A DNA stretch of 64,000 bases from Bacteroidales bacterium (GTDB lineage Bacteria; Bacteroidota; Bacteroidia; Bacteroidales; UBA932), in the NCBI GenBank assembly GCA_017549505.1, contig JAFYUS010000030.1, positions 62,001 through 126,000 of the forward strand, written 5' to 3'. Below, piece by piece: positions 1-64,000 of the stretch; the stretch's first letter is position 1; each line of letters begins with the position of its first letter. The notes below the pieces were generated by a model. That model saw nothing but the letters and a program-made list of their open reading frames with translations. It searched no databases and was not told the origin of the DNA. A program made the translations under genes and the position numbers.

Positions 1-1002
1 ATGTTCCGCAAGTACATGATCGAGTCGCTCGAGTGGTGGATGAAGGAATATCATATCGACGGCTACCGTTTCGACCTCATGGCCATCCATGACATCGAGA
101 CCATGAACATCATCAGCGAGCGTCTCCACGCAATCGACCCGGATGTCGTGATCTACGGCGAGGGTTGGGCAGCCCAGGCTCCTGCATATCCGGCTGAGGA
201 GATCGCCCTCAAGGCGAATACATACATGCTCGACAGGATCGGCGCATTCAGCGACAACATCCGCGACGCAGTACGCGGACCTCTCGGCTGTGAGAATGCC
301 GGTTTCATGGACGGAGTAGCAGGCAACAAGGAGAACATCGAGTTCGGTATCGCAGGTGGTGTCGAGCATCCGCAGGTTACTGTGGAGCGCTGGACAAACA
401 GCCCTCTTCAGCATGTAAGCTACGTGAGCTGCCACGATGACCACTGTCTCCGTGACCGTCTCGAGGAGGCTACAAAGGCTACCGAGCAGGAGCGTCTCAG
501 GATGGTCAAGCTCGCTCAGACTGCAGTCTACACATCTCAGGGTATTCCGTTCATTTTCGCGGGTGAGGAACTCTATCGTCACAAGCAGGGTGTCAAGAAC
601 AGCTACAACCAGCCTGACTCCATCAACGCAATCGACTGGACATACAAGACAAAGTACAACGACCTTGTGAAATATTATGCCGAGCTTGCTGCCATCCGTC
701 ATGCCCACCCGGGCTTCTGCCTCGGAGATGCAGACCTCGTACGCGAGAAGCTCCAGTTCATCGAGGTTGACGATCCATGCGTAGTGGCATTCCGCATCAG
801 CGGTCTCGAGGGCATCGACTCTGCAAAGTCCCTCACAGTGGTTCTCAACGGATCGAAGAAGAACGTGAAGGTCGAGATCCCTCAGGGCAACTACGTGGTG
901 CTCGCCCAGAACGCATATGCTGATGCAGACGGTTTCGGCGCATATTCAGGAAACTACTGCGCTGCAGCTGCAACATCCGCTACCATCCTTGCTGAAATGT
1001 AG
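1..1002 (+). CDS. pulA: type I pullulanase (GH13), C-terminal part, 5' end outside window
   Basis: The 333 visible residues are the C-terminal half of a GH13 pullulanase, which hydrolyses alpha-1,6 branches in pullulan, glycogen and starch. The nucleophile motif GYRFDLM (about residues 21-27), the acid/base motif YGEGW (about 52-56) and the transition-state Asp motif SCHDDH (about 143-148) are all present. A beta-sandwich C-domain follows. The ATG at base 1 is not a credible start, because the first strands of the barrel and the N-terminal domains of pullulanase are missing; the gene runs in from the left. It is followed by two GH13 genes and one GH97 gene on the same strand, so it belongs to a starch-degradation locus. 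No signal peptide can be judged because the N-terminus is absent. Confidence 0.9.
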   Translation: MFRKYMIESLEWWMKEYHIDGYRFDLMAIHDIETMNIISERLHAIDPDVVIYGEGWAAQAPAYPAEEIALKANTYMLDRIGAFSDNIRDAVRGPLGCENAGFMDGVAGNKENIEFGIAGGVEHPQVTVERWTNSPLQHVSYVSCHDDHCLRDRLEEATKATEQERLRMVKLAQTAVYTSQGIPFIFAGEELYRHKQGVKNSYNQPDSINAIDWTYKTKYNDLVKYYAELAAIRHAHPGFCLGDADLVREKLQFIEVDDPCVVAFRISGLEGIDSAKSLTVVLNGSKKNVKVEIPQGNYVVLAQNAYADADGFGAYSGNYCAAAATSATILAEM

Positions 1003-1010
1003 TACCTGAG

Positions 1011-1081
1011 ACAGAACCATAGGCCCGCGGAGCGGAGCATATCCCTATGCTCCTGCGGAGCGAGCGGGCCTATGGCTCTGT
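1011..1081. repeat. long nested palindrome between pullulanase and amylase genes
   Basis: The outer arms ACAGAACCATAGGCCCGC (1011-1028) and GCGGGCCTATGGCTCTGT (1064-1081) pair over 18 bp with one mismatch. Inside them an independent 8-bp stem, GGAGCATA (1034-1041) with TATGCTCC (1046-1053), closes a TCCC loop. The structure sits 9 bases after the pullulanase stop codon. It has no clear T-tract, so it could be an mRNA processing or stabilising hairpin or a REP-like element rather than a simple terminator. Confidence 0.7.
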
Positions 1082-1110
1082 CAGAAACAAGACAATAAAT
1101 AAAATCATAT

Positions 1111-2334
1111 ATGAAGAAGATACTTTTAGCTATTGCAGCTGCAATGATGGCTCTGTCATGTACACAGACAGAGGCTCCGAAGCAGCAGCCTCTTGAGAAC
1201 TCAGTGGTGTACGAGATGAATGTACGCCAATATACTCCTGCCGGTACATTCGCTGCCGCACAGGAGGAACTCCCGCGTCTTGCTGAAATGGGCGTGGACA
1301 TCGTATGGCTCATGCCGATCTATCCGATCGGTGTCGAGGGCCGCAAGGGAACCCTCGGTTCATACTATGCAGTGAAGAACTACTGCGAGATCAATCCTGA
1401 ATTCGGAACCCTCGAGGATTTCGACAATTTCGTGGCAGAGGCTCACAGACTCGGCCTCCGTGTCATCGTCGACTGGGTTGCCAACCATACTTCCCCTGAT
1501 GCGGTATGGGTTACAGGTAAGCCTGCAGACTGGTATGAGCGTGATGCTGAAGGCAACACTACCTTTACTGCAGATTGGTCTGACACAGCCAACCTCAACT
1601 ACGAGAACAAGGACGTATGGAAAGGAATGCAGGATGCACTCCGCTTCTGGATGGAGCGCGGCATCGACGGTTTCCGCTGCGACATGGCATGCGAGGTTCC
1701 TCTCGAATTCTGGCAGGAGACAATCGCCGGACTTCGTGCAGATTATCCGCACATGTACTGGCTTGCAGAAGGTGAAGAGCCTCTTCTCCATTCCCTTTCT
1801 GACTTCAACGCTTCATATTCATGGGAACTCCACCACATGATGAACGCAATCGCACGTGGCGAGCAGGGCATCCCTGAACTTCTCGCATACCTCGAGAAGG
1901 ACGCTCAGAGACAGCCTGAAGATGCATTCCGTCTCATGTTCACCTCAAACCACGACGAGAACTCATGGGCAGGTACCGAGTTCGAGAGAATGGGCGATGC
2001 TGCCAAGGTGATGGCTGTCCTCACATTCACTCTTCCTAACGGCCAGCCTCTCATCTACACAGGTCAGGAGATCGGATGGAACAAGAGATTCGAATTCTTC
2101 GAGACAGATCCGGTACCGGCATGGGAGAAGAACGAATACTTCGATTTCTACAAGGAACTCATCGCTGTCCGTCACGCAAACCCTGCGCTCGCAGCAGGCG
2201 GCAAGGGCGGTAAGTTCGAGGTCGTTTCCGCTGAGGACGGCGTTCTCGTGTTTACACGCACACTTCCTGAAAACAAGGTTACCGTCAAGGTTGAACTCAA
2301 GGCTCCATGGGGCTGGGAAATTACAGCAGAATAA
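1111..2334 (+). CDS. alpha-amylase family GH13 lipoprotein
   Basis: This 407-residue protein has a lipoprotein signal ending in LSC (Cys17), so it is probably anchored in the outer or inner membrane. The rest is a compact GH13 barrel. DWVANHTS (about 123-130) is the first conserved region, DGFRCDM carries the nucleophile Asp, WLAEGEE the acid/base Glu, and TSNHDEN the third catalytic Asp. The protein is short for the family, with only a small C-terminal beta domain. It follows the pullulanase gene after a 108-base gap and ends two bases before the next GH13 gene, so the two are likely co-transcribed. Maltooligosaccharide or starch hydrolysis is inferred from the family and neighbours; the exact bond preference cannot be read from sequence. 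Confidence 0.88.
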   Translation: MKKILLAIAAAMMALSCTQTEAPKQQPLENSVVYEMNVRQYTPAGTFAAAQEELPRLAEMGVDIVWLMPIYPIGVEGRKGTLGSYYAVKNYCEINPEFGTLEDFDNFVAEAHRLGLRVIVDWVANHTSPDAVWVTGKPADWYERDAEGNTTFTADWSDTANLNYENKDVWKGMQDALRFWMERGIDGFRCDMACEVPLEFWQETIAGLRADYPHMYWLAEGEEPLLHSLSDFNASYSWELHHMMNAIARGEQGIPELLAYLEKDAQRQPEDAFRLMFTSNHDENSWAGTEFERMGDAAKVMAVLTFTLPNGQPLIYTGQEIGWNKRFEFFETDPVPAWEKNEYFDFYKELIAVRHANPALAAGGKGGKFEVVSAEDGVLVFTRTLPENKVTVKVELKAPWGWEITAE

Positions 2335-2336
2335 TC

Positions 2337-6484
<4,148 letters not shown>

Positions 6485-6486
<2 letters not shown>

Positions 6487-6521
6487 AAAAATGCTCCGAG
6501 ATATCTCGGAGCAATTTTTTT
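6485..6521. terminator. bidirectional intrinsic terminator
   Basis: A perfect inverted repeat with arms TGCTCCGAGAT and ATCTCGGAGCA spans 6492-6513. It is flanked by an A-tract on the left and a T-tract on the right, so it can stop transcription from both sides. It separates the convergent GH97 gene (ends 6486) and peptidase gene (ends 6520); the T-tract includes the peptidase stop codon. Confidence 0.9.
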
Positions 6522-8934
6522 ATCGTTCAGGGATGTTGACGGATTTTTCGCTTTGGCCTTTGAGATGCTCGGAGAAGTAGTCTACGAGGCGCCAGTAGAA
6601 GTATTCGTTCATGTCTCCGAAACCGTGTCTCTGCTGCGGAAGCATGAGCATGTCGAAACGTTTTCCTGCTCTGATGAGCGCGTCCACGACACGTGTGGTG
6701 TTGCCCGGATGGACATTGTCGTCAATGTCGCCATGGACAAGAAGAAGATGGCCCTTGAGATTCTTCGCTATCTCAGGATTGGTCGCTATCTTGTATACGA
6801 AAGTCGTGTCACCCTTCTCGGAAACCGTCTCCTTCACGCCGTGATGCGTCTCGCTCCACCATCTGTTATAGATCGTGTTGTCATGGTTTCCTGCGCATGA
6901 AACCGCAACCTTGAAGAAGTCCGGATACTGGCAGATAGCCGCCGTACTCATGAATCCTCCGCCCGAATGTCCATGTATTCCGACCTTGTCGATATCGATG
7001 AAGGAATGGCGGTTCGCCAGCTGCTCGATCGCATACTTGTGGTCGGCAAGAGGATAGTCCCTCATGTTGCCGTAACCATAGTTATGGTACCATTTCGATC
7101 TGCTCGGATGTCCTCCTCTCTGACCGACCGAGATCACGATGAATCCGGCCTGTGCCAGACGGTCGGTGCGTACGCTCATGCGTGTGAAAGGATAGTACAC
7201 GGCCTCCACCTGTGGACCCGGATAGACATAGTCCACGATAGGATAGACCTTTGTAGAATCGAAATCGAAAGGCTTGTACATCACTCCGTAGAGGTCTGTC
7301 ACGCCGTCGGCAGCCTTTACCTTGAAAAGTTCCGGGAACTTGTAGCCGTTTGCAAAGAGCTGTGAGAAATCGCTCTCCTGGATATCCATGACCTTCTTTC
7401 CTGTATTGTCCAGAAGGACGCACATAGGTACGGTGTTTATCCTTGAATAGTTGTCTACGACGAACTTCGCGTCATCGTCGACCTCGACCTGGTGGAAGTA
7501 GTCTCCCTTGGTTATCTGGGTAAGTCCGCTTCCGTCGAGATTGACACGATACAGATGCTCATAGTACGGATTCTCGTCCTTGTTCCTGCCGTTGGCCGTG
7601 AAATAGACAGTGCGCGCCTTCTCGTCCACCTTCAGGATCTCCTCCACATGCCAAGGACCCTTGGTTATGCGGTTCTTGAGCTTGCCGTTGTCGTCATACA
7701 GATAGAGGTGGGCCCATCCGTCGCGCTCGCTCCAATGGATGAGTTCCTTGCCGCCGGACAGAGTCTTCAATGCGCGTGTCTCCTGATATGTGTTCATCCT
7801 CTCTTCTATGACAGGCACGATGCTGTCCTGACCGACGGTATATGAACATACGTCGATGCGGTAAAGGTCGCGGCTGCTGCGTGTAAGGAAGAACCTGTCG
7901 TTGTCGCCCTGCCATATTGCATGTCTCTCCTCCATATCTCTCTGCTTCTGCTGGAGCGGGCGTCTTTCCAGACTGAGGGTCTGGTCCTTGTATGCCGATG
8001 TGCGGATCTCCTTGCGGCTGTTGTCGTTCATGTCGAAGATATACAGGTGGTCGACGGGTGCCTCCTTCTCGCCCGGCATCTGGTATTTGTAGGTCTCGAG
8101 GGTCGGACGTGGCTTTGACATCACGTTGATGACCCAGAGGTCCTTGACCTCGCGTTCATCTGTAAGGATGGTCGCGAAATAGCGTGAATCCGGAGACCAC
8201 ATGCCGTATACGGCACGACGCTTTCCGTTGCACAGGGTATCGGTATTGACGGTCTTGTACGGCATTCCGTAACCGAAGTCCTTGACTCCGTCAGTGGTGA
8301 TCTGGATCTCCACGATGGTAGAGTCCTTCTCATCCTTGCGTGCCTTCTGGTAGTCCTCATAGCTCATCCTGTAAAGGTTGAGGTCCTTGGCATATACAAC
8401 TGTCTTCTTGTCAGGCGAAATAGAACCCCAGCTCAGACGTTTCGGATCCTTTTCCTTGTCCTTCAGGTGGGTGAGTCTTCTTGATGGGTAGTCATAAGAG
8501 AAATAGAATACTTCCTTCTCCTTCTTTCCTTTTTCGTTCTTCACTTCCTTTGTCGAGGTTACCTCGAATGTGAATGTCTGTCCGTCCTCCTTTGCCTTCA
8601 GGTTGCGGATCGGAAGGTGCAGGGCATCATAAGGGTCACGTACTGTCTCTGTAAGCTGGGATGCCAGTTCATCCCTGTCGAAGAGGGGAGTCTTAGTCTT
8701 CTTTACAGGATCCACTACATACCACTGCGTGCCGTCGCTGGTCTTGTACTCATACCAGAAGCAGTTACCTTGCTGGAACCAGTGAGGGTCCACTGTGGTA
8801 GAGAACAGCATGGTGCTGAGTTTGGACTGGGTGAACTTTTCTGCCTGAAGATATTCAGGAATCCTCTCCTGTGCCTCAGACATTGCCGCTCCAAGTGACA
8901 TCGCGGCAAGGATTGTGATCAAAAACTTCTTCAT
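6520..8934 (-). CDS. dipeptidyl peptidase IV family serine peptidase (S9B)
   Basis: The 804-residue protein has a cleavable signal peptide (cut probably after SEAQ), a beta-propeller domain to about residue 540 and an alpha/beta hydrolase peptidase domain. The catalytic Ser is in GHSGGG (about 657), the Asp in HGDIDDNVHPG (about 737) and the His in QQRHGFGD (about 771). The family cuts dipeptides, often X-Pro, from peptide N-termini in the periplasm. GHSGGG differs from the more common GWSYGG around the nucleophile but keeps the G-x-S-x-G-G pattern. It is divergent from uvrA. With the M3 peptidase and subtilase elsewhere in the window it would support peptide use as a nutrient. Confidence 0.9.
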   Translation of the reverse strand: MKKFLITILAAMSLGAAMSEAQERIPEYLQAEKFTQSKLSTMLFSTTVDPHWFQQGNCFWYEYKTSDGTQWYVVDPVKKTKTPLFDRDELASQLTETVRDPYDALHLPIRNLKAKEDGQTFTFEVTSTKEVKNEKGKKEKEVFYFSYDYPSRRLTHLKDKEKDPKRLSWGSISPDKKTVVYAKDLNLYRMSYEDYQKARKDEKDSTIVEIQITTDGVKDFGYGMPYKTVNTDTLCNGKRRAVYGMWSPDSRYFATILTDEREVKDLWVINVMSKPRPTLETYKYQMPGEKEAPVDHLYIFDMNDNSRKEIRTSAYKDQTLSLERRPLQQKQRDMEERHAIWQGDNDRFFLTRSSRDLYRIDVCSYTVGQDSIVPVIEERMNTYQETRALKTLSGGKELIHWSERDGWAHLYLYDDNGKLKNRITKGPWHVEEILKVDEKARTVYFTANGRNKDENPYYEHLYRVNLDGSGLTQITKGDYFHQVEVDDDAKFVVDNYSRINTVPMCVLLDNTGKKVMDIQESDFSQLFANGYKFPELFKVKAADGVTDLYGVMYKPFDFDSTKVYPIVDYVYPGPQVEAVYYPFTRMSVRTDRLAQAGFIVISVGQRGGHPSRSKWYHNYGYGNMRDYPLADHKYAIEQLANRHSFIDIDKVGIHGHSGGGFMSTAAICQYPDFFKVAVSCAGNHDNTIYNRWWSETHHGVKETVSEKGDTTFVYKIATNPEIAKNLKGHLLLVHGDIDDNVHPGNTTRVVDALIRAGKRFDMLMLPQQRHGFGDMNEYFYWRLVDYFSEHLKGQSEKSVNIPER

Positions 8935-8982
8935 CGGTCTATCCGTTAAATGTTAGCGGTGCTAAATTTACGAATAATTCCG

Positions 8983-8990
8983 TATATTTG
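8983..8990 (+). promoter_or_regulatory. -7 box TATATTTG of uvrA
   Basis: TATATTTG fits the Bacteroidota TAnnTTTG -7 box. It ends only 7 bases before the uvrA ATG at 8998, so the transcript would start at or almost at the start codon. No convincing -33 TTG was found. Confidence 0.55.
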
Positions 8991-8997
8991 TAGACCT

Positions 8998-11757
8998 ATG
9001 GATAAGAAGAAGGATTATATCGAGATAAAGGGGGCGAAGGCCCATAACCTCAAAGGAGCGTCGCTGGCGATACCTCGCGACAGTTTTGTCGTCGTGACCG
9101 GACTCAGCGGAAGCGGCAAGTCATCCCTTGCCTTCGATACGATCTATGCCGAAGGCCAGCGCAGGTACATGGATACCCTTTCCACATATGCCAAGCATTT
9201 CATGGGCATATTGGAAAAACCCGAGGTCGAATCGATTACGGGCCTCAGCCCGATAATCGCCATAGAGCAGAAGACGACCGGCAACAACCCGCGTTCGACA
9301 GTCGGTACCATTACGGAAATCTACGATTTCCTACGTCTTCTGTATGCAAGGGCATCGACCGCCTATTCCCCGCAGACGGGGAAGGCCATGGTCCGTTACA
9401 CGGACGAACAGATAGTTTCACTGATCATGGAGAACTACGGCGGACGCAAATGCTACCTTCTTGCACCGGTAGTCAAAGGCCGTAAAGGCCATTACAAGGA
9501 ACTTCTCGAGCAGATGCGCAAGAGGGGATATACGCAGGTGCGTGTGGACGGCGAACTGCTCGAACTGAATGAAATAACATCTCTGGACCGATACAAGGCC
9601 CACTTCATCGAACTGGTCGTCGACCGTCTCAAACCTTCGCAGAAGGATGAGAAGCGTATCAAGGACTCCGTCATGTCTGCCCTTAATTTCGGAAAAGGTT
9701 CGCTTGCCGTGATGGATATGGAGACGGAAGAAGTACACCATTATTCCAAGCATCTTGTATGTCCGGATACCGGTCTTTCCTTGGCCGAACCGGCTCCGCA
9801 TTCCTTCTCCTTCAATTCTCCGCAGGGCTACTGCCCGCATTGCAAGGGTCTTGGAATCATCGTTGACGTTAACATGGACACGATCATTCCGGACCGTTCG
9901 GTTTCCATCGCAGACGGCGGAATCGTGCCTCTGGGCAAGATCCGTGAGACAAAGAAGTTCGATGTCATAAGGTCCATAGCCCGCAAGTACAATTTCTCTC
10001 TTTATGATCCGATAGATGAACTGCCTGATGAGGTGGTTTCGCTGATCGTGTTCGGCTCTGACGAACTTTTCAGGGTGGGAGAGGGTACTTCGTCGGAGAT
10101 GGTCAGCTTCGGAGGCATTGTCGATGACATCAATGAAAAGATCACATGTCCTGTCTGCGGCGGTACCCGCCTGAACCAGGACACCACATATTTCAAGATA
10201 GACGGAAAGACCATTTCAGAGGTTTCCGCTATGGAAATCTCCCAGCTGAAGGACTGGCTTTTCTCTTTGGATGAGGTCTTTGACAAGAGGGAGAGTACTA
10301 TCGCCCGCGATATTCTCAAGGAGCTCAAGGACAGGGTGCAGTTCCTTCTCGATGTAGGTCTGGATTATCTTTCGCTTGACCGTGCGACTTCTTCGCTTTC
10401 TGGCGGAGAGAGCCAGAGAATCCGTCTTGCGACCCAGATAGGTTCCAAGCTCGTCAATGTGTTGTACATCCTCGACGAGCCGTCTATCGGACTTCATCAG
10501 AGGGACAACCGCAAGCTCATCGCTTCGCTCAAGAAGCTTCGCGACGAGGGTAATTCGGTAATGGTCGTCGAACATGATGCGGAGACCATGATGGCGGCAG
10601 ACTGGCTGGTCGATGTCGGCCCCGGTGCCGGCGATGCCGGCGGCCGCATCTGCTTCAGCGGACCAATAGACCGCGTCTTCAACGGTGAAGAGACTTCCGA
10701 AACCCTCAGATACCTCCGCGGGGAGAAGCAGATTGAAGTGCCGGCGGAACGAAGGCTCGGAAATGGCTTGACCCTTGGAATCAGGGGAGCGAGAGGAAAC
10801 AACCTGAAGAATGTGAATGTGGATTTTCCTCTGGGAATGCTCATCGGTATAAGCGGAGTCAGCGGAAGCGGCAAGTCCTCCCTTATCAATGAGACTCTGA
10901 TGCCTGTACTGAAGAACAAGTTCTACAATGCCAAGATGCAGCCTCTTCCGTACGAGCGTATCGTAGGGGTTGAAAACATAGACAAGCTCATCGAGATCGA
11001 CCAGAGCCCGATAGGACGTACTCCACGAAGCAATCCTGCAACCTTTACAGGAGTCTTCAACGATATCCGCAACCTTTTCGAGGCGACTCCGGATGCCAAG
11101 GTACGCGGCTTCAAGGCCGGACGTTTCTCCTTCAATGTGCCTGGAGGACGTTGCGAGGAATGCAAGGGTGCCGGCATAAAGGTCATAGAGATGAACTTCC
11201 TTCCGTCTGTGAATGTCGTATGCAACGAATGTCGCGGACGTCGATACAAGAATGATACTCTGGCTGTCAAGTACAAGGGAAAGAACATCAACGATGTGCT
11301 TGAGATGCCGGTGAGCGAAGCATATGAATTCTTTTCGAACATCCCTTCGATAGCCCAGAAGCTCAAGGCGATGGTAGATGTCGGCCTCGGCTATGTGAGG
11401 CTCGGCCAGTCCGCCGTGACTTTGTCAGGCGGAGAAAGCCAGCGAATGAAGCTGGCCTCTGAACTTTCCAAGCGAAGCACCGGAAATACCTTATATATAT
11501 TGGACGAGCCGACCACAGGACTCCACTTCGATGATATAAAGGTCCTTCTGGATGTGCTCCAGCAGCTGGTCGATCAGGGAAATACAGTGATCATCATCGA
11601 ACACAACCTCGATGTCCTCAAGTCGGTCGATTATATTTTCGACATGGGCCCGGAAGGCGGAAAGAACGGAGGAATGATAATTGCCGAAGGCACGCCGGAA
11701 CAGATTGCCGACAATCCTGACTCCGTGACCGGTCCTTTCCTGAAAGAAATACTTTAA
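8998..11757 (+). CDS. uvrA: excinuclease ABC subunit A
   Basis: UvrA recognises bulky DNA lesions and hands them to UvrB in nucleotide excision repair. The start at 8998 (MDKKKDY) gives 919 residues and places the first Walker [10 protein letters not shown], at 35-43; an upstream ATG at 8950 would lie before the -7 box. The second ATPase half has GVSGSGKSS and both halves have LSGGESQR signatures with LDEPS and LDEPT Walker B motifs. The central zinc module has CEEC and CNEC pairs. In the first zinc-finger-like region the usual CPxC is CPDTG, so one Cys is absent, while the downstream CPHC pair is intact. The gene is followed after 7 bases by the nucleoside kinase gene and may be co-transcribed with it. 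Confidence 0.95.
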
Positions 11758-11764
11758 AATATAT

Positions 11765-13450
11765 ATGGAAGACATCAGAATCTATTGCGAGAACTCAGGT
11801 TCATACGTCATGGTACCGATGGGTACGACCCTGAAGGAACTGTCGGATAAATCATGTCCTGGGCCGATGCTTGCCGCGTTGGTCGACAATAAGCTCAAGT
11901 CCCTGGACTATGTGATCATAAATCCTCATAATGTCCGTTTTGTCGGATATGACCATCCGGACGGAAGACGTACATATATAAGGTCGCTGTGCTTCGTGCT
12001 GCAGAATGTGGTGCGCGAGATGTTCCCGGACAAGGTGCTTGCGATAGATTACTCGCTTCCTAGCGGACTCTATTGCGAAGTCAGGGAACTGGAGCCGATG
12101 GAGGACGGTCGTCCTAAGGTATTCTTCATGACCGATGACCAGATCCAGGAGGTAGAGGACAGGATGAGGGAGATTGTGGAAGCCGACCTTCCTTTCACCA
12201 AGGAGATGCTTGAACTGGAAGAATGCGAAAGGCTCTTCGCTGCAAATCATCAATATGAGAAGGTACACCTTTTCAAGACTCTCGGACGTTTTCATAATAG
12301 TGTATATTTCCTTGATGGTAAGGCTGATACATTCTATGGTCCACTTGCTCCTTCGACAGGCTTTCTGAAAACCTTCGAGATAATGGGCTTCAATGAAGGA
12401 TTCTGTCTCCAGTATCCTATGGACGGATGTCCTGACAAGGTTCTTCGTATGAAGAGGCAGTCAAAGCTCGCCACAGCGCTAGGCGAGCATTCCGACTGGT
12501 GTTCGATAATGGGAGTCAGCGGAATAGGAAAACTTAACGAGAAGGTGCTTTCCGGAGAAATCGTCGACCTCATCAATCTTTCTGAGGCCCTCCATGAGAG
12601 GAAATATGCTGAAATAGCAGATCAGATATATGCACGTCGCGGCAGCGTGAAGATAGTCTTCATCGCCGGCCCTTCAAGCAGCGGCAAGACATCGACTTCC
12701 AAGAGGCTGGCACTTCAGTGCCGCATCCTTGGACTGAATCCGAAGGTGATCGAGCTCGATAACTATTTCGTGGAAAGGGAGATGACTCCTAAGGATGAGA
12801 ACGGCGAATACGACTTCGAATGTCTCGGAGCCATGGACCTGGATCTGCTCGGCCGCCAGCTGAACGACCTTCTCGACGGAAAGGAAGTCGAGATACCGCG
12901 CTTCGATTTCAAGGAAGGCCGTAAATATTTCGAGGGCAATATGATGCAGCTCCATGAGAAGGATATCCTCATCATGGAAGGAATCCACGCCCTGAACCCG
13001 GCGATGATTCTGGGTGTCGATCCTGCGAAGGTCTTCCGCGTATACGCGTCAGCCCTGACTTCGCTGTCGATCGACGAAAACAACAACATCTCGACTTCGG
13101 ATAACCGCATGCTCCGACGCATGATCCGCGACAACCGCACCCGAGGTGTCTCTCCGGAAAGTACGATCATGAGGTGGCAGAGCGTGCGTCGAGGCGAAAA
13201 CAGGAACATCTTCCCGTACCAGGAGAACGCCGATGCTGTCTTCAATTCAGCCCATATCTTCGAACTTCCGGTGCTGAAGTACTATGCCGAACCTCTCCTG
13301 CGAAGGATCTCGCCGACTTCTCCGGCCTACGTCGAGGCTACCCGCATGCTGAAGTTCCTCGGATACATCGTCGCCCTTTCGCCGGCTGAAATCGCAGCCA
13401 TCCCGCCGACTTCCATCCTCCGCGAATTCATCGACGGTCAGACCCTGTGA
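11765..13450 (+). CDS. TGS-domain nucleoside (uridine-like) kinase
   Basis: This 561-residue protein combines an N-terminal TGS-like region (about 1-60) and a threonyl-tRNA-synthetase-like second domain (about 60-280) with a C-terminal uridine kinase/phosphoribulokinase-type P-loop domain. The Walker A is GPSSSGKT at about 301-308, followed by LDNYF and an arginine-rich lid region with RRMIRDNRTRG. Proteins of this build are annotated as nucleoside kinases in Bacteroidota and Firmicutes. The kinase activity is inferred from the P-loop half; the role of the RNA-type N-terminal part is unknown, although regulation or RNA binding is conceivable. It lies 7 bases after uvrA. Its 3' end is followed by a REP-like palindrome. 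Confidence 0.8.
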   Translation: MEDIRIYCENSGSYVMVPMGTTLKELSDKSCPGPMLAALVDNKLKSLDYVIINPHNVRFVGYDHPDGRRTYIRSLCFVLQNVVREMFPDKVLAIDYSLPSGLYCEVRELEPMEDGRPKVFFMTDDQIQEVEDRMREIVEADLPFTKEMLELEECERLFAANHQYEKVHLFKTLGRFHNSVYFLDGKADTFYGPLAPSTGFLKTFEIMGFNEGFCLQYPMDGCPDKVLRMKRQSKLATALGEHSDWCSIMGVSGIGKLNEKVLSGEIVDLINLSEALHERKYAEIADQIYARRGSVKIVFIAGPSSSGKTSTSKRLALQCRILGLNPKVIELDNYFVEREMTPKDENGEYDFECLGAMDLDLLGRQLNDLLDGKEVEIPRFDFKEGRKYFEGNMMQLHEKDILIMEGIHALNPAMILGVDPAKVFRVYASALTSLSIDENNNISTSDNRMLRRMIRDNRTRGVSPESTIMRWQSVRRGENRNIFPYQENADAVFNSAHIFELPVLKYYAEPLLRRISPTSPAYVEATRMLKFLGYIVALSPAEIAAIPPTSILREFIDGQTL

Positions 13451-13502
13451 CTTTTGTATTGCTGTGTCTCATGTAACTCGAACATTATCAATTGGTTATA
13501 TA

Positions 13503-13534
13503 AACTGCGTGCTCCCCTTTGGCGGCACGCAGTT
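13503..13534 (-). repeat. REP-like palindrome, copy A
   Basis: The arms AACTGCGTGC (13503-13512) and GCACGCAGTT (13525-13534) pair perfectly. The 12-base centre TCCCCTTTGGCG is the reverse complement of the centre in copy C, which sets the orientation to minus. It lies 39 bases beyond the 3' end of the transposase gene. Identical 32-base copies occur at 43033-43064 and 46772-46803 and a variant at 14667-14700. Confidence 0.85.
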
Positions 13535-13572
13535 GTTGTAATGTGTTGTGATTCAGAGTGTTGGGTGCTGCG

Positions 13573-14490
13573 CTACTTTTTAATATGCAGGAAGTTGCAA
13601 ATCTGTTGGACGGACGCAGATGTGTGTGAATGGAGATCATGGTATATCTCCATTTTCTTTTCAATCGGCAATGTTGTTATTTTCCTGATTTCATACCTTT
13701 TCATCGACTTCTGCATGTATCGGATCATTTCATTGAACGCATCCAGAGAAAAGTTGTCGCGTGATTCCCTGATGTCAAAGTCATCACCTGTTGTAGAGTC
13801 CATAGCTTCTAGCATGCTTTCAAATGATTTGAAATGTGAGGTCAGTTCTTCATAATCAAAAGGAGAATACGCGTAGATGACATAATCCACGAACTGTTCC
13901 ATTTCTTTGTCTGAAAGGTCCTGTGTCATTCTGATCAGTTGCGCGTATTTAAGTGGAAGATTCAGTTTTACCATGGTATCCACTTCCTTTAATGCCTTAT
14001 TCAATTTCCGTGAAGCATTCCTTTTTATGAGTTTTTCTGAAAATGGATAGGGACATTCTTTATATGCCAGAAAGTTCCATCTGTATTCAACCGCCCTTTT
14101 GCAGAAATGCTTTTCCACAGGATTGTTTCCTACATAAATGATGGCACTTCTTAATTTCTTATCTTCCCATTTTGGAGCACTTCCGAAGTTCTTTTGGAAA
14201 AGCCTGCCTTTCCTGCCTGCAAAGGTGTTGTATTCATGTACAAACCATGAAGTATAATGGTCTATAAATCTGCTTAACTGCTGGACTGTTTCAGTTTTGG
14301 CAAGAAAATGCACATGGTTATGCATTAAGCATGCTTCAAATACTTGTACTTCATCACTTCGTACGCATACTGAAAAGATAGTAAAGAATACCAGGCAATC
14401 CTCTATGCTGTAGAACAGATGCACACCATCTACCGTTCTTTGGTAGACATGATTCGTTACCCCTCGATAAAATCTTCTTCTCTTTCTCAT
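13573..14490 (-). CDS. REP-associated tyrosine transposase (RAYT, Y1 HUH family)
   Basis: The protein belongs to the IS200-like Y1 transposase superfamily. The HUH metal motif is NHVHF in LMHNHVHFL, the likely catalytic Tyr lies in the helix IDHYTSWF, and RLFQKNF plus the NPVEKHF and EYRWNF blocks are typical of RAYT proteins. A C-terminal extension of about 120 residues has no assigned role. ATG 14490 (305 aa) was chosen because it begins the conserved MRKRRRFYRG run; an in-frame GTG at 14523 would add 11 residues. The gene is visibly richer in A and T than its neighbours, which suggests transfer. It is enclosed by inverted REP-like palindromes A and B, the usual arrangement for a RAYT that nicks REP sequences. 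No TnpB or typical IS ends are present. Confidence 0.85.
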   Translation of the reverse strand: MRKRRRFYRGVTNHVYQRTVDGVHLFYSIEDCLVFFTIFSVCVRSDEVQVFEACLMHNHVHFLAKTETVQQLSRFIDHYTSWFVHEYNTFAGRKGRLFQKNFGSAPKWEDKKLRSAIIYVGNNPVEKHFCKRAVEYRWNFLAYKECPYPFSEKLIKRNASRKLNKALKEVDTMVKLNLPLKYAQLIRMTQDLSDKEMEQFVDYVIYAYSPFDYEELTSHFKSFESMLEAMDSTTGDDFDIRESRDNFSLDAFNEMIRYMQKSMKRYEIRKITTLPIEKKMEIYHDLHSHTSASVQQICNFLHIKK

Positions 14491-14594
14491 AAATTTGCTG
14501 TTGTGTTCATTGGTACGGAACACTTGAATGCAAATCTATGATGCTTATTTCCAGAGGATGCTAAAAAAAAGAAAATAGTGACGAAAATCTGATG

Positions 14595-14630
14595 ATAAAA
14601 TTTATTTTAGCATCATAAAATAAATTTTAT
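14595..14630. repeat. AT-rich 15-bp inverted repeat upstream of the RAYT gene
   Basis: Perfect 15-bp arms flank the 6-base centre GCATCA, and nearly every base is A or T. On the minus strand it lies about 105 bases upstream of the RAYT start. A close relative with the core TTATCATGCTAAAAT sits at about 40000-40029, upstream of the zinc-ribbon gene. It could be an operator or the terminator of the metallo-hydrolase gene. Confidence 0.6.
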
Positions 14631-14666
14631 GTAATCTATAAGTCGTTGGTTGATAGTGTTTTATGA

Positions 14667-14700
14667 AAAATGCGTGCCGCCAATAGGGAGTACGCATTTT
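14667..14700 (+). repeat. REP-like palindrome, copy B (variant)
   Basis: The arms AAAATGCGT (14667-14675) and ACGCATTTT (14692-14700) are extended inward by a G-T and a C-G pair. The centre CGCCAATAGGGA matches copy C with two changes, in plus orientation. The left flank TTGATAGTGTTTTATGA and the right flank CTCTAATGTGTTG also resemble those of copies C and A. It lies upstream of the RAYT gene, opposite in orientation to copy A. Confidence 0.8.
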
Positions 14701-14750
14701 CTCTAATGTGTTGATTTGTAATCTGTTATGTTTTACGCTATTGAAAGGGC

Positions 14751-15452
14751 TTAATCTTCGTACGGTTCGTTGAACGGCATAAGGAAGGGGTTGGTCATGC
14801 GCTCGGTGGCGATGTCGCTCGAAGGACCGTGGCCTGGAAGGACACGGGTATCTCCGTCGAGCATGAGGAGCTTCTCGAAGATGCTGCGCATGAGGACGTC
14901 ATAGTCTCCGCCCGGGTGATCGGTACGACCGATCGCACCGGCGAAGAGGGTGTCGCCTGAAAGTAATATCTTTTCATTACGTTCAAGGAAGCACAGGCCG
15001 CCTTTCGAATGGCCGGGTGTCTGGATGACTTCGAAGCAAAGGGATCCGACATGGAGCAGGTCCCCTTCTGCTACCCATTCCGCCCTGCTGGCATAGCGGA
15101 AGTCAGACGATGTCTTTATGATAGGGAATTCTTCCGGCATCGGAAATCCGAACTGCTTGCATAGGGTGTCGTTGGTCACCTGCATCGAGTACATTTCCTT
15201 CATGTCCGCATGAACGGGGATTTCATAGGCTTTGGCAAGGACTGCCATTCCATAGATATGGTCGAAATGGCAGTGGGTCAGAAGGATGCATTCCGGTTCG
15301 AGACCTTTTTCCTCGATGAATCCTGCCAGCTCTTTGATTTCTGCTTCAGAAGCGCATCCGGGGTCTGCTATTGCGCATTTTCCGTCCTCGTCCCAGAGGA
15401 CATAACAATTCGTCTGGAACGAATTGAAGGTAAAATGTTCTATATGTATCAT
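14751..15452 (-). CDS. MBL-fold metallo-hydrolase (glyoxalase II-like)
   Basis: A 233-residue metallo-beta-lactamase fold protein. The metal motif HCHFDH (in LTHCHFDHIYG), a later PGHSKGG histidine, SGDTLF with the bridging Asp, and LPGHG with the final His are all present, so a dinuclear metal site is expected. The family includes hydroxyacylglutathione hydrolase-like thioesterases, but Bacteroidota generally lack glutathione, so the true substrate is unknown. ATG 15452 (MIHIEHFTFN) is preferred over an upstream in-frame start because the conserved first strand begins there. It is cytosolic, with no signal peptide, and is divergent from the deoxynucleoside kinase gene. Confidence 0.85.
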   Translation of the reverse strand: MIHIEHFTFNSFQTNCYVLWDEDGKCAIADPGCASEAEIKELAGFIEEKGLEPECILLTHCHFDHIYGMAVLAKAYEIPVHADMKEMYSMQVTNDTLCKQFGFPMPEEFPIIKTSSDFRYASRAEWVAEGDLLHVGSLCFEVIQTPGHSKGGLCFLERNEKILLSGDTLFAGAIGRTDHPGGDYDVLMRSIFEKLLMLDGDTRVLPGHGPSSDIATERMTNPFLMPFNEPYED

Positions 15453-15473
15453 GAAAAAATCTATTAAATCATA

Positions 15474-15481
15474 CAAATTTA
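15474..15481 (-). promoter_or_regulatory. -7 box of the metallo-hydrolase gene
   Basis: The minus strand reads TAAATTTG, which fits TAnnTTTG. It lies 21 bases upstream of the start at 15452 and is back to back with the kinase promoter. Confidence 0.5.
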
Positions 15482-15494
15482 CATTAAAAATCAG

Positions 15495-15502
15495 TATGTT
15501 TG
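15495..15502 (+). promoter_or_regulatory. -7 box of the deoxynucleoside kinase gene
   Basis: TATGTTTG fits TAnnTTTG and lies 29 bases upstream of ATG 15532. No clear -33 element was seen. Confidence 0.5.
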
Positions 15503-15531
15503 TAAATTAATTGAATTAAAATACAATAATT

Positions 15532-16152
15532 ATGCATATAGCGATAGCGGGTAATATCGGCAGCGGAAAGACTACTCTTACCAAGATGCTTGCCGCCCAT
15601 TACGGATGGACTCCAAAATTCGAGTCTGTGGACTATAATCCATATCTTGCTGATTTCTATGAAGATATGGAAAGATGGTCGTTCAATCTTCAGGTATATT
15701 TCCTCAACAAGAGATTCAAGGATGTCGTGGATATCTCGAAACTTGACGAGGTCATCATCCAGGACCGTACAATTTATGAGGATGCTCGTATCTTTGCCCC
15801 TAATCTTCATGGAATGGGTCTCATGAGCACAAGAGATTTCGAGAACTATTCGGATCTCTTCGACCTGATGATGTCCCTTGTGAATCCGCCTGACCTTCTT
15901 ATCTATCTCAGAAGCTCGATCCCTAATCTCATCGGTCAGATCCAGAAGAGAGGACGTGAGTATGAGAAGAGCATCCGTATCGACTATATCACAGGTCTGA
16001 ACGAGCGCTATGAAAACTGGATCAAGGATTACAAGCACAAGCTTCTCATCCTTGATGTAGACCGCATCAAGTTCGAGAACCGTCCTGAGGATTTCCAGGA
16101 GGTCGTGGACAAGATCGATGCAGAGCTCTTCGGACTTTTCCCAAACGAATAA
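15532..16152 (+). CDS. deoxynucleoside kinase (dNK/dGK/dAK family)
   Basis: The 206-residue cytosolic enzyme phosphorylates deoxynucleosides in the salvage pathway. The P-loop GNIGSGKTT lies at about 7-15, with a substrate-binding Glu in FESVDYNPY. The DRTIYEDA block replaces the usual E/D-R-S motif, and the lid region RIDYITGLNERYENW follows. Length and order fit bacterial dNKs. Purine or pyrimidine preference cannot be told. It is 23 bases upstream of the acyl-CoA synthetase gene. A nucleoside permease gene lies 27 kb away and could feed it. Confidence 0.88.
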   Translation: MHIAIAGNIGSGKTTLTKMLAAHYGWTPKFESVDYNPYLADFYEDMERWSFNLQVYFLNKRFKDVVDISKLDEVIIQDRTIYEDARIFAPNLHGMGLMSTRDFENYSDLFDLMMSLVNPPDLLIYLRSSIPNLIGQIQKRGREYEKSIRIDYITGLNERYENWIKDYKHKLLILDVDRIKFENRPEDFQEVVDKIDAELFGLFPNE

Positions 16153-16175
16153 CTTAAACCTAAAAACCTGATATT

Positions 16176-18086
16176 ATGACACAGAGATTGACAATTATCG
16201 ACTTTGTCGAGAAGTATGTTGCCAAATATTCAAAGAACCCTTATCTGTGGGAGAAGAACCTTGATACCAAGGAGTGGGAATGTACAACTTACGAGGAAAC
16301 CTTGAAGAAGGCCAAACGTATAGCTGCCGGCCTCATGGCTCTCGGAGTACAGAAGGGCGAGAAGGTTTCATATCTTAGCGAAGGTCGTGACATGTGGGTC
16401 ATCGGAGAACTTGGCGTACTTTACGCCGGTGCAGTCAATGTACCTCTCTCCATCAAACTCGGTGAGAAGAATGATCTCGTATTCAGAGTAAAGCATTCGG
16501 ACTCAAAGTATATCATCACTTCAAAGTTCCAGTTGCCTAAGGTAAGGGCTATCCTTCCGGAGTGTCCGATGGTGGAGAAGGTGATCATCTTCGACGAGGT
16601 TTCCGACAAGCAGGATAATGAGATCTATATCAGTGAGGTCATGGAGATGGGAGATAAGTTCCTTGCGGAAAACGAGGAACTGTTTGTCCAGAGATACAAG
16701 TCCATCGATCCTGATGACTATGCAAACATCAGCTATACTTCAGGAACCACTGCGGATCCTAAGGGTATCCTTCTGACTCATAGAAACTATACGGCAAACG
16801 TAGAGCAGGCCCATTCCGTAATCGGAATCGAAGAAAATGACAAGATGCTCATCATCATCCCTCTTGACCACTGCTTCGCTCATGTTGCCGGTATGTACAC
16901 GATGATGTCATACGGTGCTTCTTTCGGTACAGTGCCTTCAGGCAAGACCGGTAAGGAAGCCCTCAGAAACATCTCTCCAAGTATCCAGGAACTCAAGCCT
17001 AACGTGATGCTTTCTGTTCCTACCCTTGCAAAGAACTTCAAGAAGAACATCGAGACCACCATCGCCAAGAAGGGCAAGGTAGTCGAGGGTCTTTACAATT
17101 TCGCTCTCAAGAACGCTATCGCATATAATAAGGAAGGATACAACAAGGGAACCCAGTTTGTGGATATCTTCCGCAAGCCACTGATGCTTCTTTTCGACAA
17201 GATCATCTTCAAGGCAGTACGTGAAGGCCTCGGCGGTCAGATGAAGTTCTTCGTCGGCGGCGGTGCCCTTCTCGATATCGATCTCCAGAGATACTACTAC
17301 GCAATCGGTATCCCTATGTATCAGGGTTACGGCCTTTCTGAGGCTACTCCTATCATTTCCGCAAACTCTCCTCAGAAGCATATCTTCGGTTCGTCAGGTA
17401 AGATTGTGTCTCCGATGGAGATCAAGATTCTTGATGCTGACGGAGTCGAGCAGCCTTTCGGTGTGAAGGGTGAGATCTGCATCAAGGGTGAGAACGTGAT
17501 GGCAGGCTACTGGAAGAATCCTAAGTCTACTGCAGATACTATCGTCGACGGCTGGCTCCATACAGGTGACATGGGTTACATGCGTGACGAGGAAATGCTT
17601 TATGTGGTAGGCCGATTCAAGTCTCTCCTTATCGCAGCTGACGGTGAGAAGTATTCTCCGGAGGGAATCGAGGAGAACCTTGTCGAGAGTTCCAAATATA
17701 TCGACGGAGCTATCCTCCACAATAGCCAGGATCCATACACAATAGCCCTGATCACTCCTAACAAGGATGCTCTCAAGGCTTATGCAAAGGGACTTGGCCT
17801 CGATCCTGCAAGCAATGAGGCGAAGGTGAAGATGCTCGAACTTCTCCAGGACGAGGTGAACATCTACAGGAAGGGCGGACGTCTCGAGGGTGCATTCCCT
17901 GAAAGATGGCTTCCAGCCGCTGTCTGTGTACTCCCTGAGCCTTGGACAGAGCAGAACCACTTCCTCAACAGCTCAATGAAGGTTGTCCGTGGAAGAGTGG
18001 AGGAGACTTACAAGGCCCATATGGAGTATGCCTACACTCCGGAAGGCAAGAACATCGTAAACGACATGAACCTGGCGTCTCTCTAA
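16176..18086 (+). CDS. long-chain acyl-CoA synthetase (AMP-forming)
   Basis: The 636-residue protein is an ANL-superfamily adenylate-forming ligase that activates fatty acids to acyl-CoA through an acyl-AMP. The P-loop-like motif [11 protein letters not shown] is at about 188-198, YGLSEATP near 387 and the hinge motif TGDMGYM near 465. [17 protein letters not shown] carries the conserved residues before the mobile C-domain. There is no signal peptide; the protein is probably associated with the inner face of the membrane. Length fits FadD15/FAA-type enzymes. Its stop codon overlaps the stop codon of the convergent SOD-rubredoxin gene (18083-18086), with no room for a separate terminator. Confidence 0.9.
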
Positions 18087-18925
18087 CGAGCCGCCGGTTC
18101 AAAATATTCTTTTCCTACGCCGCAGGCCGGACAGGTCCAGTCGTCAGGAAGTTCATTGAACGGAGTCCCAGCTGGGACTCCGTTTTCCGGATCCCCTTCG
18201 GCCGGATCGTAAATCCATCCGCATGTCACGCAGACATAGCTGCGCATGTCCTTTTCATCTTCCATTATGGCGTCCGTGATGGCGTCTGTCAGCCCTTCGC
18301 GTGTGGTCTGTCCTATCAGCACGGTCTGGGTGATCCTGTCGACAGGCGGTTGGAGCATACGTATCAGGACAACCTCCCAGTCGGTAAGGTCCCAGCAGAT
18401 GTCGACGAATGCAGCGCGCCTGTTCCTGTAGTCGATATAATATGCATGTTCCCATACATCTATGACCATCAGTGGTTTATATCCGTCGCGCATTGGATTT
18501 CCCGCATTGGATTCCGGTATGATATGGAGCTTGCCGCCAGAATCCTGTGCAAGCCATACCCATCCCGAGCCGAACAGGCTGACTGCAGCCTGCTTGAACT
18601 GTTCCTTGAATGTTTCTATCGACCCGAAGTCACGGACGAGATGCTCCTTCAGTTCCTGCGGAATGTTCTTGCGTTTAGGAGAGAGCGTGTTGAAGAAGAA
18701 CATATGATTCATGACCTGGGCTGCATTGTTGAATATCGGCCCTTCTGCTGTCATCACGATTTCGTCCAGTTCCATGTTTTCATAGATGGTACCCGGAATC
18801 AGGTTGTTGAGATTGTCGATGTAGGTCTGGAGATGCTTGCCGTAATGGTACTCGATTGTCTCCTTGCTCATTCTTGGCTCCAATGCGTCTGACGCATAAG
18901 GGAGCGGAGGTAATGTATATATCAT
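18083..18925 (-). CDS. Fe-type superoxide dismutase fused to C-terminal rubredoxin
   Basis: One 280-residue open frame joins two redox domains. Residues 1-195 are a Fe/Mn superoxide dismutase: YTLPPLPY start, metal ligand His27 in EYHYGKH, second His in NHMFF, and Asp plus His in DVWEHAYY. Gln in AAQVMNH is the position that marks Fe-type enzymes, although the usual Trp after QV is Met here. After a linker of about 35 residues, residues 228-275 are a rubredoxin with CVTCGW and CPACGVGK iron-ligand pairs and the PAGTPF and LPDDW blocks. ATG 18925 was chosen because [10 protein letters not shown] is the family start; an earlier in-frame start would add 13 unconserved residues. The enzyme removes superoxide in the cytosol; the rubredoxin may pass electrons to or from the SOD or a partner. 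Confidence 0.9.
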
Positions 18926-19101
18926 TTCTTTGTCTGTTTGTAAGTTCTTCCGGACGCAAGACAATAATCGGGCTAAACAAGACGATATCTTAAAATAACA
19001 TCAATATATGCAAATGGCCGTTTTGTCGAATGATTTATCCGCTTTGTTGCATATGTCGTTAAATTCTTATCGTATAATTTGCCTTTTTGATTAAAATCAT
19101 T

Positions 19102-19109
19102 AACTTTGC
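19102..19109 (+). promoter_or_regulatory. -7 box of the sugar permease operon
   Basis: TAACTTTG fits TAnnTTTG. Transcription from here would give a leader of about 170 bases before ATG 19285, which contains the hairpin at 19165-19192. Confidence 0.5.
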
Positions 19110-19164
19110 AGACAGACATCAGAAATTTTTTTCGTGTCTATTTGTTAAGTTCGTTTTATATACG

Positions 19165-19192
19165 GCAGGCGTCCTTGGGGAGGGGCGCCTGC
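19165..19192 (+). promoter_or_regulatory. leader hairpin, possible attenuator or small-RNA terminator
   Basis: The arms GCAGGCG (19165-19171) and CGCCTGC (19186-19192) enclose a G-rich loop. The following bases TAATTTGTTATTAATTT are T-rich but not a pure T-tract. It could end a transcript of about 80 bases begun at the upstream -7 box. Confidence 0.5.
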
Positions 19193-19284
19193 TAATTTGT
19201 TATTAATTTAGTCAGTTTGAGTTTTTTTTCGTAACTTAGGCCCGCATTTATCTAAACGCTATAAAAACCTAAAAACTAATAAAA

Positions 19285-20580
19285 ATGAACAAGAACAAAA
19301 TCAATTGGATCGCGGTCCTTACAATGATCTTTCTTTTCGGAATGGTCGCATTCGTAACTAACCTTGCTGCTCCTATCGGAGTGATCTGGAAATATCAGCC
19401 GGGTATCGAAGGCTCCAACACTTGGGGCATGATGGGTAACATGATGAACTTCCTTGCATACCTTTTCATGGGTCTTCCTGCAGGTAAGCTTCTCGCAAAG
19501 GTAGGCTACAAGAAGACAACACTTACAGGAGTCGGAGTAGGACTTGTCGGTGTGTTGATCCAGTTCCTTTCAGGACGCGTTGCAGTAGGTTCGTTCATCG
19601 GAACCCTTCCTGCAAACTTCTTCATCTATCTTTTCGGTGCATTCGTATGCGGTTTCTCTGTATGTCTGCTCAACACAGTGGTAAACCCTATGCTCAACCT
19701 CCTCGGTGGCGGTGGCAACAGAGGTAACCAGCTCGTTCAGATCGGCGGTACATTCAACTCTCTCACCGGTACACTCACCCCTATGCTCGTAGGTTCACTC
19801 ATCGGTACAGTGACAAAGAGCACAGCGATGACTGACGTCGATCTCGTGCTTTATATCGCAATGGGCGTATTCGCAGCAACATTCGTAGCTCTTTCTTTCG
19901 TTCCTTTCGTAGAGCCTGAGCAGGAGACTTCAAATGTAAAGGTAAAGGAACTCTTCAAATACAAGCATCTCGTATTCGGCGTATGTGCAATCTTCTGCTA
20001 CGTAGGTGTAGAGGTCGGAACTCCTTCTATCCTCAACATGTATCTCTCTGATACATCTGCAAAGGGTGGCGGTCTTAATCCTGAGACAGCTGCAGCAGTT
20101 GCAGGATTCGTTGCCGGAACATACTGGTTCCTTATGCTTGTAGGTCGTTTCGTATCAAGCTTCATCAGCGGTAAGGTCTCAAGCCGTACACAGCTCACAG
20201 TATGCTCTGCAGTTGCAGTCGCTCTCGTTGTATGCTCAATGTTCGTGACAGATGTGCCTTCTTCAATGCCTGTATTCACCGGTTCAGGTTTCGAGGTTGT
20301 TCAGGTTCCTCTTACAGCAGTTCTTCTCGTACTCTGCGGTCTCTGTACTTCTGTAATGTGGGGTGCGATCTTCAACCTTTCTGTAGAGGGTCTTGCAAAG
20401 TATTCTGCACTTGCATCAGGTCTCTTCATGACAATGGTAGTAGGTGGTGGAGTCCTTCCGCTTATCCAGGGTGCTGTAGCTGATGCTACCACATACATGT
20501 CAAGCTACTGGGTTGTAGTAGCCGGCTTCGCATATATCTGCTGGTTCGCAGTAATGGGTTCAAGAATCAAAAGCAAATAA
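19285..20580 (+). CDS. MFS sugar:H+ symporter (FucP-like family)
   Basis: The 431-residue protein has about 12 hydrophobic segments and MFS features such as GKLLAKVGYKKT between helices 2 and 3. It lacks a signal peptide and sits in the inner membrane. The first helices (MVAFVTNLAAPIG) and overall length fit the fucose/glucose/galactose permease branch. The next gene, 30 bases downstream, is a ROK sugar kinase, so uptake of glucose or a related hexose and its phosphorylation are probably coupled in one operon. The sugar itself is inferred from this context, not from binding residues. Confidence 0.82.
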   Translation: MNKNKINWIAVLTMIFLFGMVAFVTNLAAPIGVIWKYQPGIEGSNTWGMMGNMMNFLAYLFMGLPAGKLLAKVGYKKTTLTGVGVGLVGVLIQFLSGRVAVGSFIGTLPANFFIYLFGAFVCGFSVCLLNTVVNPMLNLLGGGGNRGNQLVQIGGTFNSLTGTLTPMLVGSLIGTVTKSTAMTDVDLVLYIAMGVFAATFVALSFVPFVEPEQETSNVKVKELFKYKHLVFGVCAIFCYVGVEVGTPSILNMYLSDTSAKGGGLNPETAAAVAGFVAGTYWFLMLVGRFVSSFISGKVSSRTQLTVCSAVAVALVVCSMFVTDVPSSMPVFTGSGFEVVQVPLTAVLLVLCGLCTSVMWGAIFNLSVEGLAKYSALASGLFMTMVVGGGVLPLIQGAVADATTYMSSYWVVVAGFAYICWFAVMGSRIKSK

Positions 20581-20610
20581 TTAACAATACACTATAAACG
20601 TAATAACACG

Positions 20611-21567
20611 ATGGATTCAACATTTGTAGTCGGTATCGACGTAGGAGGACAGACCTCCAAGATCGGTGTGGTAGACGCACGCGGAACAGTTCTCGCTCAG
20701 ACTGTCATCAGAACAGATACATATGATCATGTAGAGCCTTACATTGCTGAACTTGCAGAGGCTGTCAACAAGCTCATCAAGGAGTCAGGTACAGAGGGTA
20801 AGGTAAGAGGTATCGGAGTAGGTGCCCCTAACGGAAACTACTATACAGGTACAATCGAGAGCGCTCCGAATCTTAAGTGGGCTCATGACAGAGTAGAGTT
20901 CTCGAAGCTTCTTTCTGAGGCTATGGGCGGACTTCCTGTAGCTCTTACAAACGATGCAAATGCGGCTGCAGTGGGTGAAATGACTTACGGTGCTGCAAGA
21001 GGCATGAAGAACTTCATCATGATCACTCTTGGTACAGGTGTAGGTTCAGGTATCGTCATCAACGGTGAGGTAGTATACGGCCATGACGGTTTCGCAGGTG
21101 AGCTTGGTCACGTTGCTGCTGTACGCAACAACGGACGTACATGCGGCTGCGGCAAGACAGGATGTCTTGAGACATATGCTTCTGCAACAGGCGTTGCACG
21201 TACAGCACGCGAGTGGCTCGAACTTACAGATGAGCCTTCGGTTCTCAGAGGTCTTGACACTATCGCATCGAAGGATGTTTACGAGGCTGCAAAGGATGGA
21301 GACAAGCTTGCTCTCAAGATCTTCGAGTTTACAGGAAAGATCCTCGGCCGTTCGTTCGCGGACTTCATCGCATTCAGCTCTCCTGAGGCAATCGTTCTCT
21401 TCGGAGGTCTTGCCCGTGCAAAGGAATTCCTTACAGAGCCTATCGAGGAGGCTATGAATGCCAACGTCCTTCCATTGTGGAGAGGCAAGGTAAAGATCGT
21501 CTATTCTCAGCTTAAGGAGTCTGACGCTGCTATTCTTGGAGCTTCAGCTCTCGCTTGGGAACTCTAG
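20611..21567 (+). CDS. glk: ROK-family glucokinase
   Basis: The 318-residue cytosolic kinase has the ATP-binding motif GIDVGGQTSKIG at about 8-19 and the ROK zinc signature CGCGKTGCLE. GELGHV carries a sugar- and zinc-contacting His, and LTNDANAAAVGE has the catalytic Asp. There is no helix-turn-helix, so it is a kinase and not a ROK repressor. Glucose is the most likely substrate given the permease gene upstream and the starch locus in the window, but other hexoses such as N-acetylmannosamine cannot be excluded. Its stop is followed by a long hairpin inside the 3' end of the convergent membrane-protein gene. Confidence 0.87.
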   Translation: MDSTFVVGIDVGGQTSKIGVVDARGTVLAQTVIRTDTYDHVEPYIAELAEAVNKLIKESGTEGKVRGIGVGAPNGNYYTGTIESAPNLKWAHDRVEFSKLLSEAMGGLPVALTNDANAAAVGEMTYGAARGMKNFIMITLGTGVGSGIVINGEVVYGHDGFAGELGHVAAVRNNGRTCGCGKTGCLETYASATGVARTAREWLELTDEPSVLRGLDTIASKDVYEAAKDGDKLALKIFEFTGKILGRSFADFIAFSSPEAIVLFGGLARAKEFLTEPIEEAMNANVLPLWRGKVKIVYSQLKESDAAILGASALAWEL

Positions 21568-21578
21568 AAATACTTTTA

Positions 21579-22268
21579 TCAGAATCTCATCAACCTCATT
21601 TCGGGTCTGACCCGGAATGAGGTTGATCTTATATATATAAGCCACTGTCCCAGGTAGTATGGGATCATGATCAGCAGTCCGGCGTTCTCGATTGGTGCTG
21701 TGAATTTATTCCAGGCCAGGATGAAGTCTGAAAATACGAAGAGAAGTGCTCCCAATGCGTATAATGAACTTCTTTGCAGGAGCGCGAGCACCAGCATGGT
21801 GCAGATAAGTACAGTGTAGATGCCTGTTCCTATACGGATGATTCCTTCGGGTGCGTTGGGGATGATTTCTGAAAAAGCAAAACCGGCAATGGTGATGCTC
21901 ATCAGGATGATGAGCAGAGTGTATCCCTTTGCCTTGTCGGTAAGTTTCCTGTCCTTTTCAACCTTCTCCTTATATCTTTTCATGAAGAATGAAATGAGGA
22001 AAATATGGGCTGCTGCGAAGGCTCCCATCTGAAGAATGAAGTTTCCGAATGCTCCTGCCAGGTCGCCTAATGCAGAGCATGTCAAGGCTGCTGTCATCTG
22101 CCATGGACATAGCCACAATGAGGCTATAGCCAGGGATGCGAGAGGGAATGCCGTCTTGCCTTGAAGTGCGATGGGGGAGAAATAAAAGACGCCTAGAAAG
22201 AGGTAGATGACGGATGAAGCGATTGCGTAATTCCTGACCTGTCGGTCCTGTATGTTGAATGTTGCCAT
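21579..22268 (-). CDS. YhhN/TMEM86-like integral membrane protein
   Basis: A 229-residue protein with about eight hydrophobic helices. The blocks LGDLAGAFGN, GAFAAAHIFLI, FVFSDFILAWNKF and PYYLGQWLI match the YhhN family, whose animal members TMEM86A/B are lysoplasmalogenases. Bacteroidales can contain plasmalogens, so a lysoplasmalogenase role is plausible but not shown. ATG 22268 (MATFNIQD) is chosen because the residues upstream in the open frame are not family-like and overlap the promoter region. The last codons form a very stable hairpin (21589-21627). The gene is divergent from the SusC operon. Confidence 0.72.
   Translation of the reverse strand: MATFNIQDRQVRNYAIASSVIYLFLGVFYFSPIALQGKTAFPLASLAIASLWLCPWQMTAALTCSALGDLAGAFGNFILQMGAFAAAHIFLISFFMKRYKEKVEKDRKLTDKAKGYTLLIILMSITIAGFAFSEIIPNAPEGIIRIGTGIYTVLICTMLVLALLQRSSLYALGALLFVFSDFILAWNKFTAPIENAGLLIMIPYYLGQWLIYIRSTSFRVRPEMRLMRF
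21589..21627. terminator. 19-bp hairpin overlapping the end of the YhhN-like gene
   Basis: Two 19-base arms (21589-21607 and 21609-21627) pair with one G-T wobble around a central T. The left arm begins ATCAACCTCATT and the right ends AATGAGGTTGAT. It starts 22 bases after the glk stop codon and is followed on the plus strand by CTTATATATATAAG. It is probably the glk terminator, but it also encodes the arginine-rich tail of the convergent protein. Confidence 0.65.
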
Positions 22269-22344
22269 GATTGTTAAATTTTCGCTAATATAGTGATTTT
22301 CTATTGTATATGATGCAATTAATATGCATCTTTGCATGTTGGTT

Positions 22345-22370
22345 CGGACTACCTTGTTCAGTCTGGTCCG
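22345..22370. repeat. short inverted repeat in the SusC operon leader
   Basis: CGGACTA (22345-22351) and TGGTCCG (22364-22370) can pair over 7 bp with one G-T. It lies 57 bases upstream of the SusC ATG, where leader control would act. No clear TAnnTTTG box was found next to it. Confidence 0.35.
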
Positions 22371-22426
22371 CCTCTTTGAATATGAAAAATTCAATATTTA
22401 TGTTTAATAACTAAAAGTCTAACCAG

Positions 22427-25400
22427 ATGCAAAAAATCAAATTGTTTTTTCTGGCTATGGCAATGCTTGTATCGTCGCTGGCCTTCGGTCAGAATCTGAC
22501 GGTTACAGGTGTTGTCAAAGATGCTTCCACTGGTGAGGGTGTGCCTTTCGCTTCCCTTCAGATCAAGGGAACGATGACGGGAACCAGCACTGATCTGGAT
22601 GGTTTATATACCATCTCGGTTCCTGCTGACGGCGTTCTCATCTTCTCATCTATCGGATACATTACAGTGGAGGTACCTGTGGCAGGCAAGAGTCAGCATG
22701 ATGTAATGCTTGCTCCGGATACTGAAGCTATCGAGGAGACCATCGTCGTTGCCTTCGGTACCGCAACAAAGGAGTCGTTTACGGGATCGGCTACGGTTGT
22801 GAAGTCTGACGATATCGCGAAAGTCCAGGCTTCTGATGCTACAAGAGCTCTCGAGGGTGTCGTTGCCGGTGTGCAGATGACCACTGCTTCAGGATCTCTC
22901 GGAAGTTCTCCTTCGATCATGATCCGTGGAGCCAGCTCCATCAATGCTGGTACAGCGCCTCTTTACGTTGTCGATGGAATTCCTTTCGAAGGCGATATGA
23001 ATAACATCAACCCTTCTGACATCGAGTCTATGACAGTCCTCAAGGATGCGGCTTCGAATGCCCTCTACGGTGCGCGTGGAGCAAACGGTGTCATCATGAT
23101 CACGACAAAGAAGGCAAAGCACGGTGACGCCGTAGTCAATGTAGATGCGAAATTCGGTCTCAATACAAAGGCGCTCAAGAATTACGACTATATCACTGCC
23201 CCGGGACAGTATTACGAGGTCTACTATTCCGGCCTCAAGAACTTCTACATGAACAAGCAGGGAATGTCGGAGTATGCGGCACATATCCAGGCTAACCAGA
23301 TCATCGGTGGAGATCCTGATGACGGAGGACTTGGATACATGGTATATACCGTACCTGAAGGTCAGGCTTTCATCGGTGCAAACGGAAAGCTCAACCCTTA
23401 TGCAACCTTGGGACGCGTAGTGGACTACAACGGTGAATCGTATTATCTTACTCCTGACAACTGGCTTGACGAGACATACCGTAAGTCGCTCCGTCATGAA
23501 TACAACGTAAGCGTATCGGGAACATCAGGAAACGCTTCTGTCCTTGCATCGTTCGGTTATCTTAACAACAAGGGTATCGTGGACGGTTCAGATATGTACC
23601 GCTACACTGTACGTCTGCGTGCTGATTATCAGGCCAAGGATTACCTTAAGGTCGGAGGAAACTTATCATACGCAAACTTCAACTACAACAACGGTAATAC
23701 AGGAGAAGGTTCCAGCACTTCTACTGGTAACGTCTTCGCAATCGCAAACGATATCGCACCTATCTATCCTCTTTACATCAGGGATGCGATGGGTCGCGTG
23801 ATGACTGACAGATACGGATTCAATATGTATGACTATGGTAACGGAATGAATGCCGGTGCCACTCGTCCATACATGATGAACTCGAATGCACTCCAGGCTT
23901 CCGTTCTCGATAAGAACAACTCTGAGGGTAACGCATTCAACGGAAACGGTTATGCTGAGGTCAAGTTCCTCAATGACTTCACATTCACATTCAATGCAGG
24001 TCTCGGACTTCAGGAGTACCGCGGAAGCAACCTGATGAACATGTACTACGGTCAGTATGCCACTATGGGCGGTCTGATTGCAAAGTCACACAGCAGGTCT
24101 CTTACTCTCAACCTCCAGCAGCTCCTTAACTGGAACAGGACTTTCGACGGTATCCACCATGTGACCGCCCTTCTCGGACATGAGAACTATGTTGCTAATT
24201 CATACTCTATCTCTGCGTCAAAGAGCCAGATGTTCTCGATGGAGAATGACGAGCTCAACGGTGCGGTAGTGGATGGAAAGACAGCAGGTTCATCAAGAGG
24301 CACTTACAACAACGAAGGATACTTCGCACGTGTACAGTATGACTATCTGAACAGGATCTTCGTGAGCGCTTCATATCGTCGCGATGCATCTTCTCGATTC
24401 CATCCTGACCATCGTTGGGGTAACTTCTGGTCTCTCGGAGGAGGTTGGATCGTCAATGATGAGGTGTGGTTCCCTAGGACTCCATGGATCGACATGCTCA
24501 AGCTCAAGGCATCCATCGGTTCGCAGGGTAACGACAACATCGGAAACTACCTTTATACAGATACATACTATCTTTCGAACAATAACGGAACTCCTGCTCT
24601 TGCCTTCGGTCAGAAGGGTAACAAGACCATCACATGGGAGACAAATACCAACTTCAACGCCGGTGTTGACTTCGAGTTCCTCAGAGCACGTGTGACAGGT
24701 AGCGTGGAGTACTTCTTCAGAAATACTACAGACATGCTCTACTACTTCCCTGTTCCTGCATCTCTCGGTTACGGCGGATACTATGACAATATCGGTGATA
24801 TGAGAAATGCCGGTATCGAGCTTTCTGTAAACTACAACATTATCCGTAGAGAAGGTTTCAACTGGAGCGCATATGCTAACCTTACCCATTACAAGAACAA
24901 GGTTACAATGATTCCTGAGGAGAACAAGAACACTACTGTCGAGGGATATAAGGGTTTTGCAAGCAGCACTACATTCATCGGTGAGGGACTCCCTCTCAAT
25001 ACATTCTATATGTACAAGTATGCAGGTGTCGATCCTGACAACGGAGACGCTCTCTGGTACATGGATGTGAAGGATGAGAACGGAAAGGTGATCGGCCGCG
25101 AAAAGACTGCAACCTACTCGCAGGCTACCCAGTATCTCTGCGGCGACCCTACACCGACTCTTTACGGAGGTTTCGGTACATCGGTAGATTATCGCGGACT
25201 TGATTTTTCGGTTGCGTTCACATACTCTATCGGAGGTCTTTCATACGACTCGGGATACGCAAGCTACATGGCTTCTCCTACAAACACAGGAGCCGGCAAG
25301 AACTTCCATAAGGACGTTCTCAATTCATGGACTCCGGACAACAGGAATACAGACATCCCTAGATTCCAGTATAACGACCAGTATACTGCAGCTTCCTCAG

Positions 25401-25645
25401 ACAGATTCCTTGTCGATGCAAGCTACCTCAACATCCAGAACGCTCAGGTCGGCTATACCTTCCCGGAGAGAATGACAAGGAATATGTACCTCAGCAGACT
25501 CAGAGTCTACGTCGCATGCGACAATATCTGGTATTGGTCTGCAAGACAGGGTCTTGACCCACGTCAGAGCTTCTCGGGAGCAACAAGCAACGCCATGAAC
25601 TCTCCTGTAAGGACGATTTCAGGCGGTTTCAACATCACATTCTAA
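22427..25645 (+). CDS. SusC/RagA-family TonB-dependent outer-membrane transporter
   Basis: The 1072-residue protein has a signal peptide (cut near AFGQ) and a carboxypeptidase-regulatory-like N-terminal domain (about 24-97, TVTGVVKDASTGEGVPF). A plug domain follows with the SusC hallmarks PLYVVDGIPF, DIESMTVLKDAA and LYGARGANGVIMITTK at about 180-222, and then a long beta-barrel. EAIEETIVVAFG before the plug is the TonB-box-like region. SusC proteins import ligands too large for porins with a SusD lid. The five genes that follow on the same strand form its operon. Partner genes encode a subtilase and lipoproteins, and no glycosidase or sulfatase is present, so peptide import is more likely than glycan import. 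Confidence 0.93.
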   Translation: MQKIKLFFLAMAMLVSSLAFGQNLTVTGVVKDASTGEGVPFASLQIKGTMTGTSTDLDGLYTISVPADGVLIFSSIGYITVEVPVAGKSQHDVMLAPDTEAIEETIVVAFGTATKESFTGSATVVKSDDIAKVQASDATRALEGVVAGVQMTTASGSLGSSPSIMIRGASSINAGTAPLYVVDGIPFEGDMNNINPSDIESMTVLKDAASNALYGARGANGVIMITTKKAKHGDAVVNVDAKFGLNTKALKNYDYITAPGQYYEVYYSGLKNFYMNKQGMSEYAAHIQANQIIGGDPDDGGLGYMVYTVPEGQAFIGANGKLNPYATLGRVVDYNGESYYLTPDNWLDETYRKSLRHEYNVSVSGTSGNASVLASFGYLNNKGIVDGSDMYRYTVRLRADYQAKDYLKVGGNLSYANFNYNNGNTGEGSSTSTGNVFAIANDIAPIYPLYIRDAMGRVMTDRYGFNMYDYGNGMNAGATRPYMMNSNALQASVLDKNNSEGNAFNGNGYAEVKFLNDFTFTFNAGLGLQEYRGSNLMNMYYGQYATMGGLIAKSHSRSLTLNLQQLLNWNRTFDGIHHVTALLGHENYVANSYSISASKSQMFSMENDELNGAVVDGKTAGSSRGTYNNEGYFARVQYDYLNRIFVSASYRRDASSRFHPDHRWGNFWSLGGGWIVNDEVWFPRTPWIDMLKLKASIGSQGNDNIGNYLYTDTYYLSNNNGTPALAFGQKGNKTITWETNTNFNAGVDFEFLRARVTGSVEYFFRNTTDMLYYFPVPASLGYGGYYDNIGDMRNAGIELSVNYNIIRREGFNWSAYANLTHYKNKVTMIPEENKNTTVEGYKGFASSTTFIGEGLPLNTFYMYKYAGVDPDNGDALWYMDVKDENGKVIGREKTATYSQATQYLCGDPTPTLYGGFGTSVDYRGLDFSVAFTYSIGGLSYDSGYASYMASPTNTGAGKNFHKDVLNSWTPDNRNTDIPRFQYNDQYTAASSDRFLVDASYLNIQNAQVGYTFPERMTRNMYLSRLRVYVACDNIWYWSARQGLDPRQSFSGATSNAMNSPVRTISGGFNITF

Positions 25646-25659
25646 AGGAATAGCGTAAC

Positions 25660-27387
25660 ATGAAGAATATATTTATCAAATCCATTACAATACTTGCTGC
25701 AGCATTCGTTGCTGCCGGATGTATAGAGGAGACATTCCCTACCGGAGGTACAGTGACTTCCGATCAGGTAGATGCCTCGCCTAATGCATTGCAGTATCTG
25801 GCTAACGGTATTCCTTCAGCGATGATGGCTTCAGGTACAGCAGGATATGCATCCAGTTACGGATACCACGCAGACTTCGGTCTCCCTGGAATCCACCTTA
25901 TGACTGAGGCCATGCTCGAGGACTTCACAATCAGCGGAGAGCTCGGATATTTCTGGTTCGGAGCATTCTTCCAGAATACGGCGATGGGTGCCGACTATAT
26001 CTACCCTGCATATTTCTGGGACTGCTACTATGCATGGATCAAGCTTACCAACGACCTTATCGCCAAGGCAGGTGAAGTTACTGATGAGACAGATCCTATG
26101 ATCGTGAACGTATTGGGTCAGGCTTATGCATATAGAGCTATGTGTTATCTCGACCTTGCGCGTCTTTATGAGCCAAAGGACAACAAGCTTGCTCCTGTAG
26201 GTGAGAACATCAAGGGTCTCACAGTCCCTATCGTCACTGAGAATACTACAGAGACAGATGCGAAGTACAATCCTAGAGCTACCCGCGAGCAGATGTATGA
26301 CTTCATCTTCTCTGACCTCCAGATGGCTGAGAAGTACCTCAATGCTTCTGACAACTCATACACCAACCCTACTCTTGGCGCAGTATACGGAATGTACGCA
26401 AGAGCATATGTAGAGCTTGGCGCTGCAGATGACAAGATTGACAGAAGCGCATACGAGAAGGCATACGAGTATGCTGACCTTGCGATCAAGACCAGCGGAA
26501 GAACTCCTCTCACATGGCAGCAGTGGATGGATCCTCAGACAGGATTCAACAGCGGTAACTCGAACAACTCATGGATCTGGGGTCTTACCCTTTCTGTAGA
26601 GAACGCTTCGAACATCATCACAAATGTCGCACACCTTGCTCCTGAGGCAGTATGGGGCTATTCGGTCCTCTCTCTTCCAAGCGTGAACAAGGCTCTGTAT
26701 GACCGCATCAGTTATGATGACTTCCGCAGGATGTCATGGCTTGACCCTGATTATACATGGCATCCGGGACATGAGAACTATAATCCGAACAACGGATATC
26801 AGTTCGCAGGTATGGATGACCCTATGTCAGGATATGAGATGTACGGCATTACAAACGCATACCAGTACTTCCTCAACTTCACCGCACCATACGTGAACAT
26901 CAAGTTCCGTCCTGCAAGCGGACAGTGCGTGGAGTACACAGAAGGAAACGTTGCCGACCACGTCCTCATGCGTGTAGAGGAAATGTACTTTCTCCAGATC
27001 GAGTCTGCTCTTTACAAGAGGACCGGTGGCGGACTTGATGCTGCGAAGAAGCTCCTCAACGAGTTCATGCAGAGGTACCGTTACAGCAGCTACGACTGCA
27101 GCAACATCACATCAGAGACTGCATTCATCCAGGAGATGATGCTCCAGAAGAGAATCGAGTTCTGGGGCGAGGGTATCCTCTTCTTCGACTACAAGCGTCT
27201 GAACCAGGGCATCACCAGAGGTTACAGCGGAACAAACTTCCCGGCAGTGGCAAGATTCAATACAGACGGCCGCTCGCCTCAGTGGAACATAGTGATAACC
27301 AGGGGTGAGTATCAGGCAAACACAGCTCTCAATCAGGAGCTTAACAACCCTGATCCTACCGAACTCCTCATTCCATGGTCAGAATAA
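25660..27387 (+). CDS. SusD/RagB-family surface lipoprotein
   Basis: The 575-residue partner of the SusC protein starts with a lipoprotein signal ending AAGC (Cys21). SusD features are the TPR-like helical region with YAYRAMCYLDLARLYE (about 152-167) and the C-terminal FWGEGILFFDYKRLNQG block (about 501-517). The protein sits on the cell surface, binds ligand and caps the SusC barrel. It starts 14 bases after the SusC stop codon. The length is typical. Ligand cannot be read from sequence; the operon context points to peptides or glycopeptides. Confidence 0.92.
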   Translation: MKNIFIKSITILAAAFVAAGCIEETFPTGGTVTSDQVDASPNALQYLANGIPSAMMASGTAGYASSYGYHADFGLPGIHLMTEAMLEDFTISGELGYFWFGAFFQNTAMGADYIYPAYFWDCYYAWIKLTNDLIAKAGEVTDETDPMIVNVLGQAYAYRAMCYLDLARLYEPKDNKLAPVGENIKGLTVPIVTENTTETDAKYNPRATREQMYDFIFSDLQMAEKYLNASDNSYTNPTLGAVYGMYARAYVELGAADDKIDRSAYEKAYEYADLAIKTSGRTPLTWQQWMDPQTGFNSGNSNNSWIWGLTLSVENASNIITNVAHLAPEAVWGYSVLSLPSVNKALYDRISYDDFRRMSWLDPDYTWHPGHENYNPNNGYQFAGMDDPMSGYEMYGITNAYQYFLNFTAPYVNIKFRPASGQCVEYTEGNVADHVLMRVEEMYFLQIESALYKRTGGGLDAAKKLLNEFMQRYRYSSYDCSNITSETAFIQEMMLQKRIEFWGEGILFFDYKRLNQGITRGYSGTNFPAVARFNTDGRSPQWNIVITRGEYQANTALNQELNNPDPTELLIPWSE

Positions 27388-27398
27388 TCTAAACGGAA

Positions 27399-29903
27399 AT
27401 GAAGAATATGAAGACAATATTTAAATATATCCTTGCCGCTGCGGCCGTACTCTCATTCGCAGCATGTCAGGAGGAACCATATGCACCGGGAGAACCTGAT
27501 CTTCTCGAGTGCCAGGGCCTGTTCTTCCCGCAGGAGCAGGCAAAGAGCTATGAGGTCGCTCCTAACGGCGCCAAGTATCTGACATTCACTGTGGAGAGAA
27601 ATCCTGCAGTCAAGAACTATTTCCCGGAGGCAGAGGTCCCTTACGAACTCACTTGCAGTGAGGAGGGCTTCTTCTCTCTCGAGGAGGATTTCATCTATTT
27701 CGATGAAGACCAGGAGAAGACTACATTCAAGGTGTATTTCTCTGATGAGTATGAGACAGGAAAGAAATATACAGGTACAATCAAGGTCACTGATCCTCTT
27801 TATGTTTCAAACTACGGTCTTTCAAGCAACGAGCTTACATTCTCGCTTACAATAGTACAGTGGAATCTTCTCGGCGAGGGACTTTGGAGAGATGACTTTG
27901 CATCGAGCTATTTCGTAGCCATCGGTGCCGAGATCGCTGCTCCTTACCAGGAGAAGAAGGTTAAGGTTTACGAGCGTGAGGATCTTCCTCGTTACTACAG
28001 GGTGGATGATGTCTATACTCCAGACTATGTTTCTTATATCGTAGACGGAAACACAAAGAATGCTGACCTTTATGCAAAGTATTGCGATGCAAAGAGCGTA
28101 TATATCGATGCATCTGATGTTAATAAGGTATACATTCCTCTCCAGTATGCATTCACATGCCCAAGCGGACAGTACGGACTTGTCTACATGGGTTCTGACG
28201 TGGAGGAAGTATTCGATGCAGGATATTCAAACCAGTACGGAAAGCTCAAGGACGGATCTATCACTTTCCCTAAGAACTCTCTTGTAGCATATCTTCCTTC
28301 AGCAGGTGCGGCCTATGCTAATGCGGCAGGAAAGCACAGACTTGTTCTCCCTGGTTACCAGCCATACGACTATTCTGTGGAGGTTGAGTATAAGGATGCA
28401 GTGAAGGGTGTAATGCCGGTTACATTCACTCTCGGTCCGGATGTGGCAAAGGTGAACTACCAGGTATTCCCTGGCCATGTTTCAGATGCAGAGATGGTTT
28501 CAAAGCTTGAGGAAGTGAAGTCTGGCATGAACGTCAAGACAGTCACTGAGTCAGGCGAATACGATTTCACAACTGACAAGACCGGTCTCTATACCCTTAT
28601 CGCATGCTCATATGATGCAGCAGGCAATTTCAAGGAGTATACCTATATCAAGTTCGGTTATGACACTGCAGATGATCCTAAGGATGTGGATATCCATATC
28701 GGACTCATCGTGTCAGACAAGTTTGCCGGAGCAGGTCTTACCAAGGAGAATTCGATGGAGTTCTATCTTTACGGAAGCGAACTTACAAACGTGAAGGTCG
28801 CAATGTACAAGAAGGCTCATTATGAGGATTTCCGTGAGGCTATCGAGGCTGAGTTTGACTACTACATCGCACCTCTTGACCGTGAGACCCTCGCACAGGT
28901 GAATGCCGGAGGATTCTCGGGTGTGATCAACAATCTTTCTGCAGGTACGGAGTACATCCTTATCGCATATGCTGAAAACGGCTACCACAGCGGTGTGTTC
29001 ACTACAACTGAATTCACTGCCGGCGAGTTCGACCTGATGGATTCGGAGTTCGGCATCTATGACCTTCCTAACAAGTTCCAGCCGGAAGATAAGTCAGCAT
29101 ACTTCAAGGAGTGGGACGTATGGTCTCTCGATCCATATCAGGCAAAGGCGTGGGGTAGAGAAAAGAGAGCCCATGCAGAATTCTCTGATGACAAGGACGT
29201 TCTGCTTGACGCCAACGGAAAGGTAACTGAAGATCCTGCCAAGGCCGAGACTACGATTGATTATGTGAAGCTTACCGGTATGTATCCGAATGCGGCGCAG
29301 AAGTACGGCTTCAAGGATGAGATCCAGCTTGAGTTCTACGAAGGTTTCGTATATACCATCATGACTCAGATGGAGCCAGGTGAGTACAACGGTAAGCCAA
29401 TATATCCTACCAATGCATATCTCTTCTTCGACGGCACCGGCCTTACAGCCTTCCTTGAGAATGGTGCGATGATCGGAGGTTTCCTCACAGAGGAACAGGA
29501 TGTCATCGGATTTGTTGGTAATCCAAGGACTGAAGCAGGTTCATATGGATATACATATGTAGCGATGATGCTCTGCTACTTCAATTCAGCAGACTATTCA
29601 GGTGAGGCTCCTCTCATTACCGAGGATGCTCATGCATACCCGCTTCTTGTGAGTCCGGACTCGAAGTATGCAGACTATGGTGCTGACGCTTCTTCGCTCA
29701 AGGCTCCAGCTGCATGCAACAAGGTTTCCGCTGAGCTTGGCAAGCCTCGTACAAACTATGTGGAGACAGACAGAGGATACATCAGGTCTGTAATCGACGG
29801 AATCAAGGGAACACCATATAACTATATGCAGAACACTTTCAATGTTTCAGATATCTTCTTTGAAATAGAGCCGGTGTCGTTCACAATGACAAAGTCAAAC
29901 TAA
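27399..29903 (+). CDS. large surface lipoprotein of the SusCD operon, beta-sandwich type
   Basis: No specific family could be named. The 834-residue protein has a lipoprotein signal ending FAAC (Cys23). The N-terminal part (about 30-160) reads like Calx-beta or immunoglobulin-like strands. The middle (about 330-550) resembles fibronectin type III-like domains, with NLSAGTEYILIAYAENG as one example. A C-terminal globular part has many aromatic residues, including YMQNTFNVSDIFFE. Its place after SusD is where SusE/SusF-like surface binding proteins are usually found, so a surface substrate-binding role is inferred. It lies 11 bases after the SusD stop and 6 bases before the subtilase gene. Confidence 0.7.
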   Translation: MKNMKTIFKYILAAAAVLSFAACQEEPYAPGEPDLLECQGLFFPQEQAKSYEVAPNGAKYLTFTVERNPAVKNYFPEAEVPYELTCSEEGFFSLEEDFIYFDEDQEKTTFKVYFSDEYETGKKYTGTIKVTDPLYVSNYGLSSNELTFSLTIVQWNLLGEGLWRDDFASSYFVAIGAEIAAPYQEKKVKVYEREDLPRYYRVDDVYTPDYVSYIVDGNTKNADLYAKYCDAKSVYIDASDVNKVYIPLQYAFTCPSGQYGLVYMGSDVEEVFDAGYSNQYGKLKDGSITFPKNSLVAYLPSAGAAYANAAGKHRLVLPGYQPYDYSVEVEYKDAVKGVMPVTFTLGPDVAKVNYQVFPGHVSDAEMVSKLEEVKSGMNVKTVTESGEYDFTTDKTGLYTLIACSYDAAGNFKEYTYIKFGYDTADDPKDVDIHIGLIVSDKFAGAGLTKENSMEFYLYGSELTNVKVAMYKKAHYEDFREAIEAEFDYYIAPLDRETLAQVNAGGFSGVINNLSAGTEYILIAYAENGYHSGVFTTTEFTAGEFDLMDSEFGIYDLPNKFQPEDKSAYFKEWDVWSLDPYQAKAWGREKRAHAEFSDDKDVLLDANGKVTEDPAKAETTIDYVKLTGMYPNAAQKYGFKDEIQLEFYEGFVYTIMTQMEPGEYNGKPIYPTNAYLFFDGTGLTAFLENGAMIGGFLTEEQDVIGFVGNPRTEAGSYGYTYVAMMLCYFNSADYSGEAPLITEDAHAYPLLVSPDSKYADYGADASSLKAPAACNKVSAELGKPRTNYVETDRGYIRSVIDGIKGTPYNYMQNTFNVSDIFFEIEPVSFTMTKSN

Positions 29904-29909
29904 CATAAT

Positions 29910-31991
29910 ATGCATTCCATTTCAATCAATAGAGCGTTCGCGCTCTTGACATTGACGCTTCTTGCAGCTTCTTCCTGTGTGGAGGAGCTGCATGATGCTG
30001 TTAATACCCCTGTGTCAGCAGTACCGGGAGCAGTAATGACCAAGGTCATAAATACTCCCGAAGATTCTGAAGAAGGAGCTCTTCTTCTCTGTCTTACTGA
30101 AGAGGCTTCAGATGCCTATGCATCAGGAGACTTGTCCCTGGCAGCCCAGTTTGCAGAAGACATCCAGGTGAAGTCTCTTAAGCCGGTCTTCACCATCGCT
30201 CCCGGCAAGGAGAAGGTGGCCAGAAGACATAATCTTCACAGATGGTTCAAGATAGAGTTCGAAGGCATGGACAAGTCAGTTGCCGCAGCACGCCTTACGA
30301 CTTTCTCGGATGTGTGCCAGGTCCAGTACAACAAGACTGTCGTGCCTGCCTGTGACCTTTCGTTCACTCCTTACATACCATCCCGTACAGAGTTTGCAGA
30401 CGGTGCCCTTCCTTTCAACGACCCTATGCTCAAGGATCAGTGGCATTACATCAACGATGGAAAGAATTCCGGATCAAACACAGCTGTAGCAGGTGCTGAT
30501 ATAGCAGTGAAGGATGCATGGAAGCTTACCGGAGGTGACCCTCGCGTGATCGTGGCTGTGCTTGACAGCCCTGTCAAGTATGATCATCCGGATCTTGCTG
30601 CAAATATGTGGAAGAACGAAAAAGAGATTCCTGGTAACGGCGAGGATGACGACAAGAACGGATACATTGACGATTACTATGGATGGAACTGCGAGCGAGA
30701 GAACGGAGATATCAATTGGGAGGGTGCCAGAGCTTCAGGACATGGTACCCATGTCGCTGGAGTCGTGGCTGCAGTCAACGGCAACGGTATCGGCGTCAGC
30801 GGAATCGCAGGTGGAACGGGAAACAATGACGGAGTCCGCATCATGTCGTGCCAGATATTCGAAAACGGATATTCAACCAATCTCGACGCTTCAGCAAACG
30901 GTTTCGTATATGCTGCACAGAACGGTGCAAGTATCGCACAGTGCTCTTTCGGTCTGATCAACGGAAACTACACTTCAGATGCAGAATATGCAGGTCTTTA
31001 TGGTGCCGAGTACGCAGGAGTGCAGTTCTTCCTTGACAAGGAGAACAACAACAGCGATATCCTTGACGGAAACATAATCATTGCTGCTGCAGGAAATGAG
31101 CGTGCAACGATTTCCAGCTATCCTGCCGCTCTTGAAGAAGTCGTATCGGTGACAGCACTTGGACCGGACTACCTTCCTGCAGTGGGTTATACCAACTATG
31201 GCCCTGGCTGTAATATCGCTGCTCCCGGTGGAGACTTCTATGCAGGTGACGTCACTTCTGTGGAGAACAACAGAAGCCGTGTCCTTTCTACATTCATCAA
31301 TACCGCAAACGACGATAACGTCGGAACCGGTCATGACTATGTCTATATGCAGGGAACATCAATGGCTTGTCCTCATGTTTCAGGAGTTGCGGCACTCGGT
31401 CTTTCATATGCATATAAGGTAGGAAAGAAGTTCTCACGCGAAGAGTACATCTCCATGCTCCTCACTTCAGTCAACCATATTGAAGACGTCAATGCGAATT
31501 TCAAGGACGGTTACAAGGGCAAGTTCTACATCGAAGGCGGAAAATACAATTATGTGGACCTCGGAGCCTACAGAGGCGGCAAGATGGGTACTGGCGGTAT
31601 CGATGCCTGGAAACTTCTCATGAATGTCGAGGGAACACCTTCTATTTCCGTGAAGGTGCTCGGAGAAGATGAGAAGGCCAAGAGATATGACCTTACTGAG
31701 TATTTCGGTGGTGGTGCTACAGACCTTACATATATCGGTGTGGAATGTGATGCCGCTACACGTCAGGCTCTCGGTCTTTCGGATGATGCCGCTTCACTCG
31801 AGATCAAATACGGCAAGCTCAGCATCAAGCCTACGAAGGTGGGATCTGGCAAGATTACTGTCAAGGCTCTCGCCGGATACGACGAGGATGGTGTCGCTGA
31901 CGGAAATACCCAGATAGGAGGTATGGAGATTTCCAGAACTATCTCGATCGTTTCAAGAGGCGTTGCTGCCGGCAACGGAGGATGGCTTTAA
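29910..31991 (+). CDS. subtilisin-like (S8) serine protease lipoprotein
   Basis: The 693-residue protein has a lipoprotein signal ending ASSC (Cys23). A propeptide-like region (about 40-150) precedes the S8 catalytic domain. The catalytic triad is visible: Asp in AVLDSPVKYDHPDL (about 217), His in GHGTHVAGV (about 277) and Ser in GTSMACPHVSG (about 482), plus the oxyanion Asn in AAAGNE. A C-terminal beta domain of about 130 residues follows. The usual DTG/DSG motif reads DSP here. The protein is probably surface or periplasmic and would release peptides for the SusCD pair encoded upstream. It is the only degradative enzyme in the operon. Confidence 0.9.
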   Translation: MHSISINRAFALLTLTLLAASSCVEELHDAVNTPVSAVPGAVMTKVINTPEDSEEGALLLCLTEEASDAYASGDLSLAAQFAEDIQVKSLKPVFTIAPGKEKVARRHNLHRWFKIEFEGMDKSVAAARLTTFSDVCQVQYNKTVVPACDLSFTPYIPSRTEFADGALPFNDPMLKDQWHYINDGKNSGSNTAVAGADIAVKDAWKLTGGDPRVIVAVLDSPVKYDHPDLAANMWKNEKEIPGNGEDDDKNGYIDDYYGWNCERENGDINWEGARASGHGTHVAGVVAAVNGNGIGVSGIAGGTGNNDGVRIMSCQIFENGYSTNLDASANGFVYAAQNGASIAQCSFGLINGNYTSDAEYAGLYGAEYAGVQFFLDKENNNSDILDGNIIIAAAGNERATISSYPAALEEVVSVTALGPDYLPAVGYTNYGPGCNIAAPGGDFYAGDVTSVENNRSRVLSTFINTANDDNVGTGHDYVYMQGTSMACPHVSGVAALGLSYAYKVGKKFSREEYISMLLTSVNHIEDVNANFKDGYKGKFYIEGGKYNYVDLGAYRGGKMGTGGIDAWKLLMNVEGTPSISVKVLGEDEKAKRYDLTEYFGGGATDLTYIGVECDAATRQALGLSDDAASLEIKYGKLSIKPTKVGSGKITVKALAGYDEDGVADGNTQIGGMEISRTISIVSRGVAAGNGGWL

Positions 31992-32004
31992 TCTGTTAAA
32001 CGTC

Positions 32005-32033
32005 ATTGCCAGGCCCGTCAGGGCCGTGGCAAT
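32005..32033 (+). terminator. hairpin between subtilase and lipocalin-like genes
   Basis: ATTGCCAGGCCC (32005-32016) pairs with GGGCCGTGGCAAT (32021-32033) around a GTCA loop with one bulged G. The tail CTTTATGTGATTTTATT is T-rich but interrupted. It may be a partial terminator that lowers expression of the last gene. Confidence 0.6.
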
Positions 32034-32050
32034 CTTTATGTGATTTTATT

Positions 32051-32506
32051 ATGAAGACAATATCTAAGATAATCCTTGCAATCTCAGTCGTTATTGCAGC
32101 ATTCTCATGCGGAGATCCTCAGTCAGACGGTCCTGTAGTGTCTGAGGAAATCGTTGCAGAGTGGCACCTTGTAAGTGTATCTGGCCTTTCTTCTACGCCA
32201 CAGGTGTATGTTGATTTCCGCCAGGACCTTTCTTTCGAGCTTTATCAGAAGGTCGGAGAGGGCCGCTACCGTAAGTTCGACGGCACATATGCCGTATCCG
32301 GCACCACCCTTTCAGGCAAGTATTCTGATGGAGAGAAATGGGGTAGCGACTACGTTGTCTCTTTCGACGGCGAGAAGATGCTCCTGACTGCCCAGAATGG
32401 ATCTGAAGAAGTATGTACATATGAAAAGAAAGCCTTGTCGGAGACCGACAAGGCAGAAGCTATTCTTGTGACCAAGTCCGCTCAGGACGGTCCTAGATTC
32501 CTTTAA
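32051..32506 (+). CDS. lipocalin-like small lipoprotein
   Basis: The 151-residue protein starts at ATG 32051, which opens a lipoprotein signal ending FSC (Cys20). The mature part has the pattern EWHLVSV, VYVDFRQDLSFELYQ, DGTYAVSGTTLSGKYSDG and YVVSFDGEKMLLTA, which is typical of lipocalin-like domains found near SusCD loci. Ligand is unknown. It closes the SusCD operon after a leader hairpin. Its stop codon overlaps that of the convergent aldo/keto reductase gene (32503-32506). Confidence 0.7.
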   Translation: MKTISKIILAISVVIAAFSCGDPQSDGPVVSEEIVAEWHLVSVSGLSSTPQVYVDFRQDLSFELYQKVGEGRYRKFDGTYAVSGTTLSGKYSDGEKWGSDYVVSFDGEKMLLTAQNGSEEVCTYEKKALSETDKAEAILVTKSAQDGPRFL

Positions 32507-33873
32507 AGCTTATCCTGCTTGAGATTTTCGACATATCTGTCGATCTTATGCAGTTCTCTAGGAATATTGATGCTCTGAGGGCAGTGTGACATACACTGGT
32601 TGCAACCGATGCAACGCGATGCCTGACGGAGCTTTGGAACAGCCCGATCGTAGCTTACAAGGTAAGCGCGACGGGCTTTCTTGTATCCCTCGTCGTTGAT
32701 GCTTGCTGCAACCTCTCCTGCATTCACACACTTGTTGTAGTGCAACAGGATTGCTGGAATATCGATTCCGTATGGACATGGCATGCAGTATTTGCAGTCG
32801 TTGCAAGGAATTGTCGGATATTTCTGCATGATTTCAGCTGTCTCGTCCAGGAATGTGAGTTCGTCTTCATCAAGCGGTACGAGAGGGGAGTAGGTCTTCA
32901 CGTTGTCCTGAAGATGCTCCATGTATGTCATTCCGCTGAGGACGGTCAGTACTCCTTCGTGAGTTCCTGCAAATCTGAATGCCCATGAGGCCACGCTTCC
33001 TTCAGGATTGCGTTCCTTCAGACGGTCTGCCACATACTGTGGAACCTTTGAAAGACGGCCTCCAAGAAGCGGCTCCATGATCACCGACTGGATGCCTCTC
33101 TTGTCGAGTTCCTGCTGGAGATATTCTGCATCTGCATTTCTGCCGCTTGCATGTCTCCAGTCCACATAATTGAGCTGGATCTGGACGAAGTCCCAGTGGT
33201 ATTTCTCGTGATATGTCATCATCTCATCGAATCCCTCCTTGCTTCCGTGGAATGAGAATCCGAGATTACGTATACGGCCTGCCTTGCGTTCTTCCATCAG
33301 GAAGTCCATGATGCCGTTGTCGACAAATCTTTGTCTGAAACCGGCTTCGTTGCCGAGAGAATGAAGGAGATAGTAATCGATGTAGTCTGTCTGGAGATTC
33401 TCCATGGACTTTCTGTACATCTCGATGGAATTCTCCCTGCTTGCGTTGCTGAAGTTGGAGAGCTTTGTAGCTATGTAGTAGCTTTCTCTAGGATATCTCT
33501 TGAGGGACTTTCCTGTAGCTGATTCACTCTGGCCCTGGAGATATACCGGAGCCGTGTCGAAATAGTTTACACCATGCTCGATGGCGTAATCGATCAGACG
33601 GTCAATAGCCTCCTGGTCGCATATGTCCCTGCCGTTCTCATCCTTGATCATAGGCCAACGCATACATCCGTATCCGAGTATGCTGACCTTGTCACCTCTT
33701 ACATTGTTTGTCCTGTAAGTCATCTCGCCGGATGTCGCGGTACCCGCTGCGCTTTCGGCAGCGCCCGCGCCTGATCCCTTGCATCCTGCGACGGCTCCCA
33801 GGCCTCCCATAACCATGGCTGCTGTTCCTGTCCTCTTGAGGAACTCTCTTCTGTCTATATTATTGTTCTTCAT
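32503..33873 (-). CDS. exported aldo/keto reductase with C-terminal double [4Fe-4S] ferredoxin domain
   Basis: The 456-residue protein begins with a twin-arginine motif, DRREFLKRTG, and a hydrophobic stretch ending VAGC, so it looks like a Tat-exported lipoprotein. Residues about 50-340 are an aldo/keto reductase barrel. The tetrad is seen as Asp in NYFDTAPVY, Tyr in the same block, Lys in YYIATKLS and His in YYLLHSLG. The C-terminal part has two cysteine clusters, CNDCKYCMPCPYGI and CIGCNQCMSHCPQS, for two [4Fe-4S] centres. Export is odd for an NADPH enzyme; the polyferredoxin encoded 3 bases upstream could supply electrons instead. The substrate is unknown. Confidence 0.85.
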   Translation of the reverse strand: MKNNNIDRREFLKRTGTAAMVMGGLGAVAGCKGSGAGAAESAAGTATSGEMTYRTNNVRGDKVSILGYGCMRWPMIKDENGRDICDQEAIDRLIDYAIEHGVNYFDTAPVYLQGQSESATGKSLKRYPRESYYIATKLSNFSNASRENSIEMYRKSMENLQTDYIDYYLLHSLGNEAGFRQRFVDNGIMDFLMEERKAGRIRNLGFSFHGSKEGFDEMMTYHEKYHWDFVQIQLNYVDWRHASGRNADAEYLQQELDKRGIQSVIMEPLLGGRLSKVPQYVADRLKERNPEGSVASWAFRFAGTHEGVLTVLSGMTYMEHLQDNVKTYSPLVPLDEDELTFLDETAEIMQKYPTIPCNDCKYCMPCPYGIDIPAILLHYNKCVNAGEVAASINDEGYKKARRAYLVSYDRAVPKLRQASRCIGCNQCMSHCPQSINIPRELHKIDRYVENLKQDKL

Positions 33874-33876
33874 AGC

Positions 33877-35370
33877 CTAGATCGTTTTATGTACTTCGTG
33901 TCCTTCCACATGTATTGCAGTAAACGGCCTTGCAGGGCAGAGGTTCTCGCATGCACCGCATCCGATACATCTCTCCTCGTTCACCACAGGGATTCTGAGT
34001 GACTTAGGGTCGTCAGGATTCTTCCTTACCATGCTGATTGCTCCGGCAGGACAATGTCTTGCACAGTTGCCGCAGCTTACCTCGTCAGTGTTCACGACGC
34101 AGTTGTCAAGGCATACTACTGCATGTCCGATCTGAGTCGATGACTTTTCCTCCACGCTAATAGGTCTGATTGCTCCGGCAGGACATACGTCAGAACATTT
34201 TGTACACTCAGGACGGCAATAACCTCTTTCATATGACATCTCAGGCTGCATAAGGGTCATCAACGAAGTGGATGGTCTCAATACCTGATTAGGGCACACG
34301 CTTACGCAGAGCTGGCAAGCTGTACAATGGTCAGCGAAATTCTTCAGACTGAGGGAGCCGGCCGGAACGAGTCGTGTCTGCCTTTCAGGCTTGGCTGCTC
34401 GTTCGATTTCAGCAAGACCTCCGTCGACCTTCATCTCCTGGGCCTTGGCAGCCACGGCTGTCGTTGCGATTGCGGATGATACGAGGAAAGCTCTCTTGCT
34501 CTTGTCGACATTCCCCTGAGCTGGCGAAGGGGAGCCCTTCTTGCCGTATCGGCATGCATAATGTATCGCCCCTTCCTTGCATGTTTCTATACAGTCCATA
34601 CATGCGACGCAGCGGCTGTAGTCGATCTCATGTTCCTTCATGTTGATGCATGAAGACTTGCACTGCTTGCCGCAGAGGCCGCAGTTGCGGCATTTTTCTG
34701 TGTCTATCACAGGAGCGAATACGCTGAATCTCGAGAACAGGCCGAGGACCGATCCGACAGGGCAGATGGTGTTGCACCATGTTCTTCCGTGCTTCCATGC
34801 GAGGACTGCGATTACTGCGAATGTGGCTGCAGCAACTGCGAATGTGGCGCCAGACCTGATCCAGACCTCGGTGCTGTAGAATGCATAGCTTCCGGCTCTT
34901 TCCGCAATCCATGCGAAGAAATTATTGCCAAGCTGATATACAGGAGCAAGGAGGTTCGACGCTATTCTGCCGTATGCGCTGTATGGAGCTACAAGAGCTA
35001 CCAGCGAATGCAGACCGGCAATAAGTGCGATGATGAATAATGCCAGAACGCCGTATCTGAGCCAGTTGATGGCAGGGGAGTAGCTGAAGCGGAAGCGGTT
35101 CTTCTTCTTTGTCTTTCCATGAATCCAAGAGATGATGTCCTGCATTACTCCGAGAGGGCATATTACCGAGCAGTAGACTCTTCCGAACAGAAGTGTCAGC
35201 ACCAGAAGGACTGCCACTACGCCGAAATTAAGCGCCAGGACTGCAGGAAGGAACTGCACCTTCGCCATCCAGCCGAGCCATGCGTGGGCTGCTCCTGTGA
35301 AATCCAGGAACAGAAGCGTCACACCTATAAAGAATACGGACGCCAGAATGATTCTGATTTTTCTTAGCAT
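33877..35370 (-). CDS. membrane polyferredoxin, NapH-like domain fused to NapG-like ferredoxin domain
   Basis: The 497-residue protein has four or five N-terminal membrane helices with the NapH-type loop motifs CSVICPLGVMQD and CNTICPVGSVLG. Two [4Fe-4S] clusters follow (CRNCGLCGKQCKSSC and CVACMDCIETC). A second signal-like hydrophobic stretch, KRAFLVSSAIATTAVAA, then leads to a NapG-like part with CTACQLCVSVC, CTKCSDVC, CGNCARHC and CIGCGACENLC. It looks like a fusion of NapH- and NapG-type proteins that moves electrons from the membrane quinone or ferredoxin pool. It lies between the patatin and aldo/keto reductase genes with gaps of 4 and 3 bases, so the three genes are one operon. Confidence 0.82.
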   Translation of the reverse strand: MLRKIRIILASVFFIGVTLLFLDFTGAAHAWLGWMAKVQFLPAVLALNFGVVAVLLVLTLLFGRVYCSVICPLGVMQDIISWIHGKTKKKNRFRFSYSPAINWLRYGVLALFIIALIAGLHSLVALVAPYSAYGRIASNLLAPVYQLGNNFFAWIAERAGSYAFYSTEVWIRSGATFAVAAATFAVIAVLAWKHGRTWCNTICPVGSVLGLFSRFSVFAPVIDTEKCRNCGLCGKQCKSSCINMKEHEIDYSRCVACMDCIETCKEGAIHYACRYGKKGSPSPAQGNVDKSKRAFLVSSAIATTAVAAKAQEMKVDGGLAEIERAAKPERQTRLVPAGSLSLKNFADHCTACQLCVSVCPNQVLRPSTSLMTLMQPEMSYERGYCRPECTKCSDVCPAGAIRPISVEEKSSTQIGHAVVCLDNCVVNTDEVSCGNCARHCPAGAISMVRKNPDDPKSLRIPVVNEERCIGCGACENLCPARPFTAIHVEGHEVHKTI

Positions 35371-35374
35371 ATAG

Positions 35375-36364
35375 TTAGAGTTTAGTTTCGTATCTGTCCA
35401 AAGCTTCTTTCATGAGTCTTCTTCCTGCTTCGGAGATCTCACGTGCATTTGCGTAATCGGATATCTCTCCGTAGGCATCGAAAGGCATCTTGACCAGCAC
35501 ATCCGGCCTGTATCTTTCTGCCGCTTCCTTTGCCAGAACATGGTTCATTATCGAGAACGTCCTGGAGAGAATGCTGTAGTAGCTCTCTTCATAGGCCAGT
35601 TCAGGCTCCGGGTCTTCATCGTTCCATTTGTGGGATATTATTTTCTGACCATGTGTACCTGCCAGCTTTATCTTTTCGAAAAATGTGAGGTTGGAGTCGT
35701 TTCTGATGGCATTCACCACTTCCCGTGTCTCCTGGTTCAGCGCCTTCTCCTCCGCCTGTCTCTCTTCCTCTTCTCTTGCGTCATCTATAAGCGACTGCCT
35801 GATACTGTCGACGTCGATGTCATTCACGTCGAATGCGACCAGTATGTCACCTTCGCTTCGTATCACCCTGCTTATCGGCATCGTATTTACGATACCTCCG
35901 TCGACAAGGGTTCTGAAACCATATTTTACCGGGCGGAAAAGCGAAGGGATGGATATCGATGCCCTTATTGCATCGAAAAGTGGCCCACGGTCGAAAACGA
36001 CCTCTTCGCCAGTATAAAGATCCGCGGCTACCGCGCGGTAGGGGATCTGAAGGTCTTCAATGTTGACGTCGGGGACTATCTCCTTGAGGGCGTTTATGAC
36101 CTTGTCGCCCTTTACAAGATGGTTCATGCTCAAGGATATGTCCATGAGGCTGAAAACTTTCCATGCGTCAAGGCTGAAAAGCCATTCCTTAAGGTCATGG
36201 AGCTTTCCGGTGGCATAAATACCTCCGATCAGGGAACCTATGGAGGTTCCGGCTACAGACCTGATTCTGTATCCGCGGCTCTCGAGTTCTTCGATTGCTC
36301 CTATGTATGCCCATCCGCGCGGACCTCCGCTGGACAGGACAAGTGCGACATCCTTACCGTTCAT
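35375..36364 (-). CDS. patatin-like phospholipase
   Basis: The 329-residue protein has the patatin catalytic dyad: Ser in GTSIGS (about 41-46) and Asp in DGGIVNT (about 171-177), with the oxyanion loop SSGGPRG near residue 12. No signal peptide is seen, so it is cytosolic or peripheral, and would hydrolyse acyl esters of lipids. ATG 36364 was chosen; an in-frame GTG two codons earlier is possible. The -7 box TATATTTG lies only 5 bases before it. A terminator for pflA sits just upstream. The gene leads the operon with the polyferredoxin and aldo/keto reductase genes, a pairing with no obvious metabolic reason. Confidence 0.87.
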   Translation of the reverse strand: MNGKDVALVLSSGGPRGWAYIGAIEELESRGYRIRSVAGTSIGSLIGGIYATGKLHDLKEWLFSLDAWKVFSLMDISLSMNHLVKGDKVINALKEIVPDVNIEDLQIPYRAVAADLYTGEEVVFDRGPLFDAIRASISIPSLFRPVKYGFRTLVDGGIVNTMPISRVIRSEGDILVAFDVNDIDVDSIRQSLIDDAREEEERQAEEKALNQETREVVNAIRNDSNLTFFEKIKLAGTHGQKIISHKWNDEDPEPELAYEESYYSILSRTFSIMNHVLAKEAAERYRPDVLVKMPFDAYGEISDYANAREISEAGRRLMKEALDRYETKL

Positions 36365-36369
36365 AACCA

Positions 36370-36377
36370 CAAATATA
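36370..36377 (-). promoter_or_regulatory. -7 box of the patatin/polyferredoxin operon
   Basis: The minus strand reads TATATTTG, ending 5 bases before ATG 36364. A transcript from here would have almost no leader. The region upstream of the box is occupied by the pflA terminator. Confidence 0.5.
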
Positions 36378-36383
36378 ACAAAA

Positions 36384-36407
36384 AAAAGAACCTCGGGAGG
36401 TTCTTTT
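36384..36407 (-). terminator. intrinsic terminator of the pflB-pflA operon
   Basis: On the minus strand AAAAGAACCTC pairs with GAGGTTCTTTT (11 bp) around a CC loop, and the stem runs into a T8 tract (36380-36387). It lies just after the pflA stop codon at 36411. Confidence 0.92.
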
Positions 36408-36410
36408 CAG

Positions 36411-37136
36411 TTAATTCAGTATCACGCAGTCAAAATATTCCTTGAATATCTCAGTCGCTCTGTCGAGCTGCTGTGGAGTGTTGGAAGGAGTTCCTTCCAG
36501 CTTGTATTCCCATCCGAGAGACTCATACTTGTGCTTTCCTAGGGTATGGTATGGAAGAATCTCCACTCTTTGGAGCATCCTGAAGTTTCTGAAATGTTCT
36601 CCAAGGGCTCTGATGTCTTCCTCGAAGTCGCTGATTCCGGGAACCAGGACATATCTGAGCCAGAAAGGCTTTCCGTTATCCTCAAGCCATTGTGCGGTCT
36701 TCAATGTCTGCTCGTTGCTGCGTCCTGTAAGAGCTTCATGTCTGGCATTGTTGAACTGCTTGCAGTCAAGAAGTACCAGGTCAGTCTGCTTCAGGAGCTC
36801 TTCGATATCGCTGTTCCACGCTCCGCCGTTGGTGTCCAGACATATGTTTATGCCTTCCTCCTTCAGCCTTGCGAACAGAGGCAGAAGTTCCTTTGCCTGC
36901 ATTGTAGGTTCTCCGCCGGAGAATGTGACACCGCCTCTTCTGCCGAAGAAAGGCTTCTGGTTCACGGCCATCTTCACGATATGTTCGGTTTCGGTAGGAG
37001 TACCGCCATCAAAGCTTATCGTATCCGGGTTCGCGCAGTAAAGACAACGGAACGGACATCCTTGAAGAAATACGACGAGCCTGAGGCCAGGTCCGTCGTA
37101 TGTTCCCATTGATTCGTATGAATGTACCTTTATCAT
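36411..37136 (-). CDS. pflA: pyruvate formate-lyase activating enzyme
   Basis: The 241-residue radical SAM enzyme installs the glycyl radical on PFL. The cluster motif CPFRCLYC (Cys-x3-Cys-x2-Cys) lies at about 30-37, the SAM-binding FSGGEP at about 73-78 and the substrate-facing LDTNGG near 109. Its start codon overlaps the pflB stop codon by one base (TAATG), so the pair is translationally coupled, as expected for an enzyme and its activase. It is cytosolic and of normal length. An intrinsic terminator follows. Confidence 0.95.
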   Translation of the reverse strand: MIKVHSYESMGTYDGPGLRLVVFLQGCPFRCLYCANPDTISFDGGTPTETEHIVKMAVNQKPFFGRRGGVTFSGGEPTMQAKELLPLFARLKEEGINICLDTNGGAWNSDIEELLKQTDLVLLDCKQFNNARHEALTGRSNEQTLKTAQWLEDNGKPFWLRYVLVPGISDFEEDIRALGEHFRNFRMLQRVEILPYHTLGKHKYESLGWEYKLEGTPSNTPQQLDRATEIFKEYFDCVILN

Positions 37137-39358
37137 TACATTGACTCGTGGAATGTTCTTGAAATCACCTCGAGCTGCTGCTCACGGCTGAGTCTGATGA
37201 AGTTTACAGCGTATCCTGAAACTCGGATAGTAAGCTGCGGATACTTCTCAGGATGCTCCATCGCATCTTCAAGCATCTCCCTGTTGAGGACGTTCACGTT
37301 GAGGTGGTGTGCACCCTTTGTGAAGTAACCGTCCATCATTGTGATGAGGTTGTCGATCTTGTCCTCCTCAGTAGGACCGAGCGACTTAGGCACGATGGAG
37401 AATGTATTTGAGATACCGTCCTTTGAATCGTGGTAGTCAAGCTTTGCTACCGATGAGAGTGAAGCGATGGCTCCGTGGGTGTCGCGTCCGTGCATAGGGT
37501 TTGCACCTGGTGCGAATGCCACTCCCTTGGCACGTCCGTCAGGTGTAGCACCTGTCTTTCTTCCGTACATCACGTTAGATGTGATTGTAAGGAGCGAGAG
37601 TGTAGGCTCGGCGCCCTTGTATACCTTGTGTGTGCAGAGCTCTGTATTGAAGAACTGTACGACGTCTCTTGCAAGAACGTCAACGAGGTCGTTGTCGTTA
37701 CCGAACATCGGGAATGTTCCCTCGATGTCGAAGCCGTCAGTAAGTCCTTCTGCGTTACGGCGTGCCGTAACCTTTGCGTACTTGATCGCTGAAAGCGAGT
37801 CTGCTACGATTGAAAGTCCTGCTACACCGTATGCGAGGTTGATCTTAGGATTTGTATCGATGAACGCCATCTGTGACTTCTCATAGTCATACTTGTCATG
37901 CATGAAGTGGATGATGTTCATTGTCTCGTTGTATACACGTGCTACTTCGTGAAGTACCTTCTTGTAGTTCTCCATTACCTCGTCGAAGTCAAGAACATCG
38001 CTCTTGAGAGGCTTGATGCCCTCTACGATAAGTGTTCCGGTGTTTTCGCAACGTCCGCCGTTGAGAGCGAGAAGAAGTGCCTTTGCGAGGTTGGCGCGTG
38101 CTCCGAAGAACTGGATTGCCTTACCGATCGCCTGGTATGATACGCAGCATGCGATACCGTAGTCGTCGCAACCTCTTACCTTGCGCATGAGGGAGTCGTT
38201 CTCGTACTGGACTGAGCTGGTCTCGATGGAAACCTTTGCGCAGAACTCCTTGAATCCCTCAGGAAGTTCAGGGTGCCAGAGAACCGTCATGTTTGGCTCA
38301 GGTGCAGGTCCGAGGTTGTAGAGAGTCTGGAGGAAGCGGAAAGATGTCTTTGTCACCTTGCTCTTACCGCCTGTGAAGCGGCCTCCGATAGACTCGGTGA
38401 TCCAGGTAGGGTCTCCTGCAAAAAGGTCGTTGTATGAGTTCATTCTCAGGTGACGTACCATTCTGAGCTTCATTACGAACTGGTCGATGAGCTCCTGTGC
38501 GAATGTCTCGTCGATGAGGTTGTGGTCGAGGTCATACTGGATGTAGATGTCGAGGAAAGACGATACGTTTCCGAGAGACATCGCTGCTCCGTCCTGCTCC
38601 TTCACTGCTGCGAGGTATGCCATGTAAAGCCACTGGACAGCCTCCTGTGCATTTGTTGCAGGTCTGCTGAGGTCGAGTCCGTAGTATGAACCCATCACCT
38701 TGATCTCCTGGAGGGCGCGGATCTGCTCTGCAACCTCCTCGCGGAGAGTGATGCGTGAGCGGGTCATTGTACCTGTGAGGTTCCTGAGGTCCTCTCTCTT
38801 TGCCTCGATAAGTCTGTCGATACCGTAGAGGGCAAGTCTTCTGTAGTCACCGATGATACGTCCTCTTGAGTAATTGTCAGGAAGTCCTGTGAGGAATCCG
38901 AGAGACCTGTACTTGCGGATCTCCTCTGTATATACGTCAAAAACTCCGTCGTTGTGGGTCTTTCTGTAATGTGTGAAGATCTCCTTTACCTTAGGGTCGA
39001 GTTCCACACCGTTCTCAAGACATGCCTTTTCGACCACCTTGAGACCTCCGAAAGGCTTGATTGCCCTTCTGAGAAGCTCGTCGGTCTGGAGACCTACGAT
39101 GAGCTCGTTCTCCTTGTCGATATAACCTGCTGCGTGAGATGTTATGGTAGAGATTGTCTTTGCATCGATTGAACGGACACCGCCGTTGGCTCTTTCTTCT
39201 GCGAGAGCCTCAAGGCATTTGTTCCAAAGCTTCTTTGTGCGCTCAGTTGCGCCTGCGAGGAAGGATGCGTCTCCTTCATAAGGGGTGATGTTGTTGTAAA
39301 CGAAATCTGCAACATCGATTCTGCGGCTCCATCTGCCGTCATTGAACTTCTGCGTCAT
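37136..39358 (-). CDS. pflB: pyruvate formate-lyase (formate C-acetyltransferase)
   Basis: The 740-residue enzyme converts pyruvate and CoA to acetyl-CoA and formate in anaerobic cells. The catalytic Cys pair is in GIACCVS (about 405), and the radical Gly is in RVSGYAV (about 715) close to the C-terminus. ATG 39358 ([10 protein letters not shown]) is the conserved start; upstream in-frame codons lie over the promoter. A full promoter is visible: TTG and TATCTTTG 20 bases apart. A perfect 14-bp inverted repeat lies further upstream. The enzyme is destroyed by oxygen, which supports an anaerobic host. Confidence 0.96.
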
Positions 39359-39396
39359 AAATCCAATATTTAAATATCTTCTTTCAAAAACGCTGG

Positions 39397-39427
39397 CAAA
39401 GATACTTTCTATCGGATATATACGCAA
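39397..39427 (-). promoter_or_regulatory. pflB promoter (TTG-N20-TATCTTTG)
   Basis: On the minus strand TTG (39427-39425) is followed after 20 bases by TATCTTTG (39404-39397), a good match to the Bacteroidota promoter. The leader to ATG 39358 is about 33 bases. Confidence 0.7.
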
Positions 39428-39430
39428 TCC

Positions 39431-39475
39431 AATCAGGCGCGATTATGTTAAATAAATATTAAATCGCGCCTGATT
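39431..39475. repeat. perfect 14-bp inverted repeat between pflB promoter and ssb-like gene
   Basis: AATCAGGCGCGATT (39431-39444) and AATCGCGCCTGATT (39462-39475) enclose a 17-base AT-rich loop. It is directly upstream of the pflB -33 element and 10 bases after the end of the ssb-like gene. It could be a terminator without a T-tract or an operator for pfl control. Confidence 0.7.
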
Positions 39476-39484
39476 CCTTAACTC

Positions 39485-39820
39485 TTATGCGGCTTCTTCT
39501 TCCGAAAGGATGCGTATCTTGTATGCAATTACCTCATGTAGCTGTTTTTCAACGCCTTCCGCGTTGGTGTACTTGAATGTCCTGAGGCGTCCGGTCACAT
39601 TGACCGGAGTGCCTCTTGTTATTGTACTCAGGTCCGGCATGTCCCTGCCTTCCCATGCAGTGACCTGATGCCATGTCGTCTCATTTGCCGCTCCTCCATC
39701 ACGTGTCTTATAGAGGTATTCTGTGACCAGTGAAAAGTTCGCCACCATGTTGTCCCCTACGATGTTGGTCCTGATTGTTCCGACCCTGCCCTGCAGTTCG
39801 ATTCTGTTGATGTGCTCCAT
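39485..39820 (-). CDS. single-stranded DNA-binding protein, short SSB paralogue
   Basis: The 111-residue protein is a single OB-fold of SSB type, with NRIELQGRVG at the start, TTWHQVTAWEG in the middle and VTGRLRTFKYT near the end. It ends in EEEAA and lacks the acidic DDDLPF-like tip that the main SSB uses to bind partner proteins. It is therefore probably a secondary SSB or a PriB-like protein. ATG 39820 begins the family match; an earlier in-frame start would add 16 non-conserved residues. It stands alone on the minus strand, upstream of pflB. Confidence 0.8.
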   Translation of the reverse strand: MEHINRIELQGRVGTIRTNIVGDNMVANFSLVTEYLYKTRDGGAANETTWHQVTAWEGRDMPDLSTITRGTPVNVTGRLRTFKYTNAEGVEKQLHEVIAYKIRILSEEEAA

Positions 39821-40145
39821 AAAATTTTCTTTCTTTTGTCTGTTAATGATCTGATTGTCTGTTCCCACATCTTATGCGCACTCGATATGTTGAGTCCAAA
39901 GTAAGTCAATGTTTTGGTCCGGATCATAAATTTTCACGCGATGCAAAGAATTGTTTTTCCGTTTTTTATAATCATCTCACTTTTTTTATGATGCATGGAT
40001 TTATTTTATCATGCTAAAATTTATTTTAGTCTTGGGCCGATGATAAGAAAAGGAAAAACTTTTGATAAGAAAAGGAAAAACCGTGATCCGGCTATTTGAT
40101 ATCTCATGTCAGCCCATGATATTTGCCGACAAAAAGAGGTTGGCA
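39821..40145. other. 325-base intergenic region with direct repeat and AT-rich motif
   Basis: This gap separates the divergent ssb-like and zinc-ribbon genes. It is AT-rich and holds the motif TTATCATGCTAAAAT (about 40006-40020), related to the inverted repeat upstream of the RAYT gene, and a 19-base direct repeat (40041-40081). No RNA gene was recognised. Confidence 0.6.
40041..40081 (+). repeat. 19-base direct repeat upstream of the zinc-ribbon gene
   Basis: TGATAAGAAAAGGAAAAAC occurs twice, at 40041-40059 and 40063-40081, with a 22-base period (two helical turns). It could be a paired protein-binding site or a slippage duplication. Confidence 0.75.
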
Positions 40146-40526
40146 ATGGTATACAAAAAGTATGAAAGGCATATTCCCGTATGTCTGGAGTGTGGGGATC
40201 AGATACGGTATGGACGTACCGACAAGAAGTTCTGCTGCGACGAGTGCCGGACAAAGAACTACAATGAGCGTACGAGGAAGAGCAGGGCGTTCAAGAGGCG
40301 GGTACTTAATGTCCTTGCCCGCAATTATGACCTCCTTGATAATCTTATAAAGTCAGATGTCGATTCGGTCGACCTCATGTCGCTTGCTTCTCTGGGATTT
40401 GTTCCCTCACTGATGACTTCATTCAGAAAATGCGGAAAGCATGATGAGTGCTGCTGTTTTGACATCAGATACATCATGACCGGCACGCGTATATATTCCA
40501 TATCGAAAATAGAAAACTTTGACTAA
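40146..40526 (+). CDS. small zinc-ribbon protein of unknown function
   Basis: The 126-residue protein has an N-terminal CLEC...FCCDEC zinc ribbon (Cys13, Cys16, Cys30 or 31, Cys34), then a basic helix (RTRKSRAFKRR). A C-terminal part contains MSLASLGF and a CGKHDECCCFD cluster. ATG 40146 was chosen because AGAGG lies 11 bases upstream; ATG 40116 or TTG 40062 are in-frame alternatives. The zinc ribbon and basic stretch suggest nucleic acid binding, but no function is known to me. The stop codon lies inside the -7 box of the following peptidase gene. Confidence 0.6.
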   Translation: MVYKKYERHIPVCLECGDQIRYGRTDKKFCCDECRTKNYNERTRKSRAFKRRVLNVLARNYDLLDNLIKSDVDSVDLMSLASLGFVPSLMTSFRKCGKHDECCCFDIRYIMTGTRIYSISKIENFD

Positions 40527-40531
40527 CTTTG
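40524..40531 (+). promoter_or_regulatory. -7 box of the M3 peptidase gene
   Basis: TAACTTTG fits TAnnTTTG and lies 35 bases upstream of ATG 40567. It includes the last bases of the zinc-ribbon gene. Confidence 0.5.
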
Positions 40532-40566
40532 CATCCCGGTATGGAATTATCATAAACAACATAAAA

Positions 40567-42657
40567 ATGAAGAAATTACTTATTGCAGGCGCTGCGCTTG
40601 CACTTATCACTGGATGCAACATGAAGACCAATCCGCTTCTTACAGAGTCATCCGCACCGTTCGGAGCTCCTCAGTTCGACAAGATCGAGAACGAACATTA
40701 CCTTCCGGCCTTCGAGACAGCCATCGCTGAGGCTAAGGCCGAAATCGATGCAATCATTGCGAATGAGGAAGAGCCTACATTCGAGAACACAATCGAGGCT
40801 ATGGAATATGCCGGCGAAACCTTCGGCAACGTGGCAAGCATATTCTACAACCTGATGGAGGCGAATACAAACGATCAGATGCAGGAAATCGCCGAACAGC
40901 TTTCTCCGATGCTTACAGAGTATGAGATGTATGTTTCCCTCAATCCTGTCCTTTTTGAAAAGGTGAAGACAGTATATGAGAAGAGAAACGAACTCGGCCT
41001 CGCACAGGACCAGATGAAGCTCCTTGAGGACAACTACAAGGGCTTTGTGCGTGGTGGAGCAAACCTTTCTGATGAAGACAAGGAACTCTACAGCAAGTGG
41101 TCTGAGGAACTGTCCCTTACTACTCTCCAGTTCAGCAAGAATGTTCTTGCTGCTACAAATGCCTATGTGCTTAATATTACAGATGAGGCAGACCTTGCAG
41201 GCCTTCCTGACTTTGTAAGGACTATGGCAGCAGAGACTGCTGCCGAGAAGGGTCTCGAGGGTTGGGCTTTCACCCTTCAGGCTCCTAGCTACAGTCCGTT
41301 CCTCAAGTACAGCGAGAACCGTGAGCTTCGCAGACAGATCTGGACAGCATACAATACAAGAGCGATCGGTGGTGAATTTGACAATACCGAGATCGTAAAG
41401 AAGATCGTTGACCTCAGGATCAAGATCGCCAACATCCTTGGTTATGAGACATATGCTGACTATGCACTTGAAGAGAGAATGGCCAAGAACAAGCAGACTG
41501 TGACTGAGTTCATCATGAACCTTCTCGAGCCTTCGCTCCCATTCGCAAAGAAGGATGTAGCTGATGTGTTCGCATATGCAAAGAAGAACGGCTTCGAGGG
41601 CAAGAGACTCGAGTCATGGGATTTCAGCTACTGGTCAGAGAAGTACCAGCAGGCTGAGTACTCGCTCAGCGCTGAGGAACTCAAGCCTTATTTCCAGCTT
41701 GAGAGCTGCATAGATGCAGTCTTCGGTCTTGCAACCCGTCTTTACGGTATCTCTTTCACAGAGCTTGACAATGTTCCTGTATATCATGAGGATGTAAAGG
41801 TATATGAAGTAAAGGACGCTGACGGCAGCCACCTTGCACTCTTCTATGCTGACTTCTTCCCACGCGCAAGCAAGAGAGGCGGTGCATGGATGACAGAGTT
41901 CCGTGGCCAGAGCATCAAGGACGGTGTCGAGAAGAGACCTTTCATCAGCATAGTATGCAATTTCACAAAGCCTACAGCAGACGCTCCGTCACTCATCACC
42001 CACGATGAGCTCACTACATTCCTCCACGAGTTCGGACACGCTCTCCACGGTATCTTCGCACAGGGACGTTACGGTTCGCTTACCGGAACCAATGTAAGCC
42101 GCGACTTCGTCGAGCTTCCTTCGCAGATCATGGAGAACTGGGCGTTCGAGCCAGAGTACCTCAACTCATTTGCAAAGCACTATCAGACAGGCGAGCCTAT
42201 CCCTGCAGACCTTATCGAGAAGATCGTTGCAGCAAAGAACTACCTTGCCGGTTATGCTCAGGTACGTCAGCTCCATTATGGACTTCTTGACATGTCATGG
42301 CATACTCTCACAGCAGTTCCTGAAGAAGGAACCGTAGAGTTTGAGAGCAAGTCTCTTGCTCCATACGCTGTGATGCCTGCAGTAGAGGGCACAGCCTTCT
42401 CAGGTTCATTCTCGCATATCTTCAGCGGCGGATACTCAGCAGGTTACTACTCATACAAGTGGGCAGAGGTTCTCGAGGCAGACGCATTCTCACTCTTCAA
42501 GGAGAAGGGCATCTTCAATACAGAAGTTGCAGCATCTTTCCGTGAGAACATCCTTTCAAAGGGCGGCGCGCAGGATGAAGCCGTGATCTACCGCAACTTC
42601 CGCGGCCACGACCCGCAGCCTGAAGCCCTCATGCAGAAGCTCGGACTTACAAAGTAA
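40567..42657 (+). CDS. M3 family metallopeptidase lipoprotein (dipeptidyl carboxypeptidase/oligopeptidase A type)
   Basis: ATG 40567 opens a lipoprotein signal ending ITGC (Cys17), giving 696 residues. The zinc motif HEFGHALHG is at about 494-502 and the third ligand Glu is in FVELPSQIMENW (about 519-530). The rest is the helical M3 fold, including YADFFPRASKRGGAW. M3 enzymes of this type trim short peptides, some as dipeptidyl carboxypeptidases. The lipid anchor puts it in the periplasm, where it would act on peptides from the subtilase and DPP-IV. An upstream in-frame start at 40519 lies before the promoter box and is rejected. Confidence 0.9.
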   Translation: MKKLLIAGAALALITGCNMKTNPLLTESSAPFGAPQFDKIENEHYLPAFETAIAEAKAEIDAIIANEEEPTFENTIEAMEYAGETFGNVASIFYNLMEANTNDQMQEIAEQLSPMLTEYEMYVSLNPVLFEKVKTVYEKRNELGLAQDQMKLLEDNYKGFVRGGANLSDEDKELYSKWSEELSLTTLQFSKNVLAATNAYVLNITDEADLAGLPDFVRTMAAETAAEKGLEGWAFTLQAPSYSPFLKYSENRELRRQIWTAYNTRAIGGEFDNTEIVKKIVDLRIKIANILGYETYADYALEERMAKNKQTVTEFIMNLLEPSLPFAKKDVADVFAYAKKNGFEGKRLESWDFSYWSEKYQQAEYSLSAEELKPYFQLESCIDAVFGLATRLYGISFTELDNVPVYHEDVKVYEVKDADGSHLALFYADFFPRASKRGGAWMTEFRGQSIKDGVEKRPFISIVCNFTKPTADAPSLITHDELTTFLHEFGHALHGIFAQGRYGSLTGTNVSRDFVELPSQIMENWAFEPEYLNSFAKHYQTGEPIPADLIEKIVAAKNYLAGYAQVRQLHYGLLDMSWHTLTAVPEEGTVEFESKSLAPYAVMPAVEGTAFSGSFSHIFSGGYSAGYYSYKWAEVLEADAFSLFKEKGIFNTEVAASFRENILSKGGAQDEAVIYRNFRGHDPQPEALMQKLGLTK

Positions 42658-42690
42658 TCTGACTTAAGAAACAGAATCTTAACATATAAA

Positions 42691-42756
42691 GCCACAATCC
42701 CCCGACCGTCGGAAAGCAGAAGACTAAGGTAAATGCTTTCCTCCCGGTCGGGGGAT
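42691..42756 (+). repeat. hairpin repeat element E, copy 1
   Basis: GCCACAATCCCCCGACCG (42691-42708) begins an outer stem closed by CGGTCGGGGGAT (42745-42756), and GGAAAGCA (42711-42718) pairs with TGCTTTCC (42734-42741) inside. It is the reverse complement of copy 2 at 46879-46950 with one base change; its last six bases are replaced by a T-rich tail. It may also end transcription of the M3 peptidase gene. Confidence 0.88.
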
Positions 42757-42792
42757 ATTATTTTTAATGCTGGTCAGGAGTAGATCAGATCG

Positions 42793-42990
42793 TTTCTGTC
42801 CGGAGATTCGCCCAGATTTCCGGACGGACGGCATCAAATCAGCCTTCTGTTCGGATATTCCTACCCATTCCCGGACGACTCGCCTCAAAAACGATACCTA
42901 TCCTTAAATTCCTGCTGATTCCCGGACAACCTGCCTTGGATCCGCCTTCTGTCCGGATTTAGCGCTGATATTCCGGACGGGAATCGAATC
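42793..42990 (+). repeat. four degenerate ~50-base tandem units with GTCCGGA/TCCGGAC dyads
   Basis: Units start at about 42793, 42845, 42899 and 42947. A full unit reads TTCTGTCCGGA, then 12-17 bases, then TTCCGGACG. The third unit has lost its first half but keeps ATTCCCGGACAAC. The sequence between dyads is not conserved. Confidence 0.6.
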
Positions 42991-43032
42991 TAGTAGCAAT
43001 ATATAAGTAATTGATAGATAGTACTTTACAAG

Positions 43033-43064
43033 AACTGCGTGCCGCCAAAGGGGAGCACGCAGTT
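43033..43064 (+). repeat. REP-like palindrome, copy C
   Basis: Arms AACTGCGTGC (43033-43042) and GCACGCAGTT (43055-43064) with centre CGCCAAAGGGGA. Flanks GATAGATAGTACTTTACA on the left and TCTGTAAAATGTTG on the right extend the similarity to copy D read in reverse. Confidence 0.87.
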
Positions 43065-43090
43065 TCTGTAAAATGTTGGTATTTAATTGA

Positions 43091-44371
43091 TTACGCGATC
43101 TTCTCGTCTGTCTTAGGAGCCTTGAAGAGGATCATGAAGAGGATTGCCACTACAAGGGCGTAGGCAGCAAAGGTGTACCATGCTGCGCTCCAGTTCGGCT
43201 CGGCAGCGTTGTATACGAAGTGGTTCACTACGGCCTGGGCGCTGAGGGTACCGATTGTAGCTCCGATACCGTTTGTCATCAGCATGAAGAGGCCCTGTGC
43301 GCTGTTCTGAAGCTTGTCGCTTGTACGCATGTTGGTGTAGAGGGCACCTGAAATGTTGAAGAAGTCGAAGGCAACGCCGTAAACGATCATCGAAAGGATA
43401 AGCATCCATACGCCTGAACCCGGATCACCGGCTCCGAAGAGTCCGAAACGGAGTACCCAAGCGAACATGGCGATGAGCATTACTCTCTTGATTCCGAACA
43501 GTCTCATTGCGGCAGGGATAAGGAGGATGCCGAGAGTCTCTGAAATCTGAGAGATGGAGATGAGGGCGTTTGCGTTACGCGCACCCCATGTATCTGCAAA
43601 TTCTGGAACTTCCTGGAAGTGTGATATGAATGGGTTTGCAAAACCGTTGGTAATCTGGAGTGCAACACCAAGAAGCATAGAGAAGATGAAGAAAATTGCC
43701 ATCTGTCTGTCCTTGAACAGTGAGAATGCATTGAGGCCGAAGCGCTCCGCAAGAGTCTGTCCTTCAGTGGCGTTCTTGTTGCATGGACATGCCGGAAGAG
43801 TGAAGCAATAGATGAGCATCGCCAATCCGAGAACACCTGAAACGATGAACTGGTTGTATGAGTGCTGATACTGTACGCCTGCTCCGTTTTTCATGAAGTT
43901 CACGAAGAGCATTGCGATGATGAAGCCTACTGTTCCGAATACGCGGATAGGAGGGAAGTCCTTTACAGTATCATATCCGTTTCTTTCAAGAATACCGAAA
44001 GCTACAGAGTTCGAGAGTGCGATTGTCGGCATGTAGAAGGCTACGCTTACCGCATAAAGGCCGAATAGGATGCTGAATGAGACATCTGCTCCTGCAGTCA
44101 TTCCGTAGAGACCGGCTCCGGCCATTGCTGCTCCGGCAATACCGTGGCAAAGTCCGAGAAGTTTCTGTCCGGGGATGAACTTGTCAGCCACGATGCCCAT
44201 GAGGGTAGGCATGAAGATGGAAACGATTCCCTGCATTGAATAGAAGATACCGATACGTGTAGCGAGTCCGACTGATGCAAGATAGCTTCCCATCGAAGTG
44301 AGGTATGATCCCCATACAGCCCACTGGATGATGTTCATCACGATCAGCCTTAATTTGATTGATTTGTTCAT
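43091..44371 (-). CDS. nupG: nucleoside:H+ symporter, NupG-like MFS permease
   Basis: The 426-residue protein has about 12 membrane helices and matches the nucleoside:H+ symporter branch of MFS. Evidence is the start IMNIIQWAVWGSYLTSMGSYL, the charged loop GIVADKF after helix 2 and the NIS-rich second half. It would take up nucleosides across the inner membrane for salvage by the nucleoside and deoxynucleoside kinases also found in this window. It is divergent from tgt, with both promoters in the 99-base gap. Its 3' end is 27 bases from REP-like copy C. The symbol is by family resemblance. Confidence 0.8.
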   Translation of the reverse strand: MNKSIKLRLIVMNIIQWAVWGSYLTSMGSYLASVGLATRIGIFYSMQGIVSIFMPTLMGIVADKFIPGQKLLGLCHGIAGAAMAGAGLYGMTAGADVSFSILFGLYAVSVAFYMPTIALSNSVAFGILERNGYDTVKDFPPIRVFGTVGFIIAMLFVNFMKNGAGVQYQHSYNQFIVSGVLGLAMLIYCFTLPACPCNKNATEGQTLAERFGLNAFSLFKDRQMAIFFIFSMLLGVALQITNGFANPFISHFQEVPEFADTWGARNANALISISQISETLGILLIPAAMRLFGIKRVMLIAMFAWVLRFGLFGAGDPGSGVWMLILSMIVYGVAFDFFNISGALYTNMRTSDKLQNSAQGLFMLMTNGIGATIGTLSAQAVVNHFVYNAAEPNWSAAWYTFAAYALVVAILFMILFKAPKTDEKIA

Positions 44372-44414
44372 GATGTTATTACGTGTTATTATTTACCTAT
44401 GATTTCTCGGGTCA

Positions 44415-44422
44415 CAAATATA
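44415..44422 (-). promoter_or_regulatory. -7 box of the nucleoside permease gene
   Basis: The minus strand reads TATATTTG, 43 bases upstream of ATG 44371. It is back to back with the tgt box. Confidence 0.5.
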
Positions 44423-44444
44423 CAAGATTTTGACTAAAAGTTAG

Positions 44445-44452
44445 TATCTTTG
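44445..44452 (+). promoter_or_regulatory. -7 box of tgt
   Basis: TATCTTTG fits TAnnTTTG and ends 18 bases before ATG 44471. Confidence 0.55.
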
Positions 44453-44470
44453 ACGGCTAAATTGTTTTGA

Positions 44471-45601
44471 ATGAAATTCGTAAAGACACATAACGATCCG
44501 AACTCCGCTGCAAGATGCGGCGTCATCACGACTGACCATGGTCAGATCGAGACCCCCATCTTCATGCCCGTAGGTACGGTAGGTTCGGTCAAAGGCATAT
44601 ATCATAGAGATCTCAAGGAAGATATCAAGGCCGAGATCATCCTCGGCAATACATACCATCTTTATCTCCGTCCAGGACTTGATGTCCTCAAGGCAGCCGG
44701 CGGTCTCCATAAGTTCGAATCATGGGACAGACCTATCCTCACAGACAGCGGCGGATTCCAGGTCTTCAGTCTCAGCCCGATCCGTAAGCTGACCGAGGAC
44801 GGATGCATCTTCCGTTCCCACATCGACGGATCGAAGCATATCTTCACCCCAGAAAACAACATGGACACCCAGCGTATCATCGGAGCCGACATCGTAATGG
44901 CTCTCGACGAGTGCTGCCCGGGTGATGCCGACTACAAATATGCAAAGAAGTCTCTCGCACTTACACAGAGATGGCTGGAGCGCTGCGTGAAGCATTTCGA
45001 TGAGACAGAGCCTCTCTACGGATATTCCCAGGCACTTTTCCCTATCATACAGGGCTGCGTCTATCCTGACCTCCGCCGTGCGGCGGTCGATCACGCAGCC
45101 GCCCTCGATCGCGAAGGATACGCGATCGGCGGCCTCGCAGTCGGCGAGCCGACTGAGCAGATGTATGAGATGCTCGAAGTTGTGTGCCCGATTCTGCCGG
45201 AGGATAAGCCACGTTACCTGATGGGAGTCGGAACGCCGGCGAACATTCTGGAAGGAATCGCACGCGGAGTGGACATGTTCGACTGCGTGATGCCTACCCG
45301 CAACGGCCGCAACGGCATGCTGTTCACATGGGACGGTATCATGAACATGAAGAACAAGAAGTGGGCGGACGACTTCTCTCCTCTCGATCCGAAAGGTACG
45401 TCGTTCGTGGACCATGCGTATTCGAAGGCATATGTGCGCCATCTGTTCGTGGCGGGTGAGATATTTGCAGGCCAGATCGCCAGCGAGCACAACCTTGCAT
45501 TCTACCTTGATCTTGTGCGTGAGGCGCGCAAACATATCAAGGCCGGTGACTTCAAGCAGTGGAAGGACGAAACCGTACGCAGAATAACGACTAGACTTTA
45601 A
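44471..45601 (+). CDS. tgt: queuine/preQ1 tRNA-ribosyltransferase
   Basis: The 376-residue enzyme exchanges the wobble guanine of GUN-anticodon tRNAs for preQ1. Substrate and catalytic residues are seen in LTDSGGFQVFSL (about 90-101), GGLAVGEP and MFDCVMPTRNGRNG (nucleophile Asp near 275). The usual zinc site CxCxxC before the YSKAYVRHLF block is absent: the sequence reads DPKGTSFVDHAYSKAY. The His of the site (EHNLAFYL) remains. This may be a Bacteroidota-wide trait. The gene is followed after 5 bases by an LptF/G-type permease gene, with which it is co-transcribed. Confidence 0.93.
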   Translation: MKFVKTHNDPNSAARCGVITTDHGQIETPIFMPVGTVGSVKGIYHRDLKEDIKAEIILGNTYHLYLRPGLDVLKAAGGLHKFESWDRPILTDSGGFQVFSLSPIRKLTEDGCIFRSHIDGSKHIFTPENNMDTQRIIGADIVMALDECCPGDADYKYAKKSLALTQRWLERCVKHFDETEPLYGYSQALFPIIQGCVYPDLRRAAVDHAAALDREGYAIGGLAVGEPTEQMYEMLEVVCPILPEDKPRYLMGVGTPANILEGIARGVDMFDCVMPTRNGRNGMLFTWDGIMNMKNKKWADDFSPLDPKGTSFVDHAYSKAYVRHLFVAGEIFAGQIASEHNLAFYLDLVREARKHIKAGDFKQWKDETVRRITTRL

Positions 45602-45606
45602 CGGAA

Positions 45607-46704
45607 ATGGAGTTTGATCTCAGACCAAAGAAACTGGATGTATACATCGTCTCGAAGTTCATAACGACCTTCTTCGTGGCGTTGTTGCTGATCATCGGTA
45701 TCGTGATCATCTTCGACGTCAGCGAGAAGATCGACAATTTCGTCGAGAAGGAAGCCCCTCTGCGGGCCATCATCTTTGACTATTATGTGAACTTCGTTCC
45801 GTACTTCATGAACATGTTCAGTCCTCTGTTCGTGTTCATTACAGTTATCTTCTTTACATCGAAGATGGCCTCCGATACGGAGATCGTGGCCATCCTCTCC
45901 TGCGGAGTAAGTTTCCACAGGATGATGGTGCCGTACATATTCTCCGCGACCTTGATCGCTCTTTTCTCGTTGACTCTCAATCTGTTCGTGATTCCGGACT
46001 CCAATAAGGAACGAATAGCTTTCGAGACCAAATACGTCAAGGACAAGACAAAGAACGTCGGACGTAACGTCCATTATCAGATATCTCCGGGAGAATTCGC
46101 ATTTGCAGAGTCGTTCAGTTCATGGAACAACACTGCCTACCGCTTCACCCTTGAGAGGATAGAAGACAACAAGCTCATTTCAAAGATTACCGCTGAGACA
46201 GCTGTCTACGATACGACCAGGAACGTATGGCGTCTCAAGAAGTATTTCATCCGTGACTATAACGAAGACCTGACCGACAACATCCGCAGCGGAAAACAGC
46301 TTGACACTACCCTTGCCCTTTCCGTGAACGACTTCTACTGGAATCCCGAGTCTGTCGAAACATACAACTACTTCGAGCTGAACGAACTGATCGAACTACA
46401 GAAGATGAGGGGAGATGCCAATGTGAAATACTCGCTTATCCAGAAGAACAACCGTTTCGCACTTCCATTCTCCGCATTCATACTTACGATCATGGGAGTT
46501 GCCCTGTCATCGAAGAAGCGAAGGGGAGGAATCGGATGGAACATCGGAGCAGGTATCGCCCTGGCCTTCACCTACATCCTCTTCATGAAGTTCAGCGAGA
46601 TGTTCGTCTATACAGACACCCTCTCGCCAGCACTGGCCCTATGGCTCCCGAACATAGTCTTCACATTCATCGCCATCGTACTCTACCGCCTTGCTCCGAA
46701 GTAG
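45607..46704 (+). CDS. LptF/LptG-family (YjgP/YjgQ) permease
   Basis: The 365-residue inner-membrane protein has an N-terminal helix pair with the family start KKLDVYIVSKF. A third helix, a periplasmic beta-jellyroll region (about 150-270) and three C-terminal helices follow. LptF and LptG form the LptB2FG exporter that extracts lipopolysaccharide from the inner membrane. A second family member is the N-terminal half of the fusion at 50026-52488, so the two may be the two halves of one transporter. Which is F and which is G cannot be told. The gene overlaps nothing and is 5 bases after tgt. REP-like and hairpin elements follow it. Confidence 0.85.
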   Translation: MEFDLRPKKLDVYIVSKFITTFFVALLLIIGIVIIFDVSEKIDNFVEKEAPLRAIIFDYYVNFVPYFMNMFSPLFVFITVIFFTSKMASDTEIVAILSCGVSFHRMMVPYIFSATLIALFSLTLNLFVIPDSNKERIAFETKYVKDKTKNVGRNVHYQISPGEFAFAESFSSWNNTAYRFTLERIEDNKLISKITAETAVYDTTRNVWRLKKYFIRDYNEDLTDNIRSGKQLDTTLALSVNDFYWNPESVETYNYFELNELIELQKMRGDANVKYSLIQKNNRFALPFSAFILTIMGVALSSKKRRGGIGWNIGAGIALAFTYILFMKFSEMFVYTDTLSPALALWLPNIVFTFIAIVLYRLAPK

Positions 46705-46771
46705 CAGCGCCAGGCTTCTAACAGAGATATAGCCACATCATATAAAGTACTATCAATCAACATATTAAGCA

Positions 46772-46803
46772 AACTGCGTGCTCCCCTTTGGCGGCACGCA
46801 GTT
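46772..46803 (-). repeat. REP-like palindrome, copy D
   Basis: Identical in its 32 bases to copy A and the reverse complement of copy C. Read in reverse, its left flank GATAGATAGTATTTTACA matches the left flank of copy C with one change. It lies in the gap after the LptF/G-type permease gene. Confidence 0.87.
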
Positions 46804-46878
46804 TCTGTAAAATACTATCTATCAGCTATTTAGATGTTAAGCCTATATCTTTCGCTGGTAGGATCCAGAGGGCAGAAA

Positions 46879-46950
46879 GCCACAATCCCCCGACCGGGAG
46901 GAAAGCATTTACCTTAGTTTTCTGCTTTCCGACGGTCGGGGGATTGTGGC
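46879..46950 (-). repeat. hairpin repeat element E, copy 2
   Basis: Complete 72-base palindromic element with 18-bp outer arms (46879-46896 and 46933-46950) and an inner 8-bp stem, GGAAAGCA with TGCTTTCC. It is in inverted orientation to copy 1 at 42691-42756. It lies just beyond the end of ilvE and could act as that gene's terminator. Confidence 0.88.
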
Positions 46951-46973
46951 TTATTTAACAGGATTCTGTTACA

Positions 46974-48008
46974 CTAGTCAACGAAGACATTCCAGCCGAA
47001 GACGTCTTCGGTCTCGCCGCGCTGGATGGCCTTGATGTAGTTGTAGAGCTTGAGGGACTTAGGACCGCACTGGCCGTCACCGTAAGTGTAGACTGTCTCC
47101 TCTTCTGACTCGAGGAAAGGCTTGTCGACAAGCTTGTGGACAGGAGTGATCACGACAGCTGTTCCGCACTCTCCGACTTCTTCGAATGTGCTGAGTTCCT
47201 CTACTGGAACAGGTCTTCTCTCTACCTCCATACCCAGGTGGGCGGCAACGGTCTCGAGAGACATGTTGGTGATGGATGGGAGGATAGAGTCTGACTTAGG
47301 AGTGATATAAGTGTTGCCCTTGATCGCGAAGAAGTTCGATGAGTTGAACTCGTCGATGTGGGTCTTTGTTGCAGGATCAAGGTAGAGTACGGCCTTGTAA
47401 CCGAGTTCATGAGCTACATTGAGGGAGTATAGTGAACAAGCATAGTTTCCACCTACCTTGAACGCACCTGAACCGTTAGGAGCGGCTCTGTCGTAGTTTC
47501 TTGCGATTACTACGTCCACAGCGTCAAGAGCACCGCCTACATATGCTCCAACAGGCGAGCAGAGAATCATGAATGTGCTCTCTTTTGATGACTGAACACC
47601 AAGCTGCGGGTTAGAACCGATAAGGGTAGGACGAAGGTAGAGTGATGCTCCAGCCTCCTCATATGGAGGGAGGTAGTCGATGTTCTCGAGCACGACTCTC
47701 TTGCACATCTCGACAAACATCTCTACAGATGGAGCCTCGATGCCAAGGTATTTAGCCGATCTGATCAGTCGTTTTGCATTTTCCTCAGGTCTGAACAGTC
47801 TGATTCTGCCGTCCTTGCCTCTGAAAGCCTTGAGACCCTCGAAGCACTCGATTGCATAATGGAAGGCACCGCAGAAAGTGCTTACCTTCATATAATCATC
47901 GGTGTGGCTTTCTACAGGCGACCATTTGCCGTCCTTGAAAGTTGTCGTGAGGATTGTGTTAGTCTTTGTGTAGGAAAATGTAAGTTTGCTCCAGTCAATG
48001 TTTGCCAT
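46974..48008 (-). CDS. ilvE: branched-chain amino acid aminotransferase
   Basis: The 344-residue class IV PLP enzyme interconverts branched-chain amino and keto acids. The PLP Lys is in GAFKVGGNYA (about residue 188), and GECGTAVVITPV and the LYLRPTLIG block (about 127-135) are family motifs. The length and FHYAIECFEGLKAF start fit the longer, eukaryote-like BCAT subgroup. It starts 7 bases after ilvA, so the two form one operon for isoleucine synthesis. It is cytosolic. Confidence 0.93.
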   Translation of the reverse strand: MANIDWSKLTFSYTKTNTILTTTFKDGKWSPVESHTDDYMKVSTFCGAFHYAIECFEGLKAFRGKDGRIRLFRPEENAKRLIRSAKYLGIEAPSVEMFVEMCKRVVLENIDYLPPYEEAGASLYLRPTLIGSNPQLGVQSSKESTFMILCSPVGAYVGGALDAVDVVIARNYDRAAPNGSGAFKVGGNYACSLYSLNVAHELGYKAVLYLDPATKTHIDEFNSSNFFAIKGNTYITPKSDSILPSITNMSLETVAAHLGMEVERRPVPVEELSTFEEVGECGTAVVITPVHKLVDKPFLESEEETVYTYGDGQCGPKSLKLYNYIKAIQRGETEDVFGWNVFVD

Positions 48009-48015
48009 GATTCTA

Positions 48016-49275
48016 TCAGATTAATATTTCAAATAATTGGTTGTTTTCGTTGATGTATTCGTATTTGATGCCGAGGGCATTCATCCTTTCGATAAGCGGT
48101 TCGAAATCTTCCTTTGATGCAAGTTCGATTCCGATAAGTGCAGGTCCGAAGTTCTTGTTGGTCTTCTTGATGTACTGGATGTACACGAGGTCATCGGACG
48201 GTCCGATCACGTTGTTGATGAATGAAACGATGACTCCCGGCTTCTGAGGGAACTCTACGATGAAGTAATGCTTGAGACCTTCATAAAGCAGAGACTTCTC
48301 ACGGATCTCCTCCATTCTTGTGATGTCGTTGTTGCTTCCGCTTACGATGCAGGCTACCTTCTTTCCCTTGATCTTGTCGGCATAGAACCTCAGAGCTGCG
48401 CTTGAAAGAGCTCCTGCAGGCTCGACTACGATAGCACTCTTGTTGTACATCTGGATGATGGTCGTACATACTGCTCCTTCAGGAACTATCACGATATCGT
48501 CAAGGACCTCTCTGCAGACCTCGTATGTCTTGGCTCCTGCTTTCTTAACGGCTGCGCCGTCCACAAACTTGTCGATCTCTTCGAGCTCGACCGGACCTCC
48601 GTTCTCGATCGCAGCTTTCATACAAGGTGCACCACCCGGTTCGACACCGATTATCTTGGTCTCAGGTGACATTGCCTTGATATATGAACCAAGTCCTGAC
48701 GCAAGTCCGCCACCTCCGATAGGAACGAAGATATAGTCGAGCTTGTCCGGCGCCTGACTGAGGATCTCCTTTCCGATTGTGCCCTGTCCTTCCATTACCT
48801 TAGGGTGGTCGAACGGCGGGATGAAAGTCTTGCCGTTTTCCTCGGCATATCTGATGGCTGCAGAGTTGGCTGCGTCGAATGTATCTCCAGTTAGAACGAT
48901 TTCAATGAATTCCTTTCCGAACATCCTTACCTGCTCGATCTTCTGTTTAGGCGTTGTGACCGGCATGAAGATGGAGCCTACAATCTTGAGTTTGCTGCAG
49001 GAGAATGCTACTCCCTGTGCATGGTTGCCGGCGCTGGCGCAGACGATGCCGTTTTTGAGTGATTCCGCAGAAAGCGAACGTATCATATTGTATGCACCCC
49101 TGATCTTGTAGGATCTCACCATCTGGAGATCTTCTCGCTTGAGGTATACCTCGGCATCATAGATGTCGGAGAGGTGGTTGTTCTTCATGAACGGTGTGGG
49201 TTCAAGAATCTCCGAAAGCACTGTGGCTGCATGGTCAATTGCCTCGGTGGTAGGGATGTACTTGGTAGTGTCCAT
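48016..49275 (-). CDS. ilvA: threonine dehydratase, biosynthetic type
   Basis: The 419-residue PLP enzyme makes 2-oxobutanoate from threonine for isoleucine synthesis. The PLP Lys is in RSYKIRGAYN (about 57), the phosphate loop is GGGGLASGLG, and SAGNHAQGVA is conserved. A C-terminal ACT-like regulatory domain (about 335-419, with EFPQKPGV) suggests feedback control by isoleucine. Only one such domain is present. It is the first gene of the ilvA-ilvE operon and has its own promoter region with an AAATCG/CGATTT palindrome. Confidence 0.93.
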   Translation of the reverse strand: MDTTKYIPTTEAIDHAATVLSEILEPTPFMKNNHLSDIYDAEVYLKREDLQMVRSYKIRGAYNMIRSLSAESLKNGIVCASAGNHAQGVAFSCSKLKIVGSIFMPVTTPKQKIEQVRMFGKEFIEIVLTGDTFDAANSAAIRYAEENGKTFIPPFDHPKVMEGQGTIGKEILSQAPDKLDYIFVPIGGGGLASGLGSYIKAMSPETKIIGVEPGGAPCMKAAIENGGPVELEEIDKFVDGAAVKKAGAKTYEVCREVLDDIVIVPEGAVCTTIIQMYNKSAIVVEPAGALSSAALRFYADKIKGKKVACIVSGSNNDITRMEEIREKSLLYEGLKHYFIVEFPQKPGVIVSFINNVIGPSDDLVYIQYIKKTNKNFGPALIGIELASKEDFEPLIERMNALGIKYEYINENNQLFEILI

Positions 49276-49289
49276 TTTGTAATGAATTT

Positions 49290-49306
49290 AAATCGTAATT
49301 CGATTT
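49290..49306. promoter_or_regulatory. AAATCG-N5-CGATTT palindrome in the ilvA leader
   Basis: A perfect 6-bp dyad with a TAATT centre lies 15 bases upstream of ATG 49275, near the transcription start predicted from the -7 box at 49313-49320. It is a possible operator for control of the ilv operon. Confidence 0.45.
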
Positions 49307-49312
49307 ATGGGT

Positions 49313-49320
49313 CAAAAATA
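49313..49320 (-). promoter_or_regulatory. -7 box of the ilvA-ilvE operon
   Basis: The minus strand reads TATTTTTG, which fits TAnnTTTG, 37 bases upstream of ATG 49275. Confidence 0.45.
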
Positions 49321-49367
49321 TAATTTAAATCAGTGAAATCCTAATAAATCTAAAAAGATTTGGCGGA

Positions 49368-50033
49368 TTAATCCATCATTATCAATGCTATGGACCTGTG
49401 GCTGAATTTCAGCTTGACATGGTCCTGAGAAGCCCTGTTAAGTGTAGCTTTCCACCAGTTGTCGAAGACAACCTCGTCTGTAGGCCATTCCAGACCCTCT
49501 GACTTTATCCGGAGGCTGTTGTCCGGACTGAAGATCGAAATCCTTCTGCCTTCCCCGCAGTCCACCTCACATGTGTCCGTCACTGCGAAGATGGTAGCAT
49601 GGTCTGAAACCATCTCCACATTGATCCCTCTGCCTTCCAGATCGTATGTCCTGGCATATTCCATCAGCAGGGATATGTTGCCGATTGTGTGGTCCTCTCT
49701 TTCTCCGGTCGCTCCGAGGATGTAGATCTGAGATATGTCTTCTACATTTTCAAGGGCCCATCTGAAGGCCTTTGTCTGGTCATTATGCTCCTGTTCGTCG
49801 ATCTGGACGATTATGTCGCTGTGCTTCTTGCGAAGCGACGGCGACAGCGAGTCCATATCACCGACCACCACATCAGGAAGCCTCTTTTCTCCGAAAATCG
49901 CTTCGCTGGCGCGGATGAATTTCTGAAGCGCTCCGTCGCAGCAGATGATGAAATCTGCCGTACGGACCAGATAGCGTGGATAGTCCGATTTCGGAAACCT
50001 TCCGTCGCAGATTATGACAACTGTCTTAAGCAT
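49368..50033 (-). CDS. thiamine pyrophosphokinase
   Basis: The 221-residue enzyme transfers pyrophosphate from ATP to thiamine. The family motifs are ICCDGAL (about 30-36), VVGDMDSLSP (about 56-65), DQTKAFRWAL (about 84-93) and GATGEREDHTIGN (about 106-118). The C-terminal beta domain ends with a thiamine-binding-like region. Its start overlaps the 3' end of the LptF/G-Fmt fusion by 8 bases, so translation is coupled. It is the last gene of the alaS group, cytosolic and of normal length. Confidence 0.9.
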   Translation of the reverse strand: MLKTVVIICDGRFPKSDYPRYLVRTADFIICCDGALQKFIRASEAIFGEKRLPDVVVGDMDSLSPSLRKKHSDIIVQIDEQEHNDQTKAFRWALENVEDISQIYILGATGEREDHTIGNISLLMEYARTYDLEGRGINVEMVSDHATIFAVTDTCEVDCGEGRRISIFSPDNSLRIKSEGLEWPTDEVVFDNWWKATLNRASQDHVKLKFSHRSIALIMMD

Positions 50034-52488
50034 GCTTTCCTGTTATCTGTGATGATGTTCCCTGAGTGGTTCCGTATGATTCCGGCTCTCTGAATCCGAT
50101 GAGGAAATCCTTCACGGCCATCTTCTTCTTGCCTGCCAGCTGGAGCTCGGTAACCGAGATCGCGCCGTCGGCTGTCGCGACGGCGAGATAAGTCTTTCCA
50201 TCGGAAAGCACCGTACCCGGTGCCGCACTCTCAAGCCCCGAAGCAGAAAGCATTGCAGCATATTCCTCTCCGGTAACCTTGAGGGTCCTGTATATCTTCA
50301 TCTGAAGGACCTTGTCGTCCTTTGTGAGTTCTGTGAATGCAGCAGGATATGGACTCAGACCGCGGATAAGGTTGTAGATGTCCTTGGTCTTGCCGTTCCA
50401 GTCTATGTGGCAGAGCTCGCGGGTTATCTTCGGTGCAGGTCTGAGGATCTCAGATCCCTGGATGAAACTTCTCTGTACGCGGAGCTCCACATTGTTCTCT
50501 ATGATTGCCTCGACTGTATTGACAACGAGTTTCGAACCGAGATCCATGAGCTTGTCGTGTACTTCTCCTACAGTTTCATCAGGTTCGATGCGGCAGTCAT
50601 ATCTGTACATGATGCCGCCGGTGTCCATACCATCGTCGATCATGAATGTCGTCACACCCGTAGTCTTGTCTCCGTTGATCACGGCCCAGTTGATCGGTGC
50701 TGCACCGCGGTACTGAGGGAGGAGGGCGGCGTGGAGGTTGAATGTGCCGAGTTTCGGCATTGACCATACGACCTTCGGAAGCATTCGGAATGCCACGACC
50801 ACGAACAGGTCTGCCTTCCATGCCTTCAGAGCTTCAAGGAACTCAGGATCCTTGAGCGAAAGCGGCTGAAGCACAGGGATGTTGTGTTCCACAGCATACT
50901 TCTTTACGGCGCTTTCGTTGACCTTGAGTCCTCGGCCGCTCGCCTTGTCGGCTACTGTCACCACTCCTACGATGTTATATCCGTTCTTTATGAGTTCGTC
51001 CAGAGGAGCCACCGCGAATTCCGGCGTACCCATGTAGACGATTCTTGTCTTCTTGAACATGTCCATGATCTTGGTCTTTATTTTTCTGAATCCGCTCTTT
51101 ATCGAATCCAGGTTGAAGAATGTCGAGTCGTTGATTGCCTTCCACGAAAGGAAGAGTCCGGTAGGGAAGAGCACGTAGCTGGAGAAGAATACTCCGAAGA
51201 CAGGTCCTACAGCTCCGTCTCTTGCCAGTTTGGTTCCGGCAATGTCGATCACATAGTACGCTACAAAGAAGAGTACGGATATGATCGCCGAGGCTCCAAG
51301 TCCTCCTTTTCGGATGATAGCTCCCAGAGGCGCACCGATGAAGAAGAAGATAAAGCAGGCGATTGCCAGTGCAAACTTCTTATAGATCTCGATGTCGATA
51401 AGCCTGAGGATATAAGTGTGGTGATATCTTTCCCTAGAATATGTGTTCAGTGTGTTTTCCAGCTCTTCTGCATGGGTCCTGGCCTTTCTTGCTCCTTCGA
51501 GTTCCTTCTCCAGAGTCTTCCACTTGTTGAGGCCCTCAGGTACGAAAGGAGTTGTCCTTACAGTCTTGGATGCTGTATCCAGCTGTGAATTGTATCTCAA
51601 TGACCTTGAATTTCCCAGAGATGCAATGTTCTTTTTCTTTCCCTCGGCATTTATGGTACCGATGGAATCCTCGCTTTCATGCAGCTGCTTGAGATTCATT
51701 GACTTGACCTGGTCGCCGAACCTGCTGGAATCGGATTTCTGGAACGAGTAGTTTTCCAGAGGGATGATCAGTTCCTGTCTTTTGAAGTCGATCTTCTGGA
51801 ACTGAAGGGTTGTGTCACGATATTTTCTGTTGTTGGTCTCCTCGTAGTTGGAACCGCTGAACATGATGAATGAAAGGTATGACTTGTCCTTTGACATCTT
51901 CATCATGGCTGAATCTGCAAGGGTAAGGCTTGTGTTGCCCTTGTTCTTCGTGTGGTTGTATACCATGACGCCGTGCATTATGCCGGTCTCGTCATTTCTT
52001 TCCTCCACACGGAGCATGTATCCTTCGATACCGTTGTAGAAAGTCTTGGTCGGAATCTTGATCTCGTCCTTTGTCTTTCCGATGTCTGCCCTGAGCTGAT
52101 AGATCTTGTTGTATGCTACCGGAATCAGGTCGTTCGATACGAAGAAGGCTCCGACACTGATGCCCAGACATACGACAGCAAGAGGAATCATCATTCTCTG
52201 AAGGGAGATACCTGCAGCCTTGACGGCCAGAAGCTCATTGTTCTCTCCCAGCTGTCCCATGGTCATCATGGCGGACAGAAGGGTGGACAAAGGAAGGGAC
52301 AGGGGAAGCATGGTGATGCAACCCCAGCCTAGGAATTCCATTATGACTTTGAAACTCAGACCCTTACCGACGAGTTCGTCGATATAGAGCCAGAGAAACT
52401 GCATCATCAGGATGAATACGACGACCAGCAGGATCGCTACAAACGGTCCTATGAACGACTTCAATATGAACTGGTCTAACTTCTTCAT
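50026..52488 (-). CDS. LptF/LptG-type permease fused to methionyl-tRNA formyltransferase
   Basis: A single 820-residue open frame joins two full proteins. Residues 1 to about 470 are a YjgP/YjgQ permease with three N-terminal helices, a large periplasmic domain and three C-terminal helices. From about 478, KTRIVYMGTPEFAV starts a complete Fmt with the formyl-THF site FNLHAALLPQYRGAAP and DDGMDTGG and the C-terminal domain. Fmt formylates initiator Met-tRNA in the cytosol, so the fusion would tether it to the inner membrane; the permease C-terminus is cytosolic, which makes this topologically possible. In-frame ATGs at 51066 and 51060 could also give a free Fmt. No stop or frameshift is seen at the joint. 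The start overlaps the alaS stop by one base. Confidence 0.88.
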   Translation of the reverse strand: MKKLDQFILKSFIGPFVAILLVVVFILMMQFLWLYIDELVGKGLSFKVIMEFLGWGCITMLPLSLPLSTLLSAMMTMGQLGENNELLAVKAAGISLQRMMIPLAVVCLGISVGAFFVSNDLIPVAYNKIYQLRADIGKTKDEIKIPTKTFYNGIEGYMLRVEERNDETGIMHGVMVYNHTKNKGNTSLTLADSAMMKMSKDKSYLSFIMFSGSNYEETNNRKYRDTTLQFQKIDFKRQELIIPLENYSFQKSDSSRFGDQVKSMNLKQLHESEDSIGTINAEGKKKNIASLGNSRSLRYNSQLDTASKTVRTTPFVPEGLNKWKTLEKELEGARKARTHAEELENTLNTYSRERYHHTYILRLIDIEIYKKFALAIACFIFFFIGAPLGAIIRKGGLGASAIISVLFFVAYYVIDIAGTKLARDGAVGPVFGVFFSSYVLFPTGLFLSWKAINDSTFFNLDSIKSGFRKIKTKIMDMFKKTRIVYMGTPEFAVAPLDELIKNGYNIVGVVTVADKASGRGLKVNESAVKKYAVEHNIPVLQPLSLKDPEFLEALKAWKADLFVVVAFRMLPKVVWSMPKLGTFNLHAALLPQYRGAAPINWAVINGDKTTGVTTFMIDDGMDTGGIMYRYDCRIEPDETVGEVHDKLMDLGSKLVVNTVEAIIENNVELRVQRSFIQGSEILRPAPKITRELCHIDWNGKTKDIYNLIRGLSPYPAAFTELTKDDKVLQMKIYRTLKVTGEEYAAMLSASGLESAAPGTVLSDGKTYLAVATADGAISVTELQLAGKKKMAVKDFLIGFREPESYGTTQGTSSQITGKHA

Positions 52489-55103
52489 TATGCAGTTGCG
52501 AGTTCAACCAATCTGGTTATTGCTGCGGAAAGACCGCCAAGGTCCTTTCCGCCGGCGGTAGCCAGACCTGGCTGTCCGCCGCCGCCGCCCATGATGAGCT
52601 TTGCAGCCTCACGAACGTCTGCTCCTGCATTCTTTCCGCCCTTCACAAGGTCCTCTGAGTACATGACGAGAAGCTGTGGCTTGCCTGCAAATTCGAAGGC
52701 AGCGACGATGGCGAACTTCTCTGTCTCCTTCTGGAGCATGAAGGCAGCGTTCTTGAGCATTGCAGGATCCATGCTGTAGTCCACGACTACGAGCTTTATG
52801 CCGTTCTGCTCCTTTGCAACTTCCTTGAAGCTGTTCTTGAGGGTAATGGTCTTCTCCTTTACGATCTCATCTATCTGCTTCTTGTAAGCCTCGTTCTCAT
52901 CAACCATCTTCTGGATTGCAGCTGCAAGGTCAGGAGCGTTGTTGAAGAATGCCTTTGCGATTCGGAGGGATGTTTCCATTCCGTCCACGATGATTTCTGC
53001 ATATACGCCGGTAGTTGCCTCGATGCGTCGTACTCCTGCTGCGATTGCTGACTCGGCTGTGATCTTGAAGAATCCGATCTGGCCGGTAGCGGCAGCATGT
53101 GTACCTCCACAGAGCTCGCATGACTGTCCGAACTTAACTACGCGTACCTTGTCGCCGTACTTCTCTCCGAAGAGTGCCATGGCGCCCATCTCCTGAGCTT
53201 CTTCCATGGTTGCGTTCCTGTTTTCATCGAGAGGGTAGTTCGCTCTGATGAGTGCGTTGACGCGCTTCTCGACTGCGTCGATCTGCTCGTCGGTGAGTTT
53301 CTCGAAGTGCGAGAAGTCGAAGCGGAAATATTTGTCACATACATATGAACCCTTCTGCTCCACATGTGTTCCGAGGATCTCGCGGAGCGCCTGGTGAAGG
53401 AGGTGGGTTGCGGTATGGTTGTTCTCGATCTGTTTTCTTCTTTCAGTATCTACATGGAGACTGAAGCTCTCAGTGCAGTCTGCAGGGATGCGCTCTGCAA
53501 CGTGGATGGTGAGGTTGTTCTCCTTGATTGTGTTGACGATGCTGATCTTCTCACCGCTCTCTGAAAGGATATATCCTGTATCACCTACCTGTCCTCCCAT
53601 CTCTGCGTAGAAAGGAGTACGCTCGAACACGAGCTGGTACATTGTCTTGTTCTTCGCCTTTACGGTACGATGACGTGTGAGCTGTACGCCTTCGAGTTCA
53701 GTGCAGTCATATCCGAGGAACTCGATGTTGTCGCAGTGTGCGAATTCTACCCAGTCGCCTGATTCGATTGCAGTTGCGTTACGTGCCCTGTCCTTCTGCT
53801 TCTGGAGCTCTACCTGGAATCCTTCGAGGTCGATCTTGTATCCCTTCTCTGAAGCGATGAGCTCGGAAAGGTCGATAGGGAAGCCGAATGTGTCGTAAAG
53901 TACGAATGCATCCTCTCCTGAGATCACCTTTGTCTCTGAAGACTTCGCCATGATGTTGTCCATCAGGCGGATACCTCTGTCAAGAGTGCGGAGGAAAGCC
54001 ATCTCCTCTTCCTTGATGACGCGCTCGATGAGGGTCTGCTGCTTTACGATCTCAGGATAGAACTCTCCCATGTCGTCCACGAGCTGTCCTACCAGACGGC
54101 AGAGGAAAGGCTCATTGAATCCGAGGAATGTATATCCGTAACGGACTGCACGACGGAGGATTCGACGGATCACATATCCTGCCTTTACATTCGAAGGCAG
54201 CTGGCCGTCTGCAATCGAGAAGCTGATTGCACGGATGTGGTCAGCGATCACACGCATGGCTACATCCTCTTCTGTAGTGACTCCGTACTTGTGTCCTGAA
54301 AGTTCCTCGATCTTTGAGATCATTCCTGTGAATACGTCTGTGTCATAGTTGGACTGCTTGCCCTGGAGAGCCATGCAGAGACGTTCGAATCCCATACCTG
54401 TGTCGACGTTCTTGTTAGGAAGGAGCTCGAGTTCTCCGTTTGCCTTGCGGTTGTACTGCATGAACACGTTGTTCCAGATCTCGATCACGAGATGGTGGTC
54501 CTTGTTCACGAGTGATGCTCCCGGAACGGCTGCCCTTTCCTCGTCGCTGCGGAGGTCGATGTGGATCTCCGAGCATGGTCCGCAAGGACCTGTATCGCCC
54601 ATTTCCCAGAAGTTGTCCTTCTTGTTTCCGAGGAGGATGCGGTCTTCAGGAAGATGTCTCTTCCATGCTTCCATGGCCTCGACGTCAAGCTGTGTGCCGT
54701 CTGCCTCAGAGCCCTCGAACACTGTAGCATAAAGTCTGTCCTTATCGAGCTTGTAAACCTCTGTGAGGAGTTCCCATGCCCAGTCGATGGCCTCGTTCTT
54801 GAAATAGTCGCCGAAGCTCCAGTTTCCGAGCATCTCGAACATTGTGTGGTGGTATGTATCGCGTCCGACCTCTTCAAGGTCGTTATGTTTTCCGCTTACG
54901 CGGAGACATTTCTGACTGTCTGCTACCCTCTTCCATTTTGCAGGGCTGTTTCCGAGGAACCAGTCCTTGAACTGATTCATTCCGGCATTGGTGAACATAA
55001 GTGTGGGGTCGTTCTTCACGACCATAGGTGCCGATGGCACGATCTGGTGACCCTTCGAAGCGAAGAAGTCCAGAAATGCTTTTCTGATTTCTTTGGAAGT
55101 CAT
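52488..55103 (-). CDS. alaS: alanyl-tRNA synthetase
   Basis: The 871-residue class II synthetase charges tRNA-Ala. The start [19 protein letters not shown], the motif 2 region [16 protein letters not shown] (about 86-101) and the editing-domain zinc ligands HTATHLLH and CELCGGTH are present. The C-terminal [14 protein letters not shown] block is also seen. It is cytosolic and of normal length. It leads a tightly packed group: its stop overlaps the start of the LptF/G-Fmt fusion (TAATG), and that gene overlaps thiamine pyrophosphokinase. It is divergent from the M23 peptidase genes. Confidence 0.97.
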
Positions 55104-55164
55104 ATCCTGTGTGTGTTTATATCAAACTGTAAGGCTACAATTCAGGCAGCCGCAAAATAACTCG

Positions 55165-55172
55165 CAAAATTA
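55165..55172 (-). promoter_or_regulatory. -7 box of the alaS operon
   Basis: The minus strand reads TAATTTTG, which fits TAnnTTTG, 61 bases upstream of ATG 55103. Confidence 0.4.
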
Positions 55173-55266
55173 CAAATTATATCCGGAATAATCCAGAGAA
55201 AACGCCACTTTCGTGCGCAGGTGTTTAAAAATTATTATTTTTTATAGAAGAATATGAGATTTTGTA

Positions 55267-55274
55267 TATCTTTG
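55267..55274 (+). promoter_or_regulatory. -7 box of the M23 peptidase operon
   Basis: TATCTTTG ends 7 bases before ATG 55282, the same spacing as at uvrA. A transcript starting there would have almost no leader. Confidence 0.55.
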
Positions 55275-55281
55275 CGCTCGT

Positions 55282-56304
55282 ATGTCCAAAAGTAAAAACT
55301 ATATTTTCAATGATCAGACGCTTATGTATGAGATACGTAAGCGCTCGAAGCTGTCGCGTATAATCAAGTCCGCGACTGTCTTTGCTGCAAGTCTGGGCAT
55401 GGCTGTTCTTTATTTCTGGCTGTATACGTCTGTCTTCGGTCTGGAACTGCCGAAGACTGCGCTCCTGAAGAAGCAGAATGCGGAGTGGTGCTCGAAGATG
55501 GAGGTCATGAACAGACAGTTGGACGGTTACGAGGATGTCCTCGCTTCCCTTCAGATGAGGGATGACGACATATATAGGTCGATTTTCGGTATGCATGAGA
55601 TACCTGCGGAGGTCCGCAATGCCGGCTTCGGTGGTGTAAACAGATATGCCCACCTTGAGGGCGTAGACCAAGGCGGTCTGCTCAAGAGCACGACCTTGAG
55701 GATGGATATCCTTACAAAGAAGTCCTATGTCCAGAGCAAGTCGTTCGATGAAGTGGCCCAGCTTTCCAGAAGGGCCGGAGACATGGCTTCATGCATTCCG
55801 GCAATTCCTCCGATAAATCCTGATCCGACAAAATACCGTCTTTCCAGCAGCTTCGGATACAGGACCGACCCTGTGTACGGAAGATCTGCACGCCATACCG
55901 GTGTTGACTTCGCCATGAAGCCGGGCAACCCGATCTACTCCACAGGCGACGGTGTAGTGGAAAGCGTGAAGTTCGAATTCTTCGGATATGGAAACCAGGT
56001 CGTGATCGACCACGGTTTCGGATATAAGACCAGGTATGCCCATCTGAGGAACATCGGAGTCGTGGAAGGAATGAAGGTGAAGAGGGGAGAGTGCATCGGA
56101 GAAAGCGGAAATTCCGGAAAATCGACAGGTCCTCATCTCCATTACGAGGTCATCTACAAGGGCAGTCCGGTCAATCCGAGCAATTATTACGACCTGACGA
56201 TAACGACGGAGGAGTATGCAACCATGGTTCAGAATACGGCGGACATGTCGGAAAAGCTGACTCTCCACCCTTCGCACAGGCCTAAATCCCAGACCCGCTC
56301 ATGA
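55282..56304 (+). CDS. M23 family metallopeptidase, membrane-anchored (first of two)
   Basis: The 340-residue protein has a cytosolic basic start, one membrane helix (about 35-55, SLGMAVLYFWLYTSVFGL), a short coiled region and a C-terminal LytM domain in the periplasm. The zinc and catalytic residues are in HTGVDF (about 211), YAHL and HLHYEV (about 293). The family cuts peptide cross-links in peptidoglycan. It overlaps the next M23 gene by 4 bases (ATGA). The two proteins share the phrase RDDDIY and the same layout, so they arose by duplication. A leaderless-type promoter precedes it. Confidence 0.87.
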   Translation: MSKSKNYIFNDQTLMYEIRKRSKLSRIIKSATVFAASLGMAVLYFWLYTSVFGLELPKTALLKKQNAEWCSKMEVMNRQLDGYEDVLASLQMRDDDIYRSIFGMHEIPAEVRNAGFGGVNRYAHLEGVDQGGLLKSTTLRMDILTKKSYVQSKSFDEVAQLSRRAGDMASCIPAIPPINPDPTKYRLSSSFGYRTDPVYGRSARHTGVDFAMKPGNPIYSTGDGVVESVKFEFFGYGNQVVIDHGFGYKTRYAHLRNIGVVEGMKVKRGECIGESGNSGKSTGPHLHYEVIYKGSPVNPSNYYDLTITTEEYATMVQNTADMSEKLTLHPSHRPKSQTRS

Positions 56305-57251
56305 GTCGCAGATACATATTCGACAAGGACGGAATAAGGTTCAGAAGAAAGAAGACATCAGTGTGGACTGTCGTGCGCAGGATACTGATGTTTTTTGTCG
56401 CATCCTTATCTCTGGCTGTGGTCTATTATGTGATTTTCTCTCTTGTCTTCAGTACGGACGAAGAGAAGAAGCTAAGGCAGGAGAACAGGATGTATGCCAG
56501 GGAATACCCGGAACTGGAAAGGAAGGAACAGCTTCTGTCAGATGTGGTGGACGGTCTCATGGTCAGGGACGACGATATCTATTCAGAGATATTCCACACC
56601 TCGGCTCCGGACGTGAATCCTCTTTCATCCATCGATTTCCTTTCGGGATATGATTCCATTCCTGACCACGATATAGTGCTCCGTTCAGCGGCCAAGCTGG
56701 ACCTGGCCGGCGCAAGCGCGGCCAGAGTGGAAGAGAATTTCCGGAGGATAGCGCAGGTGCTCGGAGAAGAGGGATATTCCATCCCTCCGATGACCAATCC
56801 GCTGAAGAACTACTCGTTCGCGCAGACTGGCGCATCGACGGGAAGCAGAATGAATCCTTTCTATAAAGTGTCCATGCAGCATAACGGACTGGATATGATA
56901 GCTCCTTCCGGAGAGCCTGTATATGCGGCTGCAGACGGAACGGTAAGCAATGTGATACGTTCCCGCAAGGGCCTGGGAAATGTGGTCGAGATCGATCATG
57001 GCAACGGATACATGACGCGATACGGCCATCTTGCGGACGTCGAAGTCCGCAAGGGCCGTAAGCTCACGAAGGGAACGCGCATAGGATATGTGGGAGTGTC
57101 GGGCAACTCGTTCGCCCCTCATCTCCATTATGAGGTGATAAAGGACACACTGGTCATGGACCCTGTGAACTACATGTTCGCTTCCGTGACGCCAGAAGAA
57201 TATGTAAACATGCTGGTCATGTCAGTGATGACCGGTCAGTCAATGGATTGA
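56301..57251 (+). CDS. M23 family metallopeptidase, membrane-anchored (second of two)
   Basis: The 316-residue paralogue of the preceding protein has a membrane helix (about 29-51, ILMFFVASLSLAVVYYVIF), a coiled-coil region and a LytM domain. Zinc and catalytic residues are intact in HNGLDM (about 195), RYGHL and HLHYEV (about 275). It is expected to act on peptidoglycan in the periplasm during growth or division. It overlaps the upstream gene by 4 bases and is followed after 60 bases by a MerR-type regulator gene. Confidence 0.87.
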   Translation: MSRRYIFDKDGIRFRRKKTSVWTVVRRILMFFVASLSLAVVYYVIFSLVFSTDEEKKLRQENRMYAREYPELERKEQLLSDVVDGLMVRDDDIYSEIFHTSAPDVNPLSSIDFLSGYDSIPDHDIVLRSAAKLDLAGASAARVEENFRRIAQVLGEEGYSIPPMTNPLKNYSFAQTGASTGSRMNPFYKVSMQHNGLDMIAPSGEPVYAAADGTVSNVIRSRKGLGNVVEIDHGNGYMTRYGHLADVEVRKGRKLTKGTRIGYVGVSGNSFAPHLHYEVIKDTLVMDPVNYMFASVTPEEYVNMLVMSVMTGQSMD

Positions 57252-57311
57252 CGCGCAGCGTTATCCCGAGGACCGTAGGGACGTGGGGATCTCTACGAAA
57301 ATGGAAAGATT

Positions 57312-57629
57312 ATGGAAAAGTATTTGTACACAATCGGCGAAGTTGCTGAAATCCTGGAAGAAAGCACGTCTCTCGTGCGTTTCTGGGCCAATGAGTTTCC
57401 GAAATTCATCAAGCCTCAGAGGAATGCCAAGGGCAACCGCCTCTTTACGAAGGAGGATGTGGAAACTTTCAAGCACATCCATCTTCTTGTCAAGGTGGAA
57501 GGTCTGACTCTGGAGGGAGCGGCCAAAAGGCTCAAAGGCGAGAAGAAGGATGTCATCAACAAGGCCAAGGTCCTGGAGTCCCTCAGGAATATCCGTCAGC
57601 AGCTCGAGGAAATCAAGGATACGTTATGA
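57312..57629 (+). CDS. MerR-family helix-turn-helix regulator, minimal type
   Basis: The 105-residue protein has an N-terminal MerR winged helix (YTIGEVAEILEESTSLVRFW, about 6-25, then FTKEDV) and a C-terminal coiled helix. It has no effector-binding domain. Bacteroidota carry this small MerR protein next to cell-wall peptidase genes; target genes are unknown. It overlaps the Nif3-like gene by 4 bases. ATG 57312 (MEKYLYTIGE) was chosen because it starts the HTH match. Confidence 0.85.
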   Translation: MEKYLYTIGEVAEILEESTSLVRFWANEFPKFIKPQRNAKGNRLFTKEDVETFKHIHLLVKVEGLTLEGAAKRLKGEKKDVINKAKVLESLRNIRQQLEEIKDTL

Positions 57630-58402
57630 AAGTAAAGGAAGTAATAAAGGTCATCGAGGACTTCGCACCTCTTTCCATCCAGGAAGGATGGGATAACAGC
57701 GGTCTGTGCATCGGTTCCCCCGATGCGGAAGTGACCTCTGTCCTTCTGGGGCTGGACTGTACCCCAGAACTGGTTGATGAAGCCATAGCGTGCGGAGCTG
57801 ACATGATCGTTACCCATCACCCTCTGATATTCTCCGGTCTGAAGAAGATATCCCCTGACGACCAGGTCGGAGGAGCGGTTATCAAGGCTATCAAGGCGGG
57901 CATCAGCATCTACGCCGCCCACACGAATGCAGACAAGGTCATCGCCGGCGTAAGCGGCGCGATGGCGGCAAGACTCGGCCTGGAGAATGTGTCCATATTG
58001 GACGAGGACGGCGATGGAACGGGACTCGGAGTGGTCGGAGACCTCCCTCGTCCTCTTTCTGCCGAAGAAGCGGTCGCTCTTGTCAAGGAGAAATTCTCTC
58101 TCAAGGCCATGAGGACATCGCGCCCGGTCGAAGGACCGGTATCGCGTGTGGCGATGTGCGGCGGTTCGGGCGGATCGCTGATAAAGGCGGCCATGGCTTC
58201 CGGAGCACAGCTGTACATAAGCGGCGACATATCCTACCATAATTTCTTCACCCGTGAAGGCTTCATGATCATGGATATAGGCCATTATGAGAGTGAAATA
58301 GAGATAGTTGATATTTTATTTTCATTGTTAAGGAAAAATTTTCCTACCTTTGCAGTTCGCATTACGCAGAATATATATAGTAACCCGATATTTTATTTTT
58401 AA
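57626..58402 (+). CDS. Nif3-like dinuclear metal-centre protein
   Basis: The 258-residue protein belongs to the Nif3/YqfO/GTP cyclohydrolase I type 2-like family, which forms hexameric toroids with two metals per subunit. Ligand motifs are THHPLIF (about 64-70), HTNADK (about 97-102) and DIGHYESE (about 215-222), and the C-terminus has FPTFAVRIT. It lacks the central PII-like insertion found in longer members. Its biochemical role is unsettled. The last codons contain a TACCTTTG box likely used by the next gene. It overlaps the MerR gene by 4 bases. Confidence 0.88.
   Translation: MKVKEVIKVIEDFAPLSIQEGWDNSGLCIGSPDAEVTSVLLGLDCTPELVDEAIACGADMIVTHHPLIFSGLKKISPDDQVGGAVIKAIKAGISIYAAHTNADKVIAGVSGAMAARLGLENVSILDEDGDGTGLGVVGDLPRPLSAEEAVALVKEKFSLKAMRTSRPVEGPVSRVAMCGGSGGSLIKAAMASGAQLYISGDISYHNFFTREGFMIMDIGHYESEIEIVDILFSLLRKNFPTFAVRITQNIYSNPIFYF
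58345..58352 (+). promoter_or_regulatory. -7 box inside the end of the Nif3-like gene
   Basis: TACCTTTG, with a TTG at 58325-58327 (17-base spacing), lies 55 bases upstream of ATG 58408. The sequence encodes the conserved FPTFAV segment, so the match could be accidental. Confidence 0.35.
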
Positions 58403-58407
58403 GCGAT

Positions 58408-59217
58408 ATGGCTAAAAAGACAAAGAAAATCGAGACTCCGATCGACAAAAGAGAAACCTTCGTGTCGATTCAGAAGAGCTTTGCCGACTCGGATCTCAGT
58501 GTAGGTGAGAAACTTAAGACCCTTTATGCCCTCCAGCAGGCTGATACAGCCATCGACAAGATCCTCCAGCTCAGAGGTGAACTTCCTGTCGAGGTTGAGA
58601 ATCTTGAAACAGAGATCGCTGAGCTTACAGCCAAGGCAGAGAGGATTGCGGAGCTCATCGAGGAATATACAAGATCGATAAGCGAGAACAAGCTCAACAT
58701 CGCAGAGTGTGACGATCAGATCGAGAAGTACAAGGCGCAGCTCGACAAGGTTGCGAACAGCCGTGAGTACGACTCCCTTAACAAGGAGATCGAGAACGTA
58801 GGCCTTCTCAGACAGATCGCAGAGAAGAACATTTCCGAGATCAAGGAGCGTATCTTCGAGAAGAGAAACGAACTCGAAGTAGTGAAGGAGAAGATCGCTG
58901 TAAGGACAGAAGACCTCAAGGCTAAGCAGCAGGAGCTCGCGACAATCGTAGAGTCTACTTCCAAGGAGGAGGAGATCCTCCGTGCGAACAGAGAAGAGTG
59001 CGCACAGAAGATCGACGAAAGAACAATGAGCGCCTATGACCATATCCGTCATAGCAGCAGCAACCACCTCGCAGTGGTTTCAGTATTCAACGGTGACTCT
59101 TGCGGAGGCTGCTTCAACACAATCGCACCGCAGAGACTGATCGACATCGCATCAAACAGAAAGATGATCATCTGCGAATACTGCGGAAGAATTCTGGTAA
59201 ACCCTGATTTTGAATAA
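58408..59217 (+). CDS. coiled-coil protein with C-terminal C4 zinc ribbon
   Basis: The 269-residue cytosolic protein is a long helical hairpin (about 25-210, rich in Glu, Lys and Ala) followed by a C4 zinc ribbon, CGGCFNTI and CEYCGRIL (about 232-262). This matches the family annotated as C4-type zinc ribbon domain proteins, related to CdsZ, some of which bind RNA or ribosomes. Function in Bacteroidota is not established. It lies 8 bases upstream of dnaB and 5 bases after the Nif3-like gene, and the operon order is common in this phylum. Confidence 0.8.
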   Translation: MAKKTKKIETPIDKRETFVSIQKSFADSDLSVGEKLKTLYALQQADTAIDKILQLRGELPVEVENLETEIAELTAKAERIAELIEEYTRSISENKLNIAECDDQIEKYKAQLDKVANSREYDSLNKEIENVGLLRQIAEKNISEIKERIFEKRNELEVVKEKIAVRTEDLKAKQQELATIVESTSKEEEILRANREECAQKIDERTMSAYDHIRHSSSNHLAVVSVFNGDSCGGCFNTIAPQRLIDIASNRKMIICEYCGRILVNPDFE

Positions 59218-59225
59218 TCCTGCCT

Positions 59226-60749
59226 ATGGCTGACGAGGGAATCAAGAGAACCCCGGCCAGAAGGAAGAAACAGTCAGTTGATTTAGATACGCTAGGGCTT
59301 GAGATGGGAAACAGACCGCCTCAGGCTCTTGACGTAGAGGAGGCTGTCCTAGGTGCCCTTCTGATTGAGCCGAACTGTATCGACGAAGCCATGGATGAGC
59401 TTACGCCGAACTGTTTCTATAGTGAAAAGCACCGTATGATATTCGAGGCGATGCGTTCGCTTACAAACGAGCACATTCCTCTTGACCTGCTTGCCGTTTC
59501 TCAGAAGCTGAAGGCTTCCGGTAACCTCGACGTAGTCGGAGGTACCGTTGCCCTTGTGCAGCTTTCGCAGAAGATCGGCGCAGCCGCTCATATCGAATAT
59601 TATATAAGGATACTGAAGCAGAAGTGTATCCAGAGGGAACTCATCACGGCTTCTTATGACATCCTGAAGTCTTCTTACGATGAGGCCACAAACGTGGACG
59701 ACCTTATCGACATGGCCCAGACAAAGGTGTTCGCGGCGATCCAGAACAATGTCAAGAAGGATGTGCAGGAAATCGGAAAGGTCATAAACGATGCCCTTGA
59801 TGACATCCAGCGTCTTCAGAACACTTCAGGACTCAGCGGTGTACCTTCGGGTTTCCCTTCGGTAGACAAGATCACTCTCGGATGGCAGGCTTCGGACCTT
59901 ATTATCCTTGCAGCCCGCCCATCTGTCGGAAAGACCGCGTTCGTGCTCAACCTTGCGCGAAATGCTGCCGTCGACCATAACATGCCAGTAGCTTTCTTCT
60001 CGCTTGAAATGCCGGCCATCCAGCTTGTAAAGCGTATGATGGTTTCCGAGACAAGACTCAGCGCAGATAAGATCAAGGGTGGTGTCAAGCTCGAAAACTG
60101 GGAGTGGGAACAGCTCGATATCCAGCTCAAGAGGCTGGCGAAGGCACCTATATATATAGATGACACGCCTTCTCTTCCTGTGATGGAGTTCCGTTCGAAG
60201 GTCAAGAAGCTTGTAAAGCAGAAGGGTGTGCGACTGATTGTCGTCGACTACCTCCAGCTGATGCAGGGTCCTGCTGAGCTTCGAGGCATGCGTGAGCAGG
60301 AAGTCGCTGCCATCTCCCGTACCCTAAAGGCTACGGCCAAGGAAATGAACGTTCCGATAATCGCCCTCTCGCAGCTGTCGCGACAGTCGGAGAACAGGCA
60401 GGGAAGCAACCGTCGTCCTCAGCTGAGCGACCTTCGAGAATCCGGCTCAATCGAGCAGGATGCCGATATGGTAATATTTATCCACCGATATGACTATCAG
60501 GGACTTTCGGACAATCCTGATGATATCGGAAGGACCCAGATCATCATCGCGAAGCACCGTAATGGTGCCATTGCCGACATCGACATGCGTTTCCGTGCGG
60601 AGGAAGTGCGTTTCGTGGATGAGTCGGAGAGCCTGGTGAACCAGATGGACGGAATTTCGTATGCATCTGCGATGAACGACGATATTCCTCCGTTCGGCCC
60701 CGATTCTTCCGGTGGCGGAGACTTCGGTGTGAACATGGATTTCATGTAA
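59226..60749 (+). CDS. dnaB: replicative DNA helicase
   Basis: The 507-residue helicase unwinds the chromosome at the fork. The N-terminal domain (about 30-140, PPQALDVEEAVLGALLIEP) binds primase, and the RecA-like domain has Walker A ARPSVGKTAF (about 225-234), Walker B VVDYLQLM and the arginine finger region near RESGSIEQDADM. A glycine- and serine-rich tail ends the protein. No intein is present. It starts 8 bases after the zinc-ribbon gene and is followed after 4 bases by the DUF3108 gene, so all three are probably one operon. Confidence 0.95.
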   Translation: MADEGIKRTPARRKKQSVDLDTLGLEMGNRPPQALDVEEAVLGALLIEPNCIDEAMDELTPNCFYSEKHRMIFEAMRSLTNEHIPLDLLAVSQKLKASGNLDVVGGTVALVQLSQKIGAAAHIEYYIRILKQKCIQRELITASYDILKSSYDEATNVDDLIDMAQTKVFAAIQNNVKKDVQEIGKVINDALDDIQRLQNTSGLSGVPSGFPSVDKITLGWQASDLIILAARPSVGKTAFVLNLARNAAVDHNMPVAFFSLEMPAIQLVKRMMVSETRLSADKIKGGVKLENWEWEQLDIQLKRLAKAPIYIDDTPSLPVMEFRSKVKKLVKQKGVRLIVVDYLQLMQGPAELRGMREQEVAAISRTLKATAKEMNVPIIALSQLSRQSENRQGSNRRPQLSDLRESGSIEQDADMVIFIHRYDYQGLSDNPDDIGRTQIIIAKHRNGAIADIDMRFRAEEVRFVDESESLVNQMDGISYASAMNDDIPPFGPDSSGGGDFGVNMDFM

Positions 60750-60753
60750 TCCG

Positions 60754-61623
60754 ATGAAATATATCAGATATATAATGATTCTCCTGTGTACATGTATGAC
60801 AGCCAGTCTGTTGCATGCACAGGAGAATACTGTTTCCAAGGGAACGTCATGTGTGCCTGTAAGGACGACTTCCGAGGAAGAACTCGCCTTCCGTTCGGGC
60901 GAAAGGATGGATTTCATTCTCCACTATAAATGGGGCTCGATCAATACGGATGTAGGTACTGCGACCGTGACCCTGGACTCGCTGACATTCAACGGGCAGA
61001 AGGCGTTCAGATGTACTGCCTCCGGAAGGACGAAGAAGTTTTTCGACGTGTTCTTCAAGGTTCGTGAGAACTTCAGCTCGTGGTTCACAAGAGAAGGCAT
61101 GAGGCCCCTGAAGTTTACCCGCGACACATACGAAGGCGGATACGAGGCACGCAACACATATCTGTACAAGTGGGATGCGGCCGAGCCGTATATCGCTGCG
61201 GATGTGTATACGTCGAAGATGGGCCAGAAGTCCCTGCAGCTGCCTTTGACTCCATGTACATATGACCTCCCGGCCCTTTTCTTTTTCGCCAGGAACATGG
61301 ATGTGGAGAATGTCGAGCCCGGAAAGAGATATCCGATGACCTTCGCCATCGACGAAGAGATATACAACGTATATTTCATCCTTCATGGAAGGGAGACGAT
61401 AAAGGTCAAGGGGCTGGGAACCGTCAATACGATAAGGTTTGCGGCTAAGCTGCTCGAAGGCGAGGTTTTCAAAGGAGAGGAAGACATGACGATATGGGTG
61501 TCGGATGACGAAAACAGGCTTCCTGTCTATTTTGAGGCCCCTCTACGTGTAGGAGTCGCGGCAGGAAGGATGAGCGGATATGGAGGACTTAAGTCTCCGT
61601 TTACATCATTGGTAAAGAAATAA
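60754..61623 (+). CDS. DUF3108-family secreted protein
   Basis: The 289-residue protein has a signal peptide (cut after LLHAQ) and a single DUF3108 domain of beta strands, with FRSGERMDFILHYKWG, ASGRTKKFFDVFFKV and EEDMTIWVSDDENRLPV as landmarks. It is probably periplasmic or on the inner face of the outer membrane. No enzymatic role is known for the family. It is 4 bases after dnaB and 6 bases before the RseC-like gene. Confidence 0.8.
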   Translation: MKYIRYIMILLCTCMTASLLHAQENTVSKGTSCVPVRTTSEEELAFRSGERMDFILHYKWGSINTDVGTATVTLDSLTFNGQKAFRCTASGRTKKFFDVFFKVRENFSSWFTREGMRPLKFTRDTYEGGYEARNTYLYKWDAAEPYIAADVYTSKMGQKSLQLPLTPCTYDLPALFFFARNMDVENVEPGKRYPMTFAIDEEIYNVYFILHGRETIKVKGLGTVNTIRFAAKLLEGEVFKGEEDMTIWVSDDENRLPVYFEAPLRVGVAAGRMSGYGGLKSPFTSLVKK

Positions 61624-61629
61624 TCGATT

Positions 61630-62046
61630 ATGGCAAAGAAAAACGAAATAATACATTCGGGAAAGATACTTGAGATAACTCCCGATTTCACTACCGTGCA
61701 GATACTTGTGTCATCTGCATGTGCATCATGTCATGCAAAGGCAATGTGCGGCATGTCGGAAGAGGAAGAAAAGGTTATAATGGTACCGACCGACCCATAT
61801 GCTGACCATAAGGTAGGTGACGAGGTGCAGGTCATGACGAAAATGAGCATGGGATTGAAGGCTGTGTGGATATCTTATGTGATTCCGTTGGCCATTTTAA
61901 TGATTTTAATATTATCTTTGTCCGGTTTTATAGATAGCGAACTTGTGCGCGGACTCGTTGCGATAGCGGGCGTGGCACTGTATTATTTCTGCATCTGGCT
62001 CTTCAGGGACAGATTGGCAGACGAATTTGTATTTTATATCAAATAA
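61630..62046 (+). CDS. RseC/SoxR-reducing-system family membrane protein
   Basis: The 138-residue protein has an N-terminal redox-type cysteine cluster, CASCHAKAMCG (about 33-43), and two C-terminal membrane helices (about 78-98 and 100-122). This is the RseC/MucC family layout. In other bacteria RseC works with the Rnf/Rsx complex to reduce SoxR, and the gene here stands directly before rnfB, which fits. It is predicted to lie in the inner membrane with the cysteines facing the cytosol. Confidence 0.82.
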   Translation: MAKKNEIIHSGKILEITPDFTTVQILVSSACASCHAKAMCGMSEEEEKVIMVPTDPYADHKVGDEVQVMTKMSMGLKAVWISYVIPLAILMILILSLSGFIDSELVRGLVAIAGVALYYFCIWLFRDRLADEFVFYIK

Positions 62047-62057
62047 ACCCTAATATA

Positions 62058-62960
62058 ATGACAACTACAATTATCTGGACTATTGCAATCCTTACCGTCC
62101 TCGGTGCGTTGCTTGCGGTGGTTCTCTACATCGTGGCTGAAAAGTTCAAGGTAGAGGAAGACCCTAGGATCGATGAGGTCGAAAAGGTTTTGCCTGGTGC
62201 TAACTGCGGAGGCTGCGGACAGGCCGGCTGTCGCGCCTTTGCGCAGTTCTGTGTGGAGTCGTCTCCGAACCTGGACAAATGTTTCTGTCCTGTCGGAGGT
62301 AACGACGGTATGCAGAAGGTTGCTGCCGTACTTGGTGTGGAGGTTGCCGCAAAGGAACCTCAGGTCGCTGTGGTACGCTGCAACGGAACATGTGAGAACC
62401 GTCCTCGTACAAACGAGTACGGCGGATATCAGTCTTGCCGTGTGAAGGCTACTCTCTACAGTGGTGACACAGGCTGTTCTTTCGGATGTCTCGGCTGCGG
62501 TGACTGTGTCGCTGCATGTCAGTTCGGTGCAATCTCCATGGACCCTGCTACAGGTCTTCCTGTCGTGGACGAAGAGAAATGTACTGCCTGTGGAGCCTGT
62601 GTGAAGGCTTGCCCTAAGAACATCATCGAGCTTCGCAACAAGGGACGCAGGAATATGCGCGTCTTCGTTTCATGCGTGAACAAGGACAAGGGCGCTGTTG
62701 CCCGCAAAGCCTGCAAGGCTGCCTGCATCGGTTGCAGCAAGTGTGCGAAGGTCTGTCCTTTCGAGGCCATCACAGTTGAGAACAACGTGGCTTACATCGA
62801 CTTCACAAAGTGCAAGCTTTGCAAGAAGTGTGTTGCCGAGTGTCCTACAGGTGCCATCCACGCAGTCAACTTCCCGGTAGTGAAACCTAAGCCAGAGGCA
62901 GCTCCTGCACCGAAACCTGCAGAAGCTCCCGCAGCAGAAACAGTAAAGAAGGAGGAATAG
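62058..62960 (+). CDS. rnfB: Rnf electron transport complex subunit B
   Basis: The 300-residue protein has a membrane helix (about 5-25) and the RnfB cluster motif CGGCGQAGC (about 51-59) with a further Cys in KCFC. Four ferredoxin-type cluster motifs follow: CLGCGDCVAAC, CTACGACVKAC, CIGCSKCAKVC and CKLCKKCVAEC. Gammaproteobacterial RnfB has only two. The tail is rich in Pro, Ala and Lys. RnfB takes electrons from ferredoxin and passes them to RnfC and the rest of the complex, which drives Na+ or H+ export. It starts 12 bases after the RseC-like gene and leads into rnfC. Confidence 0.93.
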   Translation: MTTTIIWTIAILTVLGALLAVVLYIVAEKFKVEEDPRIDEVEKVLPGANCGGCGQAGCRAFAQFCVESSPNLDKCFCPVGGNDGMQKVAAVLGVEVAAKEPQVAVVRCNGTCENRPRTNEYGGYQSCRVKATLYSGDTGCSFGCLGCGDCVAACQFGAISMDPATGLPVVDEEKCTACGACVKACPKNIIELRNKGRRNMRVFVSCVNKDKGAVARKACKAACIGCSKCAKVCPFEAITVENNVAYIDFTKCKLCKKCVAECPTGAIHAVNFPVVKPKPEAAPAPKPAEAPAAETVKKEE

Positions 62961-62964
62961 GACT

Positions 62965-64000
62965 ATGATGAAGACATTTTCAATAGGTGGTATCCACCCG
63001 AGTGACAGCAAGATCTCGAAAGACTGCAAGATCGAGGTCCTTCCTGTTCCTTCGAAGGTATTCATTTCAGTAGCTCAGCACCTTGGTGCCCCTGCGACTC
63101 CTGTCGTCAAGGCAGGTGACCAGGTGAAGGTGGGCCAGATCATTGCAGAGCCGGCAGGATTCATTTCCGCTTATGTACATTCTTCTGTGTCAGGTACCGT
63201 AAAGTCTGTAGGACCACGCAAGGACCTTGCAGGAAACAATGTGACCCATATCGAGATCGATGTTGAAGGAGACGAGTGGGCAGAAGGTATCGACCTTACA
63301 GACACTCTCGTTACAGAGATTCCGTCAGACAACAAGGCCATCCTTGAGAAGATCAAGATGAATGGTGTAGTAGGTCTCGGTGGTGCGACTTTCCCTGCAC
63401 ATGTGAAGCTCTGCCCGCCTCCGGGCAAGAAGGCGGACTGCCTTATCCTCAACGGTGCGGAGTGTGAGCCTTATCTTACCTCAGACTACCGCATCATGCT
63501 CGAAAGAAGCAAGGAAATCGTAATCGGAGCTGCCATCATGAAGCAGGTTCTCGGAGGTTGTCCTGCAGTAATCGGTATCGAGGAGAACAAGCCTGAGGCC
63601 ATCAAGGCGATGAGCGCAGCTGTTGCTGAACTTGGTTATCCGGGCATCTCGGTAATGACCCTCAAGAAGAAATATCCACAGGGTGGTGAGAAGCAGCTTA
63701 TCGATGCTGTGATGGGCCGTCAGGTGAAGTCCATGGGCCTTCCTATCGATGTGGGAGCTGTAGTTCAGAACGTTGCCACTTCACTCGCAGTATACGAGGC
63801 TGTCCAGAAGAACATGCCGCTCATCACAAACGTGCTTACCGTGACCGGAGACTGCCTCCCTATGGACAAGCAGCACAACTACAAGTTCCGTATCGGTATG
63901 CCGCTCTCATATGTGGCTGAAGTTGCAGGCGGTGTTCCTAAGGAGGCTGCGAAGATCATCAGCGGCGGTCCGATGATGGGTAAGGCTATCGCCAATCTTG
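62965..64000 (+). CDS. rnfC: Rnf electron transport complex subunit C, 3' end outside window
   Basis: The visible 345 residues are the N-terminal part of RnfC, the NADH-binding subunit. A barrel-sandwich region (about 1-95) precedes the NADH-site motif VGLGGATFPAHVKL (about 135-148) and LNGAECEPYLTSDYRIML (about 161-178). The ferredoxin-like cysteine clusters expected further on lie beyond the window. ATG 62965 is preceded by AAGGAGGA (62949-62956), an unusually strong Shine-Dalgarno for this phylum that is also the end of the rnfB coding sequence. ATG 62968 is an alternative. The other Rnf genes should follow to the right. Confidence 0.93.
   Translation, partial: MMKTFSIGGIHPSDSKISKDCKIEVLPVPSKVFISVAQHLGAPATPVVKAGDQVKVGQIIAEPAGFISAYVHSSVSGTVKSVGPRKDLAGNNVTHIEIDVEGDEWAEGIDLTDTLVTEIPSDNKAILEKIKMNGVVGLGGATFPAHVKLCPPPGKKADCLILNGAECEPYLTSDYRIMLERSKEIVIGAAIMKQVLGGCPAVIGIEENKPEAIKAMSAAVAELGYPGISVMTLKKKYPQGGEKQLIDAVMGRQVKSMGLPIDVGAVVQNVATSLAVYEAVQKNMPLITNVLTVTGDCLPMDKQHNYKFRIGMPLSYVAEVAGGVPKEAAKIISGGPMMGKAIANL

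Follow-up and report, generated by a model that had tools for sequence, protein, structure and literature searches.

A single gene in the window, the whole 64,000-nucleotide stretch of DNA analysed here, encodes both a complete LptF/LptG-type permease and a complete methionyl-tRNA formyltransferase (Fmt). The two halves share one open frame, the arrangement is conserved across the genus, and it supplies the only Fmt above the family cut-off in the genomes examined. In a lineage of uncultured gut Bacteroidales, one gene thus houses two core functions that have nothing to do with each other, the export of LPS to the outer membrane and the formylation of initiator tRNA, and this occurs recurrently within the family. 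The gene is a genuine, conserved LptF-Fmt fusion, probably derived from adjacent genes, and, judging from the comparison of related loci, it probably yields a tethered Fmt together with a second, free Fmt begun at codon 475. What is new here is that the joint looks like an internal translation start.

Architecture of the fused gene

The frame is read on the minus strand from an ATG at 52488 to a stop ending at 50026, and runs through 820 codons without an internal stop. The initial annotation had described it as a single uninterrupted frame holding a complete LptF/LptG permease and a complete Fmt, and the open reading frame, Pfam and NCBIfam all agree with that description. On the fused protein, Pfam places PF03739 at residues 7-450, PF00551 at 482-658 and PF02911 at 687-799, the PF03739 (LptF/LptG) profile being matched over positions 2-353 of its 353 (231.2 bits, with a gathering score of 27.9). 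The permease half lies under the NCBIfam equivalog cut-offs of both LptF and LptG, and is named LptF-type solely because TIGR04407 (LptF) gives its best NCBIfam score, 152.8 bits against a cut-off of 230. The Fmt half passes the fmt equivalog TIGR00460 (239.7 bits, cut-off 201.5) and aligns almost end to end with 1fmt. Its residues N584, H586 and D622, invariant in 47 aligned sequences, align with the Asn, His and Asp of 1fmt that we take to be the catalytic residues of E. coli Fmt. Coordinates are collected in Table 1.

Table 1. Features of the lptF-fmt locus and its surroundings, in positions of the window
Feature	Position	Strand	Basis
lptF-fmt fused frame, 820 codons and stop	50026..52488	-	ORF, Pfam, NCBIfam
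Permease part, LptF-type, residues 1-455	51124..52488	-	PF03739 at 7-450
Linker, Lys/Arg-rich, residues 456-481	51046..51123	-	Junction comparison across loci
Eight codons 5' of the candidate internal ATG	51067..51090	-	Genus-wide synonymous-A enrichment and weak folding of the equivalent stretch
Candidate internal start ATG, codon 475	51064..51066	-	Met in 31/54 dereplicated genus loci
Further in-frame ATG, codon 477	51058..51060	-	Sequence
Fmt part, residues 482-820	50029..51045	-	TIGR00460 over cut-off; matches 1fmt
alaS, upstream of lptF-fmt, 1-base overlap	52488..55103	-	
Thiamine pyrophosphokinase gene, downstream of lptF-fmt, 8-base overlap	49368..50033	-	
LptG-like second permease, unfused	45607..46704	+	Pfam, NCBIfam

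The membrane topology of the permease bears on where the attached enzyme would lie. A Kyte-Doolittle scan marks five regions, near residues 16-34, 92-122, 368-392, 391-414 and 430-448, and the accessible portion of PMC5548808 gives LptF and LptG six membrane segments each. The linker carries a net charge of +4 to +7 across 54 loci. A cytosolic joint would agree both with the six-segment LptF/LptG structures (PMC5548808, in the same portion) and with the positive linker.

The overlaps with the flanking genes are present as first reported. The alaS stop shares one base with the lptF-fmt start (TAATG), and the thiamine pyrophosphokinase gene, starting at 50033, overlaps the end of lptF-fmt by eight bases; the three genes form a probable operon. 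An LptG-like permease gene lies 3.3 kb away from lptF-fmt. Just past alaS, at 55282-57251 of the window, stand two similar, adjacent plus-strand genes with a four-base overlap, the second of which encodes an M23 peptidase domain. In seven other members of the genus (G026, G019, G041, G032, G017, G048 and G011) the match to the fused protein breaks near 722-757 and resumes near 750-758 without a change of frame, the frame being longer there, which suggests that the Fmt C-terminal domain carries an insertion whose length varies.

Distribution and origin of the fusion

The genome of the window belongs, by the names given to its close matches, to Candidatus Cryptobacteroides, in the family that we take to be UBA932 of GTDB. 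It consists of 69 contigs, is 78% complete and holds one copy of the fused gene. Although such a genome could in principle harbour an assembly or binning artefact, the chance of this is negligible and the explanation is ruled out here, for the same stop-free fusion, spanning both halves, recurs in assemblies deposited separately and, counting the genome of the window, in 55 of the 61 genomes of the genus. The earlier statement that the joint has no stop or frameshift holds for the window, where the frame is open throughout, and for all 55 of these genomes. A plasmid origin was likewise rejected: none of 303 matching plasmid records covers 80% of the protein, and a search of the junction DNA against plasmid sequences gave no match.

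Fmt was found over its cut-off in 56 of the 61 genus genomes. The match is the fused gene in 55 of them, and in the remaining one, G024, it adjoins an LptF half whose frame is broken. The genomes without a full fusion match are, besides G024, G004 and G010, which hold fragments, and G014, G045 and G046, which have none over the cut-off and of which only G046 is more than 90% complete. At the G024 locus (L193) the LptF half is frame-broken in its middle part and the Fmt half is intact; that genome is 58% complete, and an assembly error is a possible cause of the break. Another assembly, G058, contains two fused copies, about 76% and 73% identical to the window's, possibly from mixed strains. 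No free-standing Fmt over the TIGR00460 cut-off was found outside the fused gene in the genus genomes; the weaker matches elsewhere (43-70 bits, in frames of 191-525 amino acids, with partial profile coverage) are probably PurN and other formyltransferases. The fused copy is also the only Fmt over the cut-off in all 19 genomes chosen from nine genera. Peptide deformylase was found in every one of the 61 genus genomes, and, in a separate count, 12 of 13 genomes had two permeases.

The search of Bacteroidota that the initial annotation proposed recovered the fusion across the genus and the family and, among the matches listed, nowhere outside the family. In the family sample (149 genomes, 25 genera) it also occurs in g2, g3, g5, g6, g15, g16, g17 and g23, and at least 50 of the 149 genomes are fused among the matches listed, two of them cut by contig ends. 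G138 and G150 have a stop separating the halves, despite the 820-residue open frame first assigned to them. No match to both halves appears among the matches listed for the 291 genomes of the order sample (295 in all) that lie outside the family, nor among those listed for 197 further Bacteroidota in the phylum sample; the listed matches suffice for this negative because spanning matches would rank first. Stop-free fusions were counted from spanning matches without stops or by scripted classification of loci. Both halves share one stop-free frame in 142 of 178 fetched loci, far beyond chance; the script placed the remainder as 30 split, 4 with lptF and no fmt match (judged within the fetched stretch) and 2 without a usable lptF match, the 178 being overlapping sets in which some species appear twice.

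Split relatives in the window's family have lptF and fmt adjacent or overlapping. Where the fmt ATG is clear (25 of 30 split loci), it lies between 20 bases after (+20) and 31 bases before (-31) the end of the lptF stop, and in g12, g19 and g22 fmt overlaps the end of lptF by 26-31 nt in a different frame. The split loci L151 (g11), L157 (g23), L160 and L161 (g14) and L166 (g25) have no fmt ATG near the first core residues, and may use other fmt start codons. In three other Bacteroidales families (f93, f82 and f24; loci L187-L192) the order is lptF, then ribBA, then fmt, with two more genes in between in f24; ribBA was identified by Pfam on one copy (L190), the remaining copies being alike at the N-terminus. 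Since this order is common to three families, lptF and fmt already lay close together when the fusions took place. A tree of 78 loci requires the label to switch between fused and split three times, and all three switches are forced by branches with good support; the tree used 18 of the 118 fused genus loci and omitted 14 other labelled loci (partial, duplicate or with one half missing) as well as L002 and L179-L186, which were never labelled. All three may have been gains, or there may have been fewer gains together with some losses. The most economical history places one fusion in the ancestor of the window's genus and its relatives, another in the g2/g6 lineage and one in g23.

A course of events can be proposed in which ribBA was lost from between the two genes in the family ancestor, so that lptF and fmt would have become neighbours, and in which the fmt start came to sit near or within the 3' end of lptF. 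A single frame would then have arisen, probably three times, either through small indels or because the stop of lptF was lost, and the former fmt start would survive as an internal start of the fused gene; some lineages would afterwards have lost it and come to depend on the tethered enzyme. The fusion would persist mainly because it is hard to undo. In the 30 split loci, LptF tails extend at least 24 codons beyond residue 455, and codon 475 lies only 20 beyond it. A stop before codon 475 would leave an LptF tail shorter than those of the split relatives, and a stop after it would kill Fmt. A stop-free linker was for its part rejected as proof of selection on the fusion, since stops there would harm LptF anyway.

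This history also bears on the suggestion, made in the initial annotation, that through the fusion translation initiation would be bound to the envelope machinery. Functional coupling, in which Fmt tethered to the LPS exporter would link translation initiation to envelope synthesis, could appeal to the repeated emergence of the fused state within a single family and to its maintenance in 55 of the 61 genus genomes. However, gene adjacency explains the recurrence, and an internal start would give soluble Fmt too. With most of the genes expected to yield the soluble enzyme as well, and with at least three changes of state from an adjacent pair whose persistence a drift-and-ratchet origin explains, the suggestion is unsupported, as is any regulation that would connect the export of LPS with the initiation of translation, and coupling of this kind is very improbable. 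Some benefit of tethering is possible.

A candidate translation start at the joint

In-frame ATGs had been pointed out at 51066 and 51060, with the suggestion that they could free Fmt. Both are present, as codons 475 and 477, and the suggestion gains support from comparative signals in ATG frequency, synonymous A and mRNA folding. When genus loci were dereplicated at 90% identity, 44 of 54 had an ATG within 12 codons before K479, a frequency matched by none of 61 other windows of the gene with about the same variability; residue 475 itself is Met in 31 of the 54. The eight codons before the ATG carry a synonymous A excess (above expectation from the gene's own codon usage) of 1.45, compared with -0.23 before 1132 other in-frame ATGs, and none of 711 null windows attains it, the highest reaching 1.17. 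Per codon this excess is +0.188, much like the +0.183 of the eight codons with which the fused gene ends, ahead of the start of the thiamine pyrophosphokinase gene. Predicted mRNA folding is weakest at the ATG, with -3.8 kcal/mol compared to -5.1 where the gene itself starts and -9.9 at places chosen at random, and in a comparison with synonymous resamples it is -3.61 against -5.98 kcal/mol (difference +2.4, t 8.3, n = 44).

The signals were also followed in other loci. In g6, which belongs to a separate fusion clade, 9 of 10 loci have their ATG 17-20 codons ahead of K479, and the A and folding signals shift along with it, folding at its own ATG giving t 7.0 (n = 10). Fused loci without an ATG give a folding t of 1.6 in 10 genus loci and also 1.6 in 8 loci of other genera, with at most 1.8 and 2.0, respectively, at nearby points, and a pooled upstream A excess of z 1.7 at most. 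The ATG is absent from 10 of the 54 genus loci, yet in these the A excess averages +0.83 (against +0.19 for the eight from other genera), so that the A signal is tied only partly to the ATG. At the true fmt starts of 25 split relatives, folding is as weak as at the junction ATG, with a mean of -3.58 kcal/mol against -8.67 at random lptF places, and the A excess, +0.48, is smaller than that of the junction. The loci are related and t values shrink with stricter dereplication; the signals persist at n = 14 (4.5 for A excess, 2.8 for folding) and at n = 8 (6.1 and 3.2), and folding is not significant at n = 4 (1.7). Across the genus, fourfold sites have almost reached saturation (identity 0.352, with 0.274 expected), which makes a relic of the time before fusion an unlikely source of the signals.

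A promoter of the Bacteroides type inside lptF was considered and rejected, as its consensus TTG-N17..22-TAnnTTTG occurs in none of 54 loci over the 400 nt that precede the joint. By start-context score the junction ATG stands out only moderately, averaging the 89th percentile of internal ATGs and lying at or above the 95th in 30 of 74 loci, and the gene's own start scores the same on average; the matrix is partly confounded by lysine codons, and the synonymous tests were relied on instead. According to the accessible part of PMC6847099, Bacteroidota initiate without Shine-Dalgarno sequences, with A favoured at certain upstream positions and with unstructured initiation regions, and the A-rich, unstructured region of the junction ATG is of the kind described there.

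Most of these genes, then, probably make both the fusion and free Fmt. The full-length product would be an LptF subunit bearing Fmt on its cytosolic C-terminus, and ribosomes would also initiate at codon 475 (the ATG at 51066) and so release free Fmt from the same mRNA. It is unlikely that only one 820-residue bifunctional membrane protein is made, with Met475 and Met477 as ordinary residues of an amphipathic linker. The occurrence of another residue at position 475 in 23 of the 54 loci would be in keeping with a single product, as would some fused relatives that lack ATG, GTG or TTG near the joint and have no other Fmt over the cut-off, in which the tethered enzyme seems to be enough; but in two fusion clades the excess of synonymous A and the lack of mRNA folding both centre on the ATG, and are weak where it is missing, which speaks against a single product, and amino-acid needs alone leave the synonymous choice unexplained.

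Lineages without a nearby start and related systems

Among the 142 fused loci, an ATG lies within 12 codons before K479 in 108, at 13-25 codons in 23 and at 26-59 in 6, and five have none within 59. Locus L041, from the 99% complete genome G076, lacks ATG, GTG and TTG alike over 59 codons, and L175 (G062) and L016/L136 (L016 from G021, 95% complete) have none of the three within 25; in each of these genomes the fused frame is the only Fmt over the cut-off. With no nearby start and no other such enzyme, Fmt would have to function as part of the permease protein, barring the use of a non-standard start or cleavage by a protease. The tethered Fmt of these lineages is thus probably active, and its activity there shows tolerance of the attachment, not coupling. 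Proteolytic cutting of the linker after translation would free Fmt and account for the lineages without a nearby start codon, and the linker is variable and charged; no conserved cleavage motif was seen by eye in the junction listing, however, and this explanation is very improbable.

The same lineages weigh on how the fused product of the window's genus is to be regarded. It may be a harmless by-product, the free enzyme doing the work and re-splitting being hard, a proposition with little short of an even chance. The internal-start signals are in accord with it, as are the repeated origin from adjacent genes and the split LptF tails, which in 30 loci never fall below 24 codons past residue 455, so that simple stops are barred. 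Against it, the fused gene is the sole Fmt over the cut-off in lineages that have no start nearby, and the tethered form is probably active in them. With somewhat less than an even chance, in several lineages the start may have decayed so that every formylated initiator tRNA comes from an Fmt that is itself a domain of the inner-membrane LPS exporter, those that kept the start being dual-output intermediates. If true, split genes, genes with dual output and an initiator-tRNA formylase obligatorily bound to the membrane would form the successive steps of a natural series; the lineages without a nearby start provide in any case a natural test of a solely membrane-tethered Fmt.

In summary, the fusion is real, conserved and recurrent, and in the window's genus is best read, on comparative sequence grounds, as a two-product gene. 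It would exemplify a path by which fusion preserves the start of the downstream gene as an internal start, with one protein annotated and probably two made. An LptF-Fmt fusion was not found described in the open-licence literature, judged by titles or the beginnings of abstracts, and the word formyltransferase is absent from the main text of PMC3711429 in its accessible portion.

Several known systems resemble parts of this arrangement. The permease half is like the LptF/LptG permeases of the LptB2FG exporter in its full-length PF03739 match and in having an LptG-like second permease encoded nearby, and differs in falling below both equivalog cut-offs and in its C-terminal fusion to a translation-initiation enzyme. 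The other half resembles E. coli Fmt (1fmt/2fmt), being over the equivalog cut-off with a near end-to-end match to 1fmt, but here the enzyme has an N-terminal membrane protein or is made from a candidate internal start. Translationally coupled overlapping gene pairs, as described in the accessible parts of PMC12548453 and PMC10666635, have their likeness in the split relatives, whose fmt starts lie near or inside the end of lptF; in the fused gene the lptF stop is gone, which makes reinitiation after termination at the joint impossible. In infB/IF2, clpA and speA, in-frame internal starts give more than one product per frame (PMC13245402, in the portion available). The fused gene would likewise make several products from one frame via a further start codon, but its short product would be a complete separate enzyme, begun at what was probably the start of a once-separate gene.
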